Part shown: positions 1-64,000 of the stretch, piece by piece | Layout of the letters: the number at the start of each line of letters is the position of its first letter | Numbering within the stretch: the first letter of the stretch is position 1 | NCBI RefSeq assembly: GCF_000023865.1 | Contig: NC_013159.1 | Span: forward strand, 310,001 to 374,000 | Length of the DNA: 64,000 bases | Direction: 5' to 3' | Source: Saccharomonospora viridis DSM 43017 | Lineage (GTDB): Bacteria; Actinomycetota; Actinomycetes; Mycobacteriales; Pseudonocardiaceae | Notes under the pieces: model-generated | Database searches by the model: none | Told to the model about the DNA's origin: nothing | Seen by the model: the letters and a program-made list of their open reading frames with translations, nothing else | Made by a program: the position numbers and the translations under genes

Positions 1-1
1 G

Positions 2-442
2 CGCGGGGGACGTCACCGCGGTGTACCGATGGTGGCCGCCGACGCGCTGCGGTTGCCGTTCGCCGACAACTCCTTCGACGCCGTCACCATCTCGTTCGGC
101 CTGCGCAACTTCGTCGACACCAAGGCGGCCCTCGTCGAGATCCTCAGGGTGGTCAAGCCGGGAGGTCGACTCGTCGTGTGCGAGGTCTCGACACCGCCGT
201 TCGCGCCGATCCGGTTCGTCTATCGCAAGTTCATACTGCGTCTGATGACGTGGTTCGGCCGCAAGGTGTCGTCGAATCCGGACGCCTACTCGTACCTGTT
301 CGAATCGATGCTGACCTGGCCTGACCAGCGGCGACTCGCGGAGATCATCGCCGACTCCGGCTGGCACAGTGTCGAGTGGATGAACCTCACATTCGGCGTG
401 GTGGCCATACATCGTGCAAGGAAGCCGAAGGGTGACTCGTAG
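2..442 (+). CDS. menG: Demethylmenaquinone methyltransferase, C-terminal part (5' end outside window)
   Basis: The window opens inside this gene; the frame is open from base 2 to the TAG at 440-442, leaving the last 146 codons. MenG/UbiE enzymes C-methylate demethylmenaquinone with S-adenosylmethionine, the last step of menaquinone synthesis. Visible family features are LPFADNSFDAVTISFGLRN (post-motif of the Rossmann methyltransferase fold) and KPGGRLVVCEVSTP. The N-terminal SAM-binding glycine loop lies upstream of the window. It ends 9 bases before the menaquinone reductase gene, so the two probably share a transcript. The placement beside nuo fits menaquinone as the electron acceptor. Confidence 0.9.
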   Translation, partial: RGGRHRGVPMVAADALRLPFADNSFDAVTISFGLRNFVDTKAALVEILRVVKPGGRLVVCEVSTPPFAPIRFVYRKFILRLMTWFGRKVSSNPDAYSYLFESMLTWPDQRRLAEIIADSGWHSVEWMNLTFGVVAIHRARKPKGDS

Positions 443-451
443 ACTCGCCGC

Positions 452-1726
452 ATGACTCACGACGCCGAGGTCATCGTCGTCGGTGCGGGCCCGGCGGGCT
501 CCACCGTGGCCACCTATCTCGCCCGCGCCGGTGTTGACGTTCTGTTGTTGGAGAAGACGGGTTTCCCCCGCGAGAAGGTGTGCGGTGACGGACTGACACC
601 GCGTGGGGTGAAGCAGCTCATCGATCTCGGTATCGACACCAGTCGTGAGGCCGGTTGGATGCACAACAGGGGGCTGCGCATCTTCACCGGTGAGTTGATG
701 CTCGAACTCGACTGGCCCGACCTGACGTCCTACCCGCCCTACGGGGTGTCCCGCACGCGGCACGACTTCGACGAGCTCCTCGCCAAGACGGCGGTCGAGG
801 CGGGTGCGCGGTTGTTGGAACGCACCACGGTGACCGGCGCGATCACCGACGAACGCACGGGCCGGGTCGTCGGGGTGGAGGCGAAGCGGGGACCCGAGCG
901 CAAGCCCGTCAGTTACCGGGCACCTCTCGTGCTGGCCTGTGACGGCGTGTCCGCGCGGCTGGCGCTGTCGGTGGGGATCGAGAAGAACGACAGCCGTCCC
1001 ATGGGGGTGGCGGTGCGTCGTTACTACCGCAGTCCCCGGCACGACGAGGCCTACATCGAGGGCCACCTGGAGCTGTGGGATCGCAGCGATCCCCGCGATC
1101 CGAAGCTGCTTCCCGGCTACGGGTGGGCGTTCCCGCTCGGTGACGGCACCGTCAACGTGGGGCTGGGGATGCTGTCCACTTCGAAGTCGTTCCGCAACAT
1201 CGACTACCGCAAGTTGCTGCATTCGTGGCTCGCCTCCACCCCGGAGGAGTGGGGGTATCGCGAGGAGAACGCGGTCGGTCGCATCGGTGGGGCCGGCATC
1301 CCGATGGGGTTCAACCGCACCCCGCACTACCGGAACGGACTGTTGTTGCTCGGTGACGCGGGCGGCATGGTGAGTCCGTTCAACGGTGAGGGCATCGCGG
1401 CGGCGATGGAGTCGGCCCGGGTCGCCGCGGAACACGTCGTGCAGGCGCTCGCGCGGCCGGAGGGTGCGTCGCGGGAGCGGGTGTTGCACGGCTATCCCCG
1501 GGTGATGGCCGATCGCATGGGCGGCTACTACCGGCTGGGCAACCTGTTCGCCAAGGCCATCGGACATCCGAAGGTGATGCGTGCCGCCACCAAGTACGGG
1601 CTGCGGATCAGCCCGTTGATCCCCTTGGTGTTCAAGGGACTGTCGGGTTGCTACGAGCACAAGGGCGGCGATGTCGTCGACCGGCTCGTGGCGACGCTGT
1701 CCCGGATCACCCCGGCGCCGCGTTGA
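452..1726 (+). CDS. menJ: Geranylgeranyl reductase family FAD oxidoreductase, probable menaquinone reductase
   Basis: A 424-residue flavoprotein of the geranylgeranyl reductase family. The N-terminus has the dinucleotide-binding motif VVGAGPAGSTVATYLARAG, followed by FPREKVCGDGLTPRG typical of the family, and the second FAD-contact motif LLLGDAGGMVSPFNGEGI near residues 299-316. The mycobacterial homologue MenJ saturates one isoprene unit of menaquinone; this role is inferred here from family and from adjacency to menG and nuo. The ATG follows menG by 9 bases. A 415-base gap then separates it from nuoA, so the nuo operon probably has its own promoter. Confidence 0.85.
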   Translation: MTHDAEVIVVGAGPAGSTVATYLARAGVDVLLLEKTGFPREKVCGDGLTPRGVKQLIDLGIDTSREAGWMHNRGLRIFTGELMLELDWPDLTSYPPYGVSRTRHDFDELLAKTAVEAGARLLERTTVTGAITDERTGRVVGVEAKRGPERKPVSYRAPLVLACDGVSARLALSVGIEKNDSRPMGVAVRRYYRSPRHDEAYIEGHLELWDRSDPRDPKLLPGYGWAFPLGDGTVNVGLGMLSTSKSFRNIDYRKLLHSWLASTPEEWGYREENAVGRIGGAGIPMGFNRTPHYRNGLLLLGDAGGMVSPFNGEGIAAAMESARVAAEHVVQALARPEGASRERVLHGYPRVMADRMGGYYRLGNLFAKAIGHPKVMRAATKYGLRISPLIPLVFKGLSGCYEHKGGDVVDRLVATLSRITPAPR

Positions 1727-1915
1727 CTCCCGGCCCCCAGTGGGCAACATCACAGTACGGGCGTACTTCTAATGTGGTCGGTCTGATAGATCGACTTTAT
1801 GCAGGTCTCACAGGGTGCGCCTCGGCGCGTGAAGTAGCGCTTCCGGCACCGCTCGTCGCGACTCGCATGGGGGGCTAGCGACAAGGTGTGAGTTGCGTCT
1901 TACACTGACCATGCT

Positions 1916-1933
1916 TTGTGAATGGCTTCACAA
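1916..1933. promoter_or_regulatory. Rex operator 1 (ROP site)
   Basis: The sequence TTGTGAA-TGGC-TTCACAA is a perfect 7+4+7 inverted repeat and matches the operator consensus of the NADH/NAD+-sensing repressor Rex (TTGTGAA-N4-TTCACAA). Rex is known to target respiratory genes, including nuo, in streptomycetes. It also fits the CRP half-site pattern TGTGA-N6-TCACA, so a cAMP receptor protein is an alternative reader. It lies about 210 bases upstream of nuoA. Confidence 0.75.
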
Positions 1934-1946
1934 CCCCTCGGGGTGC

Positions 1947-1964
1947 TTGTGAAGGTATTCACAT
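1947..1964. promoter_or_regulatory. Rex operator 2 (ROP site)
   Basis: The sequence TTGTGAA-GGTA-TTCACAT matches 13 of the 14 half-site bases of the Rex consensus and retains a perfect 6+4+6 core. It starts 31 bases after operator 1, about three helical turns, so the two sites would lie on the same face of the DNA and could bind two Rex dimers cooperatively. Confidence 0.7.
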
Positions 1965-2141
1965 TCAAGGTTGGTTGCGTCGGGTGTGACAGAGGTGGTT
2001 GAGAACACGAAGTAAGGCGGTCCTTACCCACTGCAGTGTGGCACAGGGCCATAAGGTCTCGCCACGGCAAGTGTTCGCAACGTTGCCAGCAGTTGTAGAC
2101 CATGTCCATTACGCAGCGGCGCGTGAAAGGATGGTGCCGCA

Positions 2142-2561
2142 GTGAACTCCTCGGTGTCCGCGGTAGAGGTTCTGGCGCAGGAGAGCGCGGATTCCGGCCT
2201 CGGCGTTTTCCTGCCGCTCGTGTTGCTGTTCGGGCTCGCGGTCGCGTTCGCGCTCTTTTCGGTCCTCCTCGGGCCGCTGTTCGGACCCAGCCGCTACAAC
2301 AAGGCCAAGGTCTCCGCCTACGAGTGCGGAATCGAGCCGTCACCGCAGCCCCTGACAGGCGGCGGTCGTATGCCCATCGCCTATTACGTCACGGCGATGC
2401 TGTTCATCCTTTTCGACATCGAGATGGTGTTCCTCTTCCCCTACGCCGTGTCGGCGGATCTGCTGGGGCTGTGGGGCGTCGCAGCCGTCTCGGTGTTCAT
2501 CGCGACGTTCTTCATCGCCGACATCTACGTGTGGCGGCGCGGCGGGCTGGATTGGAACTGA
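2142..2561 (+). CDS. nuoA: NADH-quinone oxidoreductase subunit A
   Basis: A 139-residue membrane subunit of respiratory complex I and the first gene of the operon. Three hydrophobic segments are visible, around residues 22-45, 82-105 and 108-130. The conserved loop YECGIEPSP and the acidic motif ILFDIEMVFLFP match NuoA/ND3, whose loop sits at the quinone and proton-coupling junction. The GTG start is preceded by GAAAGG at 11 bases spacing. It ends 6 bases before nuoB. Length agrees with actinobacterial NuoA. Confidence 0.95.
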   Translation: MNSSVSAVEVLAQESADSGLGVFLPLVLLFGLAVAFALFSVLLGPLFGPSRYNKAKVSAYECGIEPSPQPLTGGGRMPIAYYVTAMLFILFDIEMVFLFPYAVSADLLGLWGVAAVSVFIATFFIADIYVWRRGGLDWN

Positions 2562-2567
2562 CGAACC

Positions 2568-3116
<549 letters not shown>

Positions 3117-3122
3117 TGGGGC

Positions 3123-3884
3123 ATGCCTGACGAGAAGCCGGAGACCGGCGGCGAGCTGTCGAGCGCCGAGCACAGCGAGAAGGGATTGCGCCCGCAGGGT
3201 TCCGAACCGGCCAAGCCCACCAAGCCGGTGGTCGCGGGGCGGGAGCGCCGGGGCATGTTCGGTGTGTCGGGTACCGGGGACACCTCCGGTTACGGCGGCC
3301 TCCGGTTGCCCGCGTACTCACCGCCACCCGCCGAGCGGCCCTACGGGGGTTGGTTCGACGATTTCGCCGACGAGTTCTACGCGGCGCTGGCGGACAACGG
3401 GATCCCCGCTGACGCCATCCAGCAGGTCACGATCGACCGCGGCGAGATCACGTTCTACGTGCAGCGTGAGTACCTGGTGGACATCTGCCGGACGTTGCGC
3501 GACGACGAGGGGCTGCGGTTCGAGCTCTGCAACTCGGTGTCCGGTGTGGACTACGGCGTCGACGTCCCGCAGCGTCTGCACTCCGTGTACCACCTGACGT
3601 CGATGACCTATCGGCGGCGTATCCGGTTGGAAGTCGCGGTGGACGTGGACGACCCGCATATTCCGTCCATTGTGGATGTCTATCCGACGGCCGACTGGCA
3701 GGAGCGAGAAGCCTACGACATGTTCGGGATCATCTACGACGGGCATCCCGCGTTGACCCGCATCCTCATGCCCGATGACTGGGAAGGGCATCCCCAGCGC
3801 AAGGACTACCCGCTGGGTGGAATTCCGGTCGAGTACAAGGGTGCGGAGATCCCGCCGCCCGACACGCGGAGGTCCTACTCATGA
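3123..3884 (+). CDS. nuoC: NADH-quinone oxidoreductase subunit C
   Basis: A 253-residue peripheral subunit homologous to the 30-kDa subunit of complex I. The family signature [12 protein letters not shown] is present, followed by [14 protein letters not shown] and RKDYPL near the C-terminus. The first 80 residues are an extension rich in Glu, Pro and Gly with little conservation, as is common in actinobacterial NuoC. It starts 6 bases after nuoB and overlaps nuoD by four bases (ATGA), indicating translational coupling. NuoC and NuoD are separate genes here, unlike the fused nuoCD of E. coli. Confidence 0.96.
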
Positions 3885-5263
3885 CCACGAGCGACCGCAT
3901 CGCCGATGTGAACACCGATACGGACACCCCGGCGGAGAACGGCGACGGCGCCGACGGCGCCCGCTACGCCGAGCACCGTGACACGACCGAAGGTCGGGTC
4001 TACACGGTCGGTGGTGGCGACTGGGACGACGTGCTGGCCGATGCCACCAAGTCCGAGCGCATGATCATCAACATGGGTCCGCAGCACCCGTCCACGCACG
4101 GCGTGTTGCGACTCGTGCTGGAGATGGAGGGTGAGACCGTCACCCAGCTCCGCTCGGTGATCGGCTACCTGCACACCGGGATCGAGAAGAACTGCGAATA
4201 CCGCACGTGGACCCAGGCCGTCACGTTCGTGACGCGCATGGACTACCTCTCGCCGCTGTTCAACGAGATGGGCTACTGCCTGGCGGTGGAGAAACTGCTC
4301 GGCATCGAGGTCCCGCGTCGCGCGCAGTTGCTGCGGATCCTGCTCATGGAGCTCAACCGGCTGGGCTCGCACTTCGTCTACATCGCCACCGGTGGTATGG
4401 AGCTGGGTTCCACCACCGCCATGACGATCGGGTTCCGGGAGCGTGAAGAGGTCCTGCACCTGCTCGAACATCTCACCGGTCTGCGGATGAACCACGCGTT
4501 CATCCGACCCGGCGGGCTCGCGCAGGACATGCCGGAGGACTTCGAGGAGAAGGTCACCGAGTTCTGCAAGGTGATGGACAAGCGGCTGCCGCTGTACGAC
4601 AAGCTGTTCACCGGGCAGCCGATCTGGCGCAACCGTCTCAAGGGCGTGGGCTTCCTGCCGCTGGACGCCTGCCTCGCACTCGGTGTCACCGGCCCGGTAC
4701 TGCGTTCGGCCGGGTTGGCGTGGGACCTGCGCAAGGTCGATCCGTACTCCGGTTACGACGAGATCGACTTCGAGGTCCCGACGTCCACCGACGCCGACTG
4801 CTGGGCCCGGTACCTGCTGCGGGTCGAGGAGATGCACCAGTCGTTGCGCATCATTCGGCAGGTGCTCAAGATGCTGGAGCCGGGCCCGGTGATGGTCGAG
4901 GACCGCAAGATCGCCTGGCCCGCCCAGTTGTCGATCTCCAGCGACGGCATGGGCAACTCCCTCGAACACGTCCGCAAGATCATGGGCCAGTCGATGGAGT
5001 CGCTCATCCACCACTTCAAGTTGGTCACCGAAGGCTTCCGGGTGCCCCCGGGGCAGGTGTACTCGGCGGTGGAGTCGCCACGTGGTGAGCTGGGCTTCCA
5101 CCTGGTCTCCGACGGTGGCACCAGGCCGCTGCGGGTCCACGTCAGGGAACCGAGCTTCGTGAATCTGCAATCGATGCCCGCCATGGCGGAGGGCGGTCTC
5201 GTCGCCGACGTCATCGCGGCCATCGCCTCGATCGACCCTGTGATGGGGGGAGTGGACCGATGA
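3881..5263 (+). CDS. nuoD: NADH-quinone oxidoreductase subunit D
   Basis: A 460-residue 49-kDa-type subunit that forms most of the quinone-binding pocket with Nuo[15 protein letters not shown] near residue 64 is the diagnostic motif, and its histidines line the quinone site. Also visible are [17 protein letters not shown] and the C-terminal [13 protein letters not shown]. The first 60 residues are a low-conservation acidic extension. It is joined by ATGA overlaps to both nuoC and nuoE. The protein descends from the large subunit of [NiFe] hydrogenase but lacks its metal-binding cysteines. Confidence 0.97.
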
Positions 5264-6021
5264 CCACACCGTCGCAGCAGCCCTCAAAGAAGCCGGAGAC
5301 CGACCCGTTCGGCCCCGAGATCGAGGAGCAGGCCCAACAGCTTGCGGCACGCTACCCCCAGGCGCGTTCGGCGCTGTTGCCGATGCTGCACCTGGTGCAG
5401 TCGGTACAGGGCTACGTGAGCCAGGAGGGCATCGCCTTCTGCGCCCGGCAGCTCGACCTCACCGAGGCCGAGGTCAGCGCGGTCGCCACCTTCTACACGA
5501 TGTACAAGCGCAAGCCGTGCGGTGAGCACTTGGTGAGCGTGTGCACCAACACGCTGTGCGCGGCGCTCGGTGGTGACGAGATCTACAAGCGACTGTCCGA
5601 ACACCTGGGTGAGGACGGTAAGCCGCTCGGGCACGAGGAGACGGTCGGTGAGCCGGGAGAGCCGGGGTCGATCACCCTGGAGCACGCCGAGTGCTTGGCG
5701 GCGTGCGACTTCGGACCCGTCCTCCAGGTGAACTACGAGTACTTCGACAACCAGACGCCGGAGAAAGCGGTCGAGCTGGTGGACGCGTTGCGGCGTGGGG
5801 AGAAGCCACAGCCGACGCGGGGTGCGCCGCTGACCGACTTCAGGTCGGTGGAACGTCAGCTCGCCGGATTCTTCCCCGAGGACGACGTGTTCCGCTCCGA
5901 TGTGGACTCACCGTCGCAGGCCGTGGAGACGTTGCGAGGCGCGCAGCTGGCGGCGGATCGCGGTTGGACGGCGCCGGCGATGCCGGACGACGCCCCCTTG
6001 CCGGAAGTGGAGGCGAAATGA
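5260..6021 (+). CDS. nuoE: NADH-quinone oxidoreductase subunit E
   Basis: A 253-residue 24-kDa-type subunit of the NADH-dehydrogenase module, binding the [2Fe-2S] cluster N1a. The four cysteine ligands are in [13 protein letters not shown] and [12 protein letters not shown]-terminal extension of about 70 residues after the fold is typical of actinobacterial NuoE. It overlaps nuoD by ATGA. Its own stop TGA at 6019-6021 overlaps the ATG of the first 25-codon mini-ORF of the 74-bp tandem repeat, so the usual direct nuoE-nuoF junction is interrupted here. Confidence 0.96.
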
Positions 6022-6168
6022 ACGACGCTCGTTTTCTGCGTTCATGTAGCCGACAAGGTGCGGATATTCCGCAAGGCACTGGGGAGGCGAAATGAACGAC
6101 GCTCGTTTTCTGCGTTCATGTAGCCGACAAGGTGCGGAGGTTCCGCGAAGCGCTGTGGAGGCGAAATG
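6011..6168 (+). repeat. 74-bp tandem duplication at the nuoE-nuoF junction (two units plus a 10-base third start)
   Basis: Units 6011-6084 and 6085-6158 have exactly the same length and match at about 68 of 74 positions. The first 54 bases are identical, and all differences fall in the last 20. The opening AGGCGAAATG recurs a third time at 6159-6168, where its ATG is the nuoF start. Each unit carries a ribosome-binding site, an ATG and an open frame, and contains the inverted repeat ATGAACG-N15-CGTTCAT plus an alternative foldback AACGA-CGC-TCGTT. No further copy was seen in this window. Confidence 0.9.
6018..6095 (+). CDS. 25-codon mini-ORF in first tandem repeat unit
   Basis: The ATG overlaps the nuoE stop (ATGA) and the TGA overlaps the start of the next mini-ORF (ATGA). 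The peptide begins [18 protein letters not shown] and ends GEAK; no known family is recognised. GGAGG lies just upstream of the ATG. Several codons (TTT, TCA, TGT, CAA, ATT) are AT-ending and unusual for the neighbouring genes, so the frame may serve translational coupling across the duplication rather than make a functional peptide. Confidence 0.4.
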   Translation: MNDARFLRSCSRQGADIPQGTGEAK

Positions 6169-6169
6169 A
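6092..6169 (+). CDS. 25-codon mini-ORF in second tandem repeat unit
   Basis: Same length and first 15 residues ([15 protein letters not shown]) as the preceding mini-ORF, then a diverged tail EVPRSAVEAK. The ATG overlaps the stop of the first mini-ORF and its TGA at 6167-6169 overlaps the nuoF ATG. Because frame and overlaps are kept exactly, ribosomes leaving nuoE could pass through both mini-ORFs into nuoF. Function unknown; it may be a by-product of the repeat. Confidence 0.4.
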   Translation: MNDARFLRSCSRQGAEVPRSAVEAK

Positions 6170-7451
6170 GTACAGATCCTTTGACCCCGGTTCTGACGAA
6201 GCGGTGGTTGTCTCCGCAGTCGTGGCGCCTGGCGACGTACGAGAAGCTGGAGGGCTACACGGCACTGCGTAAGGCGTTGTCCGGTACGCCGGAACAGCTC
6301 GTGCAGCTCATCAAGGACTCGGGGTTGCGCGGTCGCGGTGGTGCGGGCTTCCCGGCGGGCGTGAAGTGGTCGTTCATGCCGCAGAACGACGACAAACCGC
6401 ACTACCTGGTGATCAACGCCGACGAGGGCGAGCCGGGGACCTGCAAGGACATCCCGCTGATGATGGCGGACCCGCACTCGCTCATCGAGGGCTGCATCAT
6501 CGCCTCCTACGCCATGCGGGCACACCGGTGTTTCATCTACGTCCGTGGTGAGGCGTTGCACCCGATCCGCCGGCTCAACTCGGCCGTGCGGGAGGCCTAC
6601 GAGGCCGGATACCTGGGCAAGAACATCCTGGGTTCCGGGTTCGACCTCGACATCACGGTCCACGCGGGGGCGGGCGCCTACATCTGCGGCGAGGAGACGG
6701 CACTGCTCGACTCGCTGGAGGGGCGTCGCGGGCAGCCGCGGTTGAAGCCGCCGTTCCCGGCCTCCGCCGGGCTGTACGCCGCGCCCACCACGGTGAACAA
6801 CGTCGAGACCATCGCCAGCGTCCCCTACATCGTCAACGGCGGCGCCGAGTGGTTCCGGAAGATGGGCACCGAGAAGTCACCCGGGCCGAAGATCTATTCC
6901 ATCTCGGGGCACGTGGAGAAGCCGGGTCAGTACGAGGCCCCGTTGGGCACCACGCTGCGCCAGCTGTTGGAGATGGCGGGTGGCATGAAGGACGGCATCC
7001 CGCTGAAGTTCTGGACGCCGGGTGGGTCCTCGACACCGCTGTTCACCGCCGAGCACATCGACGTGCCACTGGACTTCGAAGGCGCGGCCGAGGCCGGTTC
7101 GATGCTGGGAACCACGGCCGTGCAGGTGTTCAACGAGACGGTGTCGGTGCCGTGGGCCGTGATGAAGTGGACGCAGTTCTACAAGCACGAGTCCTGCGGC
7201 AAGTGCACACCGTGCCGGGAGGGCACCTACTGGCTCACCCAGATTCTGGAGCGCATGGTCGACGGCCGCGGCACGGAGTCCGATATCGACACGTTGCTCG
7301 ATATCTGCGACAACATCCTCGGTCGGTCGTTCTGTGCGCTCGGTGACGGTGCCACGAGCCCCATCACCAGCGCCATCAAGTACTTCCGCGACGAGTTCGT
7401 CGAACTGTGTGAGAAGAACCGGGCGAGCTCGCCCGAACTGGTGGGAGCATC

Positions 7452-7455
<4 letters not shown>
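6166..7455 (+). CDS. nuoF: NADH-quinone oxidoreductase subunit F
   Basis: A 429-residue 51-kDa-type subunit that oxidises NADH through FMN and carries [4Fe-4S] cluster N3. The FMN/NADH-binding loop GLRGRGGAGFPAGVKW is near residues 54-69 and AYICGEETALLDSLEG near 173. The cluster ligands are in ESCGKCTPCREGTYW and, 40 residues on, FCALGDGA. Its ATG is inside the last AGGCGAAATG of the 74-bp repeat, and the ribosome-binding GGAGG belongs to that element. It overlaps nuoG by ATGA. Confidence 0.97.
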
Positions 7456-9937
<2,482 letters not shown>

Positions 9938-9941
<4 letters not shown>

Positions 9942-11314
9942 CCCCAGCGACCTCGATGATTCACTTCCTCGCCCAAGAGCAGGAGCCGATGACGAGGGCG
10001 GAGCTGCTGGCCGACGATCCACTGTGGTTGATCCTGCTCAAGGCCGTCGTCATCCTGCTGATCGGTCCGATCCTGACCGTCTTCATGATCGTGTGGGAGC
10101 GGAAGGCCCTCGGCCGGATGCAGAACCGGCCGGGGCCGAACCGGGTCGGCCCGAACGGTTGGTTCCAGTCCATCGCCGACGCGATCAAACTGCCGTTCAA
10201 GGAACAGGTCATTCCCGACACGGCCGATCGCAAGATCTACTTCCTGGCGCCGATGATCGTGGCGGTTCCCGCGATGATCGGCCTGGCGGCCATCCCCTTC
10301 GGTCCCGAGGTGACGATCTTCGGCGAGCGCACCGTGTTGCAGTTGATCGAACTGCCGGTCAGCGTGCTGTTGATCCTCGCGGGCGCGTCCGTCGGTGTGT
10401 ACGGCATCATCCTCGCCGGATGGGCTTCCGGCTCGCCGTACCCGCTGCTGGGTGGCCTGCGGTCGGCGGCCCAGGTGATCTCCTACGAGATCGCGATGGG
10501 GCTGTCGATCGTCGGTGTGGCGCTGTACGCGCAGTCGTTGTCGACGGGTGAGATCGTGGCCGCGCAGGAGCACGGCTGGTACTTCTACCTGTTGCTGCCG
10601 AGCTTCGTGATCTATCTGATCTCGATGGTCGGCGAGACCAACCGTGCCCCGTTCGACCTGCCAGAGGCCGAGTCGGAGCTGGTCGGTGGTTTCCACACCG
10701 AGTACAGCTCGATGAAGTTCGCGATGTTCTTCCTCGCCGAGTACTGCAACATGATCATCGTCTCGGCGTTCGCGACCACTCTGTTCCTCGGCGGGTGGAT
10801 GTTCCCGTTCGTGGGCCTCGACTCGCCGCTGAACCAGGGCTGGTTGCCGCTGCTGTGGTTCTTCGGCAAGACGTTCCTCCTGCTGTTCGGCTTCATCTGG
10901 CTGCGCGGCACGTTGCCGAGGTTCCGTTACGACCAGTTCATGAAGCTCGGTTGGAAGGTGCTCATCCCGGTCGCGCTGATCTGGGTGATGGTGATCTCCC
11001 TGATCCGGGCCATCCGTACCGACGGCACCGTCTCCACCGGCCAGATCCTCGTCGTCGGCGCCATCGTGATCGCGGTCCTGGTGCTGCTCACGCTGCTGCT
11101 GCCGGAGAAGGAAGTGCCCGAAGAGGACTCCGTGCCGCTCACCGGAGGCGGCTATCCGGTGCCGCCACTGGACCTCACGGTGCCCACGATGACGCCTCGG
11201 CAGAAGGCGCTGCGCAAGCAGGAGGCCCGGAAGTCCGTGGAGTCCCAGCAATCCGAGCAGGTCGAACCGGCGTCGGTCAGCTCAGGTAAGGAGGCAACCG
11301 ATGGGGATCTTTGA
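9938..11314 (+). CDS. nuoH: NADH-quinone oxidoreductase subunit H
   Basis: A 458-residue membrane subunit that joins the peripheral and membrane arms and contributes to the quinone channel. Eight or more hydrophobic helices are visible. Family motifs are [14 protein letters not shown], then [20 protein letters not shown] in the conserved acidic loop. It is longer than the roughly 325-residue enterobacterial protein because of a charged cytoplasmic C-terminal tail, as in other actinobacteria. The GTG start overlaps nuoG, and the 3' end overlaps nuoI by 14 bases. Confidence 0.96.
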
Positions 11315-11864
11315 TCCCATCAAAGGCTTCGGTGTCACCTTCGCGACGATGTTCAAGAAGGTGGCCACGGAGGAGTACCCGGAGGCCGGGGCGCCTGCCG
11401 CGCCGCGTTATCACGGCCGTCACCAACTCAACCGGCATCCGGACGGGTTGGAGAAGTGCGTCGGTTGTGAGTTGTGCGCGTGGGCATGCCCCGCGGACGC
11501 CATCTACGTCGAGGGCGGGGACAACACCGAGGAGGCGCGCTACTCCCCGGGCGAGCGGTACGGCAAGAACTACCAGATCAACTACCTGCGTTGCATCGGC
11601 TGCGGCCTGTGCGTGGAGGCTTGCCCGACCCGCTCCCTGACGATGATCAACTTCTACGAGCTCGCCGATGACGACCGGCAGAAGCTGATCTACACCAAGG
11701 AAGACCTGCTGGCGCCTCTGCTGCCGGGGATGGAGGAACCACCCCACCCGATGCGGCTGGGGGACAGCGAGCAGGACTACTACGTCAAGGGCCCGGAACT
11801 GGCCCGGCAGCGCGGCGTGCCCTCCGGTGAGTCGGTCGAGACGTCCGAAGAGAAGGCAGTGTGA
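11301..11864 (+). CDS. nuoI: NADH-quinone oxidoreductase subunit I
   Basis: A 187-residue peripheral subunit with two ferredoxin-type [4Fe-4S] motifs, [12 protein letters not shown] and [12 protein letters not shown], corresponding to clusters N6a and N6b that feed N2 in NuoB. The ATG is preceded by GGTAAGGAGG inside the end of nuoH. The C-terminal tail of about 50 residues is acidic and variable. The stop TGA overlaps the GTG that can start nuoJ. Confidence 0.96.
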
Positions 11865-12787
11865 TGACTGCGATGACCGCGATGACGACCGGGATGACGG
11901 CAGTGGACACGCTGGTGCTCGCGCAGGCCGACGCCGCGGCCACCGTGTCCACCGGCGAGGCGATCGCGTTCTGGATCCTCGGGCCGTTGGCCCTGGCCGG
12001 TGCACTGGGCATGGTGTTCGCCCGCAACGCGGTGCACTCGGCGTTGTGGTTGGTGCTGACGATGCTCTCGCTCGGGATGCTGTACCTGGCGCAGCAGGCA
12101 CAGTTCCTCGGCTTCACCCAGATCATCGTCTACACCGGCGCGATCATGATGCTGTTCCTGTTCGTGCTGATGTTGGTGGGCCGGGAATCGTCCGATTCGG
12201 TGGTCGAGGTGCTGCGCGGCCAACGTCTGATGGCGGGTCTCGTCGGGGTGGGTGTCGCCGGACTGTTGGCGGCCGCCCTCACCCGGGCGATCGCCGACGT
12301 CACCCCGGCGCCCCTGCTCGATCCGTGGAGCGCTGACGGCGGCGGTGCCGGTGGGCTCGGTCGGCTCATCTTCACCGACTACCTGTTCCCGTTCGAACTG
12401 ACCGCCGCGTTGCTGATCACGGCGGCGATGGCGGGGATGGTGCTGTCGTTCACCTCGCGTCACGTCAAGGGGGGCAAGCGCAGCCAGCGGGAGCTCGTCA
12501 TCGCGCGGTTCCGTGGCGAGTACGAGCGGCCGTCGCCGAAGCCGGGCCCCGGTGTGTTCGCCACCTCCAATTCGGTGGCCACGCCCGCTCTGCTGCCCGA
12601 CGGTTCGGTGGCGCCCGAGTCGCTGTCCGACCTGATCGAGTCCACACCGACCGCCCAACTGCACACCCAGCGCAAGCAGGTGAACGGCGGCGCCTCGAAA
12701 CAGGGGCCGAGGGCGCTTGTCGGGTCTGACGGCGCGAGCCTGGACGGCACGGTCGGCGCTCGTTCCAACGAGGGGGAGGATTCGTGA
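11861..12787 (+). CDS. nuoJ: NADH-quinone oxidoreductase subunit J
   Basis: A membrane subunit of 308 residues from the GTG at 11861 (GTGA overlap with nuoI), or 307 from the ATG at 11864; the sequence does not decide between them. Five hydrophobic segments are visible, and [18 protein letters not shown] is the conserved proton-channel helix of NuoJ/ND6. A hydrophilic C-terminal tail of about 100 residues follows the last helix, a known actinobacterial extension. It ends with a GTGA overlap to nuoK. Confidence 0.94.
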
Positions 12788-13083
12788 CCCCGACGTACTA
12801 CCTGCTGTTGTCGGCGTTGCTGTTCACGATCGGCGCCGTCGGCGTCCTCGTGCGTCGCAACGCGGTCGTGGTGTTCATGTGCATCGAGCTCATGCTCAAC
12901 GCCGTGAACCTGTCGCTGGTGACGTTCTCGCGCATCAACGGCTCGATCGACGGACAGGTGATGGCGTTCTTCGTGATGGTCGTGGCCGCGGCGGAGGTCG
13001 TCGTCGGACTGGCGATCATCATGTCGATCTTCCGGACCCGCCGTTCGGCCTCGATCGACGACACCAACCTGCTGAAGTACTAG
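12784..13083 (+). CDS. nuoK: NADH-quinone oxidoreductase subunit K
   Basis: A 99-residue, three-helix membrane subunit homologous to ND4L. The buried glutamates typical of the proton path are present in [13 protein letters not shown] and [13 protein letters not shown]. Length equals that of mycobacterial NuoK. The GTG start overlaps the nuoJ stop (GTGA). A 22-base gap separates it from nuoL, the first true intergenic space since the mini-ORFs. Confidence 0.96.
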
Positions 13084-13105
13084 CCTCCAACCACAGGGAA
13101 CTACC

Positions 13106-15000
<1,895 letters not shown>

Positions 15001-15004
<4 letters not shown>

Positions 15005-16605
15005 GTTGGCTCGTTGCCCTGATCCTGCTGCCGCTCGTCGGTGCCCTCGTGGTGGCCGGGCTGCGCGACAACGACCGAGCGGCAACGCTGGTGGCGCTGG
15101 CCGTGGCCGTGGTGGAACTGCTGCTGGTCGTGCCCACGTGGTTGGCCTACGACCCGGGCGGTGAACGCCTCCAGCAGGTCACGTCGTTCGACTGGATACC
15201 CGCGCTGGGAGTGCACGTCTCGTTCGGCATCGACGGCATCGCGCTCGTCATGATCGCCGTGACGGCGCTGCTGGTGCCGGTGGTGATCGGCGTACTGAAC
15301 TCCACGGACAAGCTCCCCGAAGGACGCTCGACCGGCGGGTTCCTGTCACTGATCCTGGTGCAGGAGGCGTTGACGATCGCCGTGTTCGCGGCGACCGACG
15401 TGTTCCTGTTCTACGTGCTGTTCGAGATCATGCTCGTGCCGATGTACTTCCTCATCGGCTTCTACGGTGGTCCGAAGCGGCAGTACGCGGCGGTCAAGTT
15501 CTTCCTCTACTCGTTCCTCGGCGGGCTCATCATGCTGGCCTCGGCCATCGGGGCCTACTCGCTGGCCGTCGACGAGTTGGGTGAGGGCACGTTCGACTGG
15601 GCCACTTTGGTCGCGGTGGTCAGCGATGCCCCGGTGGACACCCAGGTCTGGTTGTTCCTCGGGTTCTTCCTCGCGTTCGCGATCAAGGCGCCGCTCGTGC
15701 CGTTCCACACGTGGCTGCCCGACGCCGCGGGACAGGCCCCGGTCGCCGTCACGGTGCTGTTGGTCGGCGTGCTCGACAAGGTGGGCACGTTCGGGTTCCT
15801 GCGGTACAGCCTGCCGATGTTCCCCGACGCCAGTGAGCAGCTCGCTCCGCTGGTGCTGACGCTCGCCGTGCTGGGCGTGGTCTACGGGTCGATCCTCGCG
15901 GCCGGCCAGCAGGACATGAAGCGCTTCGTCGCCTACGTGTCGATCGCCCACTTCGGATTCATCGCGTTGGGCATCTTCGCGTTCACGCCACAGGCCACGG
16001 TGGGTTCGGCGACGTACATGCTCAACCACAGCCTCGCCACGGGCATGCTGATCCTGGTGCTGGGCATCGTCGCCGCGCGTGGCGGTTCGACCCAGATCTC
16101 CGACTACGGCGGCATGTTCAAACTGACGCCGATCCTGGGCGGCATGCTGCTGTTGGCGGGTATGTCGACGCTGTCCCTGCCGGGTACCAACTCGTTCATC
16201 AGCGAGTTCCTGGTGCTGCTGGGTGCGTTCGACTCCCGTCCGGTCTTCGCGATCATCGCCACGTTGGGCTTGGTGCTCGCCGCCGCGTACGTGCTGTGGC
16301 TGTACCAGCGGATCATGACCGGCCCGGTCAAGGGGGCCGCGCTCGTCGATGTCTCGGACGACGTGGCGCCGGAAAGTGCCGTCGGGGGTGGCGGCAGCGG
16401 GGAGGGCGGTACGGCGACGGCCGTCGCCCCGGAGAAGACCACCACCACGACTCGTAAGGCCATCCGTGACCTGTCCGGCAAGGAAATCGCGGTGCTCGCA
16501 CCGCTCGTCGTGTTGATCGTCGGTCTCGGGTTCTACCCGAAGCCGGTGCTCGACACGGTGACGCCGTCGGTGGAAGCGACACTGCAAGCGGTGCAGGAAA
16601 GGTAA
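15001..16605 (+). CDS. nuoM: NADH-quinone oxidoreductase subunit M
   Basis: A 534-residue antiporter-like subunit. The key glutamate is in [19 protein letters not shown], and the conserved lysine-bearing helices appear in [18 protein letters not shown] and [17 protein letters not shown]. The ATG at 15001 overlaps the nuoL stop. The frame is open further upstream, but that part reads through nuoL in another frame and is rejected. A Gly/Thr/Lys-rich loop near residues 455-490 separates the last two helices. Confidence 0.95.
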
Positions 16606-16613
16606 TCCCAGCC

Positions 16614-18185
16614 GTGTTGAACCTTCATCTCGCCCAGCAAGGGCCCATCGAGGCGCCCGCCATCGACCTCCCGGCCGTCATGCCGCTGGTGATCGTTCTC
16701 GGTGCGGCGTGCATCGGGGTGTTGCTGGAGGCATTCCTGCCCAGGCAGCGACGTTGGATCTCGCAGGTGACGTTGAGCCTGCTGGCCATCGTGGCCGCCG
16801 GGGTGTCGCTGGCCCTCTACATCCCCGACGCCCCCGAGTACGGCGCCACGACGTTGAGCGACACCCTCGCCATCGACCCGCCGGCGCTCTTCCTGTGGGG
16901 GACGCTGCTCGCCCTGTCGGTGCCGGCGTTGCTGTTGATCGCCGACCGGACCGTGGAGCGGGGCGGCGCGTTCGTGGCCGAGGCGGGCATCAGTCCCGGT
17001 ACGTTCCAGGACAAGGAACAGGCCGCGACGAAGTCCATGCAGACCGAGGTCTTCCCGCTCATGCTGTTCGCGTTGGGCGGCATGATGGCCTTCACGGCGG
17101 CCAACGACCTGCTCACGATGTTCGTGGCGCTGGAGGTGCTAAGCCTCCCGCTGTATCTGATGTGCGGGTTGGCACGTCGTCGGCGGCTGCTGTCGCAGGA
17201 GGCGGCGGTCAAGTACTTCCTGCTCGGTGCGTTCGCGAGTGCGTTCTTCCTGTACGGCCTCGCGTTGCTCTACGGTTACGCCGGTTCGGTGCGACTGTCG
17301 GACATCTCCCTCGCGGCGGCGGGTACCGACCGTTCGGACACGTTGCTGTTCGCCGGGCTCGGCCTGCTCATGGTGGGGCTGCTGTTCAAGGCGTCCGTCG
17401 GTCCGTTCCACGCGTGGACGCCGGACGTCTACCAGGGCGCGCCGACGCCGGTCACCGCGTTCATGGCCGCGTGCACCAAGGTGGCCGCGTTCGGTGGCAT
17501 GCTGCGCGTGCTGACGGTGGGCTTCGAGTCGACCCACTGGGAGTGGCGTGGTGTGATGTGGGCTGTGGCCATCGTGTCGATGGCGATCGGCGCGGTGCTG
17601 GGGCTCACGCAGACCGACGTCAAGCGCATGATCGCGTACTCGTCGATCGCGCACGCCGGGTTCCTGTTGGTCGGTGCCATGGCACTCACCGACGACGGGC
17701 TGTCCGGGACTCTGTTCTACCTGCTCACATACGGTTTCACCACGTTGGCCGCGTTCGGGGTCATCTCGCTGGTGCGGGACGGAGGCGGCGAGGCCACCCA
17801 CCTGTCGGCCTGGGCCGGACTGGCGAAGCGGTCCCCGCTGCTGGCGGCCGTGTTCACGTTCTTGCTGTTCGCTCTCGCCGGCATCCCGTTGACGAGCGGA
17901 TTCGTCGGCAAGTTCGTGGTGTTCTCGGCCGCTCTGTCCGACGGTATGGCGCCGTTGGTGGTGACCGGGCTGGTGTTCAGCGCCGTGGCCGCGTTCTTCT
18001 ACCTGCGGGTCGTGGTGCTGATGTACTTCTCCAAGCCCGCTGAGGACGGTCCCACCGTCAGCGTGCCGGGAACGTTCACCACCGCCGCCATCACGTTGGG
18101 CGTGGTGGTGACGCTGCTGCTCGGCATCGCGCCGACGTTCGCCCTCGACTGGGCGGGCGCGGGCGGCTTCTCGATCATGTCGTAA
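16614..18185 (+). CDS. nuoN: NADH-quinone oxidoreductase subunit N
   Basis: A 523-residue antiporter-like subunit, the last gene of the operon. The family motif is visible in FVALEVLSLPLYLMCGL and in KASVGPFHAWTPDVYQGAP, with DVKRMIAYSSIAHAGF after it. The GTG start is 8 bases after nuoM; a TTG follows immediately and could also serve. A strong hairpin begins at the stop codon and probably ends the nuo transcript. Confidence 0.95.
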   Translation: MLNLHLAQQGPIEAPAIDLPAVMPLVIVLGAACIGVLLEAFLPRQRRWISQVTLSLLAIVAAGVSLALYIPDAPEYGATTLSDTLAIDPPALFLWGTLLALSVPALLLIADRTVERGGAFVAEAGISPGTFQDKEQAATKSMQTEVFPLMLFALGGMMAFTAANDLLTMFVALEVLSLPLYLMCGLARRRRLLSQEAAVKYFLLGAFASAFFLYGLALLYGYAGSVRLSDISLAAAGTDRSDTLLFAGLGLLMVGLLFKASVGPFHAWTPDVYQGAPTPVTAFMAACTKVAAFGGMLRVLTVGFESTHWEWRGVMWAVAIVSMAIGAVLGLTQTDVKRMIAYSSIAHAGFLLVGAMALTDDGLSGTLFYLLTYGFTTLAAFGVISLVRDGGGEATHLSAWAGLAKRSPLLAAVFTFLLFALAGIPLTSGFVGKFVVFSAALSDGMAPLVVTGLVFSAVAAFFYLRVVVLMYFSKPAEDGPTVSVPGTFTTAAITLGVVVTLLLGIAPTFALDWAGAGGFSIMS

Positions 18186-18231
18186 CCGGTCGGTCCGGGG
18201 TGGTACGGTCGTGTGCCACCCCGGACACCGG
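18186..18231 (+). terminator. Terminator hairpin after nuoN
   Basis: GTCCGGGGTGG at 18193-18203 pairs perfectly with CCACCCCGGAC at 18216-18226 across a 12-base loop. The stem extends by CCGGT/ACCGG outside a two-base bulge. No T-run follows, as is usual for high-GC actinobacterial terminators. Confidence 0.75.
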
Positions 18232-18654
18232 ATTCCCGCAGATAAGAGGGTCTTTCGCTTCGACGTCTTCCGGTGTGTCGAGTGTGCCCCGCACCGGTCT
18301 CGACGTTTCGCACGGGTTTCCCGGTTACCTCGCCCTCTGCGGCTTCTTCGTCAACCGTGTCCGTCGACCACTGCCGCTGCGTCGTCTTGTGAGGCATCAC
18401 GGGCGTCGTGCGAGCGATCGTCAGTCCTTCCCCGTAAGAGCGTTGGGCGGTCGGGGAGGGGATCGAACGAACCGGCCGGTGGCGTCGACGGCATATCCGC
18501 TGCTGATCGCCTTTGTGTAGCCAGTTACTTCGCTTGGGTCAATTATCGTCGACAACGTCACGATGTGGCGTGCTACCTGCGGGTCTCTGGTCCCGGACTC
18601 CGCCCATTAGGCTGTTGAGGACCGTTATCCCAGGGCCGAAAGGGCGGAGCCGAC
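18232..18654. other. Non-coding gap between nuo and the polyprenyl synthase
   Basis: About 420 bases in which no frame has a recognisable product. A possible -10 element TTAGGCT lies near 18606, about 50 bases before the start of the synthase, without a convincing -35. Nothing else was identified. Confidence 0.4.
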
Positions 18655-19674
18655 GTGTCAGTGCGTGATGGCACCATCGACGAGTTGCGCGCTGCAGTCG
18701 GACTGCAGATCGCGGACGAGGAGCTGCTGCGAACGCTCGTCGTCGGACTGAACGAGGTTGAAGAGATCCTGCGCGAAGTCGCGCGTAGCGAGGTGTCGGC
18801 CATAGAGGAGGCCGCACGCCACCTGGTCGACGCCGGTGGTAAACGTTTTCGTCCCATGTTCACGTTGCTGGCCGCCCAATTCGGCACCGGCGGTCGCCGT
18901 GACGACGTGATCACTGCAGCCGCTGCTGTTGAACTGGTTCATCTGGCCACGCTGTACCACGATGATGTGATGGACGAGGCCACGATGCGCCGAGGCGCTC
19001 CCAGCGTCAACGCTCGTTGGGACAACAGCGTGGCGATCCTGACAGGTGATTACCTGTTCGCACATGCCTCGCGGTTGGTGGCCGATCTGGGCACCGATGC
19101 GGCACGCATCATCGCCGAGACGTTCGGTGAACTGGTGACAGGACAGATGCGGGAAACCGTGGGACCCGGCGCCGATGACGACCACGTGGAGCACTACCTG
19201 TCCGTCATCGCGCAGAAGACCGGGTCGTTGATCGCCACGGCGGGTCGCTTCGGCGGCATGTTCTCGGGCGCTTCACCCGAGCACGTGGAAGCACTACGTC
19301 GTTTCGGTGACATCATCGGCACGGCGTTCCAGATCTCCGACGACATCATCGACATCACCTCGCCGTCCACCACCTCCGGCAAGGTGCAGGGCACGGATCT
19401 ACGGGAGGGCGTGCGAACCCTGCCGATGTACTACGCCCTGGCCCATGATCCGGATCCTCGCCTGGTGGAGTTGCTGTCCGGTCCCCTCACCGATGACGCA
19501 CTGGTGGAGGAAGCCCTCGAGCTGTTACGTCGTTCGGGTGGTCTCGAACGCACCCGTGCCACGCTCGCCGACTACGCTCGGCGCGCGAGGGAGGAGCTCG
19601 CCGTGCTGCCCGCGTCACCGGCGAGGGACGCCTGCGAGTCGGTCGCCGACTATCTCGTCGCACGGACCCACTAG
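18655..19674 (+). CDS. grcC: Long-chain polyprenyl diphosphate synthase
   Basis: A 339-residue trans-prenyltransferase that extends allylic diphosphates with isopentenyl diphosphate. The two aspartate-rich Mg2+-binding motifs are present: YHDDVMDEA near residue 103 and ISDDIIDI near 227, with GGKRFRPMF before them. Enzymes of this group make the octa- to nonaprenyl chain of menaquinone, which fits the menG/menJ/nuo surroundings; exact chain length cannot be read from sequence. The GTG start follows AAGGGCGG. Three independent proteins (menG, menJ, this) bracket the nuo operon with quinone synthesis. Confidence 0.88.
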   Translation: MSVRDGTIDELRAAVGLQIADEELLRTLVVGLNEVEEILREVARSEVSAIEEAARHLVDAGGKRFRPMFTLLAAQFGTGGRRDDVITAAAAVELVHLATLYHDDVMDEATMRRGAPSVNARWDNSVAILTGDYLFAHASRLVADLGTDAARIIAETFGELVTGQMRETVGPGADDDHVEHYLSVIAQKTGSLIATAGRFGGMFSGASPEHVEALRRFGDIIGTAFQISDDIIDITSPSTTSGKVQGTDLREGVRTLPMYYALAHDPDPRLVELLSGPLTDDALVEEALELLRRSGGLERTRATLADYARRAREELAVLPASPARDACESVADYLVARTH

Positions 19675-19686
19675 GAAGGCAGCCTC

Positions 19687-20826
19687 ATGTCCGTTTTCGG
19701 TCAGGTTTGGGTGTTCAGCGCGATCGCTTTCGTGCTGGGCGCTTTCCTCGCCTGGCTCTTCCTCGTTCGACCCGCGCAACGCCGCATCGGTGAGTTGCGA
19801 CGCAGACTCGCCGAGGCGCAGAGAGCCCCCAAAGCCGCGACGTCGACGGGGAGCGCGACATCGGGCGCCCAGAACACATTGATCGCCCCCGCACCGGGCG
19901 GTGACAAGGACACCCCGATCGCGTCCCGTACGCGCCGTTTCGAACCCGCCGCCGAAACGCGGTCCGAGACCGCGGCGGGCGAGGCGACCGAACACCTCGC
20001 GCCGGGGCCTCGATGGCCTGAACAGGACAGTCTGCGGGGGAAGACGCCCTCGACGGCGCGATCGTCCGAGTTGGATGAGCTCGACGAGGAGTTCGCTCGG
20101 ATCGACGCCTTCCACGAGGAAGAATTGGCCGGATCGGGGGACGCGCCCTCCGGTTCCGCCGAGCCCACCGAGTACCCCGGCGGTCACGCCGGCCGATTGA
20201 ACGTCGATTCCCCCGGCGACGCGGGGGACACCGGCGGCGATGCGCACACCCGGCGGTCGACGAGCCTGTTCGATCCCGCATCGTCCTCGAACGCGTCCGC
20301 CGGGCCCGCTTCCGGCACGCCGCCCCAGGGCGCGGCCGAGGGCACGTCGTCGACCTCCGCGTTCGGCGGTAGGCCCGACAAAAGCGCCGAACGGCCTCTG
20401 CCCGAACGCACCACGATGCTGCCCAAACGTCAGCCCGGACGTTCGTCCCTTGAAAGCTTCGACCGGTCGAAGCCGATCCAACCGTCGATGCGGCCGGTCG
20501 AACGCCGGGAGCCGCAGTCGAGGCCGGAGCGTGGTGGCTCCTTGTTCGAACCCGCCGTCGCCCCGGCTCCCGCGTCCGGCACGACACCACCCGCACGGGA
20601 CACCTCCGCCGCCGGGTACGGGATGCCGCCCGGGCCGTTCGGTCCCGGTTCGGCCATGCCGAAGCCCGGTGGTGAACGGCCGTCGCCGGAGTTCACGGTC
20701 AAGGCCAGTGTCACCGCGCTGCGTTACTGCGTGGAGGGGTCGCCGGAATTCCCCCGCATGGTGGCGGAGGTGTGGTTCCGTTCCCCGGACGATGCCGAGC
20801 GGGTGGGTTTCCGTCCGTTGTCGTGA
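19687..20826 (+). CDS. Membrane-anchored Pro/Ser-rich protein with C-terminal sunset-like domain
   Basis: A 379-residue protein of unknown function. One hydrophobic helix (residues 6-26, VFSAIAFVLGAFLAWLFL) is followed by about 300 residues of disordered Pro/Ser/Gly/Glu-rich sequence. The C-terminal 50 residues form a small conserved module with SPEFPRMVAEVWFRSPDDAE and GFRPL, resembling the sunset domain seen at the ends of actinobacterial envelope proteins such as ArfC; this is pattern resemblance, not a search result. It starts 12 bases after the polyprenyl synthase, so the two may be cotranscribed, and faces korB convergently. Confidence 0.7.
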   Translation: MSVFGQVWVFSAIAFVLGAFLAWLFLVRPAQRRIGELRRRLAEAQRAPKAATSTGSATSGAQNTLIAPAPGGDKDTPIASRTRRFEPAAETRSETAAGEATEHLAPGPRWPEQDSLRGKTPSTARSSELDELDEEFARIDAFHEEELAGSGDAPSGSAEPTEYPGGHAGRLNVDSPGDAGDTGGDAHTRRSTSLFDPASSSNASAGPASGTPPQGAAEGTSSTSAFGGRPDKSAERPLPERTTMLPKRQPGRSSLESFDRSKPIQPSMRPVERREPQSRPERGGSLFEPAVAPAPASGTTPPARDTSAAGYGMPPGPFGPGSAMPKPGGERPSPEFTVKASVTALRYCVEGSPEFPRMVAEVWFRSPDDAERVGFRPLS

Positions 20827-20866
20827 GAGCCGGTATAGGGGCTTGAGGCCCGTACGGCATGAGAAA

Positions 20867-20890
20867 CAGGGCACCCCGCGGGGTGCCCTG
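20867..20890. terminator. Bidirectional terminator between convergent genes
   Basis: CAGGGCACCCC and GGGGTGCCCTG form a perfect 11-bp stem around GC. It lies between the sunset-domain gene and korB, which converge, and can serve both. Confidence 0.8.
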
Positions 20891-20907
20891 TGGTGTTCGT
20901 GGCTTGT

Positions 20908-21968
<1,061 letters not shown>

Positions 21969-21972
<4 letters not shown>

Positions 21973-23903
21973 TTGACCACGACCTCCTTGTCCGTGGGGG
22001 AAACGTTCGTGGCGATGTCGGTGAACACGTGTTCCAGTTCCTCTGCCTTAAACGGCAAGCCGGCGATCTTGGTGTGGGAGTGGATGTCGACGAGGTATTT
22101 CGCTCGCAACAGCCATGCCAGTTGGCCGGTGTTCATCTCCGGCACCACGACCTTGTCGTAGGAGCGCAACACCTCGCCCAGATTCGCCGGGAACGGGTTG
22201 AGATGCCGCAGATGGGCTTGTGCGATCGGAATGCCCTTGCGGCGCACCCTGCGGCAGGCAGCGCCGATGGGGCCGTAGGTGGAACCCCACCCCAACGCCA
22301 ACACCCTCGCCTGACCGCCGGAGGGGTCATCCACCTCCACGTCCGGCACGTCGATGCCATCGACCTTGGCCTGGCGCAACCGCACCATCTTGTCGTGGTT
22401 GTCCGGATCGTAGGAGATGTTGCCCTTACCGTCGGCTTTTTCCAGCCCACCGACACGGTGCTGCAGTCCGGGCGTGCCGGGAATGGCCCACTCACGCGCC
22501 AGGGTCTGCGGATCCCGCACATAAGGCCAAAACTCCCCGGAACCGTCAGCGGCGTTGGGTTTGGAGGCGAACTCCACCCGCAGATCCGGCAGCGAGTCCA
22601 CATCCGGGATCAGCCACGGTTCCGAACCGTTGGCGATGGCACCGTCCGACAGCAACAGCACCGGGGTGCGATAGGTCAACGCGATCCGCGTGGCCTCCAA
22701 CACGGCATCAAAGCAGTCCGCAGGCGAACACGGCGCGATCACCGGCACCGGGGACTCGCCGTTGCGGCCGTACATCGCCTGCAACAGGTCAGCCTGTTCG
22801 GTCTTGGTCGGCAACCCCGTCGAGGGGCCACCCCGCTGCACGTCGATCACCACCAACGGCAGCTCGATCATCACACCCAGACCGATCGTCTCCGACTTCA
22901 ACGCGATCCCGGGCCCGGAAGTGGACGTCACCCCCAACGCGCCACCGTAGGAGGCACCCAACGCCGCACCGATACCCGCGATCTCGTCCTCCGCCTGGAA
23001 GGTGATCACACCGAAGTTCTTGTGCTTGGACAGCTCATGCAAAATGTCCGAGGCCGGAGTGATCGGATAGGTGCCCAACAACACCTGCAACCCCGACAGC
23101 TGGCCGGCCGCCACGATCCCGTACGCCAACGCGGTATTACCGGTGATCTGCCGATACGTACCTTTGGGCAACTTCGCCGGCGCCACCTCATAGGTGGTCT
23201 TGAACGCCTCGGTGGTCTCGCCGTAGTTCCATCCAGCCCGAAACGCCAGAATGTTGGCCTCGGCGATCTGCGGCTTAGCGGCGAACTTCTCCCGCAAAAA
23301 CGCCTCAGTGCCCTCGGTGGGCCGGTGGTACATCCACGACAACAACCCGAGCGCGAACATGTTCTTGCACCGCTCGGCATCCTTTTTGCCCAACCCGGTC
23401 TCAGCCAGCGCACCCTGCGTCAAGGTGGACATCGCCACCTCGTACACCTCGTACGCCGACAACGAATCATCGGTCAACGGGTTGGACTCATACCCAACCT
23501 TGGCCAGATTCCGCTTGGTGAACTCATCGGTGTTGACGATCACCATGCCGCCCGCGGGCACATCCCCGATGTTGGCCTTCAACGCCGCGGGATTCATCGC
23601 CACCAACACATCCGGCCGATCCCCCGGCGTGAGGATGTCGTAATCGGCGAAATGCACCTGAAAGCTGGAAACCCCCGGAATGGTGCCCTGCGGCGCCCGG
23701 ATCTCAGCGGGAAAGTTCGGCAACGTCGCCAGGTCATTGCCGAACGCGGCGGCCTCCGACGTGAAACGATCACCCGTCAGCTGCATACCATCGCCGGAAT
23801 CACCCGCGAACCGAATCACCACTCGATCAAGCCGGCTGACTTCAGTGGAACGGGCGGACCTCAGCGCGCTCTTCTCGCCGTTGCCGCCTGGACATGTGCT
23901 CAT
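21969..23903 (-). CDS. korA: 2-oxoacid (2-oxoglutarate) ferredoxin oxidoreductase alpha subunit (gamma-alpha fusion)
   Basis: A 644-residue protein in which the gamma domain (RFAGDSGDGMQLTGDRF near residue 31, to about 190) is fused to the alpha pyrimidine-binding domain (LGTYPITPASDILHELSKH, then TSTSGPGIALKSE). It binds CoA and the 2-oxoacid and pairs with KorB. The ATG at 23903 has GAGAGAGG upstream, at a long spacing of about 13 bases. Upstream in minus orientation a TAATCT (23957-23962) could be its -10. The region up to the Lrp gene carries overlapping palindromes. Confidence 0.93.
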
Positions 23904-24000
23904 GAGCCAGCAAATACCTCTCTCCCGACTCCGGCGCAGGACGCGCTCACACTTCGAGATTACTTGTAGTTTTCAGGCCCCGGCTGGGCCTGTGACCCGG

Positions 24001-24025
24001 GTTACCTGTAACCGGCGGTAACAGG
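24001..24025. promoter_or_regulatory. Overlapping palindromes upstream of korAB
   Basis: GTTAC-CT-GTAAC (24001-24012) is a perfect palindrome overlapping the imperfect CCTGTAACC-GGC-GGTAACAGG (24005-24025). They lie between the 3' end of the Lrp gene and korA on the same strand. They could form an operator for korAB or a weak terminator for the regulator; the sequence does not decide. Confidence 0.35.
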
Positions 24026-24048
24026 ATACCCCCGTTCGTGGCGGCGGA

Positions 24049-24495
24049 TCAGCGGCCCGGTGTCGGTGGTCGTTCCAGCAAGGTCGACAGCACCACGGTG
24101 GACACCGTCCGGTCGATGATCTCCAATCCTCGCAGGCGTTCCAGCGCGTCCTCCAGGTGATGGATGTCGGCGGCACGCAGGTGCACGATCGCGTCGGCCG
24201 CGCCCGACACCGTGTACGCGGCGACGACCTCCGGCAGTGGTTCCAGATGGGCTCGGATCCGCGTCGGGGAGACGTTGCCCTGGCAATGCACTTCGACGAA
24301 CGCCTCCGTCCCCCACCCGAGCGCCTCCGGGTCCACCACGGCGGTGAAGCCACGCAACACCCCGGTTTCACGCAGTCGGTCGACCCTGCGCTTCACGGCG
24401 GGGGCCGACAGTCCGACGACCTTGCCGATCTCGGCGTAGCTCGATCGTGCATTGGCGACCAGGCACGAAACGATGCGTTGATCCAGCTCGTTCAT
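24049..24495 (-). CDS. Lrp/AsnC family transcriptional regulator
   Basis: A 148-residue regulator from the ATG at 24495 (a TTG six bases earlier is in frame but unlikely). The N-terminal helix-turn-helix spans LDQRIVSCLVANARSSYAEI and GLSAPAVKRRVDRLRETG; the C-terminal RAM ligand-binding domain has VVAAYTVSGAADAIVHLRA. It is divergently placed from the dimethylargininase gene with a 74-base intergenic region, a common arrangement for control of arginine/ornithine catabolism. The effector is probably an amino acid, but which one is unknown. Confidence 0.88.
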   Translation of the reverse strand: MNELDQRIVSCLVANARSSYAEIGKVVGLSAPAVKRRVDRLRETGVLRGFTAVVDPEALGWGTEAFVEVHCQGNVSPTRIRAHLEPLPEVVAAYTVSGAADAIVHLRAADIHHLEDALERLRGLEIIDRTVSTVVLSTLLERPPTPGR

Positions 24496-24523
24496 ACGCA
24501 ACGTTTAGCACACAGATACGCAA
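24494..24523. promoter_or_regulatory. Candidate Lrp operator: ATACGCAA direct repeats
   Basis: ATACGCAA occurs at 24494-24501 and again at 24516-24523, 22 bases apart, about two helical turns. It overlaps the start of the Lrp gene and precedes the dimethylargininase promoter, so autoregulation with control of both genes is plausible. This is inference from spacing and position. Confidence 0.4.
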
Positions 24524-24533
24524 GTAATGACAA

Positions 24534-24563
24534 TTGATCGCCGTATCAAGTGCCACATACATT
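24534..24563 (+). promoter_or_regulatory. Candidate promoter of the dimethylargininase gene
   Basis: TTGATC (24534-24539) and TACATT (24558-24563) are spaced by 18 bases. The ATG at 24570 lies seven bases beyond the -10, which is where transcription would begin, so the transcript may be leaderless. No good ribosome-binding site is present to argue against this. Confidence 0.45.
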
Positions 24564-24569
24564 CGAAGC

Positions 24570-25394
24570 ATGCGCGTGCCAATGCCCCGTCACTATGTGA
24601 TGTGTCCCCCGCGTCACTTCGCCGTGGACTACGCCATCAACCCGTGGATGGACCCGACCGTGCCCGTCGATCCGGAGCGCGCCATGCGGCAGTGGACAGA
24701 GCTGCGCGACACCTACCGCCGGCTCGGGCATCAGGTCGAGGAAGTGGAACCCCAACCGGGGCTGCCCGACATGGTGTTCGCCGCCAACTCGGGAACGGTC
24801 GTGGAAGGTCGGGTGCTCGGCGCCAAGTTCGCCACCCGTGAGCGGGCCGCGGAAGCCGAACACTTCCGTCGCTGGTTCCTCGAACACGGCTTCCAGGACG
24901 TCACGATGCCGCAGGAGACCAACGAGGCCGAAGGCGACTTCGCCTGGACCGGGCGTCTGCTGTTGGCGGGAACGGGTTTCCGCACCGACCCGCGCGCGCA
25001 CGCCGAGGCGCAGGAGATCCTGGGCGTACCCGTGATCTCGCTTCGCCTGGTGGACCCGCGTTACTACCACCTGGACACCGCGTTGTTCGTGCTGTCGGAG
25101 GCCGACGACGAACAGCCCGCCCAGATCGCGTACTACCCGGACGCCTTCTCCCCGGGATCGCAGCGGGTGCTGCGCAGACTGTTCCCCGACGCGGTGCTCG
25201 CCGACGCCGCCGACGCCGAATGCTTCGGGCTCAACGCGGTCTCGGACGGGCGCCACGTGATCCTGCCCGTGGAGGCGACCGCGCTGGCCGAGAAAGTGGC
25301 CGCACGCGGCTACGAGCCGGTGTTCGTGGACATCTCCGAACTACGCAAGGCCGGCGGTGGCCCCAAGTGCTGCACGATGGAGATCCGCAAGTAG
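24570..25394 (+). CDS. ddaH: Dimethylarginine dimethylaminohydrolase / amidinotransferase family
   Basis: A 274-residue guanidino-modifying enzyme of the pentein fold that would hydrolyse N-methylated arginine to citrulline. Substrate-site motifs include MCPPRHFAVDYAINPWMD at the N-terminus, EGDFAWTGRLLLAGTGFRTD in the middle, HLDTALFVL, and the nucleophilic cysteine region GGPKCCTMEIRK at the C-terminus. In many actinobacteria it is followed by rocD (ornithine aminotransferase); here the metal transporter follows on the other strand, so rocD is absent from this site. The start is chosen from the leaderless promoter geometry; later ATGs at 24582 and 24600 are possible. Confidence 0.85.
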   Translation: MRVPMPRHYVMCPPRHFAVDYAINPWMDPTVPVDPERAMRQWTELRDTYRRLGHQVEEVEPQPGLPDMVFAANSGTVVEGRVLGAKFATRERAAEAEHFRRWFLEHGFQDVTMPQETNEAEGDFAWTGRLLLAGTGFRTDPRAHAEAQEILGVPVISLRLVDPRYYHLDTALFVLSEADDEQPAQIAYYPDAFSPGSQRVLRRLFPDAVLADAADAECFGLNAVSDGRHVILPVEATALAEKVAARGYEPVFVDISELRKAGGGPKCCTMEIRK

Positions 25395-25404
25395 GGGCGA
25401 GCTT

Positions 25405-26265
25405 TCAGGCCCGTGCGGATGCGCGGCCTCGGAAGAGGCGGTGCCACGCCAAAGCGAGCACGAACAGCGCGCCACTGGTCAGGCCGATGGTGCCCGCGAT
25501 GGAGGAGTCGAGCACCAACGCCGTGCGGTGGCCCACCAACGAGCTCACCCAGCCCGCGGCGACCGCGACCACCAGCATCGTGCCGAGGCGTCGGGTGAGC
25601 AGTCGCGCCGTGACGGCGGGCACGACGAAGAACGTGATCACCAGGATCGCGCCGAGACTGTCGAACGCGACGACGGCCGTGCCCACCACCACGACCAGCA
25701 ACATCCGTCCCACGAGCTCGCCCCGCAGTCCGGCCAACTCGGCGAAGTCGGGATCGAAGGTCGCCGTCTGCAGTGGCCGCCACAGCAGCACGGTGAACAC
25801 CACCGTGCACCCGGCCGTCAGGCCGGTGGCCAGCAACGAGATGGGCACCGTGGTGCCGAGGACGTCCACTGTGCGCAGCGGGGCGAAGGTGATGTCGCCG
25901 TAGATGGCGGAGTCGAGGTCGATGTGCGCTCCCGAGGCGTAGGCGCTGATGCCCAGGACGCCGAGGGAGAACAACGCGGGGAACGCGAGAGCCAACGCCG
26001 CGTCGGAGGCCACCACCCCGGTCCGTCGAAGCCACTCCGAACCGGCCACGCACAGCACTCCGAACGCGGTGGCACCCAACACGGTCGCCGCCGACCCACG
26101 GTCTCCCGTGAGGAGGAACACCAACACGATGCCGGGCAGTACGGCGTGGCTGACCGCGTCGGGCAACAACGCCTGACGGCGCAGCACGAGGAAACTCCCG
26201 AGCAGCGCACACGACGTGGACAGCAGCCCGGCGATCACCACGATCATGACGTCGTCGGGGGTCAT
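25405..26265 (-). CDS. Metal ABC transporter permease (ABC-3 family), second permease
   Basis: A 286-residue integral membrane permease with about eight hydrophobic helices, of the family that imports manganese, zinc or iron. Its N-terminus (LLGSFLVLRRQALLPDAVSH) carries the conserved contact region for the ATPase. It overlaps the first permease gene by four bases and is the last gene of a four-gene minus-strand operon: binding protein, ATPase, permease, permease. The pair of permease genes suggests a heterodimeric channel. Metal specificity cannot be settled from the permease alone. Confidence 0.88.
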   Translation of the reverse strand: MTPDDVMIVVIAGLLSTSCALLGSFLVLRRQALLPDAVSHAVLPGIVLVFLLTGDRGSAATVLGATAFGVLCVAGSEWLRRTGVVASDAALALAFPALFSLGVLGISAYASGAHIDLDSAIYGDITFAPLRTVDVLGTTVPISLLATGLTAGCTVVFTVLLWRPLQTATFDPDFAELAGLRGELVGRMLLVVVVGTAVVAFDSLGAILVITFFVVPAVTARLLTRRLGTMLVVAVAAGWVSSLVGHRTALVLDSSIAGTIGLTSGALFVLALAWHRLFRGRASARA

Positions 26266-27152
26266 GCCGAACGCTCCTTGCGGTGGGCCTTACGGACGCG
26301 GGCGAGCACTCCGCGATGCGGCGCGAACACCACGGACACCAGGGCGATCCCGGTGGCCAACAGGACGATCACCGGACCCGCGGGCAGTTCGGCATGGCCG
26401 GAGAGCACGCCGCCGAGCGCACCGCAGACGGCCCCCATCAGACCCGACAACGGCACCAGCGTCGACAGCCGCTTGGTCACCTGCCGCGCCGCCACGACGG
26501 GTGCCACGAGCAGCGCCACCATGAGGATGGCGCCGACCGTTCGCACGCCGAGGACCACGGCCAACGCCAACAGCCCCGTGCTCGCCGCGTCCACGGCCCA
26601 CGTCGGCACGCCCACGACCGCCGTGAAACCCGGATCGAAGGTCGCGCTGCGTAGCACGCGGAACCCCACCGTGACCGCGGCCAACGCCACCGCGCCCAGC
26701 ACCAGGGCGATGGCGATGTCGCGTTCGGACATTCCGGCCGTCTGACCCAACAGGTAGCCCGTCAGGCCGGACTGCTGACTGTTCTCCGTCGCGGAGATAT
26801 GGGTGATCAGCACGATGCCGAGGGCCAGGGACACCGACAGCACCACCCCGATGGCCGCGTCGGGTCGGAGTCTGCCCGTGCGTTCGAGAGCGATCATGGC
26901 GAAGGCCGCCAACGCCGCCGAGATCGTCGCCCCCAGTAACAGCGTCTCCGGCACCTTCGCGCCGGTCGCCAGGAAGGCGACCGCGACCCCGGTCAGTGTG
27001 CCGTGGCTCATGGCGTCACCGAACATGCTCCGGCGCCGCAGCACCGCCAGCGGGCCGAGCGCGCCGGCCACGAATCCGACGACGGCGGTGCCGACCACCA
27101 CCACCGCGTCCGGATAGGACAACGGGAGCGCGGACAACAGTCTCTCGATCAT
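26262..27152 (-). CDS. Metal ABC transporter permease (ABC-3 family), first permease
   Basis: A 296-residue membrane permease with eight or nine hydrophobic segments; MFGDAMSHGTLTGVAVAFL near residue 42 is the family motif. The ATG at 27152 overlaps the ATPase stop by four bases. A much longer open frame runs upstream, but it lies across the ATPase gene in another frame and is rejected. Together with the downstream permease it would form the translocation channel for Mn2+ or Zn2+. Confidence 0.9.
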   Translation of the reverse strand: MIERLLSALPLSYPDAVVVVGTAVVGFVAGALGPLAVLRRRSMFGDAMSHGTLTGVAVAFLATGAKVPETLLLGATISAALAAFAMIALERTGRLRPDAAIGVVLSVSLALGIVLITHISATENSQQSGLTGYLLGQTAGMSERDIAIALVLGAVALAAVTVGFRVLRSATFDPGFTAVVGVPTWAVDAASTGLLALAVVLGVRTVGAILMVALLVAPVVAARQVTKRLSTLVPLSGLMGAVCGALGGVLSGHAELPAGPVIVLLATGIALVSVVFAPHRGVLARVRKAHRKERSA

Positions 27153-27925
27153 GAGTCCAGCACCAGGGGAGCGATGCCGTAGGCGCGTTCGAGGTTCTCG
27201 GCGGTGAGCACGTCGGCCACCGGTCCGTCCGCCACCACACCACCGGCCAGCAACACGGCATGGTCGAACCTGCGCAACACCGTGCGCAGATCGTGGTGCA
27301 CGACGATGACCGAGACACCCTCCCGGCACAGGTTCGTGAGCACGTCCAACAGCGCCGACTCCGTGCGAGCGTCCACGGCGGTGAACGGCTCGTCCAGGAC
27401 CACCAGCTCGGCGCGCTGGGCTAGCGCGCGTGCCAGGAACACCCGCTGTCGTTGTCCTCCGGACAATTCGTCGATCGGACGGTCGGCGAGGTCGACCACG
27501 CCCACCTGTTCCATCGCCTGGGCCACCAGTTCGTCGTCGGTGGGGGTGAGGCGCCGCCACCAGCCCCGATGCGGATAACGGCCCATCTCCACCACCTGCA
27601 CGGCCGTGATGGGGAAGTCCTTGGTCACCGAGTCCTGCTGCGGTACGTACGCCACCTTGCGGCGCACCCGGGACAACGGCTGCCCCAGCAGTCGCACCCG
27701 CCCCTGGGTCGACGGCACCAGCCCCAACGCCGCTTTCACCAGCGTCGATTTGCCGGCGCCGTTCGGGCCGACCACCGCGGCCAACGCCGCCGAGGGGATG
27801 TCCACGGTGACGCCCGAGAGCACGTTCCGGCCACCGTAGGACGCGCTGAAGTCCACGAGGCTCAACGCGGGCGTGGTCTTGTGGGGTCGTGTCCCGGAGG
27901 GTGCGCTGCCGAAGGTCGGGGTCAT
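27149..27925 (-). CDS. Metal ABC transporter ATP-binding protein
   Basis: A 258-residue ABC ATPase. Walker A is GPNGAGKST near residue 53, the signature LSGGQRQRVFLARALAQ near 154, Walker B LVVLDEP, and the switch histidine lies in VIVVHHDL. It overlaps the binding-protein gene by four bases upstream and the first permease by four downstream, so all four genes are translationally coupled. The short N-terminal tail before ALSLVDFSASYGG is unconserved. Confidence 0.93.
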   Translation of the reverse strand: MTPTFGSAPSGTRPHKTTPALSLVDFSASYGGRNVLSGVTVDIPSAALAAVVGPNGAGKSTLVKAALGLVPSTQGRVRLLGQPLSRVRRKVAYVPQQDSVTKDFPITAVQVVEMGRYPHRGWWRRLTPTDDELVAQAMEQVGVVDLADRPIDELSGGQRQRVFLARALAQRAELVVLDEPFTAVDARTESALLDVLTNLCREGVSVIVVHHDLRTVLRRFDHAVLLAGGVVADGPVADVLTAENLERAYGIAPLVLDS

Positions 27926-28941
27926 CGCAGTCCCTCCGCGATCCGCTCGGCGTTGGCCCGGACCATGCCGAGGTAGGTGCCCTCGGCGGTGCCGTCCTCG
28001 CCGGTGGAGTCGGAGTACAGCGGGGCACCGAGTCGCGCCTGCCCACCTCGGTGGCGGACAGCGGCCAGTACGGCGTTCACCGTCCTGTCCGACACACTCG
28101 TTTCCACGAACACAGACTTCACCTCGCGTTCGGCCACGATTTCGGCGACCCGGTTGATGTCGGCGGTGCTCGCCTCCTGTTGCGTGGAGATCCCCTGAAT
28201 CGCCAGCACTTCCAGGTCGAAGGCCCTTCCCAGGTATCGGAAGGCGTCATGTGAGGTCACCAGCACCCGGGACCGTTCGGGGATGTCCGCCAACAGGGCG
28301 CGTGCCTCCTCGCCGACGGCGAGCACTCGCTCGCGATAGGCCGCGCCGCGACGGTGATAGTCGTCCGCGTGGGCCGGGTCCAGCTCGGCGAGCTGCGCGG
28401 TCACCGCGTCCACCACGTACGCCCACAGGCGCGGCTCGAACCACACGTGCGGGTCGTACTCCTCCTCGGGGCCCGCGTCGGGCGGAGGTGACAGCAGGAG
28501 GTGTTCGGGTACCGCCTCCCCGGCGAACAGCACCGGCTTGGTTTCCGCGACCGCCTGCAACGTCCGCATCAACGAGCCCTCCAGGTGCAGGCCCACGGCG
28601 ACCACGAGGTCGGCGCGGCGCATCTGTTGCAGATCGCTGGCCTTGGCCTGGTACAGGTGCGGGTCGACACCGGGGCCCATCAACCGCACGGTGGTCACGT
28701 GTTCACCACCGATCTCGCGCACGGTGTCGTCGAGGAACGTGGTCGTGGTGACCACCCGTACGGGGTCCTCCCCGGAGTGCGGGTCGAGGGTCGCCGATTC
28801 CGACGCGGGATGCAGCGCGTAACCCACCGCCAGCGACACGATGAGCGTGGCCGTCAGCACCACGAGCGCCAACGCGCGCATGTCCCTTCGGCGGGCGCGT
28901 CGACGTTGTCGTGCCAAAGACGCCGCGTCGGACGAACCCAT
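27922..28941 (-). CDS. Metal ABC transporter substrate-binding protein, membrane-anchored
   Basis: A 339-residue cluster A-I solute-binding protein. Likely metal ligands are the histidines in GPGVDPHLYQ, GLHLEGSL and YDPHVWFE and the aspartate in YSDSTGEDG, a set closer to Mn2+-type than His-rich Zn2+-type binders; there is no His-rich loop. The N-terminus has a basic stretch and one hydrophobic helix (residues 22-43) but no lipobox cysteine, so it is probably tethered by an uncleaved helix. AAAAGGGG precedes the ATG. It is first in its operon. Confidence 0.88.
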   Translation of the reverse strand: MGSSDAASLARQRRRARRRDMRALALVVLTATLIVSLAVGYALHPASESATLDPHSGEDPVRVVTTTTFLDDTVREIGGEHVTTVRLMGPGVDPHLYQAKASDLQQMRRADLVVAVGLHLEGSLMRTLQAVAETKPVLFAGEAVPEHLLLSPPPDAGPEEEYDPHVWFEPRLWAYVVDAVTAQLAELDPAHADDYHRRGAAYRERVLAVGEEARALLADIPERSRVLVTSHDAFRYLGRAFDLEVLAIQGISTQQEASTADINRVAEIVAEREVKSVFVETSVSDRTVNAVLAAVRHRGGQARLGAPLYSDSTGEDGTAEGTYLGMVRANAERIAEGLR

Positions 28942-28970
28942 CGATCACCCCTTTTTCGTCATGCCGAAAT

Positions 28971-28990
28971 TTAGAATAAGGCGAGGCGAA
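28971..28990. promoter_or_regulatory. Possible DtxR/MntR-type box at the metal-transport operon promoter
   Basis: The stretch starting TTAGAATAAGG and ending GGCGAA is an AT-rich, weakly symmetric element about 30-50 bases before the binding-protein start. It matches roughly 12 of 19 positions of the IdeR/DtxR-type consensus read on the minus strand, and it contains TATTCT, a possible -10 for the operon. Repression by a metalloregulator is plausible but not shown. Confidence 0.3.
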
Positions 28991-29117
28991 TATCCACGGC
29001 CGAGAGTGAGATCTCCGTCGCAGAGGATCGCGGACGCGGTCCGGGTACCCAGCACAGTGCGAAGCCACGACATCGCGCCACCGAGGGTGTGCGGAACACC
29101 GTCACGAACTGAGCCGT

Positions 29118-29123
29118 TTGACA
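29118..29123 (+). promoter_or_regulatory. Possible -35 element of htpX
   Basis: TTGACA is a perfect -35 hexamer 53 bases before the htpX start. The matching -10 region (CTGCGT or TGCGTT near 29141-29147) is poor, so promoter assignment is tentative. Confidence 0.3.
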
Positions 29124-29175
29124 TGTGGGGGCCGGACGAACTGCGTTCGACCGCTGTGAGGAGGAGGCAGAGCAC

Positions 29176-30039
29176 GTGCACAAGCACCGCAACGGGCTGA
29201 AGACGGCGTTGCTGCTCGGCCTGCTCAGCGCGATGATCGTTGGGATCAGTGGGCTGTTCGGCAGGGGAGCCCTGGTCATCGGACTCCTCGTCGCGCTGGC
29301 TGTGAACGGCTACGCCTACTTCAACTCCGACACCCTCGCGCTGCGCGCCATGCGCGCCCGGCCGGTGTCCGAGGCGGAGCAGCCCGCGATGTACCGCATC
29401 GTCAGGGAGCTGGCCACGTCGGCGCGGCAACCCATGCCCCGCCTCTACGTCAGTCCGACACAGGCGCCCAATGCCTTCGCCACCGGCCGTAACCCGAGGA
29501 ATGCGGCCGTGTGCTGCACTGTCGGTATCCTGCAGATCCTCGACGAACGAGAGCTGCGTGCGGTGCTCGGCCACGAACTGGCCCACGTGTACAACCGCGA
29601 CATCCTCATCTCCAGTGTCGCCGGGGCACTGGCCAGTGTCGTCAGTTTCCTCGCCAACATGGCCATGTTCGCGGGGATGTTCGGCGGCAACCGGGAGAAC
29701 GGCGTGAACCCGCTCGCCTCGCTGCTGATCGTGCTCCTCGGGCCGATCGCCGCGGGGATCGTGCGCATGAGCGTCAGCCGGTCCCGCGAGTACCAGGCCG
29801 ACGCCTCCGGCGCCGAACTCACCGGTGACCCACTCGCCCTGGCGTCGGCGCTGCGGAAATTGGAACGCGGCACGCGGGCCCTACCACTGGCGCCCGAACC
29901 GAAGGTCGCGGCGCAGTCGCACCTGATGATCGCCAACCCGTTCCGGCCGGGTGAGCGGGTGGCGCACCTGTTCTCCACGCACCCACCCATCGAGGAGCGG
30001 GTGCGCAGGCTGGAGGAGATGGCCAGGCGGTCGTTCTGA
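29176..30039 (+). CDS. htpX: Protease HtpX homologue
   Basis: A 287-residue membrane zinc metalloprotease of the M48 family that degrades damaged membrane proteins. The zinc motif [10 protein letters not shown] lies near residue 136, with the third ligand in [20 protein letters not shown]. Two N-terminal helices (about residues 11-45) and two central ones are visible. The GTG start at 29176 follows GAGGAG by nine bases; the frame is open 51 bases further upstream but without a ribosome-binding site. Sequence and length closely match the mycobacterial protein. Confidence 0.95.
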
Positions 30040-30051
30040 CGAAGTGGCGTA

Positions 30052-30083
30052 GCGCGCGGGGTGCCCTCGTCACCCCGACGCGC
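30052..30083. terminator. Hairpin between htpX and rmlA
   Basis: CGGGGTG and CACCCCG form a 7-bp stem with a 7-base loop, extended by GCGCG/CGCGC around a single-base bulge. It sits where htpX and rmlA converge and overlaps the rmlA stop. Confidence 0.5.
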
Positions 30084-30951
30084 CCGCGTCGCGGGCCACG
30101 GACATCACATAGTCGCCGTAGCCGCTCTTGGCGAGCTTCGCGCCCAGCTGATAGCACTCGTCGGGAGTGATGAACCCCATCTGCAACGCCACCTCCTCCA
30201 GGCACGCGATACGCACTCCCGTGCGACGCTCCAGCACCTGCACGAACAGGCTGGCCTCCAGCAAGGAGTCGTGGGTGCCCGTGTCGAGCCAGGCGAAACC
30301 GCGACCCAGCGTGTGCATCCGGGCCCTGCCCTGGCGCAGGTAGGTGAGGTTGACGTCGGTGATCTCCAATTCACCGCGTGCGGAGGGGGTGAGTCCCTTC
30401 GCGATGTCCACGACCTGGTTGTCGTAGAAGTACAGGCCCGTGATCGCGAGGTTGGACTTCGGTTTGCTCGGCTTCTCCTCGATGGACAGGAGGTTGCCGT
30501 CGGCGTCCACCTCCCCGACGCCGTAGCGTTGCGGGTCCTTGACGGCGTATCCGAACAGGGCGCAGCCGTCGAGGTTGGTCGCCTGTTCCCGGAGCAGGCC
30601 GGAGAAGCCGCGGCCGTGGAAGATGTTGTCACCGAGGATCAACGCCACGCTGTCGTCACCCACGAAGTCGGCGCCGATGATGAACGCCTCGGCGAGGCCG
30701 TTCGGACTGGGTTGCTCCGCGTATCGCAGGTCGATGCCCCACTGGCTGCCGTCGCCGAGCAGCCGCTGGAAGTTCGGCAGGTCGCTGGGGGTGGAGATGA
30801 CCAGGATCTCCCTGATCCCCGCCAGCATCAGGACCGACAGCGGGTAGTAGATCATCGGCTTGTCGTAGACGGGCAGCAGCTGCTTGGACGTTGCCTGGGT
30901 GATCGGATGCAGCCGGGTCCCGCTGCCGCCGGCCAGCACGATGCCTTTCAT
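30070..30951 (-). CDS. rmlA: Glucose-1-phosphate thymidylyltransferase
   Basis: A 293-residue enzyme making dTDP-glucose from glucose-1-phosphate and dTTP, the first step to dTDP-rhamnose and other deoxysugars. The nucleotide-binding loop [14 protein letters not shown] is at the N-terminus, followed by [17 protein letters not shown] and LGDNIFHG. The ATG at 30951 has GGAGGGGG just upstream. No other rml genes lie beside it here, so the pathway is split across the genome. Confidence 0.95.
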
Positions 30952-31191
30952 ACGCCCCCTCCGCGTGCCGTTCGACCTGTGCACGTGCGTGGGCAGAGTA
31001 TCGCGCGACGGCCGTCCCTCCGAGCAGGGCGAGAGAGCCGGCCGTCGCGTGGACCGGACATCACACCGGGAACGACTCCGGCGGTCGGTGGAAGCGGACG
31101 GCGTGGATCGGCGGGTGTCGGCGGGCTCACTCGGGCCGGGGCGACACCGCGCAGGGGGAGGCCGGCGAGGACGTGCTCTCGCCGGTCCCGT

Positions 31192-31863
31192 TCAGTGACC
31201 ACCCGCGCCCGGTTCGATCGAAGCCACCGTGAGTTGGTTGCCCGGAAGCTCGTCGCTGGCGCAGCCGGTGCCGGGAATCTCCACGAACAGGGACGCGGTC
31301 TCCTTCGGTGGGTAGATCCGCAGTCCACGCACCTCCGTCGGCTGACACACCGCGGGGTCGAAATTGGCCACCTGGGTGAATCCCACGTCGGCGTGTGCGA
31401 CTTCGCCCGGCCGCAGTGTCAGAGCCTGACCCTTCTGGCCCGTGTGCGTCGCCGGTTTCCCGACCTGGTGTCCGTCCTCGCCCGCGACGTAGGAGACGCC
31501 GGGGAAGCCGTGGAGCACGCAGGGGAAGTCGCTGACGTTGGTGAATTTCAGCGGCCGGTACACGGTGCCCGCGGCTCCCTCGGCCTCGCCGAGCGCCAGG
31601 GACAGGTCCTTCGACGCGCAGTAGTCGGGGTCGGGTGGTGGCTGTTTCGCCTCGGCGTCGGGAGTGTTCGCCCGGCCGTCGTCCGGCTCGGCCGCCGCAC
31701 CCGGTTCGAGGGCCGATGCAGCGGGTGGGGACGAGTCCGCCGCCGCGTTCGCGCTCTGATCGGTTTTGGTTCCGCTGGTTTCGGTGCTGCACGCGCTCAG
31801 CACCAGTGCCGTACCGACGGCCACCAGGAGTACGTCGGTCCCGATGATTCGTTTCACGGCCAC
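31192..31863 (-). CDS. DUF4232-containing lipoprotein
   Basis: A secreted protein of about 223 residues with a lipobox LVLSAC after a hydrophobic signal segment, then a Ser/Thr/Ala/Pro linker and a DUF4232 domain (about residues 85-215) with cysteines in DYCASKDLS, FPCVLHGFPG, AVCQPTEV and GTGCASDEL that could form two disulfides. Function unknown; such proteins are common in actinobacterial envelopes. Two adjacent GTG codons (31866 and 31863) follow GAGGAGA; the second has the better spacing. The frame continues upstream but with no ribosome-binding site. Confidence 0.8.
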   Translation of the reverse strand: MAVKRIIGTDVLLVAVGTALVLSACSTETSGTKTDQSANAAADSSPPAASALEPGAAAEPDDGRANTPDAEAKQPPPDPDYCASKDLSLALGEAEGAAGTVYRPLKFTNVSDFPCVLHGFPGVSYVAGEDGHQVGKPATHTGQKGQALTLRPGEVAHADVGFTQVANFDPAVCQPTEVRGLRIYPPKETASLFVEIPGTGCASDELPGNQLTVASIEPGAGGH

Positions 31864-32091
31864 CACCCCATCTCCTCGTGGATTCTTACCCGTGGACGCG
31901 GCATGCATGCCAAGAAGTTGCCTCGGGTGGGGACGAACCATCCGATCGGAGGGGTCGAAACACCGCCACGCGTGTTTAACGCCGGTGACGTCACTCGTTC
32001 GGGATGGCCGGTGGTGGGGGACGAAGCCCCTGAGGACGTCCACGCGCCGACGGTCCGGGATCACCGAAGAACCTACGGGGACGGTAAAGAC

Positions 32092-32125
32092 GATGAACGG
32101 ACCCGCCGTCGCGGGTCCGTTCATC
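32092..32125 (-). terminator. Terminator after yajQ
   Basis: GATGAACGGACCCGC and GCGGGTCCGTTCATC form a perfect 15-bp stem with a four-base loop. On the minus strand it follows the YajQ-family gene by about 20 bases and is succeeded by a short T-rich tail. Confidence 0.85.
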
Positions 32126-32147
32126 ACCGCAGGTCACGCAGCGGGTG

Positions 32148-32639
32148 TCACCGGTAGTTGGTGAACTGCAGGGCGATGCCGAAGTCCTGGTTCTTCAGCA
32201 TCGAGATGACCTCCTGGAGATGGTCCTTCTTCTTGCCCGACACCCGGAGTTGATCGCCTTGGATCTGCGCCTGCACGCCCTTCGGGCCCTCGTCGCGGAT
32301 GAATTTGGCGATCTTCTTCGCCTTGTCGGCTTCGATGCCTTCCTTGATCGTGCCGTTGACCTTGTAGACCTTGCCGGACGCGACGGGATCGCCCGCCTCG
32401 AAGGCCTTGAGGGAGACGCCGCGCTTGACGAGCTTTTCCTTGAAGACTTCGACCGCCGCCTTCGTGCGCTCCTCGGTCTCGGCCTCGATGACCACGGCGC
32501 GCTCACCGGACCACTCGATCTTGGCGCCGGTGCCGCGGAAGTCGAACCGCGTGGACAGCTCCTTGTTCGCCTGGTTCAGCGCGTTGTCCACCTCCTGGCG
32601 GTCGACCTTGCTCACGACGTCGAAAGAGGGATCGGCCAC
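32148..32639 (-). CDS. yajQ: YajQ family nucleotide-binding protein
   Basis: A 163-residue protein of the UPF0234/YajQ family, some members of which bind cyclic di-GMP or nucleic acid. The diagnostic start [20 protein letters not shown] is present, with [11 protein letters not shown] and the C-terminal [12 protein letters not shown]. The GTG at 32639 has GAGG nine bases upstream; a GTG at 32648 abuts that site and is rejected. Length equals the usual 163 residues. Its presence 7 kb from a c-di-GMP phosphodiesterase is suggestive only. Confidence 0.92.
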
Positions 32640-32757
32640 GTCACACACCTCGTCGTTTCAGCTGTTGGATTGGCTCCACCCTAGCCACTGCCGACCCCGG
32701 GGACCGGGCGAGTGAGGCATTCGCTATCCTGTTTCTTGGCCGGGTTGGACCGGCCCA

Positions 32758-32839
32758 GGCGGGTTTCCCGAGTGGCCAAAGGGATCTGACTGTAAATCAG
32801 ACGGCTCAGCCTACGGGGGTTCGAATCCCTCACCCGCCA
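32758..32839 (+). tRNA. tRNA-Tyr (GTA)
   Basis: The acceptor stem GGCGGGT/ACCCGCC is perfect, the anticodon loop CTGTAAA lies between TCTGA and TCAGA, and GGTTCGAATCC gives the T arm. The variable arm is long (class II), as expected for bacterial tRNA-Tyr. The 3' CCA is not encoded. TATCCT at 32725-32730 may be the -10. Confidence 0.97.
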
Positions 32840-32848
32840 CAGCAGGAG

Positions 32849-32890
32849 AAACGCCCCGCCGACCTGGGAGGACCAGGCGGCGGGGCGTTT
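32849..32890. terminator. Terminator after tRNA-Tyr, also facing the amidase gene
   Basis: AAACGCCCCGCCG and CGGCGGGGCGTTT form a perfect 13-bp outer stem, with an inner CCTGG/CCAGG stem. The flanking A3 and T3 let it act in either direction. Confidence 0.85.
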
Positions 32891-32913
32891 GTCGTCGGTG
32901 CGTGGGTGTCTCT

Positions 32914-32941
32914 GCGTGGGTGGCTCGGCGTGGGTGGCTCG
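32914..32941. repeat. Tandem 14-bp repeat
   Basis: GCGTGGGTGGCTCG occurs twice head to tail (32914-32927 and 32928-32941), and a diverged copy precedes it near 32900. It lies in the non-coding strip between the tRNA-Tyr terminator and the amidase gene. No function is apparent. Confidence 0.7.
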
Positions 32942-33000
32942 GCGCACCTTGACTCACACCCGTCGACGAGGTTCGCCGAGCCCGGCCAACCGACCTCCGC

Positions 33001-34482
33001 TCACAACACCGGCTCGGCGTCGGCCCACGGTTGTTCGGCCTCCAGCTGGGAGGCCAACGCCAACAGGGTCGGCTCGGACCCGAGACCCCCGACGAACTGC
33101 ACGCCGAGCGGGAGACCGCCCACCGTGCGGTACAGCGGCACGGACATCGCGGGCCTGCCGGTGAGGTTGGCCAGCTGGGTGAACGGAACCGGCGCGAGGT
33201 TGGCGAGGATCTGGTCGTTCCACGCCTTGGTCTTCACCAACAACCCGGTGAGCCGCAGCTTGAGCAGGGCCTCACCGGCGTGCCGCAGCAGGGGCGGGGT
33301 GTCCAGCTCGCCGATCCGCACCGGTGGTCTGGCGATGGTCGGCGTCAACAGCAGGTCGTACCGTTCATGGAAGGCCGCCAGCGCACGGGTGTGCGTATTC
33401 CAGCGGTTCCGTGCCGTGACGTACTCCGGAGCGCGTACCGCCCGCGCCGCGGCGGCGAGCAGCCGGTTGTCCAGTTCGAAGTCCTCGTCCGAGGCACCGG
33501 TGGTGCGTTTGATCTCCGCGATGGTGGCCGCGGTCTCGGCACACCACATCGTCATGAAGTCACGGGCCAGCTGGACGCCGTCGACCTCGGGTTTGGCGGG
33601 TTCGACCTCGTGACCCAGCTTGTCCAGCAGCGTGGCGGCGTGCTGGACCGCGGCGACGGCCTCGTCGTGCACGGGCGTGCCGAGAGGGGAGTCGGTCGTG
33701 AATCCGATCCGCAACGTGCCGGGGGCTCGGCGGGCCGACTCCGCGTACGAGGTCTCGGGGACAGCGGGCAGATACGGTCCACCCGGGTCGGGCCTGCGCA
33801 CCAGCACGTCGAGCATCGCCGCGGTGTCCCGCACCGTCCTCGACACCACGCCGTCGGTGGCGGCGCCGTGCAGGTACTCGCCGTGCTCCGGCCCGGAGGG
33901 CACCAGGCCGCGACTCGGTTTGAGCCCGAAAAGACCGCAACAGGCGGCCGGAATACGAATCGACCCGCCACCGTCACTGGCACCGGCCACCGGCACGATC
34001 CCCGCGGCGACCGCCGCGGCCGACCCTCCGGACGAGCCACCGGGCGTGTGGTTGAGGTTCCACGGGTTACGGGTCGCCCCGGTCGCTGCGGACTCGGTGA
34101 TCCCTTTCGTGCCGAACTCCGGGGTGGCCGTCCTACCGAACACCACGAGACCCGCATCGAGCCACCGCTGCACCACGGCGCTGTGCCGGGTGGCGACATG
34201 GTCGCGCAGAGCGCGGGAACCCGCGCCGGTCCGCACGCCCTCGTAGTCCTGTTTGAGGTCCTTCAACAGGAACGGCACACCCGCGAACGGTCCGGAGAGC
34301 TCGGTCGCGGCGCGCTTCCTGGCGATGTCGTACATCCGGTGCACGATCGCGTTGAGTCGACCGTTCACCTGTTCGGCCCGTGCGATGGCCGTCTCCAACA
34401 GTTCGGCGGGTGAGACCTCGCGTTTGGCCACCAGCTCGGCCAAACCCACCGCGTCGAACCGCCGATATTCGCTGTAGTCCAT
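33001..34482 (-). CDS. Amidase (amidase signature family)
   Basis: A 493-residue hydrolase with the Ser-cisSer-Lys triad of the family: lysine in PFLLKDLKQ near residue 73, the Gly/Ser-rich stretch TPGGSSGGSAAAVAAG with the cis-serine, and the nucleophile in ASDGGGSIRIPAACCGL. These enzymes cleave amides of varied substrates (fatty amides, aryl amides, aminohexanoate cyclic dimer); the substrate here is unknown. It stands alone on the minus strand between tRNA-Tyr and a DUF309 gene. It is not a GatA candidate, as gatB and gatC are not beside it. Confidence 0.9.
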   Translation of the reverse strand: MDYSEYRRFDAVGLAELVAKREVSPAELLETAIARAEQVNGRLNAIVHRMYDIARKRAATELSGPFAGVPFLLKDLKQDYEGVRTGAGSRALRDHVATRHSAVVQRWLDAGLVVFGRTATPEFGTKGITESAATGATRNPWNLNHTPGGSSGGSAAAVAAGIVPVAGASDGGGSIRIPAACCGLFGLKPSRGLVPSGPEHGEYLHGAATDGVVSRTVRDTAAMLDVLVRRPDPGGPYLPAVPETSYAESARRAPGTLRIGFTTDSPLGTPVHDEAVAAVQHAATLLDKLGHEVEPAKPEVDGVQLARDFMTMWCAETAATIAEIKRTTGASDEDFELDNRLLAAAARAVRAPEYVTARNRWNTHTRALAAFHERYDLLLTPTIARPPVRIGELDTPPLLRHAGEALLKLRLTGLLVKTKAWNDQILANLAPVPFTQLANLTGRPAMSVPLYRTVGGLPLGVQFVGGLGSEPTLLALASQLEAEQPWADAEPVL

Positions 34483-34553
34483 GCACCACCGCCTGAGAAC
34501 TCGAAGATCGGCTTTGAGCCTACGGGGACGTCAACTCCCTTTTCGATGTTCGA

Positions 34554-35030
34554 TCAGGGCAGCACTCGGGGTGCGATGGCCGCCGGGTCAGGTGGTGTCT
34601 TGTGTCCCGACACGCTGTCGGCCAGCGTCGACGCCCAGTCGCACAGGGCCGGGATGTCGATGCCGTACGGCCGCTGGTCCGCGTACGGTGCGATGTTGTC
34701 GGCGCCGCGTCGCAGCAACGCCGCCGCCCCCGTGCGGTTGCCGCGTGCCGCGTGCGTGACACCGACGGCCAGCTGGGCGAGCCCCCGCCACAGTCGCCGT
34801 TCGGCGTCCGGGCCGGATTTCCACGCGTCCTCGAACACCTCGTGCGCGTGGAACGGTTTGCCCTCGTCGAGCAGTTGCTGCGCCTCCTGCAGCGTCTCCT
34901 GCGGGGTGCGCGTCACGCCCTCGGGCTGGCGAGGCACACCTTCCGCGCCGTAGGGCAGCGGCCGACCGAGACCGTCCCTCGGCCGGGCGTTGCGGGGTCG
35001 TCCTGCGTCGTCTCGATCGCGTTTGGCCAC
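34554..35030 (-). CDS. DUF309 domain protein
   Basis: A 158-residue protein whose central region PFHAHEVFEDAW and LWRGLAQLAVGVTHAARGN matches the DUF309 helical family, which has an HxxxE motif of unknown role. The first 40 residues are charged and poorly conserved. The GTG start at 35030 lacks a clear ribosome-binding site, and a hairpin GCCACAC-N5-GTGTGGC (35026-35044) overlaps it, just after the ctaD stop. That hairpin may end the ctaD message or mask this start. Confidence 0.75.
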   Translation of the reverse strand: MAKRDRDDAGRPRNARPRDGLGRPLPYGAEGVPRQPEGVTRTPQETLQEAQQLLDEGKPFHAHEVFEDAWKSGPDAERRLWRGLAQLAVGVTHAARGNRTGAAALLRRGADNIAPYADQRPYGIDIPALCDWASTLADSVSGHKTPPDPAAIAPRVLP

Positions 35031-35052
35031 ACCGCGAGTGTGGCACGGCCGG

Positions 35053-36819
35053 TCAGCCGCTCTCGCCCTTCGTGGCGTCGGAGGCCTGCACCTCGGGTGG
35101 CTGCACCGTGACCTGGTCCAACGGTTTCGTCTTGCCGGTGAAGGTGATGTGTCCCTCGCTGTACATGCGCTCGATCATGTGCGGGTAGTGCAGTTCGAAC
35201 GCGGGTCGTTCCGACCGGATCTTCGGCAGTTCGGTGAAGTTGTGCCGGGGCGGCGGGGTGCTGGTCGCCCATTCGAGCGAGTTGCCGTAGCCCCAGGGGT
35301 CGTCGACGGTCACCGGGTCGCCGAAGCGATAGCTGCGAACCACGTTCCACAGGAACGGCAGCATCGACAACCCGAGTATGAACGCGCCGATGGTCGACAC
35401 CACGTTCAGCGTGGTGAACCCGTCGCTTTCCAGGTAGTCCGCGTACCGGCGGGGCATGCCCTCGTTGCCCAGCCAGTGCTGCACCAGGAACGTGACGTGG
35501 AAACCGACGAACGTGAGCCAGAAGTGCAGCTTGGCCAGCGGTTCGTCGAGCATGCGGCCCGTGAACTTCGGGAACCAGAAGTAGATGCCCGCGAACGTCG
35601 CGAACACGATGGTGCCGAACAGCACGTAGTGGAAGTGCGCCACCACGAAGTACGAGTCGTGCACCTGGAAGTCCAGCGGCGGCGCCGCGAGGATGATGCC
35701 GGTCAACCCGCCGAGCAGGAAGGTGACCAGGAAGCCGAACGACCACAGCATCGGCGACTCGAACGTCAGCTGTCCCTTCCACATCGTGCCGATCCAGTTG
35801 AAGAACTTGATCCCGGTCGGCACGGCGATGAGGAACGTCGCCATCGAGAAGAACGGCAGCAGTACCGCGCCCGTGGCGAACATGTGATGGGCCCACACGA
35901 TCGCGGACAGACCCATGATCGCCATCGTCGCGAACACCATCAGCCGGTAGCCGAACACCGGTTTCCGACTGAACACCGGAATGATCTCGGTGATGATCCC
36001 GAAGAACGGCAGCGCGACGATGTAGACCTCGGGGTGGCCGAAGAACCAGAACATGTGCTGGTACAGGATCGCGCCACCGTTGGAGGGGTCGAACACGTGC
36101 GCCCCCACCAGCCGGTCGGCGGCCAGTCCCACCAGCGCGGCGGTGAGGATGGGGAACGCGATCAGCACGAGGATGCTGGTGAACAGGATGTTCCACGTGA
36201 AGATCGACATCCGCCACATCGTCATGCCCGGCCCGCGCATGCACACGATGGAGGTGATCATGTTGACCGCGCCGAGGATGGTGCCGAGCCCGGACACGAT
36301 CAGCCCCATGACCCACAGGTTGCCGCCGATACCGGGGGAGAACTCCGGGTTCGCCAGCGGAGGGTAAGCCGTCCAACCGAAATCGGCTCCGCCACCGGGG
36401 GTCAGCAAAGACGCCACCACGGTCAGCCCGCCGAGCAGGAACAGCCAGTACGAGAACGCGTTCAGCCGCGGGAACGCCACGTCGGGCGCCCCGATCTGGA
36501 TCGGCAACACCAGGTTGGCGAATCCGAACAACACGGGCGTCGCGTACAGCAACAGCATCAACGTCCCGTGCAGCGTGAACATCTGGTTGTACTGCTCCGC
36601 CGAGAGGAAATGGATCCCCGGTTGGCCGAGTTCGGCGCGGATGAGCAACGCCATCAACCCGCCGACTATGAAAAAGCCGATCGAGGTGACCATGTACATT
36701 TTGCCGATCATCTTGTGATCGGTCGTGCGGAACAGATTGAGCAGTCCTTGCCCCCGCTTACCCGGAGTGGGTGCCGGGTCCTGAATACGGGTTGGGCGGA
36801 CGTCGAGCTGCGTGTCCAC
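35053..36819 (-). CDS. ctaD: Cytochrome c oxidase subunit I (aa3 type)
   Basis: A 588-residue heme-copper oxidase catalytic subunit with twelve predicted helices. The low-spin heme ligand is in [15 protein letters not shown], the CuB histidine and cross-linked tyrosine in [17 protein letters not shown], further CuB histidines in WAHHMFATG, and the high-spin heme and low-spin heme histidines in [11 protein letters not shown]. The GTG at 36819 follows GGAGG by six bases; upstream frame is rejected. Other oxidase genes (ctaC, ctaE, qcr) are not in this window, which is the usual separate placement of ctaD in actinobacteria. Confidence 0.95.
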
Positions 36820-36987
36820 GAAGCACCTCCGCTGGCGACGGTGCGCCCCTTCGCCGCTGCTCGCGTTCTTCGTCGACCAGGCCGGGGCGATCAAGACCTA
36901 CGCTAAACCGGACCCGGGATACCCGCATGTTGAAGCGATACTCCTCGTATCGCTCGAATACCGCGTTTCAACAGGTCTTTCCGCTGG

Positions 36988-37239
36988 TCACTGTCGGTAC
37001 GACTCGACCTCGCTCACCGGGCGTGGTTCCACTTGGTCGGGGTTACCGCCGAATTCCGCGCTGGCACGCCGCCTGCGTAACAGATCCCAATACTGATCGA
37101 GCCGTTGCTGAAGGTTCTTCAACCGCTTTTGCTCGTCGTCGCTCAAGCCGGTCCCCGTCGCTTGAGCCCGCAATTCCCTCTCTTCCGCGATGAGCTGTTC
37201 GATCCGGGTCAGCGTGTCGTCGATGTCGTTGCCCGCCAT
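36988..37239 (-). CDS. DUF2630 family small protein
   Basis: An 83-residue, largely helical and charged protein. The pattern ITR-like start, then LIAEERELRAQ, GLSDDEQKRLKNLQQRLDQ and YWDLLRRRRA, with a C-terminal QVEPRPVSEVESY, matches DUF2630 proteins found across actinobacteria. Function unknown; a coiled-coil hairpin is likely. AAAGGAG precedes the ATG. It lies upstream of ctaD on the same strand with a 168-base gap, so it is probably a separate unit. Confidence 0.85.
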   Translation of the reverse strand: MAGNDIDDTLTRIEQLIAEERELRAQATGTGLSDDEQKRLKNLQQRLDQYWDLLRRRRASAEFGGNPDQVEPRPVSEVESYRQ

Positions 37240-37618
37240 CGGCTACTCCTTTCCGTCGCCTCCGGCGTGCCCGAAGTCGATGTCGCTAAACCGTGTTCCG
37301 CGGGTCGGGTGTCGTTCGAGGACGCGGCACGGTCCGTAAAAGCGCGTTCGGTCTCGGTGCGTATCGCGCACGTTTCCGTTGCATCCGCTCAGGCGAGGTG
37401 AAAGGTCGGCCTCAGCGTGTAATCGCGCGCACGATACGCTCGCCCCGGATGGACACCCGCAGGGACCACAGGCCGTGTCCTTGCGTGATCGAGGTTTTCC
37501 GCGGGACTCCCTGTGGCGGAACCTTCGTCACCAGCCGGTGTCTCCCATCCAGCCCGCTTCGTAGCGCTTTGTAGTGTTCTGGTCACTCCAGAGGACCGGC
37601 GATTGTGAAAGGCCTTTC
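37240..37618. other. Intergenic region between divergent DUF2630 and DedA genes
   Basis: No convincing gene in 379 bases. TAGTGT near 37572-37577 could be a -10 for the DedA gene but has no matching -35. Nothing else was identified. Confidence 0.4.
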
Positions 37619-38269
37619 ATGAACAGTCTCGTAGCTCAGTCCGACACCGAGTCGCTCGACGGGCTCGCCGGGTGGACGGTAGATCTGATGGACACGCTCG
37701 GTGGGCCGGGTGCGGCTGTGGCTGTGGGGCTCGACAACCTGTTCCCGCCCATCCCGAGTGAGTTGATCCTGCCGCTTGCGGGGTTCACCGCCGCCCAGGG
37801 CCGGTTCAGCCTCGTGGAGGCGCTGCTGTGGACCACGGCGGGTTCGGTGATCGGCGCGATCATCGTGTACCTGGTCGGTTACATCTTCGGTCGGGAGCGC
37901 ACGCGCAAGTTCATCACGATGCTGCCGCTGGTGAAGGAGTCCGACTTCGACCACGCGGAACGGTGGTTCGCCAAGCACGGCACCAAGGCGGTGTTCTTCG
38001 GCCGCATGGTCCCGCTCGTGCGGAGCTTCATCTCGGTTCCCGCGGGGATCGAGCGGATGTCGTTCTGGGTCTTCCTGGCGCTCACCACGTTCGGCAGCCT
38101 GTTGTGGAACACCATCTTCGTCGTCTCGGGCTACTTCCTGGGCGCCAACTGGCACGTCGTCGACGAGTACGCGGGGATCTTCCAGTACGTCGTCATCGCC
38201 GCCATCGCGATCCTTCTCGTGGTGTTCGTGGTGAAGCGGCTGCGCGAGCGTCGTAACGCCGACGTCTGA
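37619..38269 (+). CDS. DedA family membrane protein
   Basis: A 216-residue integral membrane protein of the DedA/VTT family, linked to undecaprenyl-phosphate or phospholipid flipping and proton-dependent envelope maintenance. Diagnostic motifs are FPPIPSELILPLAG near residue 44 and FFGRMVPLVRSFISVPAG near 126, the re-entrant segment with the conserved Arg, followed by the C-terminal helix VVIAAIAILLVVFVV. The ATG at 37619 follows AAAGG by seven bases. Confidence 0.92.
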   Translation: MNSLVAQSDTESLDGLAGWTVDLMDTLGGPGAAVAVGLDNLFPPIPSELILPLAGFTAAQGRFSLVEALLWTTAGSVIGAIIVYLVGYIFGRERTRKFITMLPLVKESDFDHAERWFAKHGTKAVFFGRMVPLVRSFISVPAGIERMSFWVFLALTTFGSLLWNTIFVVSGYFLGANWHVVDEYAGIFQYVVIAAIAILLVVFVVKRLRERRNADV

Positions 38270-38289
38270 GTCGGTCGAAGACTTGTGAC

Positions 38290-38323
38290 AACGCCCGCGT
38301 GTCACCGCGCGCGGGCGTTTTTC
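38290..38323 (+). terminator. Terminator after dedA-family gene
   Basis: AACGCCCGCG and CGCGGGCGTT form a perfect 10-bp stem with a 10-base loop, followed by TTTT. It starts about 20 bases after the stop. Confidence 0.9.
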
Positions 38324-39460
38324 GTGTGTTCCTCCCGTTCTCGCTCGACGTTTCTCATCGGTGTCCCGGTCGTTCACCGTCGTCTTCTCGGCTCTCGTTT
38401 CCCTCCGCTCGGAAAGCCACACCGTCGGACGCGAGTAAACATTCTTCCGTTGCCGGGCATCGAATCGCTCGTGGTCGGATCAGGAACGTTTCCCGAAGCA
38501 CTCCGAAGGTGGTCGGCGTTTCAGGTGATCGCGCGAAGTGGGGTTGGTCGGATTACCTGATGTCACACGTGGTCACGGCTGCGGCGGCTCGCCGTCGGTC
38601 TCGTCCGTGGTCGTCGTCTCGGCATCGCTCGAGTCGGTGATTCGACCGAGTGTGCCGTCTCTTCGTTCCTGTCGTCGGAATCGGACTCTTTGAGGACGGC
38701 GGCGGCGATCGTGTCGCCCCGGCTTTTACGTTCTCGCTTTCAGGCCGTCCGTTTTTCCCGTTCTTTCGGAATGGGGCTGAAGGGCCCTTCCTCGCCTGTT
38801 CCGGCCTCCGTTGGGGAGGGTACGGTCCCGCGTCCGGTTCGTGCCGTCGACGCGACTGGCGCACAAGGGGCCGACGGATGGCGACGGCGCTGATGGGGCT
38901 GATGGGGCTTGTCGGTCGGCGAATCCGTCGGGCCGATGGGCTCGGTCGAGGACGGTTTTTGGATCGGCCCTCGAGGGGCGGGTTCGAGGATGGGGCGGGA
39001 AGCGAAGGGATGAACGGTGCCGATTCGTTTGGACCGCGTCACTCCACATCGGCCCGCGGTGGTCTAGGCCGGGCCGGGGTTCCTGCGTCGGTCCGAGATG
39101 GTCTGAACCGGCCCGCGGTGGTCCCTTGTGGGTCCGCGTGGCTCTCGCCGATGTCGCGGCGATTGTGGGTGGTCATTCGGGTGGGCGATGGCCATCGAGG
39201 TGGCTCGCTGCGCCGAGGGGGTCGCGCAAGTCGAAAAAATGTGTCATAAATCACTGTCAACTGGCTACTGCGTGCGACCAGTGTGGAAGGGGGGTGTTCA
39301 CCCGCTTCGCGGTCGGATGTGCGGTCGAGCTGGGTGTTGTTAACGCAGCGCTGATCTGATGGCCGCGATAAGCGGTACGAATAAGCCCACCGGGGGTAAA
39401 GTGTCCCCTCGTTCGCGGGTCGACCCGACAGGGCGCACACGCGTCACGCAAGGAGGTTGC
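38324..39460. other. Gene-poor region of about 1.1 kb
   Basis: No frame on either strand gives a recognisable protein; those that are open read as low-complexity Arg/Ser/Pro or Gly-rich strings. Short near-repeats are visible: GCTGATGGGG twice in tandem near 38889, and CGGCCCGCGGTGGTC near 39050 and 39110. The last 200 bases before the GGDEF/EAL gene are locally AT-richer (AAAAAATGTGTCATAAATCA near 39235). The region could be decayed coding sequence or regulatory DNA. Confidence 0.5.
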
Positions 39461-42142
39461 ATGCCGGACACGCACGGCGGCTCCGCCGACGCCGGTACGG
39501 CGACGGGTGACATACCGAGACCCGACACATCGAGACCCGTTGCGGCGCCATCGGAGGGTGGTTCTCTTTCGGCTGAGGCGCGCGCGGACGAGCGTCGGTT
39601 CCAGCTCTACACAGTGGCGGTCCTCACATTCGGCCTCGTCGTGGCCGGGGCTGTGTCCGCATGGCTGCCCTTCCAAGGCTCGGTGCACCTGTGGTGGATC
39701 GGCCCCCTGCTCGCCCTGGCCTTCCTCGGCGCCGAGCAGCTCGGGGTCAACGTCGACGTCCGCAGCGGCATCTCGTGGACCATCTCCTTCACCGAGATCC
39801 CCCTCGTCATCGGCCTGCTGGTGGCGCCGTTCGAAGTGGTGCTCGCCGCGCACGTCGTCGCAGGCGTGACCACGCTACTGGCCCGTCGAGTCACCGGTCG
39901 CGTCCTCTACAACGCCGGCGCGTTCCTCCTGGAGGTCACCAGCGCGTTCGCCGTCGCCGGCCTCGTGAAGCAAGCACTCGGCAGCGTCGAGGACATGCCC
40001 TGGCTCGCCGCGCTCGCAGGAACGCTGACCGCGCCGCTGGCCAGTACGTTGCTGGCCATGGCGGCCGTGCGCGTACTGCGCCGTCGCATGCGGGTGGGCA
40101 CCGTGGTCCGACTCGCGGGACGCATCCTCGTCGTCGGGTTCGTCAACGCGTCCGTGGGGCTCACCGGTTATCTGGTGATCTCGAAGACGCCGGAGGCGTG
40201 GCCCATCGTTCTGGCGGTCAGCCTCGGCCTCGCCGCCCTCTACTGGGCGTACTCCGACCTGCTGCGCGAACAGCGCGACATGGAGGCGCTCACCGACGTG
40301 AGCCTCATGGTCGCGAGGTCGGGGCAGCAGGCCGCGGCACGACCCGCGGGCAAGGCCGGTGACGTCGACGTCGACGTCGACATCGACGTCGACGAGTGGA
40401 CCACCATCGCTGAACGCATTCGCGATCAACTCGCGGCGGCACGCGTCGTGCTGCGGCTGCGGTTGGATCCCGAACAGCCCATGCGCACCGTTGTGGTCGG
40501 GGACGACCTGGCCGCCGGGTACGACACCGAACTCGACGCCGACGATCCACTGCTACGGCTGCCCGGAGCGCACGTCCGGCACCTTCGGGTCACCGAGGCC
40601 AATCCGCAGATCCGGGCGGCACTGCTGCGTCGAGGAGCGAGCGAGGCGCTCGTGGTGCCGTTGCGCAGTGCGAACCAGCTGCTCGGCATCGTCGAGGCCT
40701 ACGACCGGTTGTCACGCTGGCGGGGCTTCGGCAAGTACGACGTCCAGTTGCTCGGCACCATGGCGAGCCACCTGGCCACCGCCTTGGACAACCGCCGACT
40801 GTTGGCGACGCTGCGGCACGATGCGTATCACGATCCGTTGACCGGCCTGCTCAACCGCCCGGGTTTCCGGCAGGTGGCCGCCGAGCCGCTGCGGGAACAC
40901 GCGAACTCCGTGGTGCTGCGGGTGGATCTCGATGTCTTCTCCACGGTCAGCGACGCCCTCGGGTACACGTGGGCCGACCGGATGCTGATGGCCGCGGGGA
41001 AGCGTATGCGCGACACCCTGGGGGCCGGCGTGCCGCTGGCCCGGCTCGAGGGGGCCTCGTTCGCGGTCCTGCTCGCCGATTGCGACGCCGAACGGGCCCA
41101 GGAGATCGCCCAACGACTGCGGGAGCAGCTGTCGGCGCCGTATCCGGTGGACAGGCTCACCGTCGAGGCCAACTCCGTGGTGGGGTACGTGCTGACGACG
41201 GCGGAGGAGAACGCCGAGCGGGTCGACGTGGACAGCTTGTTGCAGCGCGCTGACATGGCCGTGCGGGCCACCCGCGGCGGTGAGGAGATCAAGTCCTACG
41301 TGCCGAGCATGGGGCAGATCTTCCTGCGCCGGTTCCAGATGGTCACGCAGTTCCGCCAGGCCATCGAGGAAGGCCAGGTCACGGTCCACTACCAGCCCAA
41401 GGTGACGTTGCCCGACAAGCAGGTGCTGGGGGTCGAGGCGCTGGTGCGGTGGCAGCACCCCGAGTTCGGTCGGGTCAATCCCGACGAGTTCGTGCCGGCC
41501 GTCGAGGCCGCGGGCCTTGTCGGGGTGTTGACGTCGTTCGTGCTGGATGCGGCGCTGGACCGGGTGCGACGGTGGCTGGACGACGGGTTGCGGATCTCGG
41601 TGGCGGTGAACCTGTCGGTGCGGAATCTCGCCGACGCGGAGTTCCCGGCACGGGTGGCCGAAGCGCTGGAGCGGTTCGGTGTGCCGGGTGAGTTGCTGAC
41701 GTTGGAGCTCACCGAGTCGGACGTGATGCAGGATCCGGAGCGCGCGTTGCCGATCCTGCGTGAGCTCAGTGATCTGGGTATCGAGCTGGCCGTGGACGAC
41801 TTCGGCACGGGGTACTCGTCGTTGGCGTACCTGAGACAGTTGCCCGTCGACCAGGTCAAGATCGACAAGAGCTTCGTCTTCGGTATGGGGACCGACCTCG
41901 GTGATCTCGCCGTGGTGAGGTCGATCGTCGAACTCGGTCATTCGTTGGGGCTCACGGTGGTCGCCGAGGGGGTCGAGGAGGATCTCGCGCGGGATCAGCT
42001 GGAGGCCATGGGCTGTGACGTCGCGCAGGGGTACCTGATCTCCCGCCCGCTGTCGGAGGACCGTCTCGAAGCATGGTTGCAGGCCCGGACGGCCCGTTCG
42101 CTCGATCCGGCTTCGGAGCCCGTGTTGACCCTGCTGACCTGA
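39461..42142 (+). CDS. Membrane c-di-GMP phosphodiesterase with degenerate GGDEF and intact EAL domains
   Basis: An 893-residue protein. Order: short cytoplasmic N-terminus, about seven or eight helices (residues 48-240), an Asp/Val repeat linker (301-311), a GAF-like domain (about 312-445), a GGDEF domain (about 450-610), and an EAL domain (about 640-880). The GGDEF signature is replaced by EGASF near residue 530, so cyclase activity is unlikely. The EAL domain keeps E659 in VEALVRW, NLSVRNL, LELTESDVM, VDDFGTGYSSL (779-780), KIDKSF and VVAEGVE, so it is probably an active phosphodiesterase. AAGGAGG sets the ATG at 39461. Confidence 0.92.
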   Translation: MPDTHGGSADAGTATGDIPRPDTSRPVAAPSEGGSLSAEARADERRFQLYTVAVLTFGLVVAGAVSAWLPFQGSVHLWWIGPLLALAFLGAEQLGVNVDVRSGISWTISFTEIPLVIGLLVAPFEVVLAAHVVAGVTTLLARRVTGRVLYNAGAFLLEVTSAFAVAGLVKQALGSVEDMPWLAALAGTLTAPLASTLLAMAAVRVLRRRMRVGTVVRLAGRILVVGFVNASVGLTGYLVISKTPEAWPIVLAVSLGLAALYWAYSDLLREQRDMEALTDVSLMVARSGQQAAARPAGKAGDVDVDVDIDVDEWTTIAERIRDQLAAARVVLRLRLDPEQPMRTVVVGDDLAAGYDTELDADDPLLRLPGAHVRHLRVTEANPQIRAALLRRGASEALVVPLRSANQLLGIVEAYDRLSRWRGFGKYDVQLLGTMASHLATALDNRRLLATLRHDAYHDPLTGLLNRPGFRQVAAEPLREHANSVVLRVDLDVFSTVSDALGYTWADRMLMAAGKRMRDTLGAGVPLARLEGASFAVLLADCDAERAQEIAQRLREQLSAPYPVDRLTVEANSVVGYVLTTAEENAERVDVDSLLQRADMAVRATRGGEEIKSYVPSMGQIFLRRFQMVTQFRQAIEEGQVTVHYQPKVTLPDKQVLGVEALVRWQHPEFGRVNPDEFVPAVEAAGLVGVLTSFVLDAALDRVRRWLDDGLRISVAVNLSVRNLADAEFPARVAEALERFGVPGELLTLELTESDVMQDPERALPILRELSDLGIELAVDDFGTGYSSLAYLRQLPVDQVKIDKSFVFGMGTDLGDLAVVRSIVELGHSLGLTVVAEGVEEDLARDQLEAMGCDVAQGYLISRPLSEDRLEAWLQARTARSLDPASEPVLTLLT
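40361..40390 (+). repeat. GACGTC hexamer microrepeat in the linker of the c-di-GMP phosphodiesterase gene
   Basis: Five head-to-tail hexamers GACGTC (one reads GACATC) encode an alternating Asp-Val stretch between the membrane domain and the GAF-like domain. Slippage here would change linker length by two residues per unit without breaking the frame. Confidence 0.85.
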
Positions 42143-42190
42143 GGTTTCTCGAAAACCCGCCCCCCGCTCCATTGGGGTGAGTCAATGATG

Positions 42191-42196
42191 TATTCT
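42191..42196 (+). promoter_or_regulatory. Possible -10 of the tRNA-Thr/tRNA-Met/rpmG unit
   Basis: TATTCT lies 22 bases before the tRNA-Thr. No good -35 is present at the usual spacing, so the call rests on position and -10 quality. Confidence 0.4.
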
Positions 42197-42217
42197 GTTT
42201 TCAGCCCGTTGGGGCAG

Positions 42218-42290
42218 GCCCCTTTAGCTCAGTCGGCAGAGCGTCTCCATGGTAAGGAGAAGGTCTACGGTTCGATTCCGTAAAGGGGCT
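42218..42290 (+). tRNA. tRNA-Thr (GGT)
   Basis: A 73-base cloverleaf with acceptor stem GCCCCTT/AAGGGGC, D arm containing AGCTCAGTCGGCAGAGC, anticodon loop ATGGTAA with GGT, and T arm CGGTTCGATTCCG. The tRNA-Thr, tRNA-Met, rpmG order is conserved in mycobacteria. CCA is not encoded. Confidence 0.97.
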
Positions 42291-42305
42291 CGGTGTTGTG
42301 ACGGA

Positions 42306-42378
42306 GGCGGTGTAGCTCAGTCGGTAGAGCAAGCGGCTCATAATCGCTGCGTCGCCGGTTCGAGTCCGGCCACCGCTA
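42306..42378 (+). tRNA. tRNA-Met (CAT)
   Basis: A 73-base cloverleaf with acceptor stem GGCGGTG/CACCGCT (one G-U pair), D arm AGCTCAGTCGGTAGAGC, anticodon loop CTCATAA with CAT, and T arm CCGGTTCGAGTCCGG. The paired first base argues against an initiator; a lysidine-modified isoleucine tRNA also reads CAT, but the conserved position next to tRNA-Thr and rpmG favours elongator Met. Confidence 0.93.
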
Positions 42379-42409
42379 CGCTGTTTCGATGAGAGAGTAA
42401 GGAGCCGTT

Positions 42410-42574
42410 GTGGCTGCCACCGACGTGCGACCGAAGATCACCCTGGCGTGCGAGGTTTGCAAGCACCGCAACTACATCACCACGAAGAACCGGCGTAACG
42501 ACCCGGATCGTCTGGAGATGAAGAAGTTCTGTCCGAACTGCGGTACGCACCGGGCGCACAAGGAAACACGCTGA
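42410..42574 (+). CDS. rpmG: 50S ribosomal protein L33
   Basis: A 54-residue ribosomal protein of the large subunit. Both zinc knuckles are intact (CEVCK and CPNCG), marking the zinc-binding form rather than the cysteine-free paralogue expressed under zinc starvation. [20 protein letters not shown] is the family core. The GTG start follows AAGGAG. It sits 31 bases after tRNA-Met, in the order seen in mycobacteria ahead of hadA. Confidence 0.96.
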
Positions 42575-42594
42575 CTTTCAGGCTGAAGCCTGGC

Positions 42595-42623
42595 AAAGCC
42601 GCCTTCCTCGGGAAGGCGGCTTT
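42595..42623 (+). terminator. Terminator after rpmG
   Basis: AAAGCCGCCTTCC and GGAAGGCGGCTTT form a perfect 13-bp stem with a TCG loop, ending in TTT. It separates rpmG from the protease gene. Confidence 0.92.
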
Positions 42624-42656
42624 GTTGTGTGTGGTGGTGAACGTTTCGTCCTATTA

Positions 42657-42673
42657 GTTGGAAAAATTCCAAC
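42657..42673. promoter_or_regulatory. Palindrome upstream of the S1 protease gene
   Basis: GTTGGAA-AAA-TTCCAAC is a perfect 7+3+7 inverted repeat about 80 bases before the protease start, in an unusually AT-rich spot. It could be a regulator-binding site; no known consensus was recognised. Confidence 0.4.
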
Positions 42674-42752
42674 GATCGTTGCTACCGGTTTCGTACTGTT
42701 GCCCCCACTCTGACAGGGACCCATTTCCAACCCTGCGGAAGTGAGGGACGAC

Positions 42753-43853
42753 ATGAAGAAGTTGATGAAGTCGACGGTGGCGGCGGGGGCGTGTGCCCTC
42801 GTGTTCGGCGTGGTGGTGCCGTCGACGGCATCGGCGGTGACGGAGCCGAGGATTGAGGGCTACTCGGCGAACGTCCAGAACGAGGCGGTGTCCGCGCTCA
42901 TCGCGGAACGCGGAGTCACGCAGGCGGAGGCCGAAACGATCCTGCGGACGCAGCAGCACAGCGTACAGGCGTTGGACACCGTTTTGGCGCAACTCGGTGA
43001 GCGCGCAGTGGACGGCTACCTGGATGCCTCCGGGCAGCCGGTGGTCAACGTGGTGAGCGAGGCCGCGGCGGCCGTCGTCGAGCGGGCGGGTGTGACGGCG
43101 AAGGTCGTCGAGCACACGGCGGCGGAACTCGAGGCCGCACGTGCTGCGTTGGAGTCGCTGCCCTCGGTCGCCGACACCGCGATCGGTACCGATCCGACGA
43201 CCAACCAGGTCGTGCTGACCATCGGTGCGGAGGCCGACGACGCCGAGGTCGCCGAGTTGCTCGCCGAGGCGGAGCGGTTCGGCGACCGGGTGAGGGTGGA
43301 CCGTGTCGCGGGTGGTTTCGACGTGGCCATCTACGGCGGTGAGGCGATCACCGGTGGTGGTAGTCGTTGCTCGGCGGGCTTCAACGTGAACTCGGGCGGC
43401 CAGAACTACATCGTCGACGCCGGGCACTGCACCGGTGCGGTCTCGCAGTGGAATGTGGGTCCTTCCGTCGGGGCCAGCTTCCCGGGTGACGACTACGGTC
43501 TGATCCGCAACGACACGGGCAGCGCACCCGGCGCGGTGAGCCTCTACGACGGCACGGTGCAGCAGATCAACTCGGCTTCCAACGCCTACGTCGGCCAGTC
43601 GATCTGCAAGAGCGGGAGCACCACGGGCCTGACCTGTGGCACCGTCCAGGCCATCAACGTGACCGTGAACTACCCCCAGGGTGCGGTGCACGAGTTGGTG
43701 CAGACCTCCGCATCGGTGAACTCGGGTGACTCCGGTGGTGCGTTGTTCGCCGGAAGCGTCGGTCTCGGCATCACGTCCGGCATGGGTGGCGGCAGCTCGT
43801 ACTTCCAGCCGCTGACCGAGGCGCTGAGCGCCTACGGCGTGTCGCTGAACTGA
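42753..43853 (+). CDS. Secreted S1 family serine protease (alpha-lytic/streptogrisin type)
   Basis: A 366-residue preproprotease. Signal peptide residues 1-28 (ending in TASA), a prodomain to about residue 190 resembling the alpha-lytic-protease pro region that assists folding, then the chymotrypsin-like mature domain starting near AIYGGEAITGGG. The catalytic triad is visible: His225 in DAGHC, Asp247 in GDDYG, Ser327 in SGDSGGAL. Paired cysteines flank His225 and occur in ICKSG/LTCG. The ATG at 42753 follows GAGGG; a GTG 12 bases earlier is less likely. It interrupts the rpmG-hadA order seen in mycobacteria. Confidence 0.93.
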   Translation: MKKLMKSTVAAGACALVFGVVVPSTASAVTEPRIEGYSANVQNEAVSALIAERGVTQAEAETILRTQQHSVQALDTVLAQLGERAVDGYLDASGQPVVNVVSEAAAAVVERAGVTAKVVEHTAAELEAARAALESLPSVADTAIGTDPTTNQVVLTIGAEADDAEVAELLAEAERFGDRVRVDRVAGGFDVAIYGGEAITGGGSRCSAGFNVNSGGQNYIVDAGHCTGAVSQWNVGPSVGASFPGDDYGLIRNDTGSAPGAVSLYDGTVQQINSASNAYVGQSICKSGSTTGLTCGTVQAINVTVNYPQGAVHELVQTSASVNSGDSGGALFAGSVGLGITSGMGGGSSYFQPLTEALSAYGVSLN

Positions 43854-43869
43854 TCCCCTCGTCCCGTTC

Positions 43870-43921
43870 CGGCGGCAGGCCGTGGGCTCGCGCACGACAG
43901 CCCGCCCACGGCCTGCCGCCG
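43870..43921 (+). terminator. Long hairpin after the protease gene
   Basis: An 18-bp perfect stem (43870-43887 with 43904-43921, starting CGGCGGCAGG) with a 16-base loop. No T-run follows. It lies between the protease stop and hadA. Confidence 0.8.
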
Positions 43922-43950
43922 CGTGTGGGCGTGCCGGTAATCTGCCGGTC

Positions 43951-44394
43951 GTGCCACTGGATGCGAGTTTCGTCGGGCGCACCTATCCGCCCACCACTAC
44001 GTACGAGGTCAGCCGCGCCAAGATCGCGGAGTTCGCGGACGCCATCGGCGATGACAACCCGCTCTACCGCGACCCGGAGGCAGCCAGGGCCGCGGGGTAT
44101 CCGGACGTCATCGCGCCGCCCACGTTCCTCACGATCGTCAACTTGACCACGATCAACGCGATCGTCGCCGACCCGGAACTCGGACTCGACTACTCGCGCA
44201 TGGTCCACGGCGACCAGCGATTCACCCACCATCGTCCGGTCCACGCCGGTGACGAGCTGCGACTCACCACGCGGATCGTCGACATCTTCGCCCGTGCCGG
44301 CAACGACTTCCTCACCGTGGAAGCCCACATCGAGACGACGGCGGGCGAACCGGTGTGCACCACGCGGGCGCAACTCGTCGTGAGGGGGGAGTAG
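43951..44394 (+). CDS. hadA: HadA-like MaoC-type dehydratase subunit
   Basis: A 147-residue hotdog-fold protein. In mycobacteria HadA pairs with HadB to dehydrate 3-hydroxyacyl-ACP in FAS-II elongation; HadA is the non-catalytic, substrate-tunnel subunit. Visible motifs are FADAIGDDNPLYRDPEAARA and YPDVIAPPTFL; the Asp/His dyad of catalytic R-hydratases is absent, as expected. The GTG start has TAATCT (43938-43943) seven bases upstream and no ribosome-binding site, so a leaderless message is likely. hadB follows after two bases. Confidence 0.87.
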   Translation: MPLDASFVGRTYPPTTTYEVSRAKIAEFADAIGDDNPLYRDPEAARAAGYPDVIAPPTFLTIVNLTTINAIVADPELGLDYSRMVHGDQRFTHHRPVHAGDELRLTTRIVDIFARAGNDFLTVEAHIETTAGEPVCTTRAQLVVRGE

Positions 44395-44396
44395 GC

Positions 44397-44798
44397 GTGA
44401 ACGTCGGAGACCAGTTGCCACCGTTGTCCGTGCGCATCACCCGGGCTCAGCTGGTGCGCTACGCGGGTGCCTCACTCGACTTCAATCCCATTCACTGGAA
44501 TGAACGCTTCGCCACCGAGGTGGGGCTGCCCGGGGTGATCGCCCACGGCATGTTGACCATGGCCCTGGGCGGACGTCTGGTGACGGACTGGTTGGGTGAT
44601 CCCGGTCGGCTGATCGACTACAGCGCCCGGTTCACCCGGCCCGTGGTCGTGCCTGACGACGACACCGGTGCGCTCGTGGAGTTCACCGGCAAAGTGGGTG
44701 AGTTGCGAGACGACGGTACGGCGCGTATCGACATCACGGCCAAGTTCGAGGGCAAGTCGGTTCTGGGCAAGGCCCAGGCCGTGGTGCGTCTGCCCTGA
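44397..44798 (+). CDS. hadB: HadB-like MaoC-type 3-hydroxyacyl dehydratase, catalytic subunit
   Basis: A 133-residue hotdog-fold enzyme with the R-hydratase motif: Asp and His in LDFNPIHWNE, then GLPGVIAHGMLTMALGG. It would act as a heterodimer with HadA on 3-hydroxyacyl thioesters. The GTG start follows GAGGGGGGAG, overlapping the end of hadA. No hadC follows: the next gene is on the opposite strand. In mycobacteria HadBC serves the later, longer-chain mycolate steps, so its absence suits an organism without full mycolates. Confidence 0.88.
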   Translation: MNVGDQLPPLSVRITRAQLVRYAGASLDFNPIHWNERFATEVGLPGVIAHGMLTMALGGRLVTDWLGDPGRLIDYSARFTRPVVVPDDDTGALVEFTGKVGELRDDGTARIDITAKFEGKSVLGKAQAVVRLP

Positions 44799-44813
44799 GC
44801 GTCGGTCCGACGC
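44799..44813. terminator. Palindrome between convergent hadB and SGNH gene
   Basis: GCGTCGG-T-CCGACGC is a perfect 7+1+7 palindrome directly after the hadB stop. Short and without T-run; a weak terminator at best. Confidence 0.35.
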
Positions 44814-44838
44814 CGTCGGTGTCCGTGTCGGTCCCGGG

Positions 44839-45714
44839 TCAGCGACCGCGCAGTACGGCCAGTACGGCGTCGGCCATCGCCTGTTCACCCCGTGCCGTGG
44901 GATGCAGTGGCGCGGCTCCCGTGGTGGACTCCAAGGCCTCGATCCACCGGGAGTCCTCCGCCGCGCACACGTGGTGCTCCTCGGTGCCGGTGGCCGTGTC
45001 GGCGAACTCGGCTCCGTGGGCGCTCGCCTGCTGTTGTAGGACGTGGTTGAGCAATTCGAGGCCCTCACGCAGGGACGACAGGTCGGCGGGGTCGATCAGG
45101 AGCTCATCGCAGACGGTGGGGTCCTCCGGCAGGATCGTCGGGTAGCCGACCACCACGACACGCGCGTCGGGCGCTTTGGCCTCGATCGCGTCGAGCACGC
45201 CGGAGACCTTCGTGGCCACCGCCTCGACCTTGGCGTTCAGTGTCCCGTCGCCTCCGGCCACGGCGTCGCTGCAGCGCAGGCTTTCCTCGGCGGCGGAGGC
45301 ACACCGATTCGCGAGTTCGACGAACCCCACGTCATTGCCGCCGATGCCCACGGTCACCAGCGTGGTCTTCGGGGTCACGGCGTCGAGTTGCGGGGGATTG
45401 GTTCCGTCCGGGGTCCGTTGAGGCGCGGTGAGGTGTTCGGTCGTCGCCCCGCCGCAGGAGACGTCGGTGAAGCTTTCGGGGGCGAGCCGATCGGCGAGTA
45501 GCCGTGGATAGTTGTTGTCCGATCGGCCGCAGCCCCGCGGCGTCCCCACCGGCTCGCCGGTGCCGGGCGCGGCGGTGTAGGAGTCACCGAGGGCCACGTA
45601 GTGGACGGCGTCGTCGCCCGGGACGGTGTCGTCGACCCCGGGTCCCTCGGCGGGACCGCATGCGGCCGTCAGCGCCAGCAAGGCCGTGACGGCGAGCCAT
45701 GCTCGTCTGTTCAC
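44839..45714 (-). CDS. SGNH/GDSL-type hydrolase lipoprotein
   Basis: A 291-residue secreted esterase or lipase of the SGNH fold. The lipobox LTAAC follows a short hydrophobic signal. The nucleophile block is ALGDSYTAAPG, the oxyanion residues lie in VSCGGATT and VGIGGNDVGF, and the Asp/His pair in LHPTARGEQAMADA. Six cysteines after the lipobox suggest three disulfides, as in streptomycete lipase A. Substrate unknown. It is convergent with hadB and lies downstream of the DUF1648 gene on the same strand with a 25-base gap. Confidence 0.9.
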   Translation of the reverse strand: MNRRAWLAVTALLALTAACGPAEGPGVDDTVPGDDAVHYVALGDSYTAAPGTGEPVGTPRGCGRSDNNYPRLLADRLAPESFTDVSCGGATTEHLTAPQRTPDGTNPPQLDAVTPKTTLVTVGIGGNDVGFVELANRCASAAEESLRCSDAVAGGDGTLNAKVEAVATKVSGVLDAIEAKAPDARVVVVGYPTILPEDPTVCDELLIDPADLSSLREGLELLNHVLQQQASAHGAEFADTATGTEEHHVCAAEDSRWIEALESTTGAAPLHPTARGEQAMADAVLAVLRGR

Positions 45715-45739
45715 CCGTTGAGTTCTATCAGTCGTCCCC

Positions 45740-46723
45740 TCAGTCGTGCTGCCGCAGGGCTTCTCGGAGGAGGTCGTTCACCAGTCCCGCCGCCTGGTCG
45801 GGATGGTCGACGTTGGCGAGGACCCGACGACCGGACGTGAGCACGAGTTCCAACGTCGGGCCGCCGCGGACCTTGAAGAGGGTGTCGCCGGTGGGGGTGG
45901 TGCGGATGCCGAGCCCGCCGCCCCTGAACAGGGTGGTCGTCGTCGCGGCGGCCGAGGCGATGTCGGACAGGGGGATGTGCTTGGTCGGGAACCCCAGCAC
46001 GCCCATCCGGATCGTGACGCCGGTGGAGTCCACGATCACCCGCACACGGGACACTCCGAGCATGGCGAGTACGCCGACCGCGATGGGAACGGCGTATCCG
46101 CTCCACGACAGCGAGTTCTCCGTCAGCAGGTCGACGAGGAACAAGGCGAGAAGTGGCGCGAGCACGCAGCCGGAGGCCAGAGCGACGTTGGTGGCCGCAC
46201 CGTTCCACGTCGCGCGTTGACCGGCTGCCAATCCCACGGTGGCATCGCCAGGGGTGTCCGGTACCCCGGTCGTGGGCGGTACGGACGGTGCGATGAGCAC
46301 TGCCACGGTCGTCGCCGGTACGAGCACCGCCGCGAGCACCGCGAGCGCGGCACCCGCGCCACCGGCCTCCCGCCAGGAGGCGGCGTCGAGCGTCACCGCC
46401 ATGGACGAGATCAGCGCGGCCATCGGCAGCATCGTCAAAAGCGTGCTGACCAGGACGTACGGGCGGTGTGTGCCGTATCCACGACGCAGTAGCATCAGCA
46501 AGAGCACGGTGCTGGCCACGGCGAGGACCGCGCCGGCGCTCAGTGTCCACGTCGCCAAGGTGTCGAGAGCGATGCCGTCGTCGACCCCGCCTGTTCCCCA
46601 GTGGCTGGCCACTTCCGTCGGTAGACGCGCCGCCCAGGCGTCACGGAGCAGGAGGGCCACGGTGAAGACCACGGCCGGAACGCCCAGTGTGGCCAGCAGT
46701 ATGCGCAGCTTGTTCTTCCTCAC
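45740..46723 (-). CDS. DUF1648 membrane protein
   Basis: A 327-residue membrane protein. The N-terminal PTEVASHWGTGGVDD block matches DUF1648, typical of SdpI-like and YtrA-linked membrane proteins, and about six helices follow. The C-terminal 90 residues (from VRVIVDSTGVTIRMG) look like a small beta-rich PH-type domain. It overlaps the GntR gene by four bases, so regulator and membrane protein are coupled. Function unknown; a response to cell-envelope stress is suggested by family context. Confidence 0.8.
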   Translation of the reverse strand: MRKNKLRILLATLGVPAVVFTVALLLRDAWAARLPTEVASHWGTGGVDDGIALDTLATWTLSAGAVLAVASTVLLLMLLRRGYGTHRPYVLVSTLLTMLPMAALISSMAVTLDAASWREAGGAGAALAVLAAVLVPATTVAVLIAPSVPPTTGVPDTPGDATVGLAAGQRATWNGAATNVALASGCVLAPLLALFLVDLLTENSLSWSGYAVPIAVGVLAMLGVSRVRVIVDSTGVTIRMGVLGFPTKHIPLSDIASAAATTTTLFRGGGLGIRTTPTGDTLFKVRGGPTLELVLTSGRRVLANVDHPDQAAGLVNDLLREALRQHD

Positions 46724-47070
46724 TGGTACTTCCCTCTCACGATCGTGACCAGTTCGTCGGGGCCGACACCCACCCGGCGTGCCTCGGCGATCAGGTCGTC
46801 CACCAGCGCGGCCAGTCGTGCGTGGTCGCTGGCATGCCCGGTGACCACGGCACCTCGCCTACGACGAAGTTCGATGAGCCCTTCGTCGCGGAGCTTGGCG
46901 TAGGCCCGCAGGACGGTATGCACGTTGATCCGCAGGCTCTCCGCCAGTTCACGTGCGGCCGGAAGGTGGTCGCCCGGGCCCAACCGCTGGTGTGCGAGTT
47001 CACCGCGGATCGAAGCGGCGACCTGTTCGTACAGGGGCACCGTGGACGACGGGTCGATGCGAACCAACAT
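46720..47070 (-). CDS. GntR family regulator, YtrA subfamily
   Basis: A 116-residue regulator: winged helix at residues 10-75 with VPLYEQVAASIRGELAHQRL and LRINVHTVLRAYAKLRDEGL, then a short two-helix dimerisation tail, as in the YtrA group. A -10 TAGAAT ends eight bases before the ATG at 47070, and no ribosome-binding site is seen, so the mRNA is probably leaderless. A perfect inverted repeat covers the start and the -10, pointing to autorepression. Confidence 0.9.
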   Translation of the reverse strand: MLVRIDPSSTVPLYEQVAASIRGELAHQRLGPGDHLPAARELAESLRINVHTVLRAYAKLRDEGLIELRRRRGAVVTGHASDHARLAALVDDLIAEARRVGVGPDELVTIVRGKYQ

Positions 47071-47093
47071 TGTTCTAATTCTACTAGAACAAT
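47069..47093. promoter_or_regulatory. Operator and promoter of the GntR/DUF1648 pair
   Basis: ATTGTTCTA and TAGAACAAT form a perfect 9-bp inverted repeat separated by 7 bases. It overlaps the -10 (TAGAAT on the minus strand, 47078-47083) and the start codon of the GntR gene, so binding would block transcription initiation. Confidence 0.75.
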
Positions 47094-47115
47094 TGGTAGA
47101 GGTGGGTGGGGAATG

Positions 47116-47153
47116 AAAAAGCCCCCGGCGGCCGATCACGCCACCGGGGGCTT
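47116..47153 (-). terminator. Terminator after aspC
   Basis: A 14-bp stem with one G-U pair (AAGCCCCCGG/CCGGGGGCTT core) with an 8-base loop. On the minus strand it ends in a run of five T, a classical intrinsic terminator 18 bases after the aspC stop. Confidence 0.92.
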
Positions 47154-47170
47154 CGTGGTCTCTCGCGTGC

Positions 47171-48406
47171 TCAGTCCTTGGCCTCGGACAACAGGTTCGC
47201 CACGCGGGTGACGCCCTCCACCAGGTCTTCCTCGGCCAACGCGTAGGAGAACCGGAAGTACCCGGGGGTGCCGAACGCCTCACCCGGCACCACGGCGACC
47301 TCCGCCTCACGCAGGATCAGATCGGCCAGTTCCAGCGTGTCGGTCGGCCGCTGGCCCCGGATCTTTTTGCCCAACACCGCCTTCACCGAGGGGTAGGCGT
47401 AGAACGCCCCCTCGGGGGTGGGGCACTCGACGTTCGGGATCTCCGACAGCATCGACACGATCTTCTTGCGGCGGACGTCGAACGCCGCGCGCATCTCCTC
47501 CACCACGTCCATCGGGCCGGAGACGGCGGCGAGTGCCGCTCGCTGCGAGACGTTGGCGACGTTGCCGCACAGGTGCGACTGGTAGCTCGCGGCGGCCTTG
47601 ATGACGTCCCGAGGGCCGATCATCCAGCCGACCCGCCAGCCCGTCATGGAGTACGTCTTGGCGACGCCGTTGAGGATGAGCGTGCGGTCGGCGATCTCCG
47701 GCACCACCACGGGCAGGGACTCGGCCTTGACGCCGTCGTAGACCAGGTGCTCGTAGATCTCGTCGGTGACGACCCAGATGCCGTGCTCGGCGGCCCACTT
47801 GCCGATGGCCTCCACCTGGTCCCGGGAGTAGACGGCGCCGGTGGGGTTGGACGGCGAGTTGAACAACAGCACCTTCGTGCGGTCGGTGCGCGCCGCCTCC
47901 AGCTGCTCGACGGTCACCCGGTAGCCTGTGGACTCGTCGGCCGTGACCTGCACGGGAACCCCGCCCGCGAGGGTGATCGACTCGGGGTAGGTCGTCCAGT
48001 ACGGCGCAAGTAGCAGCACCTCGTCACCCGGGTCCAGCAGTGTGGCGAAGGCGGAGTAGACGGCCTGCTTGCCCCCGTTGGTGACCAGGACCTGCGAGGC
48101 GTCGCACGAGAACCCGGAGTCCCGCAGGGTCTTGGCCGCGATGGCCTCACGCAGCTCCGGAAGCCCTGCCGCTGCCGTGTAGCCGTGATTGCTTCGGTCG
48201 CGTACCGCCGCGGCGGCGGCTTCGACGACGTGCTCCGGGGTCGGGAAGTCGGGCTGCCCCGCACCGAAGCCGATCACCGGTCGCCCCTCGGCCTTGAGTG
48301 CCCTCGCTTTCGCGTCGACGGCGAGCGTCGCGGATGGGGTGATGCCTGCGATGCGGGCGGACACTCGGCGGCGAGGGCCGGTGGCGGTGCTGTCGGATGT
48401 GGCCAT
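47171..48406 (-). CDS. aspC: Aspartate aminotransferase (class I)
   Basis: A 411-residue PLP enzyme exchanging amino groups between aspartate and 2-oxoglutarate. The PLP lysine is in [16 protein letters not shown]; other fold-type I motifs are [33 protein letters not shown] and the C-terminal arginine in GYFRFSYA. The ATG at 48406 has no good ribosome-binding site. The aspC, tRNA-Trp, secE, nusG neighbourhood, with aspC divergent, is also seen in streptomycetes. Confidence 0.92.
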
Positions 48407-48765
48407 GACGATATTTTTTCACGCGTCGCGTTGTCTCAGGCAGTGCCCCTTGCGGGTCCTGTCGGGTTCCTCCGAGACTCCCCGGATCCCGGTCCTTCCG
48501 ACCTCGCGGCCGTCCGAGAGCTCGTCGACGCGTAGGATCCTCTACGTAAGTCCCCGTCGCAACTCCTGATCAGGCCCACGGACGAGCCCCTGTCCGGTGC
48601 TGCCGGACCCCTCCGCGAGGACGCGCGGAATCTTGAAATGAGGGCGTGGTTGCGAGCTGCTACCGGGCTTGCCGTAGACTGCTGAACTTGGAACGTACGG
48701 AACGGGCCCCACAGTCTCTGCGGGGTTGGTGAAGAACGTCCACAAACGGGCGGGTCACTGCTCGA
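48407..48765. promoter_or_regulatory. Divergent region between aspC and tRNA-Trp/secE
   Basis: No gene in 359 bases. On the plus strand TTGCGA (48650-48655) and TAGACT (48675-48680), 19 bases apart, form a plausible promoter for tRNA-Trp, secE and nusG. An inverted repeat CGTAG-N6-CTACG lies at 48531-48546. No aspC promoter is clear. Confidence 0.5.
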
Positions 48766-48838
48766 AGGGGTGTAGCTCAAATGGCAGAGCAGCGGCCTCC
48801 AAAGCCGCAGGTTGCAGGTTCGAGTCCTGTCACCCCTG
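48766..48838 (+). tRNA. tRNA-Trp (CCA)
   Basis: A 73-base cloverleaf with acceptor stem AGGGGTG/CACCCCT, D arm AGCTCAAATGGCAGAGC, anticodon loop CTCCAAA, T arm GCAGGTTCGAGTCCTGT. Its place just before secE is conserved in actinobacteria. Confidence 0.97.
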
Positions 48839-48873
48839 CGTTGACGTGTCAGGTGGAGCGGAGGTAGTAGCTC

Positions 48874-49329
48874 GTGAGCGAGGACGGGGAGAAGGACAAG
48901 GAGGGTGTGGCGAAGCGCCCCTCCCGTCCGGATACCGCCGCGGCTCGGCGCGCGCGTCGTGCCTCCGCTGACCGAGCGGGCACACCAGCCAAGGCCGACT
49001 CCGGGGCGAGGACCAGGAAGGGCGGCGAGTCCGCCAAGCGGCCCGCGCCCAAGGGGAAGGCTTCGGAAAAGACAGCCAAGCCGGAAGGTAAGGGCGGTCC
49101 GACGCCGAAGCGGAATCGCAAGGACGCGAAGAAGGGTTCCCTGTTCTCGCGTATCGGGCGGTTCATTCGCGAGGTATGGGGCGAGCTGCGTAAGGTCATT
49201 TGGCCTACTCGCAAGCAGATGGTTACCTACACCACCGTGGTGCTGTTGTTCCTGGTGTTCATGGTGGCGTTGGTCGCTGGACTCGACTTCGTGTTCCTTG
49301 AGGGCGTCGACGTCGTATTCGGCGAGTAG
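48874..49329 (+). CDS. secE: Preprotein translocase subunit SecE
   Basis: A 151-residue SecYEG component. Only the last 65 residues are the SecE domain: amphipathic helix [20 protein letters not shown] and the single membrane helix [20 protein letters not shown]. The preceding 85 residues are a Lys/Ala/Pro/Arg-rich extension, longer than in most bacteria but usual in this group. The GTG start has a modest GGAGG-like site upstream. nusG follows after 81 bases. Confidence 0.94.
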
Positions 49330-49410
49330 GTAGCCCGCGCTGCCTCGCGGGTGGCGGTTGTCCACGCGGCGCCCGCGACCACCACACGCGATCAACTGAG
49401 AGGACGGAAA

Positions 49411-50214
49411 GTGACCTCCGAGAACGGCTCAGGAGCCGGTCAGGACATGACTGGCCTCTCCGAAGAGCAGGCGCTCGCGGCCACTGGTGACGCGGACTCG
49501 GACGTCGCCGAGGCCGCTGCCGCGCCGGAACAGGCCGCCGAGGCTGCGGAGTCTCCGGAGGCCGACAGCGCTGCTGCTGACGAGCAGGCGGACGAAGACG
49601 AGGACCCGGTCGCCAAGCTTCGTGCGGAGCTGGAATCACTGCCTGGCGACTGGTACGTCGTGCACTCCTACGCCGGTTACGAGAACAGGGTCAAAAGCAA
49701 CATCGAGACCCGCCGGCAGACGCTCGACGTCGAGGACTACATCTTCCAGGTCGAGGTGCCCACCGAAGAGGTCACCGAGATCAAGAACGGTCAGCGTAAG
49801 ATCGTGCAACGGAAGGTGTTGCCCGGCTACATCCTTGTCCGGATGGAGATGAACGACGCGTCGTGGAGCGCGGTTCGGAACACGCCGGGCGTGACCGGAT
49901 TCGTCGGCGCTACCTCGCGTCCTTCGCCCTTGAGCCTCGATGAGGTCGTGAAGTTCCTCGCGCCCAAGGTCGAGAAGGCCGCCCCGGCCAAGGCCAAGGG
50001 CGAGCCCGCCGCCGAGGAGCAGGTGGCTGCGGGCCCGGTGGAAGTGGACTTCGAGGTCGGCGAGTCCGTCACGGTCATGGACGGCCCGTTCGCCACGCTG
50101 CCCGCCACGATCAGCGAGGTGAACGTGGACGCGCAGAAACTGAAGGTTCTGGTGTCGATCTTCGGCCGGGAGACTCCGGTCGAGTTGTCGTTCAACCAGG
50201 TCTCCAAGATCTGA
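49411..50214 (+). CDS. nusG: Transcription termination/antitermination factor NusG
   Basis: A 267-residue elongation factor. After an acidic Ala/Glu-rich extension of about 75 residues comes the NGN domain ([42 protein letters not shown]) and a C-terminal KOW domain ([19 protein letters not shown]). The GTG at 49411 follows GAGGACGG; frame upstream is rejected. Placement between secE and rplK is universal. Confidence 0.95.
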
Positions 50215-50295
50215 CGACCGAGAACGCTCGGTCGCAGGCCAGGCCTCACACCATGGCAGGGGTGTGAGGACGAGCAACACTGAACAGGAACGAAA

Positions 50296-50727
50296 ATGCC
50301 ACCCAAGAAGAAGAAGCTTGCAGCGATCATCAAGCTGCAGATTCAGGCGGGTGCCGCGAACCCGGCGCCCCCGGTCGGCCCGGCGTTGGGTCAGCACGGC
50401 GTCAACATCATGGAGTTCTGCAAGGCCTACAACGCCGCGACCGAATCGCAGCGCGGCAACGTGGTGCCGGTCGAGATCTCCGTCTACGAGGACCGCTCGT
50501 TCGACTTCAAGCTCAAGACCCCGCCCGCCGCGAAACTGCTGCTGAAGGCCGCCGGTGTCGAGAAGGGCAGCGGTGAGCCGCACAAGAACAAGGTCGGCAA
50601 GGTCAGTTGGGACCAGATCCGCGAGATCGCCGAGACCAAGAAGGCCGATCTCAACGCGGTGGATCTGGACCAGGCAACCAAGATCATCGCTGGGACCGCT
50701 CGTTCGATGGGTATCACGATCGAGTGA
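50296..50727 (+). CDS. rplK: 50S ribosomal protein L11
   Basis: A 143-residue protein of the GTPase-associated centre. The N-terminal [20 protein letters not shown] is the thiostrepton-site proline helix region, and C-terminal [20 protein letters not shown] binds the 23S rRNA. The ATG follows GGAACG. Length 143 is standard. Confidence 0.97.
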
Positions 50728-50827
50728 TCTCGCGACCGGGCCGTTCGGCCCGCCGTCGTACTCGTGGAAGGGCCACGCGCTGACCCGAACCACAACTGAT
50801 CCGCTACAGACTTCCTAAGGACAGCAC

Positions 50828-51547
50828 ATGGCTAAGCGCAGCAAGGCCTATCGTCAGGCCGCCGAGCTGATCGACCGCGAGCGGCTGTACACGCCGCTGG
50901 AGGCGGCGAGGCTCGCCAAGGAAACTTCGAAGGTCAAGATGGATGCCACGGTCGAGGTCGCCATGCGGCTCGGCGTGGATCCCCGTAAGGCCGACCAGAT
51001 GGTCCGCGGCACCGTGAACCTGCCGCACGGAACGGGTAAGACCGTCCGCGTCATCGTCTTCGCGACCGGGGAGAAGGCCGCAGAGGCCGAGGCCGCCGGT
51101 GCTGACGCGGTCGGGTCCGACGAGCTGATCGAGCGCATCCAGGGTGGCTGGCTCGAGTTCGACGCCGCGATCGCGACCCCGGACCAGATGGCGAAGGTGG
51201 GCCGCGTGGCCCGCATCCTCGGCCCGCGTGGCCTGATGCCGAACCCGAAGTCGGGCACCGTGACCCAGGACATCGGCAAGGCCGTGTCCGACATCAAGGG
51301 CGGCAAGATCAGCTTCCGGATCGACAAGCAGGCCAACCTGCACCTGGTGATCGGCAAGGTGTCCTTCGACGCCGAGAAGCTGGTGGAGAACTACGCCGCG
51401 GCGCTGGACGAGGTGTTGCGTGCCAAGCCGGCCGCGTCGAAGGGCCGTTACCTGAAGAAGGTCACCTTCTCCACCACCATGGGTCCGGGTATCCCGGTCG
51501 ACCCGTCTCGCACCCGCGACCTGCTGGCGGAGGAGGTCAACGCCTGA
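50828..51547 (+). CDS. rplA: 50S ribosomal protein L1
   Basis: A 239-residue protein of the L1 stalk, which also represses its own operon in many bacteria. Family motifs: [36 protein letters not shown] and [20 protein letters not shown]. It is 100 bases after rplK. A terminator follows, so rplJL has a separate promoter. Confidence 0.97.
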
Positions 51548-51571
51548 CGGGCGGCTGACGCTACGACTGCA

Positions 51572-51604
51572 TGGGGCGGTCATCCGGTTCGGATGGCCGC
51601 CCCA
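51572..51604. terminator. Terminator between rplA and the Q/F-rich membrane protein gene
   Basis: TGGGGCGGTCATCC and GGATGGCCGCCCCA form a 14-bp stem with one G-U pair and a five-base loop. It lies between convergent genes and may serve both. Confidence 0.85.
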
Positions 51605-51655
51605 TTGTCGTTTCCGCGTCGTTTCCGGTCGTTTTCGAGGTGTGGCGGAACCCGG

Positions 51656-52582
51656 TCAGTTCCCGGTGGGCCCGGTCGGATTCGCCTCGCAGACACTCGG
51701 CCCGGGTTCGTGGTCGGTGATCAGCCATTGGCCCATCTCGACCTTGGTCACCGTGAACACCCCGAGCGCGGGACCGCCTTGGATGTCGAAGTCGCAGGAG
51801 TCGATACGCACCGTGGTGGCATCGGGGTCGTACCAGCGCGGGAAGATCGATTCCGCGTAGTCGTTGACGTGCGTGACCTGTTCGTGCAGAGCGATGACGG
51901 CGTGGCGGCAGTCGGGGTGATCGCCGGTGTTCTCGGCGAAACGTTGTTGGATGCCGTTGTCGTTGTCGAAACGGCCGCAGGCGAAGTCGACTCTTCCTTG
52001 GGCAATGTGGTGATAGACCTTGCGGACCGCCTCGTACGGTTCCTTGGCCAGTAGCTCCTCGGTGTGGTAGGTGCCGCCTCCCATGCGCGCGGCGGCCTCG
52101 GTGCTGTTGTCGTCGTTGGAACCGAACAGCTCGTTGAAAGCCCAGGTCGCGAAGATGGCCAGCAGCAGGAAGAACACGAGCCAGCCGAGGATCTTCTTCC
52201 CCAGCCATTGGAGCCACCCGGGGACCTTCCGGGTGATGGGTTCCGCCTGCGGCTGTCGCCGGGGCACGAGGGCGGTGTCGGCGGTGGTGCTGAGTTGTCC
52301 AGGTTGTCCCTGCCCCTGCTGTCCCAGTTGGCCTTGTGCCTCCTGGAAGCGCAGGAACTGCTGGAACTGTTGGAATTGCTGGAACTCGCGGAACTGGCGC
52401 AGTTGTTCCGGATCGGGCTGCGTCGTCGCAGGCGGCGTCGGCCCCGCGGGGGTGAGCTCCGCGCCGGGACGATTCGGATCGGCCGGGACGACGTCGGGCA
52501 CGATCTCGGGTTCACCGGCGGCTCCACTGTCCCGGTGTTGTCCGGGGTCTCCGTCAGGTCGCTGCTCCACCACGTCACCCAT
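51656..52582 (-). CDS. Membrane protein with Gln/Phe-rich N-terminal repeat, function unknown
   Basis: A 308-residue protein. Residues 1-60 are Pro/Glu-rich; residues 61-93 form a repetitive stretch ([20 protein letters not shown]) followed by Gly/Gln repeats; a single helix (about 130-152, [18 protein letters not shown]) leads to an extracellular domain of about 150 residues with four cysteines, in DFACGRF, HPDCRHA, DSCDFD and SVCEAN. The last part resembles small NTF2-like accessory domains, but no family is assigned. It lies on the minus strand between rplA and rplJ. Confidence 0.75.
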
Positions 52583-52927
52583 GATGCCGGTTCGCCCACG
52601 ATTCGTGTTCGTCTTGACCGCGTTTTGCGACGAGGCGCGGTCAAGGTGGGCCCGGTGGCCATGGCGGTATGGACTCCTCGTATGCTAAGGAGCGGTTCTA
52701 CCGAAGACCGCTGGTCTTTCCCACGCCGGACGTGGGAAACGAAGGTCCCGCACGCGGCGGGCGGCCTGCGCAGGAGGAACGAGGTTAGTCGAAGCGGGTG
52801 TGGGACCCGGGTGTTCGCCCTGGTCTCGTCTTGCCTGCCGAGTACGCCCCGCGCCTGCTGCGCTGGGGCGTTTTGTCGTTGTGGGACCCGGGCTGCCAGT
52901 GGTCACCAGCCAAGAGAGGAGGCGACC
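52583..52927 (+). promoter_or_regulatory. rplJL promoter and L10 leader region
   Basis: About 345 bases without a gene. TATGCT at 52681-52686 may be the -10 of rplJL. The rest would be the untranslated leader, where ribosomal protein L10 (with L12) commonly binds to control translation. A 13-base direct repeat TGTGGGACCCGGG at 52799-52811 and 52880-52892 flanks an attenuator-like hairpin annotated separately. Confidence 0.55.
52844..52874 (+). terminator. Attenuator-like hairpin in the rplJL leader
   Basis: ACGCCCC pairs with GGGGCGT, with an inner GCGC/GCGC stem and a CTGCT loop, followed by TTTT. It lies 54 bases before the rplJ start, where a terminator could adjust rplJL expression. Confidence 0.6.
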
Positions 52928-53473
52928 ATGGCGAAGCCCGACAAGGTGGCGGCCGTCGCCGAGATCGCGGACAAGTTCCGCAACAGCTCGGCAGCTGTTG
53001 TCACCCAGTACAGTGGCCTCTCCGTGTCCCAGCTCAATGAGCTGCGTCGCGCTCTCGGCAACACGGCCAAGTATCGGGTCGCGAAGAACACCCTCGTCAA
53101 GCGTGCGGCCGCTGAGGCGGGCGTCGAGGGTATCGACGAGCTGTTCGTCGGTCCGACCGCGATCGCTTTCGTGGAAGGCGAGCCGGTCGAGGCGGCGAAG
53201 GTGCTGCGTGACTTCGCGAAGGACAACAGCGCCCTGGTGATCAAGGGCGGCTACATGGACGGCGCGCCTCTCTCGGTCAGTGAGATCGAGAAGATCGCCG
53301 ATCTGGAGAGCCGCGAGGTGCTGCTGGCCAAGGCGGCGGGTGCCATGAAGGCGAAGCTGTCCCAGGCCGCTGCGCTGTTCCAGGCCCCGGCATCGAAGGT
53401 CGCGCGCCTGAGTGCCGCGCTGGAGGAGAAGCGCAAGTCCGAAGGCGGCGCCGAGCCGGCTGCCGAGAGCTGA
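52928..53473 (+). CDS. rplJ: 50S ribosomal protein L10
   Basis: A 181-residue stalk base protein that binds L12 dimers through its C-terminal helix and 23S rRNA through its N-terminus ([31 protein letters not shown]). The ATG at 52928 follows GAGAGGAGG; the open frame before it runs through the leader and the opposite-strand gene and is rejected. rplL follows after 48 bases. Confidence 0.97.
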
Positions 53474-53521
53474 CCATTACCCATCCGACTTACCCAGTCG
53501 AAACAAGGAAGGAACGCCATC

Positions 53522-53917
53522 ATGGCGAAGCTGAGCACCGAGGAACTGCTCGACGCGTTCAAGGAGATGACGCTGCTCGAGCTGTCCGAGTTCGTGAAGC
53601 AGTTCGAGGAGACCTTCGACGTCACCGCCGCTGCCCCGGCTGCCGTCATGGCCGCCCCGGGTGCTGCCGCCGGTGGTGCGGCTGCCCCGGCCGAGGAGGA
53701 GAAGGACGAGTTCGACGTCATCCTCGAAAGCGCCGGTGACAAGAAGATCCAGGTCATCAAGGTCGTGCGTGAGGTCGTCTCCGGCCTCGGCCTGAAGGAG
53801 GCCAAGGAGCTCGTCGAGAGCGCTCCGAAGCCGATCCTGGAGAAGGCTGACAAGGAAGCCGCCAACGCCGCCAAGGAGAAGCTGGAGGCCGCCGGCGCCC
53901 AGGTCAGCCTCAAGTGA
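53522..53917 (+). CDS. rplL: 50S ribosomal protein L7/L12
   Basis: A 131-residue protein forming the flexible stalk that recruits translation factors. N-terminal dimer domain ([20 protein letters not shown]), an Ala/Gly/Pro hinge, and the C-terminal domain with [28 protein letters not shown] lies upstream of the ATG. A very strong terminator follows. Confidence 0.97.
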
Positions 53918-53937
53918 GCTGATCTTCACATTCCGTC

Positions 53938-53981
53938 AAAGGGCGGGTCGTTCGTTCAAGACGAGCGACCCGCCCTTTTTT
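53938..53981 (+). terminator. Terminator after rplL
   Basis: An 18-bp stem (AAAGGGCGGG.../...CCCGCCCTTT, one G-U pair) with a five-base loop, followed by TTTT. Ends the rplJL unit before the mce operon. Confidence 0.95.
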
Positions 53982-54125
53982 GTGTTCACTCGATCGTGGG
54001 TTAGTGTGCGGCAGGCCACGAGCTCGCGATCAAAAAATCGGTTCGGTTGAAACCGGTGAGTAACCTGCGCGACTTCGGCTCGTTGCAAGTTGTTGACGCG
54101 CCATGAACACACTCCGGGAGGTGCG

Positions 54126-55262
54126 ATGGGTGCCGAGGTGGTCATCGAAGGTTTGAGTAAGTCCTTCGGCAAGCACACCATCTGGCGTGACGTCACATTG
54201 ACGCTGCCGCCCGGCGAGATATCGGTGATGCTGGGGCCGTCGGGCACCGGCAAGTCCGTGTTTCTCAAGTCCATGATCGGACTGTTGAAACCGGACAGGG
54301 GAAAATGCGTGATCAACGGTGTGGACATCGTGAGGTGTTCGGAGCGCAAGCTCTACGAGATACGCAAACTGTTCGGGGTGCTGTTCCAGGATGGCGCGCT
54401 GTTCGGTTCGATGAACCTCTACGACAACGTCGCCTTCCCGCTACGCGAACACACGAAGAAATCCGAGACCGAGATCCGCAGGATCGTTCTCGAGAAGCTC
54501 GATATGACGGGTCTGTCCGGTGCGGAGAAGAAACTGCCGGGCGAAATCTCCGGTGGTATGCGTAAACGTGCGGGGCTGGCCAGGGCTCTGGTGCTCGATC
54601 CGGAGATCATTTTGGTCGACGAACCGGACTCCGGTTTGGACCCGGTGCGCACGACCTACATCTCGCAGTTGTTCATCGACGTCAATGCGCAGATCGACGC
54701 CACATTCCTCATCGTCACCCACAACATCAACCTGGCGCGGACGGTGCCCGACAACCTCGGGATGCTCTACCGCAAGGAACTGGTGATGTTCGGACCACGT
54801 GAAGTCCTGCTCACCAGCGAGGAGCCCGCGGTCAAGCAGTTCCTCAACGGTCGCATGGACGGCCCCATCGGCATGTCCGAGGAGAAGGACTCCGCGACGC
54901 TCGCCGCCGAACGCGCGATGTTCGAGGCGGGCCACCACGCCGGTGGAGTCGAGGACGTGGTAGGCGTACCACCACAGATGCAACCCACGCCCGGATTGCC
55001 CGAACGGCAGGGGGTGCGTAGGCGTAAGGACCGCGTGATGCGCATCCTGCACACGCTTCCCGAAGCGGCCCGCGAGTCGATCATCGCGTCGCTTTCGCCC
55101 GAGGAACGACGTCATTACGGCGTTCACAGCGCCGGTCTCGTCGGTGCTCAGCACGGTGTTCTGCCCGCCGGTGACGTCGCCACCATTCCCGAGGCGAGCC
55201 GAACCCAGCCGATCGAGTTCGGCACCGACGACGTAACCCGAGGACACACCCCTTACGAGTAA
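54126..55262 (+). CDS. mceG: Mce-system ABC ATPase (Mkl/MceG)
   Basis: A 378-residue ATPase energising Mce lipid importers. Walker A GPSGTGKS, signature ISGGMRKRAGLARAL, Walker B ILVDEPDSGLDP and the switch histidine in VTHNIN are all intact. After about residue 240 a family-specific C-terminal extension follows (QFLNGRMDGPIGMSEEK), as in mycobacterial Mkl. GGGAGG sets the ATG. In mycobacteria mkl also follows rplL but is remote from yrbE/mce genes; here it heads the operon. Confidence 0.93.
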   Translation: MGAEVVIEGLSKSFGKHTIWRDVTLTLPPGEISVMLGPSGTGKSVFLKSMIGLLKPDRGKCVINGVDIVRCSERKLYEIRKLFGVLFQDGALFGSMNLYDNVAFPLREHTKKSETEIRRIVLEKLDMTGLSGAEKKLPGEISGGMRKRAGLARALVLDPEIILVDEPDSGLDPVRTTYISQLFIDVNAQIDATFLIVTHNINLARTVPDNLGMLYRKELVMFGPREVLLTSEEPAVKQFLNGRMDGPIGMSEEKDSATLAAERAMFEAGHHAGGVEDVVGVPPQMQPTPGLPERQGVRRRKDRVMRILHTLPEAARESIIASLSPEERRHYGVHSAGLVGAQHGVLPAGDVATIPEASRTQPIEFGTDDVTRGHTPYE

Positions 55263-55270
55263 GGAAACGC

Positions 55271-56065
55271 ATGAGTTCTCCGGCCTCAACGGCCAGGATC
55301 CCCGGCCTCGGGATGCTGCGGGAGACCGGGAAGCTGTTCGCGCTCGCCCTCGATGTGGCACGCGGCGTGTTTCGACGGCCGTTTCAGTTTCGGGAATTCA
55401 TCCAACAGGCGTGGTTCATCGCCAGTGTGACGATCCTGCCGACCGCGCTGGTGGCCATCCCGTTCGGCGCGGTCATCTCGATGCAGTTCGGTTCGCTGGC
55501 CAAACAGCTCGGAGCGCAGTCGTACACGGGCGCGGGCAGTGTGCTGGCGACCGTGCAGCAGGCGAGCCCGCTCGTGGTGGCGTTGCTCGTCGCGGGTGCG
55601 GGTGGGTCGGCGATCTGCGCCGACATCGGTGCGCGCACGATCCGCGAGGAGATCGACGCCATGGAGGTGCTCGGGGTCTCAGCGGTGCAGCGGCTCGTGG
55701 TGCCGAGAGTGCTGGCGTGCATGTTCGTCGCGCTTTTGCTCAACGGCATGGTCAGCGTCATCGGCGTGCTCGGCGGCTACTTCTTCAACGTCGTGTTGCA
55801 GGACGGCACACCGGGCGCGTACCTGGCGAGCTTCTCGGCGCTGGCGCAGCTGTCCGACCTGTGGATCGGTGAGATCAAGGCATTGATCTTCGGGTTCATC
55901 GCAGCTGTCGTCGCCGCGTACCGGGGACTGAACCCGCCACCCGGTCCCAAGGGAGTGGGCGATGCGGTGAACCAGTCCGTCGTCATCACGTTCCTTTTGC
56001 TGTTCGTGGTCAACACCGTGCTCACGTTGATCTACCTGCAGCTCGTTCCTTCGAAGCTGGACTGA
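55271..56065 (+). CDS. yrbEA: Mce-system permease YrbEA (MlaE family)
   Basis: A 264-residue membrane permease with five or six helices. The MlaE family coupling motif IGARTIREEIDAMEVLGV, which docks on the ATPase, is near residue 120. It pairs with YrbEB as a heterodimeric channel. AAGGAAAC precedes the ATG, eight bases after mceG. Confidence 0.94.
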   Translation: MSSPASTARIPGLGMLRETGKLFALALDVARGVFRRPFQFREFIQQAWFIASVTILPTALVAIPFGAVISMQFGSLAKQLGAQSYTGAGSVLATVQQASPLVVALLVAGAGGSAICADIGARTIREEIDAMEVLGVSAVQRLVVPRVLACMFVALLLNGMVSVIGVLGGYFFNVVLQDGTPGAYLASFSALAQLSDLWIGEIKALIFGFIAAVVAAYRGLNPPPGPKGVGDAVNQSVVITFLLLFVVNTVLTLIYLQLVPSKLD

Positions 56066-56069
56066 ACCG

Positions 56070-56909
56070 ATGGCCCGCTTGATGCAGAACGTCAAGAACC
56101 TCGCCAACCGTCCACTGAGGACGTTGGACATGCTCGGCGACCAGATGTCGTTCTACCTGCGAGCACTCGCATGGACGCCCAGGGCGATCCGTCGCTACAG
56201 CAAGGAAGTACTGCGGCTGCTCGCCGAGGTGAGTTTCGGCTCTGGCTCGCTGGCGGTGATCGGCGGCACTGTGGGCGTGATGGTCGGGCTGACCCTGTTC
56301 ACCGGTGTCCTGGTCGGGCTCCAAGGCTTCTCGGCCCTGGATTCCATCGGTACGTCGGCGTTCACGGGTTTTCTGACGTCGTTCTTCAACACCCGGGAGA
56401 TCGCTCCGCTCGTGGCGGGACTGGCGTTGTCGGCCACCGTGGGATCGGGGTTCACCGCACAGCTGGGTGCCATGCGGATCTCCGAGGAGGTCGACGCGCT
56501 GGAGGTGATGGGGGTGCCGAGCCTGCCGTACCTCGTCACCACCCGGATCATCGCCGGTTTCATCGCGATCATCCCGCTCTACATCATCGGTCTGCTCAGT
56601 TCGTACCTGGCCTCGCGCACCGTGGTCGTGTACCTGTACGGCCAGTCGGCGGGCACCTACGACCACTACTTCGACATGTTCCTGCCGCCTGAGGACGTGT
56701 TCTACTCGTTCGTCAAGGTGCTGATCTTCAGCGTGTTGATCATTCTCACGCACTGTTACTACGGCTATCGGGCCACCGGTGGGCCCGCGGGCGTCGGTGT
56801 CGCGGTCGGCAAGGCCGTGAGGCTGTCGATCGTGACGGTGGCCGTGGTCAACTTCTTCATCGGTTTCGCCATCTGGGGCACCGACACGACGGTGAGGATC
56901 GCGGGATGA
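56070..56909 (+). CDS. yrbEB: Mce-system permease YrbEB (MlaE family)
   Basis: A 279-residue partner permease with the corresponding coupling motif (GAMRISEEVDALEVMGV) and similar helix layout, plus an N-terminal amphipathic stretch. It starts four bases after yrbEA and overlaps mceA by ATGA, so ATPase, permeases and Mce proteins are coupled in translation. Confidence 0.94.
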   Translation: MARLMQNVKNLANRPLRTLDMLGDQMSFYLRALAWTPRAIRRYSKEVLRLLAEVSFGSGSLAVIGGTVGVMVGLTLFTGVLVGLQGFSALDSIGTSAFTGFLTSFFNTREIAPLVAGLALSATVGSGFTAQLGAMRISEEVDALEVMGVPSLPYLVTTRIIAGFIAIIPLYIIGLLSSYLASRTVVVYLYGQSAGTYDHYFDMFLPPEDVFYSFVKVLIFSVLIILTHCYYGYRATGGPAGVGVAVGKAVRLSIVTVAVVNFFIGFAIWGTDTTVRIAG

Positions 56910-58234
56910 GCTCGACAATGGCGACGATCCGTCGCAGGTTGCTGGGCCTGCTGCTGGTGGCCATCCTCGTCGGTGGCATCGCGTTGAGCATCGCCGTCTA
57001 CAACAGGGCGTTCACCGACCACGTGACCGTGCGGGTGCAGGCCGGGGAGATCGGCAACCAGCTCGCGCCGAACTCGGACGTGAAGGTGCGCGGGCTGATC
57101 GTGGGCAGGGTCCACGCGGTCGAACCGAGTCCCACGGGCGGGGCGGAACTCGTGCTCCATCTGGATCCGGGACAGGCCTCGCTCGTGCCCGCCAACGTGT
57201 CGGCGCGGTTCCTGCCGAAGACGCTGTTCGGGGAACGCTACGTCGATCTGACCATCCCAGAGCGGCCTTCCACGACGGGCCTGGCCGACGGCACCGTCAT
57301 CCCCCAGGACCGCACCGAGGACGCCGTGCGGTTGGAACAGGCCCTCGACAACCTTCTGCCCGTGCTGCAGGCGGTGCAGCCGGAGAAACTGTCGAGCACC
57401 CTGACCGCCATCTCCAACGCTTTGGAGGGCAAAGGCGAACAACTCGGCGAAACACTGTCCGAATTGGGTGAGTACCTCGGCGAGTTGAACCCGCACGTGC
57501 CGAAACTGCAGGAGAACCTGCGGGAGCTGGCCGCGTTCTCCGGCACCCTGTCCGACGTCGCACCCGACCTCGTGCGGACGTTGGACAACCTCACCACGAC
57601 GAGCCGCACGATCGTCGAGCAGAGTCTGAACCTGGACACGCTGTACCGCACGGTGGCGACCGCCTCGACCGATTTGGACACGTTCCTCGAAGCGAACGCG
57701 GCCAACCTCATCAGCCTCGGCGAGACGGCGCGCCCCACGGCGGAGTTGCTGGCGAAGTACGCACCCTCGTACCCGTGCTTCCTCGGTCAGATGGCGGAAC
57801 TGGTGCCCAGGATCGACGAATCCTTCGGCAAGGGCACCAACAAACCGGGGCTGCACATCACCCTGGAGATCACCGTGGACCGGGGTCCGTACAAGCCGGG
57901 TCAGGACGAACCCGAGTACAACGACAAGCGCGGCCCGCGTTGTTACGACATGGAGGAGATGCCGGACCCGTTCCCGCAACATCCGCCGGACGGCCCGGTG
58001 CAGGACGGCACGGTGCACCCGGAGTCCGCGGACTCCGCGGGCAGGGGACTGAACAACTCGGCCGCCGCCGGCGGGGCCGCTCCCATGGGCAATCCGGCGA
58101 ACACCGGGGGCGAACACGCGCTCGTGGCGCAGCTCACCGGCCCACGGGTCGGCATGGACCCGTCCGAGGTGCCGGCATGGGGTTCCCTGCTGGTCGCGCC
58201 GCTGTACCGGGGAGCGGAGGTGACGGTCGAATGA
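56906..58234 (+). CDS. mceA: Mce family protein A
   Basis: A 442-residue protein: one N-terminal helix (LLGLLLVAILVGGIALSIAV), an MCE/MlaD beta-barrel (about residues 40-125, NSDVKVRGLIVGRVHAVE), a long helical stretch that builds the transport tunnel, and a variable Pro/Gly C-terminus. Six Mce proteins A-F form a heterohexamer spanning the periplasm. It ends with an ATGA overlap to a 25-codon frame rather than to mceB. Confidence 0.92.
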   Translation: MSSTMATIRRRLLGLLLVAILVGGIALSIAVYNRAFTDHVTVRVQAGEIGNQLAPNSDVKVRGLIVGRVHAVEPSPTGGAELVLHLDPGQASLVPANVSARFLPKTLFGERYVDLTIPERPSTTGLADGTVIPQDRTEDAVRLEQALDNLLPVLQAVQPEKLSSTLTAISNALEGKGEQLGETLSELGEYLGELNPHVPKLQENLRELAAFSGTLSDVAPDLVRTLDNLTTTSRTIVEQSLNLDTLYRTVATASTDLDTFLEANAANLISLGETARPTAELLAKYAPSYPCFLGQMAELVPRIDESFGKGTNKPGLHITLEITVDRGPYKPGQDEPEYNDKRGPRCYDMEEMPDPFPQHPPDGPVQDGTVHPESADSAGRGLNNSAAAGGAAPMGNPANTGGEHALVAQLTGPRVGMDPSEVPAWGSLLVAPLYRGAEVTVE

Positions 58235-58308
58235 GCTGCGTGCTCGTCGGAATCGAACGTCGAGCCGGGGACAGCCGTGAGGTCGGCCGGAAGGAGGTGG
58301 GCGAATGA
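58231..58308 (+). CDS. 25-codon frame bridging mceA and mceB
   Basis: The ATG overlaps the mceA stop and the TGA overlaps the mceB ATG, both as ATGA. The peptide starts MSCVLVGIERRAGDSREV; no family is recognised. Its 3' part carries AAGGAGGT, the ribosome-binding site of mceB, so it may only be a spacer that remains translatable. It has no sequence similarity to the nuoE-nuoF mini-ORFs, only the same length and linkage. Confidence 0.35.
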   Translation: MSCVLVGIERRAGDSREVGRKEVGE

Positions 58309-59336
58309 GGGGGCTGCTCGCGCCGCTGACGAAGCTCACCGTGTTCGTGGTCGTCACCGTGGTGTTCACCACGATCCTCGGGTTGAGCATCGCCAATGTG
58401 AACCTGGGGGGAACCCACACCTACACGGCCCGCTTCACCGACGCCACCTCGGTCCTGCCGGGCGACGACGTGCGTATCGCCGGCGTGATGGTGGGCAAGG
58501 TGTCCGACGTCCGGATCGTGGACCGCAGGATCGCGGAGGTCGAGTTCGAACTCGACCGCAACCGCACGCTGCCCGACAACACCGTCGCCGCGATCAAATT
58601 CCGTAACCTCATCGGCCAGCGCTATCTGTCGTTGGAGCGCGGCGAGGGCGAACCGCAGGGAGTACTCGAGCCGGGCGACACCATCCCGTTGGAACGCACC
58701 CGGCCCGCCGTCGACCTGACCGAACTGTTCAACGGGTTCAAGCCGTTGTTCCAGGCGTTGTCGCCCGAGGACGTGAACACGCTGTCGTACCAGATCATCC
58801 AGGTACTCCAGGGCGAGGGCGGCACCGTGGAGAGCTTGCTCGCCCACACGGCGTCGCTGACCACCACGCTGGCCGAGAAGGACCAGGTCATCGGAGAGGT
58901 GATCGACAACCTGAACTCGGTGTTGCACACCCTCAACGAACGCACACCGCAGCTGTCGCAGCTCATCAGCCGACTCCAGCGGTTCGTGTCCGGCCTCGCC
59001 AGCGACCGTGAACCCATCGGCGAGGCCATCTCCTCCATCGGAGACCTCGCCGACACGACCGCGGGCCTGTTGGAGGAGGCGCGCGGGCCGCTGCGTGAGG
59101 ACATCGAGGCCCTCGGCGACCTGGCCGGCAACCTCAACGACCACGAGGCCGTGGTCGAGGAGTTCATCCAGTATCTGCCGGAGAAGACCAACCGGTTGGC
59201 GTCCGCGGCGGACTACGGCTCGTGGCTGAACTTCTTCCTGTGCGAAGCGAAGGGCAACATCAGCATCACAGGTCTCGGGGACGCACCCCTCAGCCTGCCG
59301 TTGCTCCCCGCGAATCGAGAGCGGTGCCTGTCATGA
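58305..59336 (+). CDS. mceB: Mce family protein B
   Basis: A 343-residue Mce protein with an N-terminal helix (LTVFVVVTVVFTTILGLSIA), MlaD domain (GDDVRIAGVMVGKVSDV, IGQRYLSLE) and a long alpha-helical region, ending in a short Cys-containing tail. AAGGAGGT lies before the ATG. It overlaps mceC by ATGA. Confidence 0.92.
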   Translation: MRGLLAPLTKLTVFVVVTVVFTTILGLSIANVNLGGTHTYTARFTDATSVLPGDDVRIAGVMVGKVSDVRIVDRRIAEVEFELDRNRTLPDNTVAAIKFRNLIGQRYLSLERGEGEPQGVLEPGDTIPLERTRPAVDLTELFNGFKPLFQALSPEDVNTLSYQIIQVLQGEGGTVESLLAHTASLTTTLAEKDQVIGEVIDNLNSVLHTLNERTPQLSQLISRLQRFVSGLASDREPIGEAISSIGDLADTTAGLLEEARGPLREDIEALGDLAGNLNDHEAVVEEFIQYLPEKTNRLASAADYGSWLNFFLCEAKGNISITGLGDAPLSLPLLPANRERCLS

Positions 59337-60319
59337 CAAGCTTTTCCAACCGCAACCCCATCCCCATCGCCATCGTGGGGATCACGCTGCTGTTTTTGGG
59401 GACACTCGCGGCACTCAACTCCGACGACCTGCCCTTGATCGGCGGTGGGACCACGTATCGGGCGGAGTTCAGCGAGGCCGCCGGCCTCGAGACCGACGAC
59501 GAGGTGCGGATCGCGGGTGTGAAGGTGGGCGAGGTCACCGACATCGACCTGGACGGCGCTAAAGTCCTGGTGTCCTTCAAGGTCTCCGACGCCTGGATCG
59601 GTGACGAGACCACCGCCGCCATCAAGATCAAGACGTTGTTGGGGCGGAAATACCTCGCGCTCGACCCGAGTGGTGACGAACCGCTCGACCCGAACACCAC
59701 CATCCCGCTCGAACGCACCACCGCGCCCTACGACGTGCTGGAGGCGTTCCGTGGCCTGTCCCGGACCGTGGACGACATCGACGTCAACCAGCTCGCGCGA
59801 AGCTTCGACGTGCTGTCACGGACGTTCGCCAACACGCCGGAGGACGTGCGCGGCGCGTTGGAAGGTCTGTCGGAGCTGTCCGACACCATCGCCTCCCGGG
59901 ATCAGCAGCTGTCCGAACTCCTCGAAGGCACCCGCAGGATCAGCCAGACACTCGCCGACCGCGATGCCGAGTTGGCGGTCCTTTTGGAGGACGGCAACGA
60001 ACTGCTGGAAGAACTGTCGGCCCGGGAGGAGGCCATCAGCGCGATGCTGACCGGCACCCGGAAGTTGTCGGAGCAGCTGCGCGGACTCGTCGACGACAAC
60101 GAGGAGCAGCTGCAACCGGTACTGGAGAAGCTCGACCAGCTCACCGACATGTTGCAGCGCAACCAGGAATCGCTGGCCGAGGGCATCGAGAACTTCGCAC
60201 CGTTCGTGCGCGTCTTCAACAACACCATCGGCAGCGGCCGTTGGTTCGACAGCTACATCTGCGGTCTGTTGTTGCCTTCCATCGGGCCGCTGAATGAAGA
60301 GGGGTGTAACGCGCGATGA
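59333..60319 (+). CDS. mceC: Mce family protein C
   Basis: A 328-residue Mce protein: helix IPIAIVGITLLFLGTLAAL, MlaD domain with TDDEVRIAGVKVGEVTDI and LLGRKYLALDP, then a helical needle region. The ATG at 59333 overlaps the mceB stop; the frame continues upstream but reads through mceB in another frame. It overlaps mceD by ATGA. Confidence 0.92.
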   Translation: MTSFSNRNPIPIAIVGITLLFLGTLAALNSDDLPLIGGGTTYRAEFSEAAGLETDDEVRIAGVKVGEVTDIDLDGAKVLVSFKVSDAWIGDETTAAIKIKTLLGRKYLALDPSGDEPLDPNTTIPLERTTAPYDVLEAFRGLSRTVDDIDVNQLARSFDVLSRTFANTPEDVRGALEGLSELSDTIASRDQQLSELLEGTRRISQTLADRDAELAVLLEDGNELLEELSAREEAISAMLTGTRKLSEQLRGLVDDNEEQLQPVLEKLDQLTDMLQRNQESLAEGIENFAPFVRVFNNTIGSGRWFDSYICGLLLPSIGPLNEEGCNAR

Positions 60320-61500
60320 CCGACACCCGCTTCGGACAACGACTCGCCCGCGGCCTCGCCATGGCTTGCGTGCTCGGACTCGTCATCGCGACCGGTCTGT
60401 GGTGGACGCTGAAGGACACGAACCGCAAGCACGTCACCGCCTACTTCACCCAGGCCATCGGGCTCTACGCGGGCAACAGCGTCCGCATCCTCGGCGTCGA
60501 GGTCGGTGAAGTGACCTCCGTCCGACCCGAGGGGGATCGGGTCCGGGTCGAGATGACCTACGACAGACGGTTCACCGTTCCCGCCGATGCCAAGGCGCTG
60601 ATCGTGGCACCCGCCCTGGTCTCCGACCGCTACGTGCAACTCGCCCCCGCCTACACCGGTGGGGACCAACTCGACGACGGCGCCGTGATCCCGTTGTCCC
60701 GTACCTCCGTCCCGCTGGAGATCGACGAGTTGAGTGAGAGCCTCAGCCGTGTGTCCGAGGCACTCGGCCCCGACGGGGCGAACGCGGACGGTGCACTGTC
60801 CGATCTGCTCGACACCGCCGCGGAGAACCTCGACGGCAACGGCAGGGCCTTGCACGAAGCCATCACCAGGCTCGGCGACGCCGCCGGGACCCTGTCCGGC
60901 AGTTCCGACGACCTCTTCGGCACCGTCGAGAACCTCGCGAAGCTGTCCAACACCCTCGCCGCGAGCGACGACGACATGCGCGAGTTCGAGGAGCGACTCG
61001 CCGACGTCAGCGACTTCTTGGAGCGGGAACGCCACAATCTCGCCGCCACCGTCACCGAACTCGGCACCACGTTGCAGCTCGTCGACGACTTCATCAACGA
61101 CAACCGCGAGCGCGTGAAGTCGAACGTCGACAAGCTCGCCGAGATCACCCAGGTGTTGGTGGATCAACGTGCGGCGTTGGCCGAGACACTCGACATCGCG
61201 CCACTGGCGTTGGGCAACCTCGTCAACACCTACAACGCCGCGTCGGGGACCCTCGACACCCGACCCAACATGAACGAGCTCACCGAGCCGCCCCTCCTCA
61301 TGGTCTGCAACCTGCTGAAGCAGACCCCGAGGGCACTCGACGCGCTCGGCAAGCTGTGTGCCGATGCGGCCGGTGTGCTGGACGGCGTCGTGCAGCTGCC
61401 CTCACTGGCGCAGACGGTGAACGCGCTCAACAAGGGGAAGCTGCCTCCGTTGCCGCTTCCGGTGCTCGGGCAGATCACGGGTTCGGGAGGTGAGCGGTGA
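60316..61500 (+). CDS. mceD: Mce family protein D
   Basis: A 394-residue Mce protein with an N-terminal helix (GLAMACVLGLVIATGLWW), MlaD domain (AGNSVRILGVEVGEVTSV, VSDRYVQLAP), helical region and a C-terminal segment with paired cysteines (LMVCNLL, LGKLCADA). It joins mceE by GTGA overlap. Confidence 0.92.
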   Translation: MTDTRFGQRLARGLAMACVLGLVIATGLWWTLKDTNRKHVTAYFTQAIGLYAGNSVRILGVEVGEVTSVRPEGDRVRVEMTYDRRFTVPADAKALIVAPALVSDRYVQLAPAYTGGDQLDDGAVIPLSRTSVPLEIDELSESLSRVSEALGPDGANADGALSDLLDTAAENLDGNGRALHEAITRLGDAAGTLSGSSDDLFGTVENLAKLSNTLAASDDDMREFEERLADVSDFLERERHNLAATVTELGTTLQLVDDFINDNRERVKSNVDKLAEITQVLVDQRAALAETLDIAPLALGNLVNTYNAASGTLDTRPNMNELTEPPLLMVCNLLKQTPRALDALGKLCADAAGVLDGVVQLPSLAQTVNALNKGKLPPLPLPVLGQITGSGGER

Positions 61501-62693
61501 GGCGATTCCGGACGACGCTCGCCGCCGCGGGAGCGGTCATCCTCGTCGCGGCCGGCGGTTGCAGTGATTTCGAAGGGGTCTACGACATCCCGCTGCCCGG
61601 CGGCGCCGACCTGGGCGACAACCCGTACACCGTGCGCGTCCACTTCCCCGATGTGCTCGACCTCGTCCCTCAGGCGGGCGTGCGGGTCAAGGAGGTGCCG
61701 GTCGGCACGGTGCAGGACGTCCGCCTCGCCGAGGACGGTTGGACCGCCGAGGTGGTGCTCGCCATCAACGGCGATGTCGAGTTACCCGCGAACGCGATCG
61801 CGAATCTGCGGCAGTCGAGTCTGCTCGGGGAGAAGTACGTCGAACTCGCCGCTCCCTCCGAGAGCGAGGGCTTCCCCGGGGAGAAGTTGTCCGACGGCGA
61901 TCTCATTCCGGTCGAACGCACCAACCGCAGCGTCGAGGTCGAGGAGGTCCTCGGAGCGCTGTCGATGCTGCTCAACGGCGGTGGTGTCGAGCAACTCAAC
62001 ACGATCACCAAGGAACTCAACGCGGCCCTGGAAGGCAACGCGCCCGATGTGAAGGCGTTGCTGCGAAACGCCGAGGAACTGGTGGAGGCGCTCGACGAGC
62101 AGTCCAGCGACATCACCACCGCGCTCGACCAACTCAACCGGCTGTCGTCCACTCTGAACGCCCAACGCGACAAGATCGCTGTGGCGGTCGAGGACCTCGG
62201 TCCGGGGTTGGAGGTGCTCGAACGGCAACGTGACCAGCTCGTCGCCATGTTGGGCGCTCTCGAAGGACTGTCCGATGTGGCTGTCGAAACCGTCAACGCC
62301 GGCCAGGAAGACCTGGTGGCCAACCTCGAAGCGCTCTTGCCGACCTTGCGCAAGCTCAGCGAGGCGGGTGCCGACCTGCCTAACGCGCTGGAGCTGCTGT
62401 TGACGTATCCGTTCACGGACGCGGCCGCCGAGGGCGTCAAGGGCGACTACATGAACCTGTACATCGATCTCGATCTGGACCTGCAGGAGATCCTCGCCAA
62501 CCTCGGCCGCAGCAGGCAGAACCCGCTGCAGAACCTGCCGATCGTCGGTGACCTCACCAATCCCCGCGAAACCGATCCGGACGACACGTCGTCGGTGCTG
62601 CCGTTGCCGGGGGACACGGGCGGCGGGGCGGCCCCCGGCGGACAGGGCGGCCTCGACGGAATTCTGGACTCCATGGTCGGGGGTGGTCGCTGA
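61497..62693 (+). CDS. mceE: Mce family lipoprotein E
   Basis: A 398-residue Mce protein with a lipobox (LVAAGGC) in place of a membrane helix, the usual lipoprotein member (LprK-like) of Mce operons. The MlaD domain is seen in PQAGVRVKEVPVGTVQDV and LLGEKYVELA. The helical region and a Gly/Pro-rich tail follow. The GTG overlaps mceD, and its final base is the first base of mceF. Confidence 0.92.
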   Translation: MRRFRTTLAAAGAVILVAAGGCSDFEGVYDIPLPGGADLGDNPYTVRVHFPDVLDLVPQAGVRVKEVPVGTVQDVRLAEDGWTAEVVLAINGDVELPANAIANLRQSSLLGEKYVELAAPSESEGFPGEKLSDGDLIPVERTNRSVEVEEVLGALSMLLNGGGVEQLNTITKELNAALEGNAPDVKALLRNAEELVEALDEQSSDITTALDQLNRLSSTLNAQRDKIAVAVEDLGPGLEVLERQRDQLVAMLGALEGLSDVAVETVNAGQEDLVANLEALLPTLRKLSEAGADLPNALELLLTYPFTDAAAEGVKGDYMNLYIDLDLDLQEILANLGRSRQNPLQNLPIVGDLTNPRETDPDDTSSVLPLPGDTGGGAAPGGQGGLDGILDSMVGGGR

Positions 62694-63955
62694 TGCTCGT
62701 CCGCAAGACCAAGATCCAACTCGTCGCGTTCCTCGTCGTCTCGGTTCTGGCGGTCGCGTACGCGCTCGTCCGGTTCACCGATGTCGAGAAGACGTTCGGT
62801 GCCGGCGGTTACACGGTCCACCTCCACCTGACTTCCTCCGGGGGGATCTTCACGGGTGCCGAGGTCACCTATCGCGGTTACAACATCGGCGAGGTGGGAC
62901 GGCTCAGCCTGACCGAGGACGGGTTGGCGGCCGAGTTGCTCATCGAACCCGACACCCCTCGGGTGCCGCGTGAACTGGACGTGACCATCGCCAACCGCTC
63001 GGCGGTGGGGGAGCAGTACGTCGATCTGCGCCCGGTCACCGACGAAGGCCCGTACCTCGCCGACGGCGACGTCATCGGCCCGGAGAGGGTCAGCACCCCG
63101 GTACCCGCCGAGGACCTCATCACCGACCTGGACAGCCTCGCCTCCTCGGTGCCGACGGAGTCGTTGCGCACGATCGTCGACGAGTCCTATGAGGCGTTCC
63201 ACGGCACCGGGGAGCACTTGCAGAGGCTCATGGACACCACGAGCGAGTTCACCCGGGTCGCCAAGGAGTACCTGCCGCAGACGGTGGAGTTGCTCGACAA
63301 GGGCAGCACGGTCCTGCGCACCCAGAACGACCTCTCCACGTACATGCGATCGTTCAGCGAGGACCTGGCGGCCTTGTCGCAGACGCTGAAGGACTCCGAC
63401 GGCGACATCCGGAACTTGATCGACGTCGCGCCGGACGCGGCGACGACGGTCAGCGGGGTGCTCGCCGAGTCCGGTCCCGGACTCAGCAACGTGGTCGCCA
63501 ACCTGTTGACGACCTCCAACGTGCTCATCACCCGACTCGACGGGGTGGAGCAGGCGTTGGTGAGTTATCCGTTGGTCGCGGCGGGCGCTTACAGCGTTAC
63601 CCCCGGCGACGGGACCGCGCATCTGGGGCTCGTGCTGAACCTGTTCGACCCACCCGCGTGCACCAAGGGCTACCGGCCTCCGGAGACTTATCGTCCCGGC
63701 AACGACACGACGCCTCGCGAGCCGTACAAGGACGCGTACTGCGCCGAGCCGCCGGGCAGCCCCATCGCCGTGCGGGGTTCGCAGAACGCGCCGTACAACG
63801 GCGTGCCGTCGCTGCCGACGCCCGCCCAGGTGGAGGCCAACCGCAACCGCGATTCCGAACAACTGGAGTACCTGCGGCGCATCGCGTCCGACTTGGCGAA
63901 GGAGGACGGACGTTCCATCTCGAGCCTGCGCGAGCTCGTCGGATTGCCGGACTGA
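62693..63955 (+). CDS. mceF: Mce family protein F
   Basis: A 420-residue protein, last of the six, with helix IQLVAFLVVSVLAVAYALV, MlaD domain (GIFTGAEVTYRGYNIGEV, VGEQYVDLRP), helical region, and a C-terminus with two cysteines (PPACTKGYRP, DAYCAEPPG) and a charged end. The window closes 45 bases later with no clear start of another gene; mce-associated proteins often follow here. Confidence 0.92.
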   Translation: MLVRKTKIQLVAFLVVSVLAVAYALVRFTDVEKTFGAGGYTVHLHLTSSGGIFTGAEVTYRGYNIGEVGRLSLTEDGLAAELLIEPDTPRVPRELDVTIANRSAVGEQYVDLRPVTDEGPYLADGDVIGPERVSTPVPAEDLITDLDSLASSVPTESLRTIVDESYEAFHGTGEHLQRLMDTTSEFTRVAKEYLPQTVELLDKGSTVLRTQNDLSTYMRSFSEDLAALSQTLKDSDGDIRNLIDVAPDAATTVSGVLAESGPGLSNVVANLLTTSNVLITRLDGVEQALVSYPLVAAGAYSVTPGDGTAHLGLVLNLFDPPACTKGYRPPETYRPGNDTTPREPYKDAYCAEPPGSPIAVRGSQNAPYNGVPSLPTPAQVEANRNRDSEQLEYLRRIASDLAKEDGRSISSLRELVGLPD

Positions 63956-64000
63956 GAGGAACGACGCGCAGACCGACCTGCCCACGCCGACCACACCCAC

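Follow-up and report, generated by a model that had tools for sequence, protein, structure and literature searches.

Paired Rex operators and an IdeR-type half-site suggest a two-promoter control region for the complex I operon of Saccharomonospora viridis

Introduction

How is the complex I (nuo) operon of Saccharomonospora viridis controlled, and does a single regulator reach all of it? A preliminary description of this DNA had placed two Rex-type operators upstream of nuoA and proposed redox control of the whole nuo operon. Here we analysed a window of 64,000 nucleotides (bases 310,001–374,000 of the genome, which is a single contig of 4,308,349 bp), the rest of the genome, and nuoA upstream regions from inside and outside the Pseudonocardiaceae. 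Judged from these comparisons, Rex control of nuo through the operator pair appears well supported. The best explanation of the region as a whole is probably a Rex-blocked promoter, P1, together with an IdeR-activated promoter, P2.

Results

Rex operators and the rex gene

Reading frames resembling nuoA to nuoE follow one another in order from position 2142 of the window. The gene upstream of nuoA belongs to the geranylgeranyl-reductase family and ends at 1726, and the 415 bp between the two contain both Rex operators, an IdeR-type half-site, and both promoter-like boxes. A scan of the nuo control region with the sigma-70 consensus returned no promoter or terminator. The transcription starts given below are predicted from −10-like hexamers, the first base of a −10 hexamer being −12. 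The features of the region are as follows.

1878–1883, plus strand: candidate −35 hexamer of P1, GCGACA, separated by 17 bp from the −10 hexamer; a putative element recognised by eye, and only in the nearer genera
1901–1906, plus strand: −10 hexamer of P1, TACACT, with a start predicted near 1913
1916–1933, no strand: Rex operator 1 (ROP1), TTGTGAATGGCTTCACAA, 0 mismatches to TTGTGAA-N4-TTCACAA, predicted to cover +4 to +21 of P1
1947–1964, no strand: Rex operator 2 (ROP2), TTGTGAAGGTATTCACAT, 1 mismatch, predicted to cover +35 to +52 of P1
2012–2027, no strand: IdeR/DtxR-type half-site, GTAAGG-N4-CCTTAC, predicted centre at −44.5 of P2
2052–2057, plus strand: −10 hexamer of P2, TAAGGT, 24 nt past the half-site, with a start predicted near 2064
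2142–2561, plus strand: nuoA (NADH-quinone oxidoreductase subunit A), first gene of the nuo operon

ROP1 and ROP2 meet the 18-bp consensus with zero and one mismatch, respectively, and start 31 bp apart; the positions and mismatch counts in the preliminary description were exact. Both precede an established Rex target and are conserved in relatives. They are the only two places in the window within three mismatches of the 18-mer, a count that is weak by itself because 12 of 100 shuffles reach two or more sites at that threshold. Across the genome, the same threshold returns 32 places versus 18 for a reversed control pattern, so loose matches are mostly noise. The perfect 16-bp core TGTGAA-N4-TTCACA, however, occurs twice in the whole genome, both times upstream of nuoA, against approximately 0.033 copies expected from base composition. 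A chance origin of the pair was rejected on this comparison. Five places in the genome carry zero to two mismatches: the two at nuoA, one each at a whiB gene and at rex, and one at C1:1805167.

The Rex DNA-binding family has one match in the genome, 29 kb upstream, which supplies the rex gene that the preliminary description had proposed to look for. Its product scores 378 bits on NCBIfam NF003992 (cut-off 226), contains two Rex domains, and can be aligned along about 200 residues with Rex-type proteins of solved structure, of which eight sequences match. A two-mismatch Rex-type operator lies 103–120 bp ahead of the rex reading frame, suggesting autoregulation. A one-mismatch operator lies 69 bp ahead of the WhiB-family gene, and the frame beyond that gene resembles a histidine kinase by eye. 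A further near-perfect site, TGTGAAATGCTTCACG, is found about 200 bp from a galT gene and may be of the CRP type rather than a Rex site.

The accessible parts of a study on Streptomyces avermitilis report nuoA1, wblE, and rex as direct Rex targets, with gel shifts and chromatin precipitation for the three promoters and footprints that include those of rex and nuoA1 (PMC5355995). These three targets (nuoA1, the whiB-type gene, and rex) recur among the best sites in the S. viridis genome.

Conservation of the operator pair

Within a sample of 200 Pseudonocardiaceae genomes, 199 have a NuoA match and 198 a Rex match. We collected nuoA upstream regions from 86 of the 200 (the 30 best NuoA matches, 40 hand-picked for genera, and 16 added later to the set), which span all 46 genera, with near relatives over-represented (11 are from the window's own genus). 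A pair of Rex sites is present at nuoA in 56 of these genomes, a single site in seven, and none in 23; by genus, the corresponding numbers are 27, 6, and 13. The 23 genomes thus have no Rex site at nuoA although 198 of the 200 sampled carry Rex.

With one genome taken per genus (n = 27), the operators of a pair start 32 bp apart in 19 genera and 33 bp apart in five, with spacings of 31, 34, and 20 bp seen once each. Further spacings are 35 bp, in a relative within the window's genus, and 24 bp. The 14-nt linkers between ROP1 and ROP2 in the 19 genera average only 44% identity, so the spacing appears to be kept while the linker sequence drifts. Together with the presence of the pair in 56 of 86 genomes and 27 of 46 genera, this supports selection for a spaced pair. 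Judged against its relatives, the window's pair looks like a slightly worn copy, with a spacing of 31 bp and a mismatch in ROP2. The helical phase of the common spacings suggests cooperativity between ROP1 and ROP2, although it would not be absolute since the spacings of 24, 34, and 35 bp fall off the helical register. The accessible part of a paper on Bacillus subtilis contains nothing on Rex cooperativity (PMC5189952).

The P1 box accompanies the operators. A TA...T hexamer begins 14–20 nt ahead of the first operator in all 63 operator-bearing genomes, at 17 nt in 40 of them, and reads TACACT in 51 and TAGACT in 10. The TAnACT box is missing from all 23 family upstreams without Rex sites, which must therefore use another promoter. 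From this distribution, P1 and the Rex operators appear to come and go together, while P2 mostly stays.

Outside the family the arrangement is scarce. Two perfect cores 3–23 nt apart were found in two of 296 genomes of the class, both of them Pseudonocardiaceae, and in none of the 294 class genomes outside the family. A search of approximately 85,000 species genomes for pairs of 17-bp operator stretches gave at least 120 perfect-pair stretches. Among the 120 matches listed, 69 adjoin nuoA, with a spacing of 32 bp in 61, 33 bp in two, 31 bp in two, and 20, 24, 30, and 34 bp in one each. The P1 box is present in 68 of these 69, at 17 nt in 54. The other 51 listed stretches were not assigned to nuoA. 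Four of them have less than 250 bp to the end of the stretch, three labelled as Pseudonocardiaceae genera or Saccharomonospora and one as Acidimicrobiales. For the remaining 47, tblastn placed no NuoA beside the pair; nearly all are labelled Bacillota or Verrucomicrobiota, and 40 of the 47 have operators spaced 21–25 bp apart. Among the matches listed, at least 11 stretches labelled Verrucomicrobiota carry tandem perfect Rex-type operators spaced 25 bp.

Four of the 69 nuoA-linked stretches are assigned to taxa that lie outside the family or rank above it (Rhodococcus rhodnii, Nocardia sp. NRRL S-836, an Actinomycetes bin, and a Melainabacteria bin). These labels likely reflect mislabelled, or possibly contaminated, records, since the Rhodococcus rhodnii stretch is the same as that of Kibdelosporangium in spacing, distance, and half-site.

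We further compared 63 nuoA upstreams from outside the family, comprising 24 rex-bearing genomes, one with a doubtful Rex match, and 38 rex-lacking genomes. One family of 18 genomes was counted as rex-lacking on the basis that no Rex was found among the matches listed. A site with at most two mismatches is present at nuoA in eight of the 24 rex-bearing genomes, in neither the doubtful genome nor any of the 38 rex-lacking ones, a comparison confounded by descent because the 38 come from four families. The eight include all five genomes of one family, and in three of those five the site is the one footprinted in S. avermitilis. The other 16 rex-bearing genomes have no site with two or fewer mismatches at nuoA. 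The earlier assignment of Rex as the binder gains from this absence in rex-lacking genomes, and from the presence of a rex gene and of sites before rex and whiB.

The IdeR-type half-site and a putative second promoter

Downstream of both Rex operators is a third palindrome, at 2012–2027, that the preliminary description did not include. Its sequence, TAAGGCGGTCCTTA, differs by one change per arm from the 14-bp form TTAGG-N4-CCTAA, its arms being TAAGG and CCTTA; the commonest form in relatives is GTTAGG-N4-CCTAAC or close to it. Of the 86 family upstreams, 68 contain the relaxed 14-bp form and 20 the strict TTAGG-N4-CCTAA, while shuffled controls of the relaxed form gave a mean of 0.1 and a maximum of 2 per 86 over 40 rounds. 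The relaxed form is present in 42 of the 56 genomes with a Rex pair (14 are without it), in all seven with a single operator, and in 19 of the 23 with none. Outside the family, 2 of 63 nuoA upstreams have it. A full 19-bp IdeR box at nuoA was also considered and rejected, the best matches having at least four mismatches in all 86 family upstreams. In four of the seven single-operator genomes, an IdeR half-site occupies the place of ROP2, 29–30 bp past the start of ROP1.

The genome encodes an IdeR/DtxR-type protein (NF053665, 328 bits, cut-off 290) and a second DtxR-family protein for which the best NCBIfam match is an MntR model, below cut-off. In eight hand-chosen genomes, GTWAGG-N4-CCTWAC occurs at 23 places, of which 16 were fetched, six at nuo and 10 elsewhere. 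The palindromes elsewhere precede genes for a haem oxygenase, a siderophore-interacting protein, two DUF2470 proteins, and a pyridine-nucleotide-disulphide oxidoreductase, among others. The one in the window's genome precedes a gene for a periplasmic binding protein, which among NCBIfam models matches an iron-enterobactin one best, though below cut-off. Other neighbours (DoxX, MerR, acetyltransferase, and methionine-synthase-like genes) have no clear iron link. In Saccharopolyspora erythraea, metal-dependent binding of one IdeR dimer to the nuo half-site has been shown in vitro, with an apparent KD of 102 nM, according to the accessible parts of the 2021 IdeR paper (PMC8464063). On the strength of that paper and of the gene neighbours elsewhere, we took the palindrome at 2012–2027 as a DNA site, and its alternative as a hairpin was dropped.

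The half-site keeps a fixed distance to a −10-like box. A TA...T hexamer (TANNNT) follows it in 65 of 68 genomes, 24 nt away in 16 and 25 nt away in 49; any other gap from 5 to 49 nt is found in at most two genomes. The spacers average 32% identity at 24 nt (11 genera) and 41% at 25 nt (25 genera). In the three exceptions, the half-site lies ahead of P1, 36–37 nt from the P1 −10 hexamer, or about one helical turn further. Among the 16 fetched palindromes, the box at 24–25 nt is present at all six nuo sites versus none of the 10 others. The same holds in the wider scan, where the half-site is present in 48 of the 69 listed nuo-linked stretches, each time with the box 24 or 25 nt away. This would centre the half-site at −44.5 to −45.5 relative to the predicted P2 start, beside the −35 region. 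Such a position is a frequent place for activators. A DtxR-family precedent for activation is MntR of B. subtilis, for which several dimers are needed according to the accessible part of a preprint (PMC11275975).

Alternative explanations

The Rex part of this picture could be right alone, with tandem operators that repress nuo, a downstream half-site that represses or is idle, and no P2. The evidence for Rex would be the same. IdeR is known chiefly as a repressor, and several of the half-sites away from nuo have a repressor-like position, 15–66 bp from the earliest candidate start codon of genes for iron, haem, or redox functions. We nevertheless consider this reading unlikely, given the fixed step of 24–25 nt to TANNNT in 65 of 68 genomes across spacers that are only 32–41% identical, and the lack of the box at 10 of 10 half-sites away from nuo. 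The 23 upstreams from which both the Rex sites and TAnACT are missing would also need a promoter other than P1.

An MntR-like paralogue or another regulator might bind the palindrome at 2012–2027 instead of IdeR. The second DtxR-family protein of the genome is a candidate, and the window's arms are TAAGG/CCTTA rather than TTAGG/CCTAA. This appears improbable in view of the in vitro binding of the nuo half-site by S. erythraea IdeR (PMC8464063, in its accessible parts), and of the haem oxygenase, siderophore-interacting, and iron-siderophore-type binding-protein genes that the palindrome precedes elsewhere.

The same question arises at the Rex sites. Both contain TGTGA-N6-TCACA, and this core cannot separate CRP from Rex. 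Mycobacterium smegmatis Crp uses it at two sites at cydA, as described in the accessible part of one report (PMC7739888). In a Mycobacterium-like family, 12 of 18 genomes that lack rex, and five of six with Rex or a doubtful match, have TGTG-N7-TCACA near nuoA. A CRP-family protein on ROP1 and ROP2 is nonetheless highly improbable. The inner positions A7 and T12, which a CRP site leaves free, are fixed in both operators in every one of the 27 genera, and 22–27 of 27 keep positions 1, 2, 17, and 18. The same motif also stands ahead of rex, and sites past the predicted start would probably not suit a CRP activator. The CRP-like sites of the Mycobacterium-like family, e.g., GTGTGGGTAAGCTCACAT, lie within 220 bp of nuoA. 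A takeover of nuoA by CRP from Rex in rex-lacking relatives was considered and rejected, since rex-bearing members carry the same CRP-like sites.

That the palindromes act as hairpins in the leader RNA rather than as DNA operators is scarcely credible. In its favour, pairing between ROP1 and ROP2 is possible in the transcript, and the 229-nt leader folds better than shuffles (z of −2.39). The N4 centres also pair slightly more often than in shuffles, at 105 of 224 positions versus a mean of 90, a count equalled by 6 of 1000 shuffles with relatedness ignored. Against it, the operator arms hardly vary and do not covary, only three of 56 pairs have fully complementary N4 centres, and there is no Rfam match in 1700–2300. 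An upstream reading frame in the nuo leader was dropped after inspection by eye.

Discussion

We propose that the region upstream of nuoA works as a switch with two sensors and two promoters. At P1, the two Rex operators would lie in the first 52 transcribed bases, separated by about three turns of the helix. At low NADH, both operators would be occupied by Rex dimers that block opening of the promoter or escape from it, and as NADH rises, Rex would be released and complex I, a consumer of NADH, would be produced. P2 would lie downstream of both operators. Its most likely mode of control is activation by one Fe2+-loaded IdeR dimer at about −45, so that the iron-sulphur-rich complex I would be made through P2 when iron is sufficient. 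Rex should not stop transcription from P2 because approximately 100 bp separate the end of ROP2 from the predicted P2 start.

For the preliminary description, this means that the proposal of Rex control at nuo stands, whereas its extension to the whole operon is probably too broad. Rex would govern P1 rather than the entire operon because a conserved promoter-like element and the half-site lie downstream of the operators. We give slightly less than an even chance to the more tentative proposal that this is a general rule for complex I in the Pseudonocardiaceae, with NADH relieving the Rex block at P1 and one Fe2+-IdeR dimer at about −45 activating P2.

If the model is true, complex I responds independently to an excess of NADH and to sufficient iron. 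Production of respiration's largest iron-sulphur enzyme would thereby be coupled to NADH level and iron supply in an antibiotic-producing family of actinomycetes. It would also give a function to the IdeR half-site that its discoverers left open, with IdeR as an activator beside the −35 region. The fixed distance from half-site to box makes this function directly testable, and the natural spacing series of the Rex pair (20, 24, and 30–35 bp) provides material for tests of cooperativity.

The closest known system for the Rex part is nuoA1–N1 of S. avermitilis, which is alike in motif, operon, and regulator family and for which binding, a footprint, and derepression in a rex mutant have been shown, as described in the accessible parts of that study (PMC5355995). 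There, nuoA1 is derepressed without rex, and its time course under oxygen limitation is alike with and without rex (PMC5355995), which tempers an argument from oxygen. The S. avermitilis promoter has one operator, TTGTGACCTGCTTCACAT, protected from −42 to −16, whereas S. viridis has two that are predicted to lie past the start. In position, the S. viridis pair more resembles S. avermitilis cydA1, which is protected from −3 to +25, at and past the start (PMC5355995). However, cydA1 has one full operator and a half-site rather than two full operators. The tandem Rex-type operators in stretches labelled, nearly all, Bacillota or Verrucomicrobiota are likewise two near-perfect sites placed close together, but 40 of the 47 listed are spaced 21–25 bp and tblastn found no nuoA beside them.

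In the accessible parts of the open-licence literature on Rex, IdeR, and nuo, we found no description of paired Rex operators together with an IdeR half-site. For the IdeR part, the known counterpart is the nuo site of S. erythraea, which is alike in operon and in its single-dimer TTAGG-N4-CCTAA form. In the accessible parts of the work on that site, binding is shown, function is left open, and Rex is unmentioned (PMC8464063, PMC10317159). The 2021 IdeR paper leaves the function of the half-site for future work and describes nuo of Mycobacterium tuberculosis as iron-induced (PMC8464063), and a 2023 review lists half-sites in other species as an open question (PMC10317159), both as far as their accessible parts go. 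For the Pseudonocardiaceae, the conserved half-site answers that question. To the S. erythraea system, the analysis of S. viridis and its family adds the conservation of the half-site, its fixed place before a −10-like box, and the company of the Rex operators.
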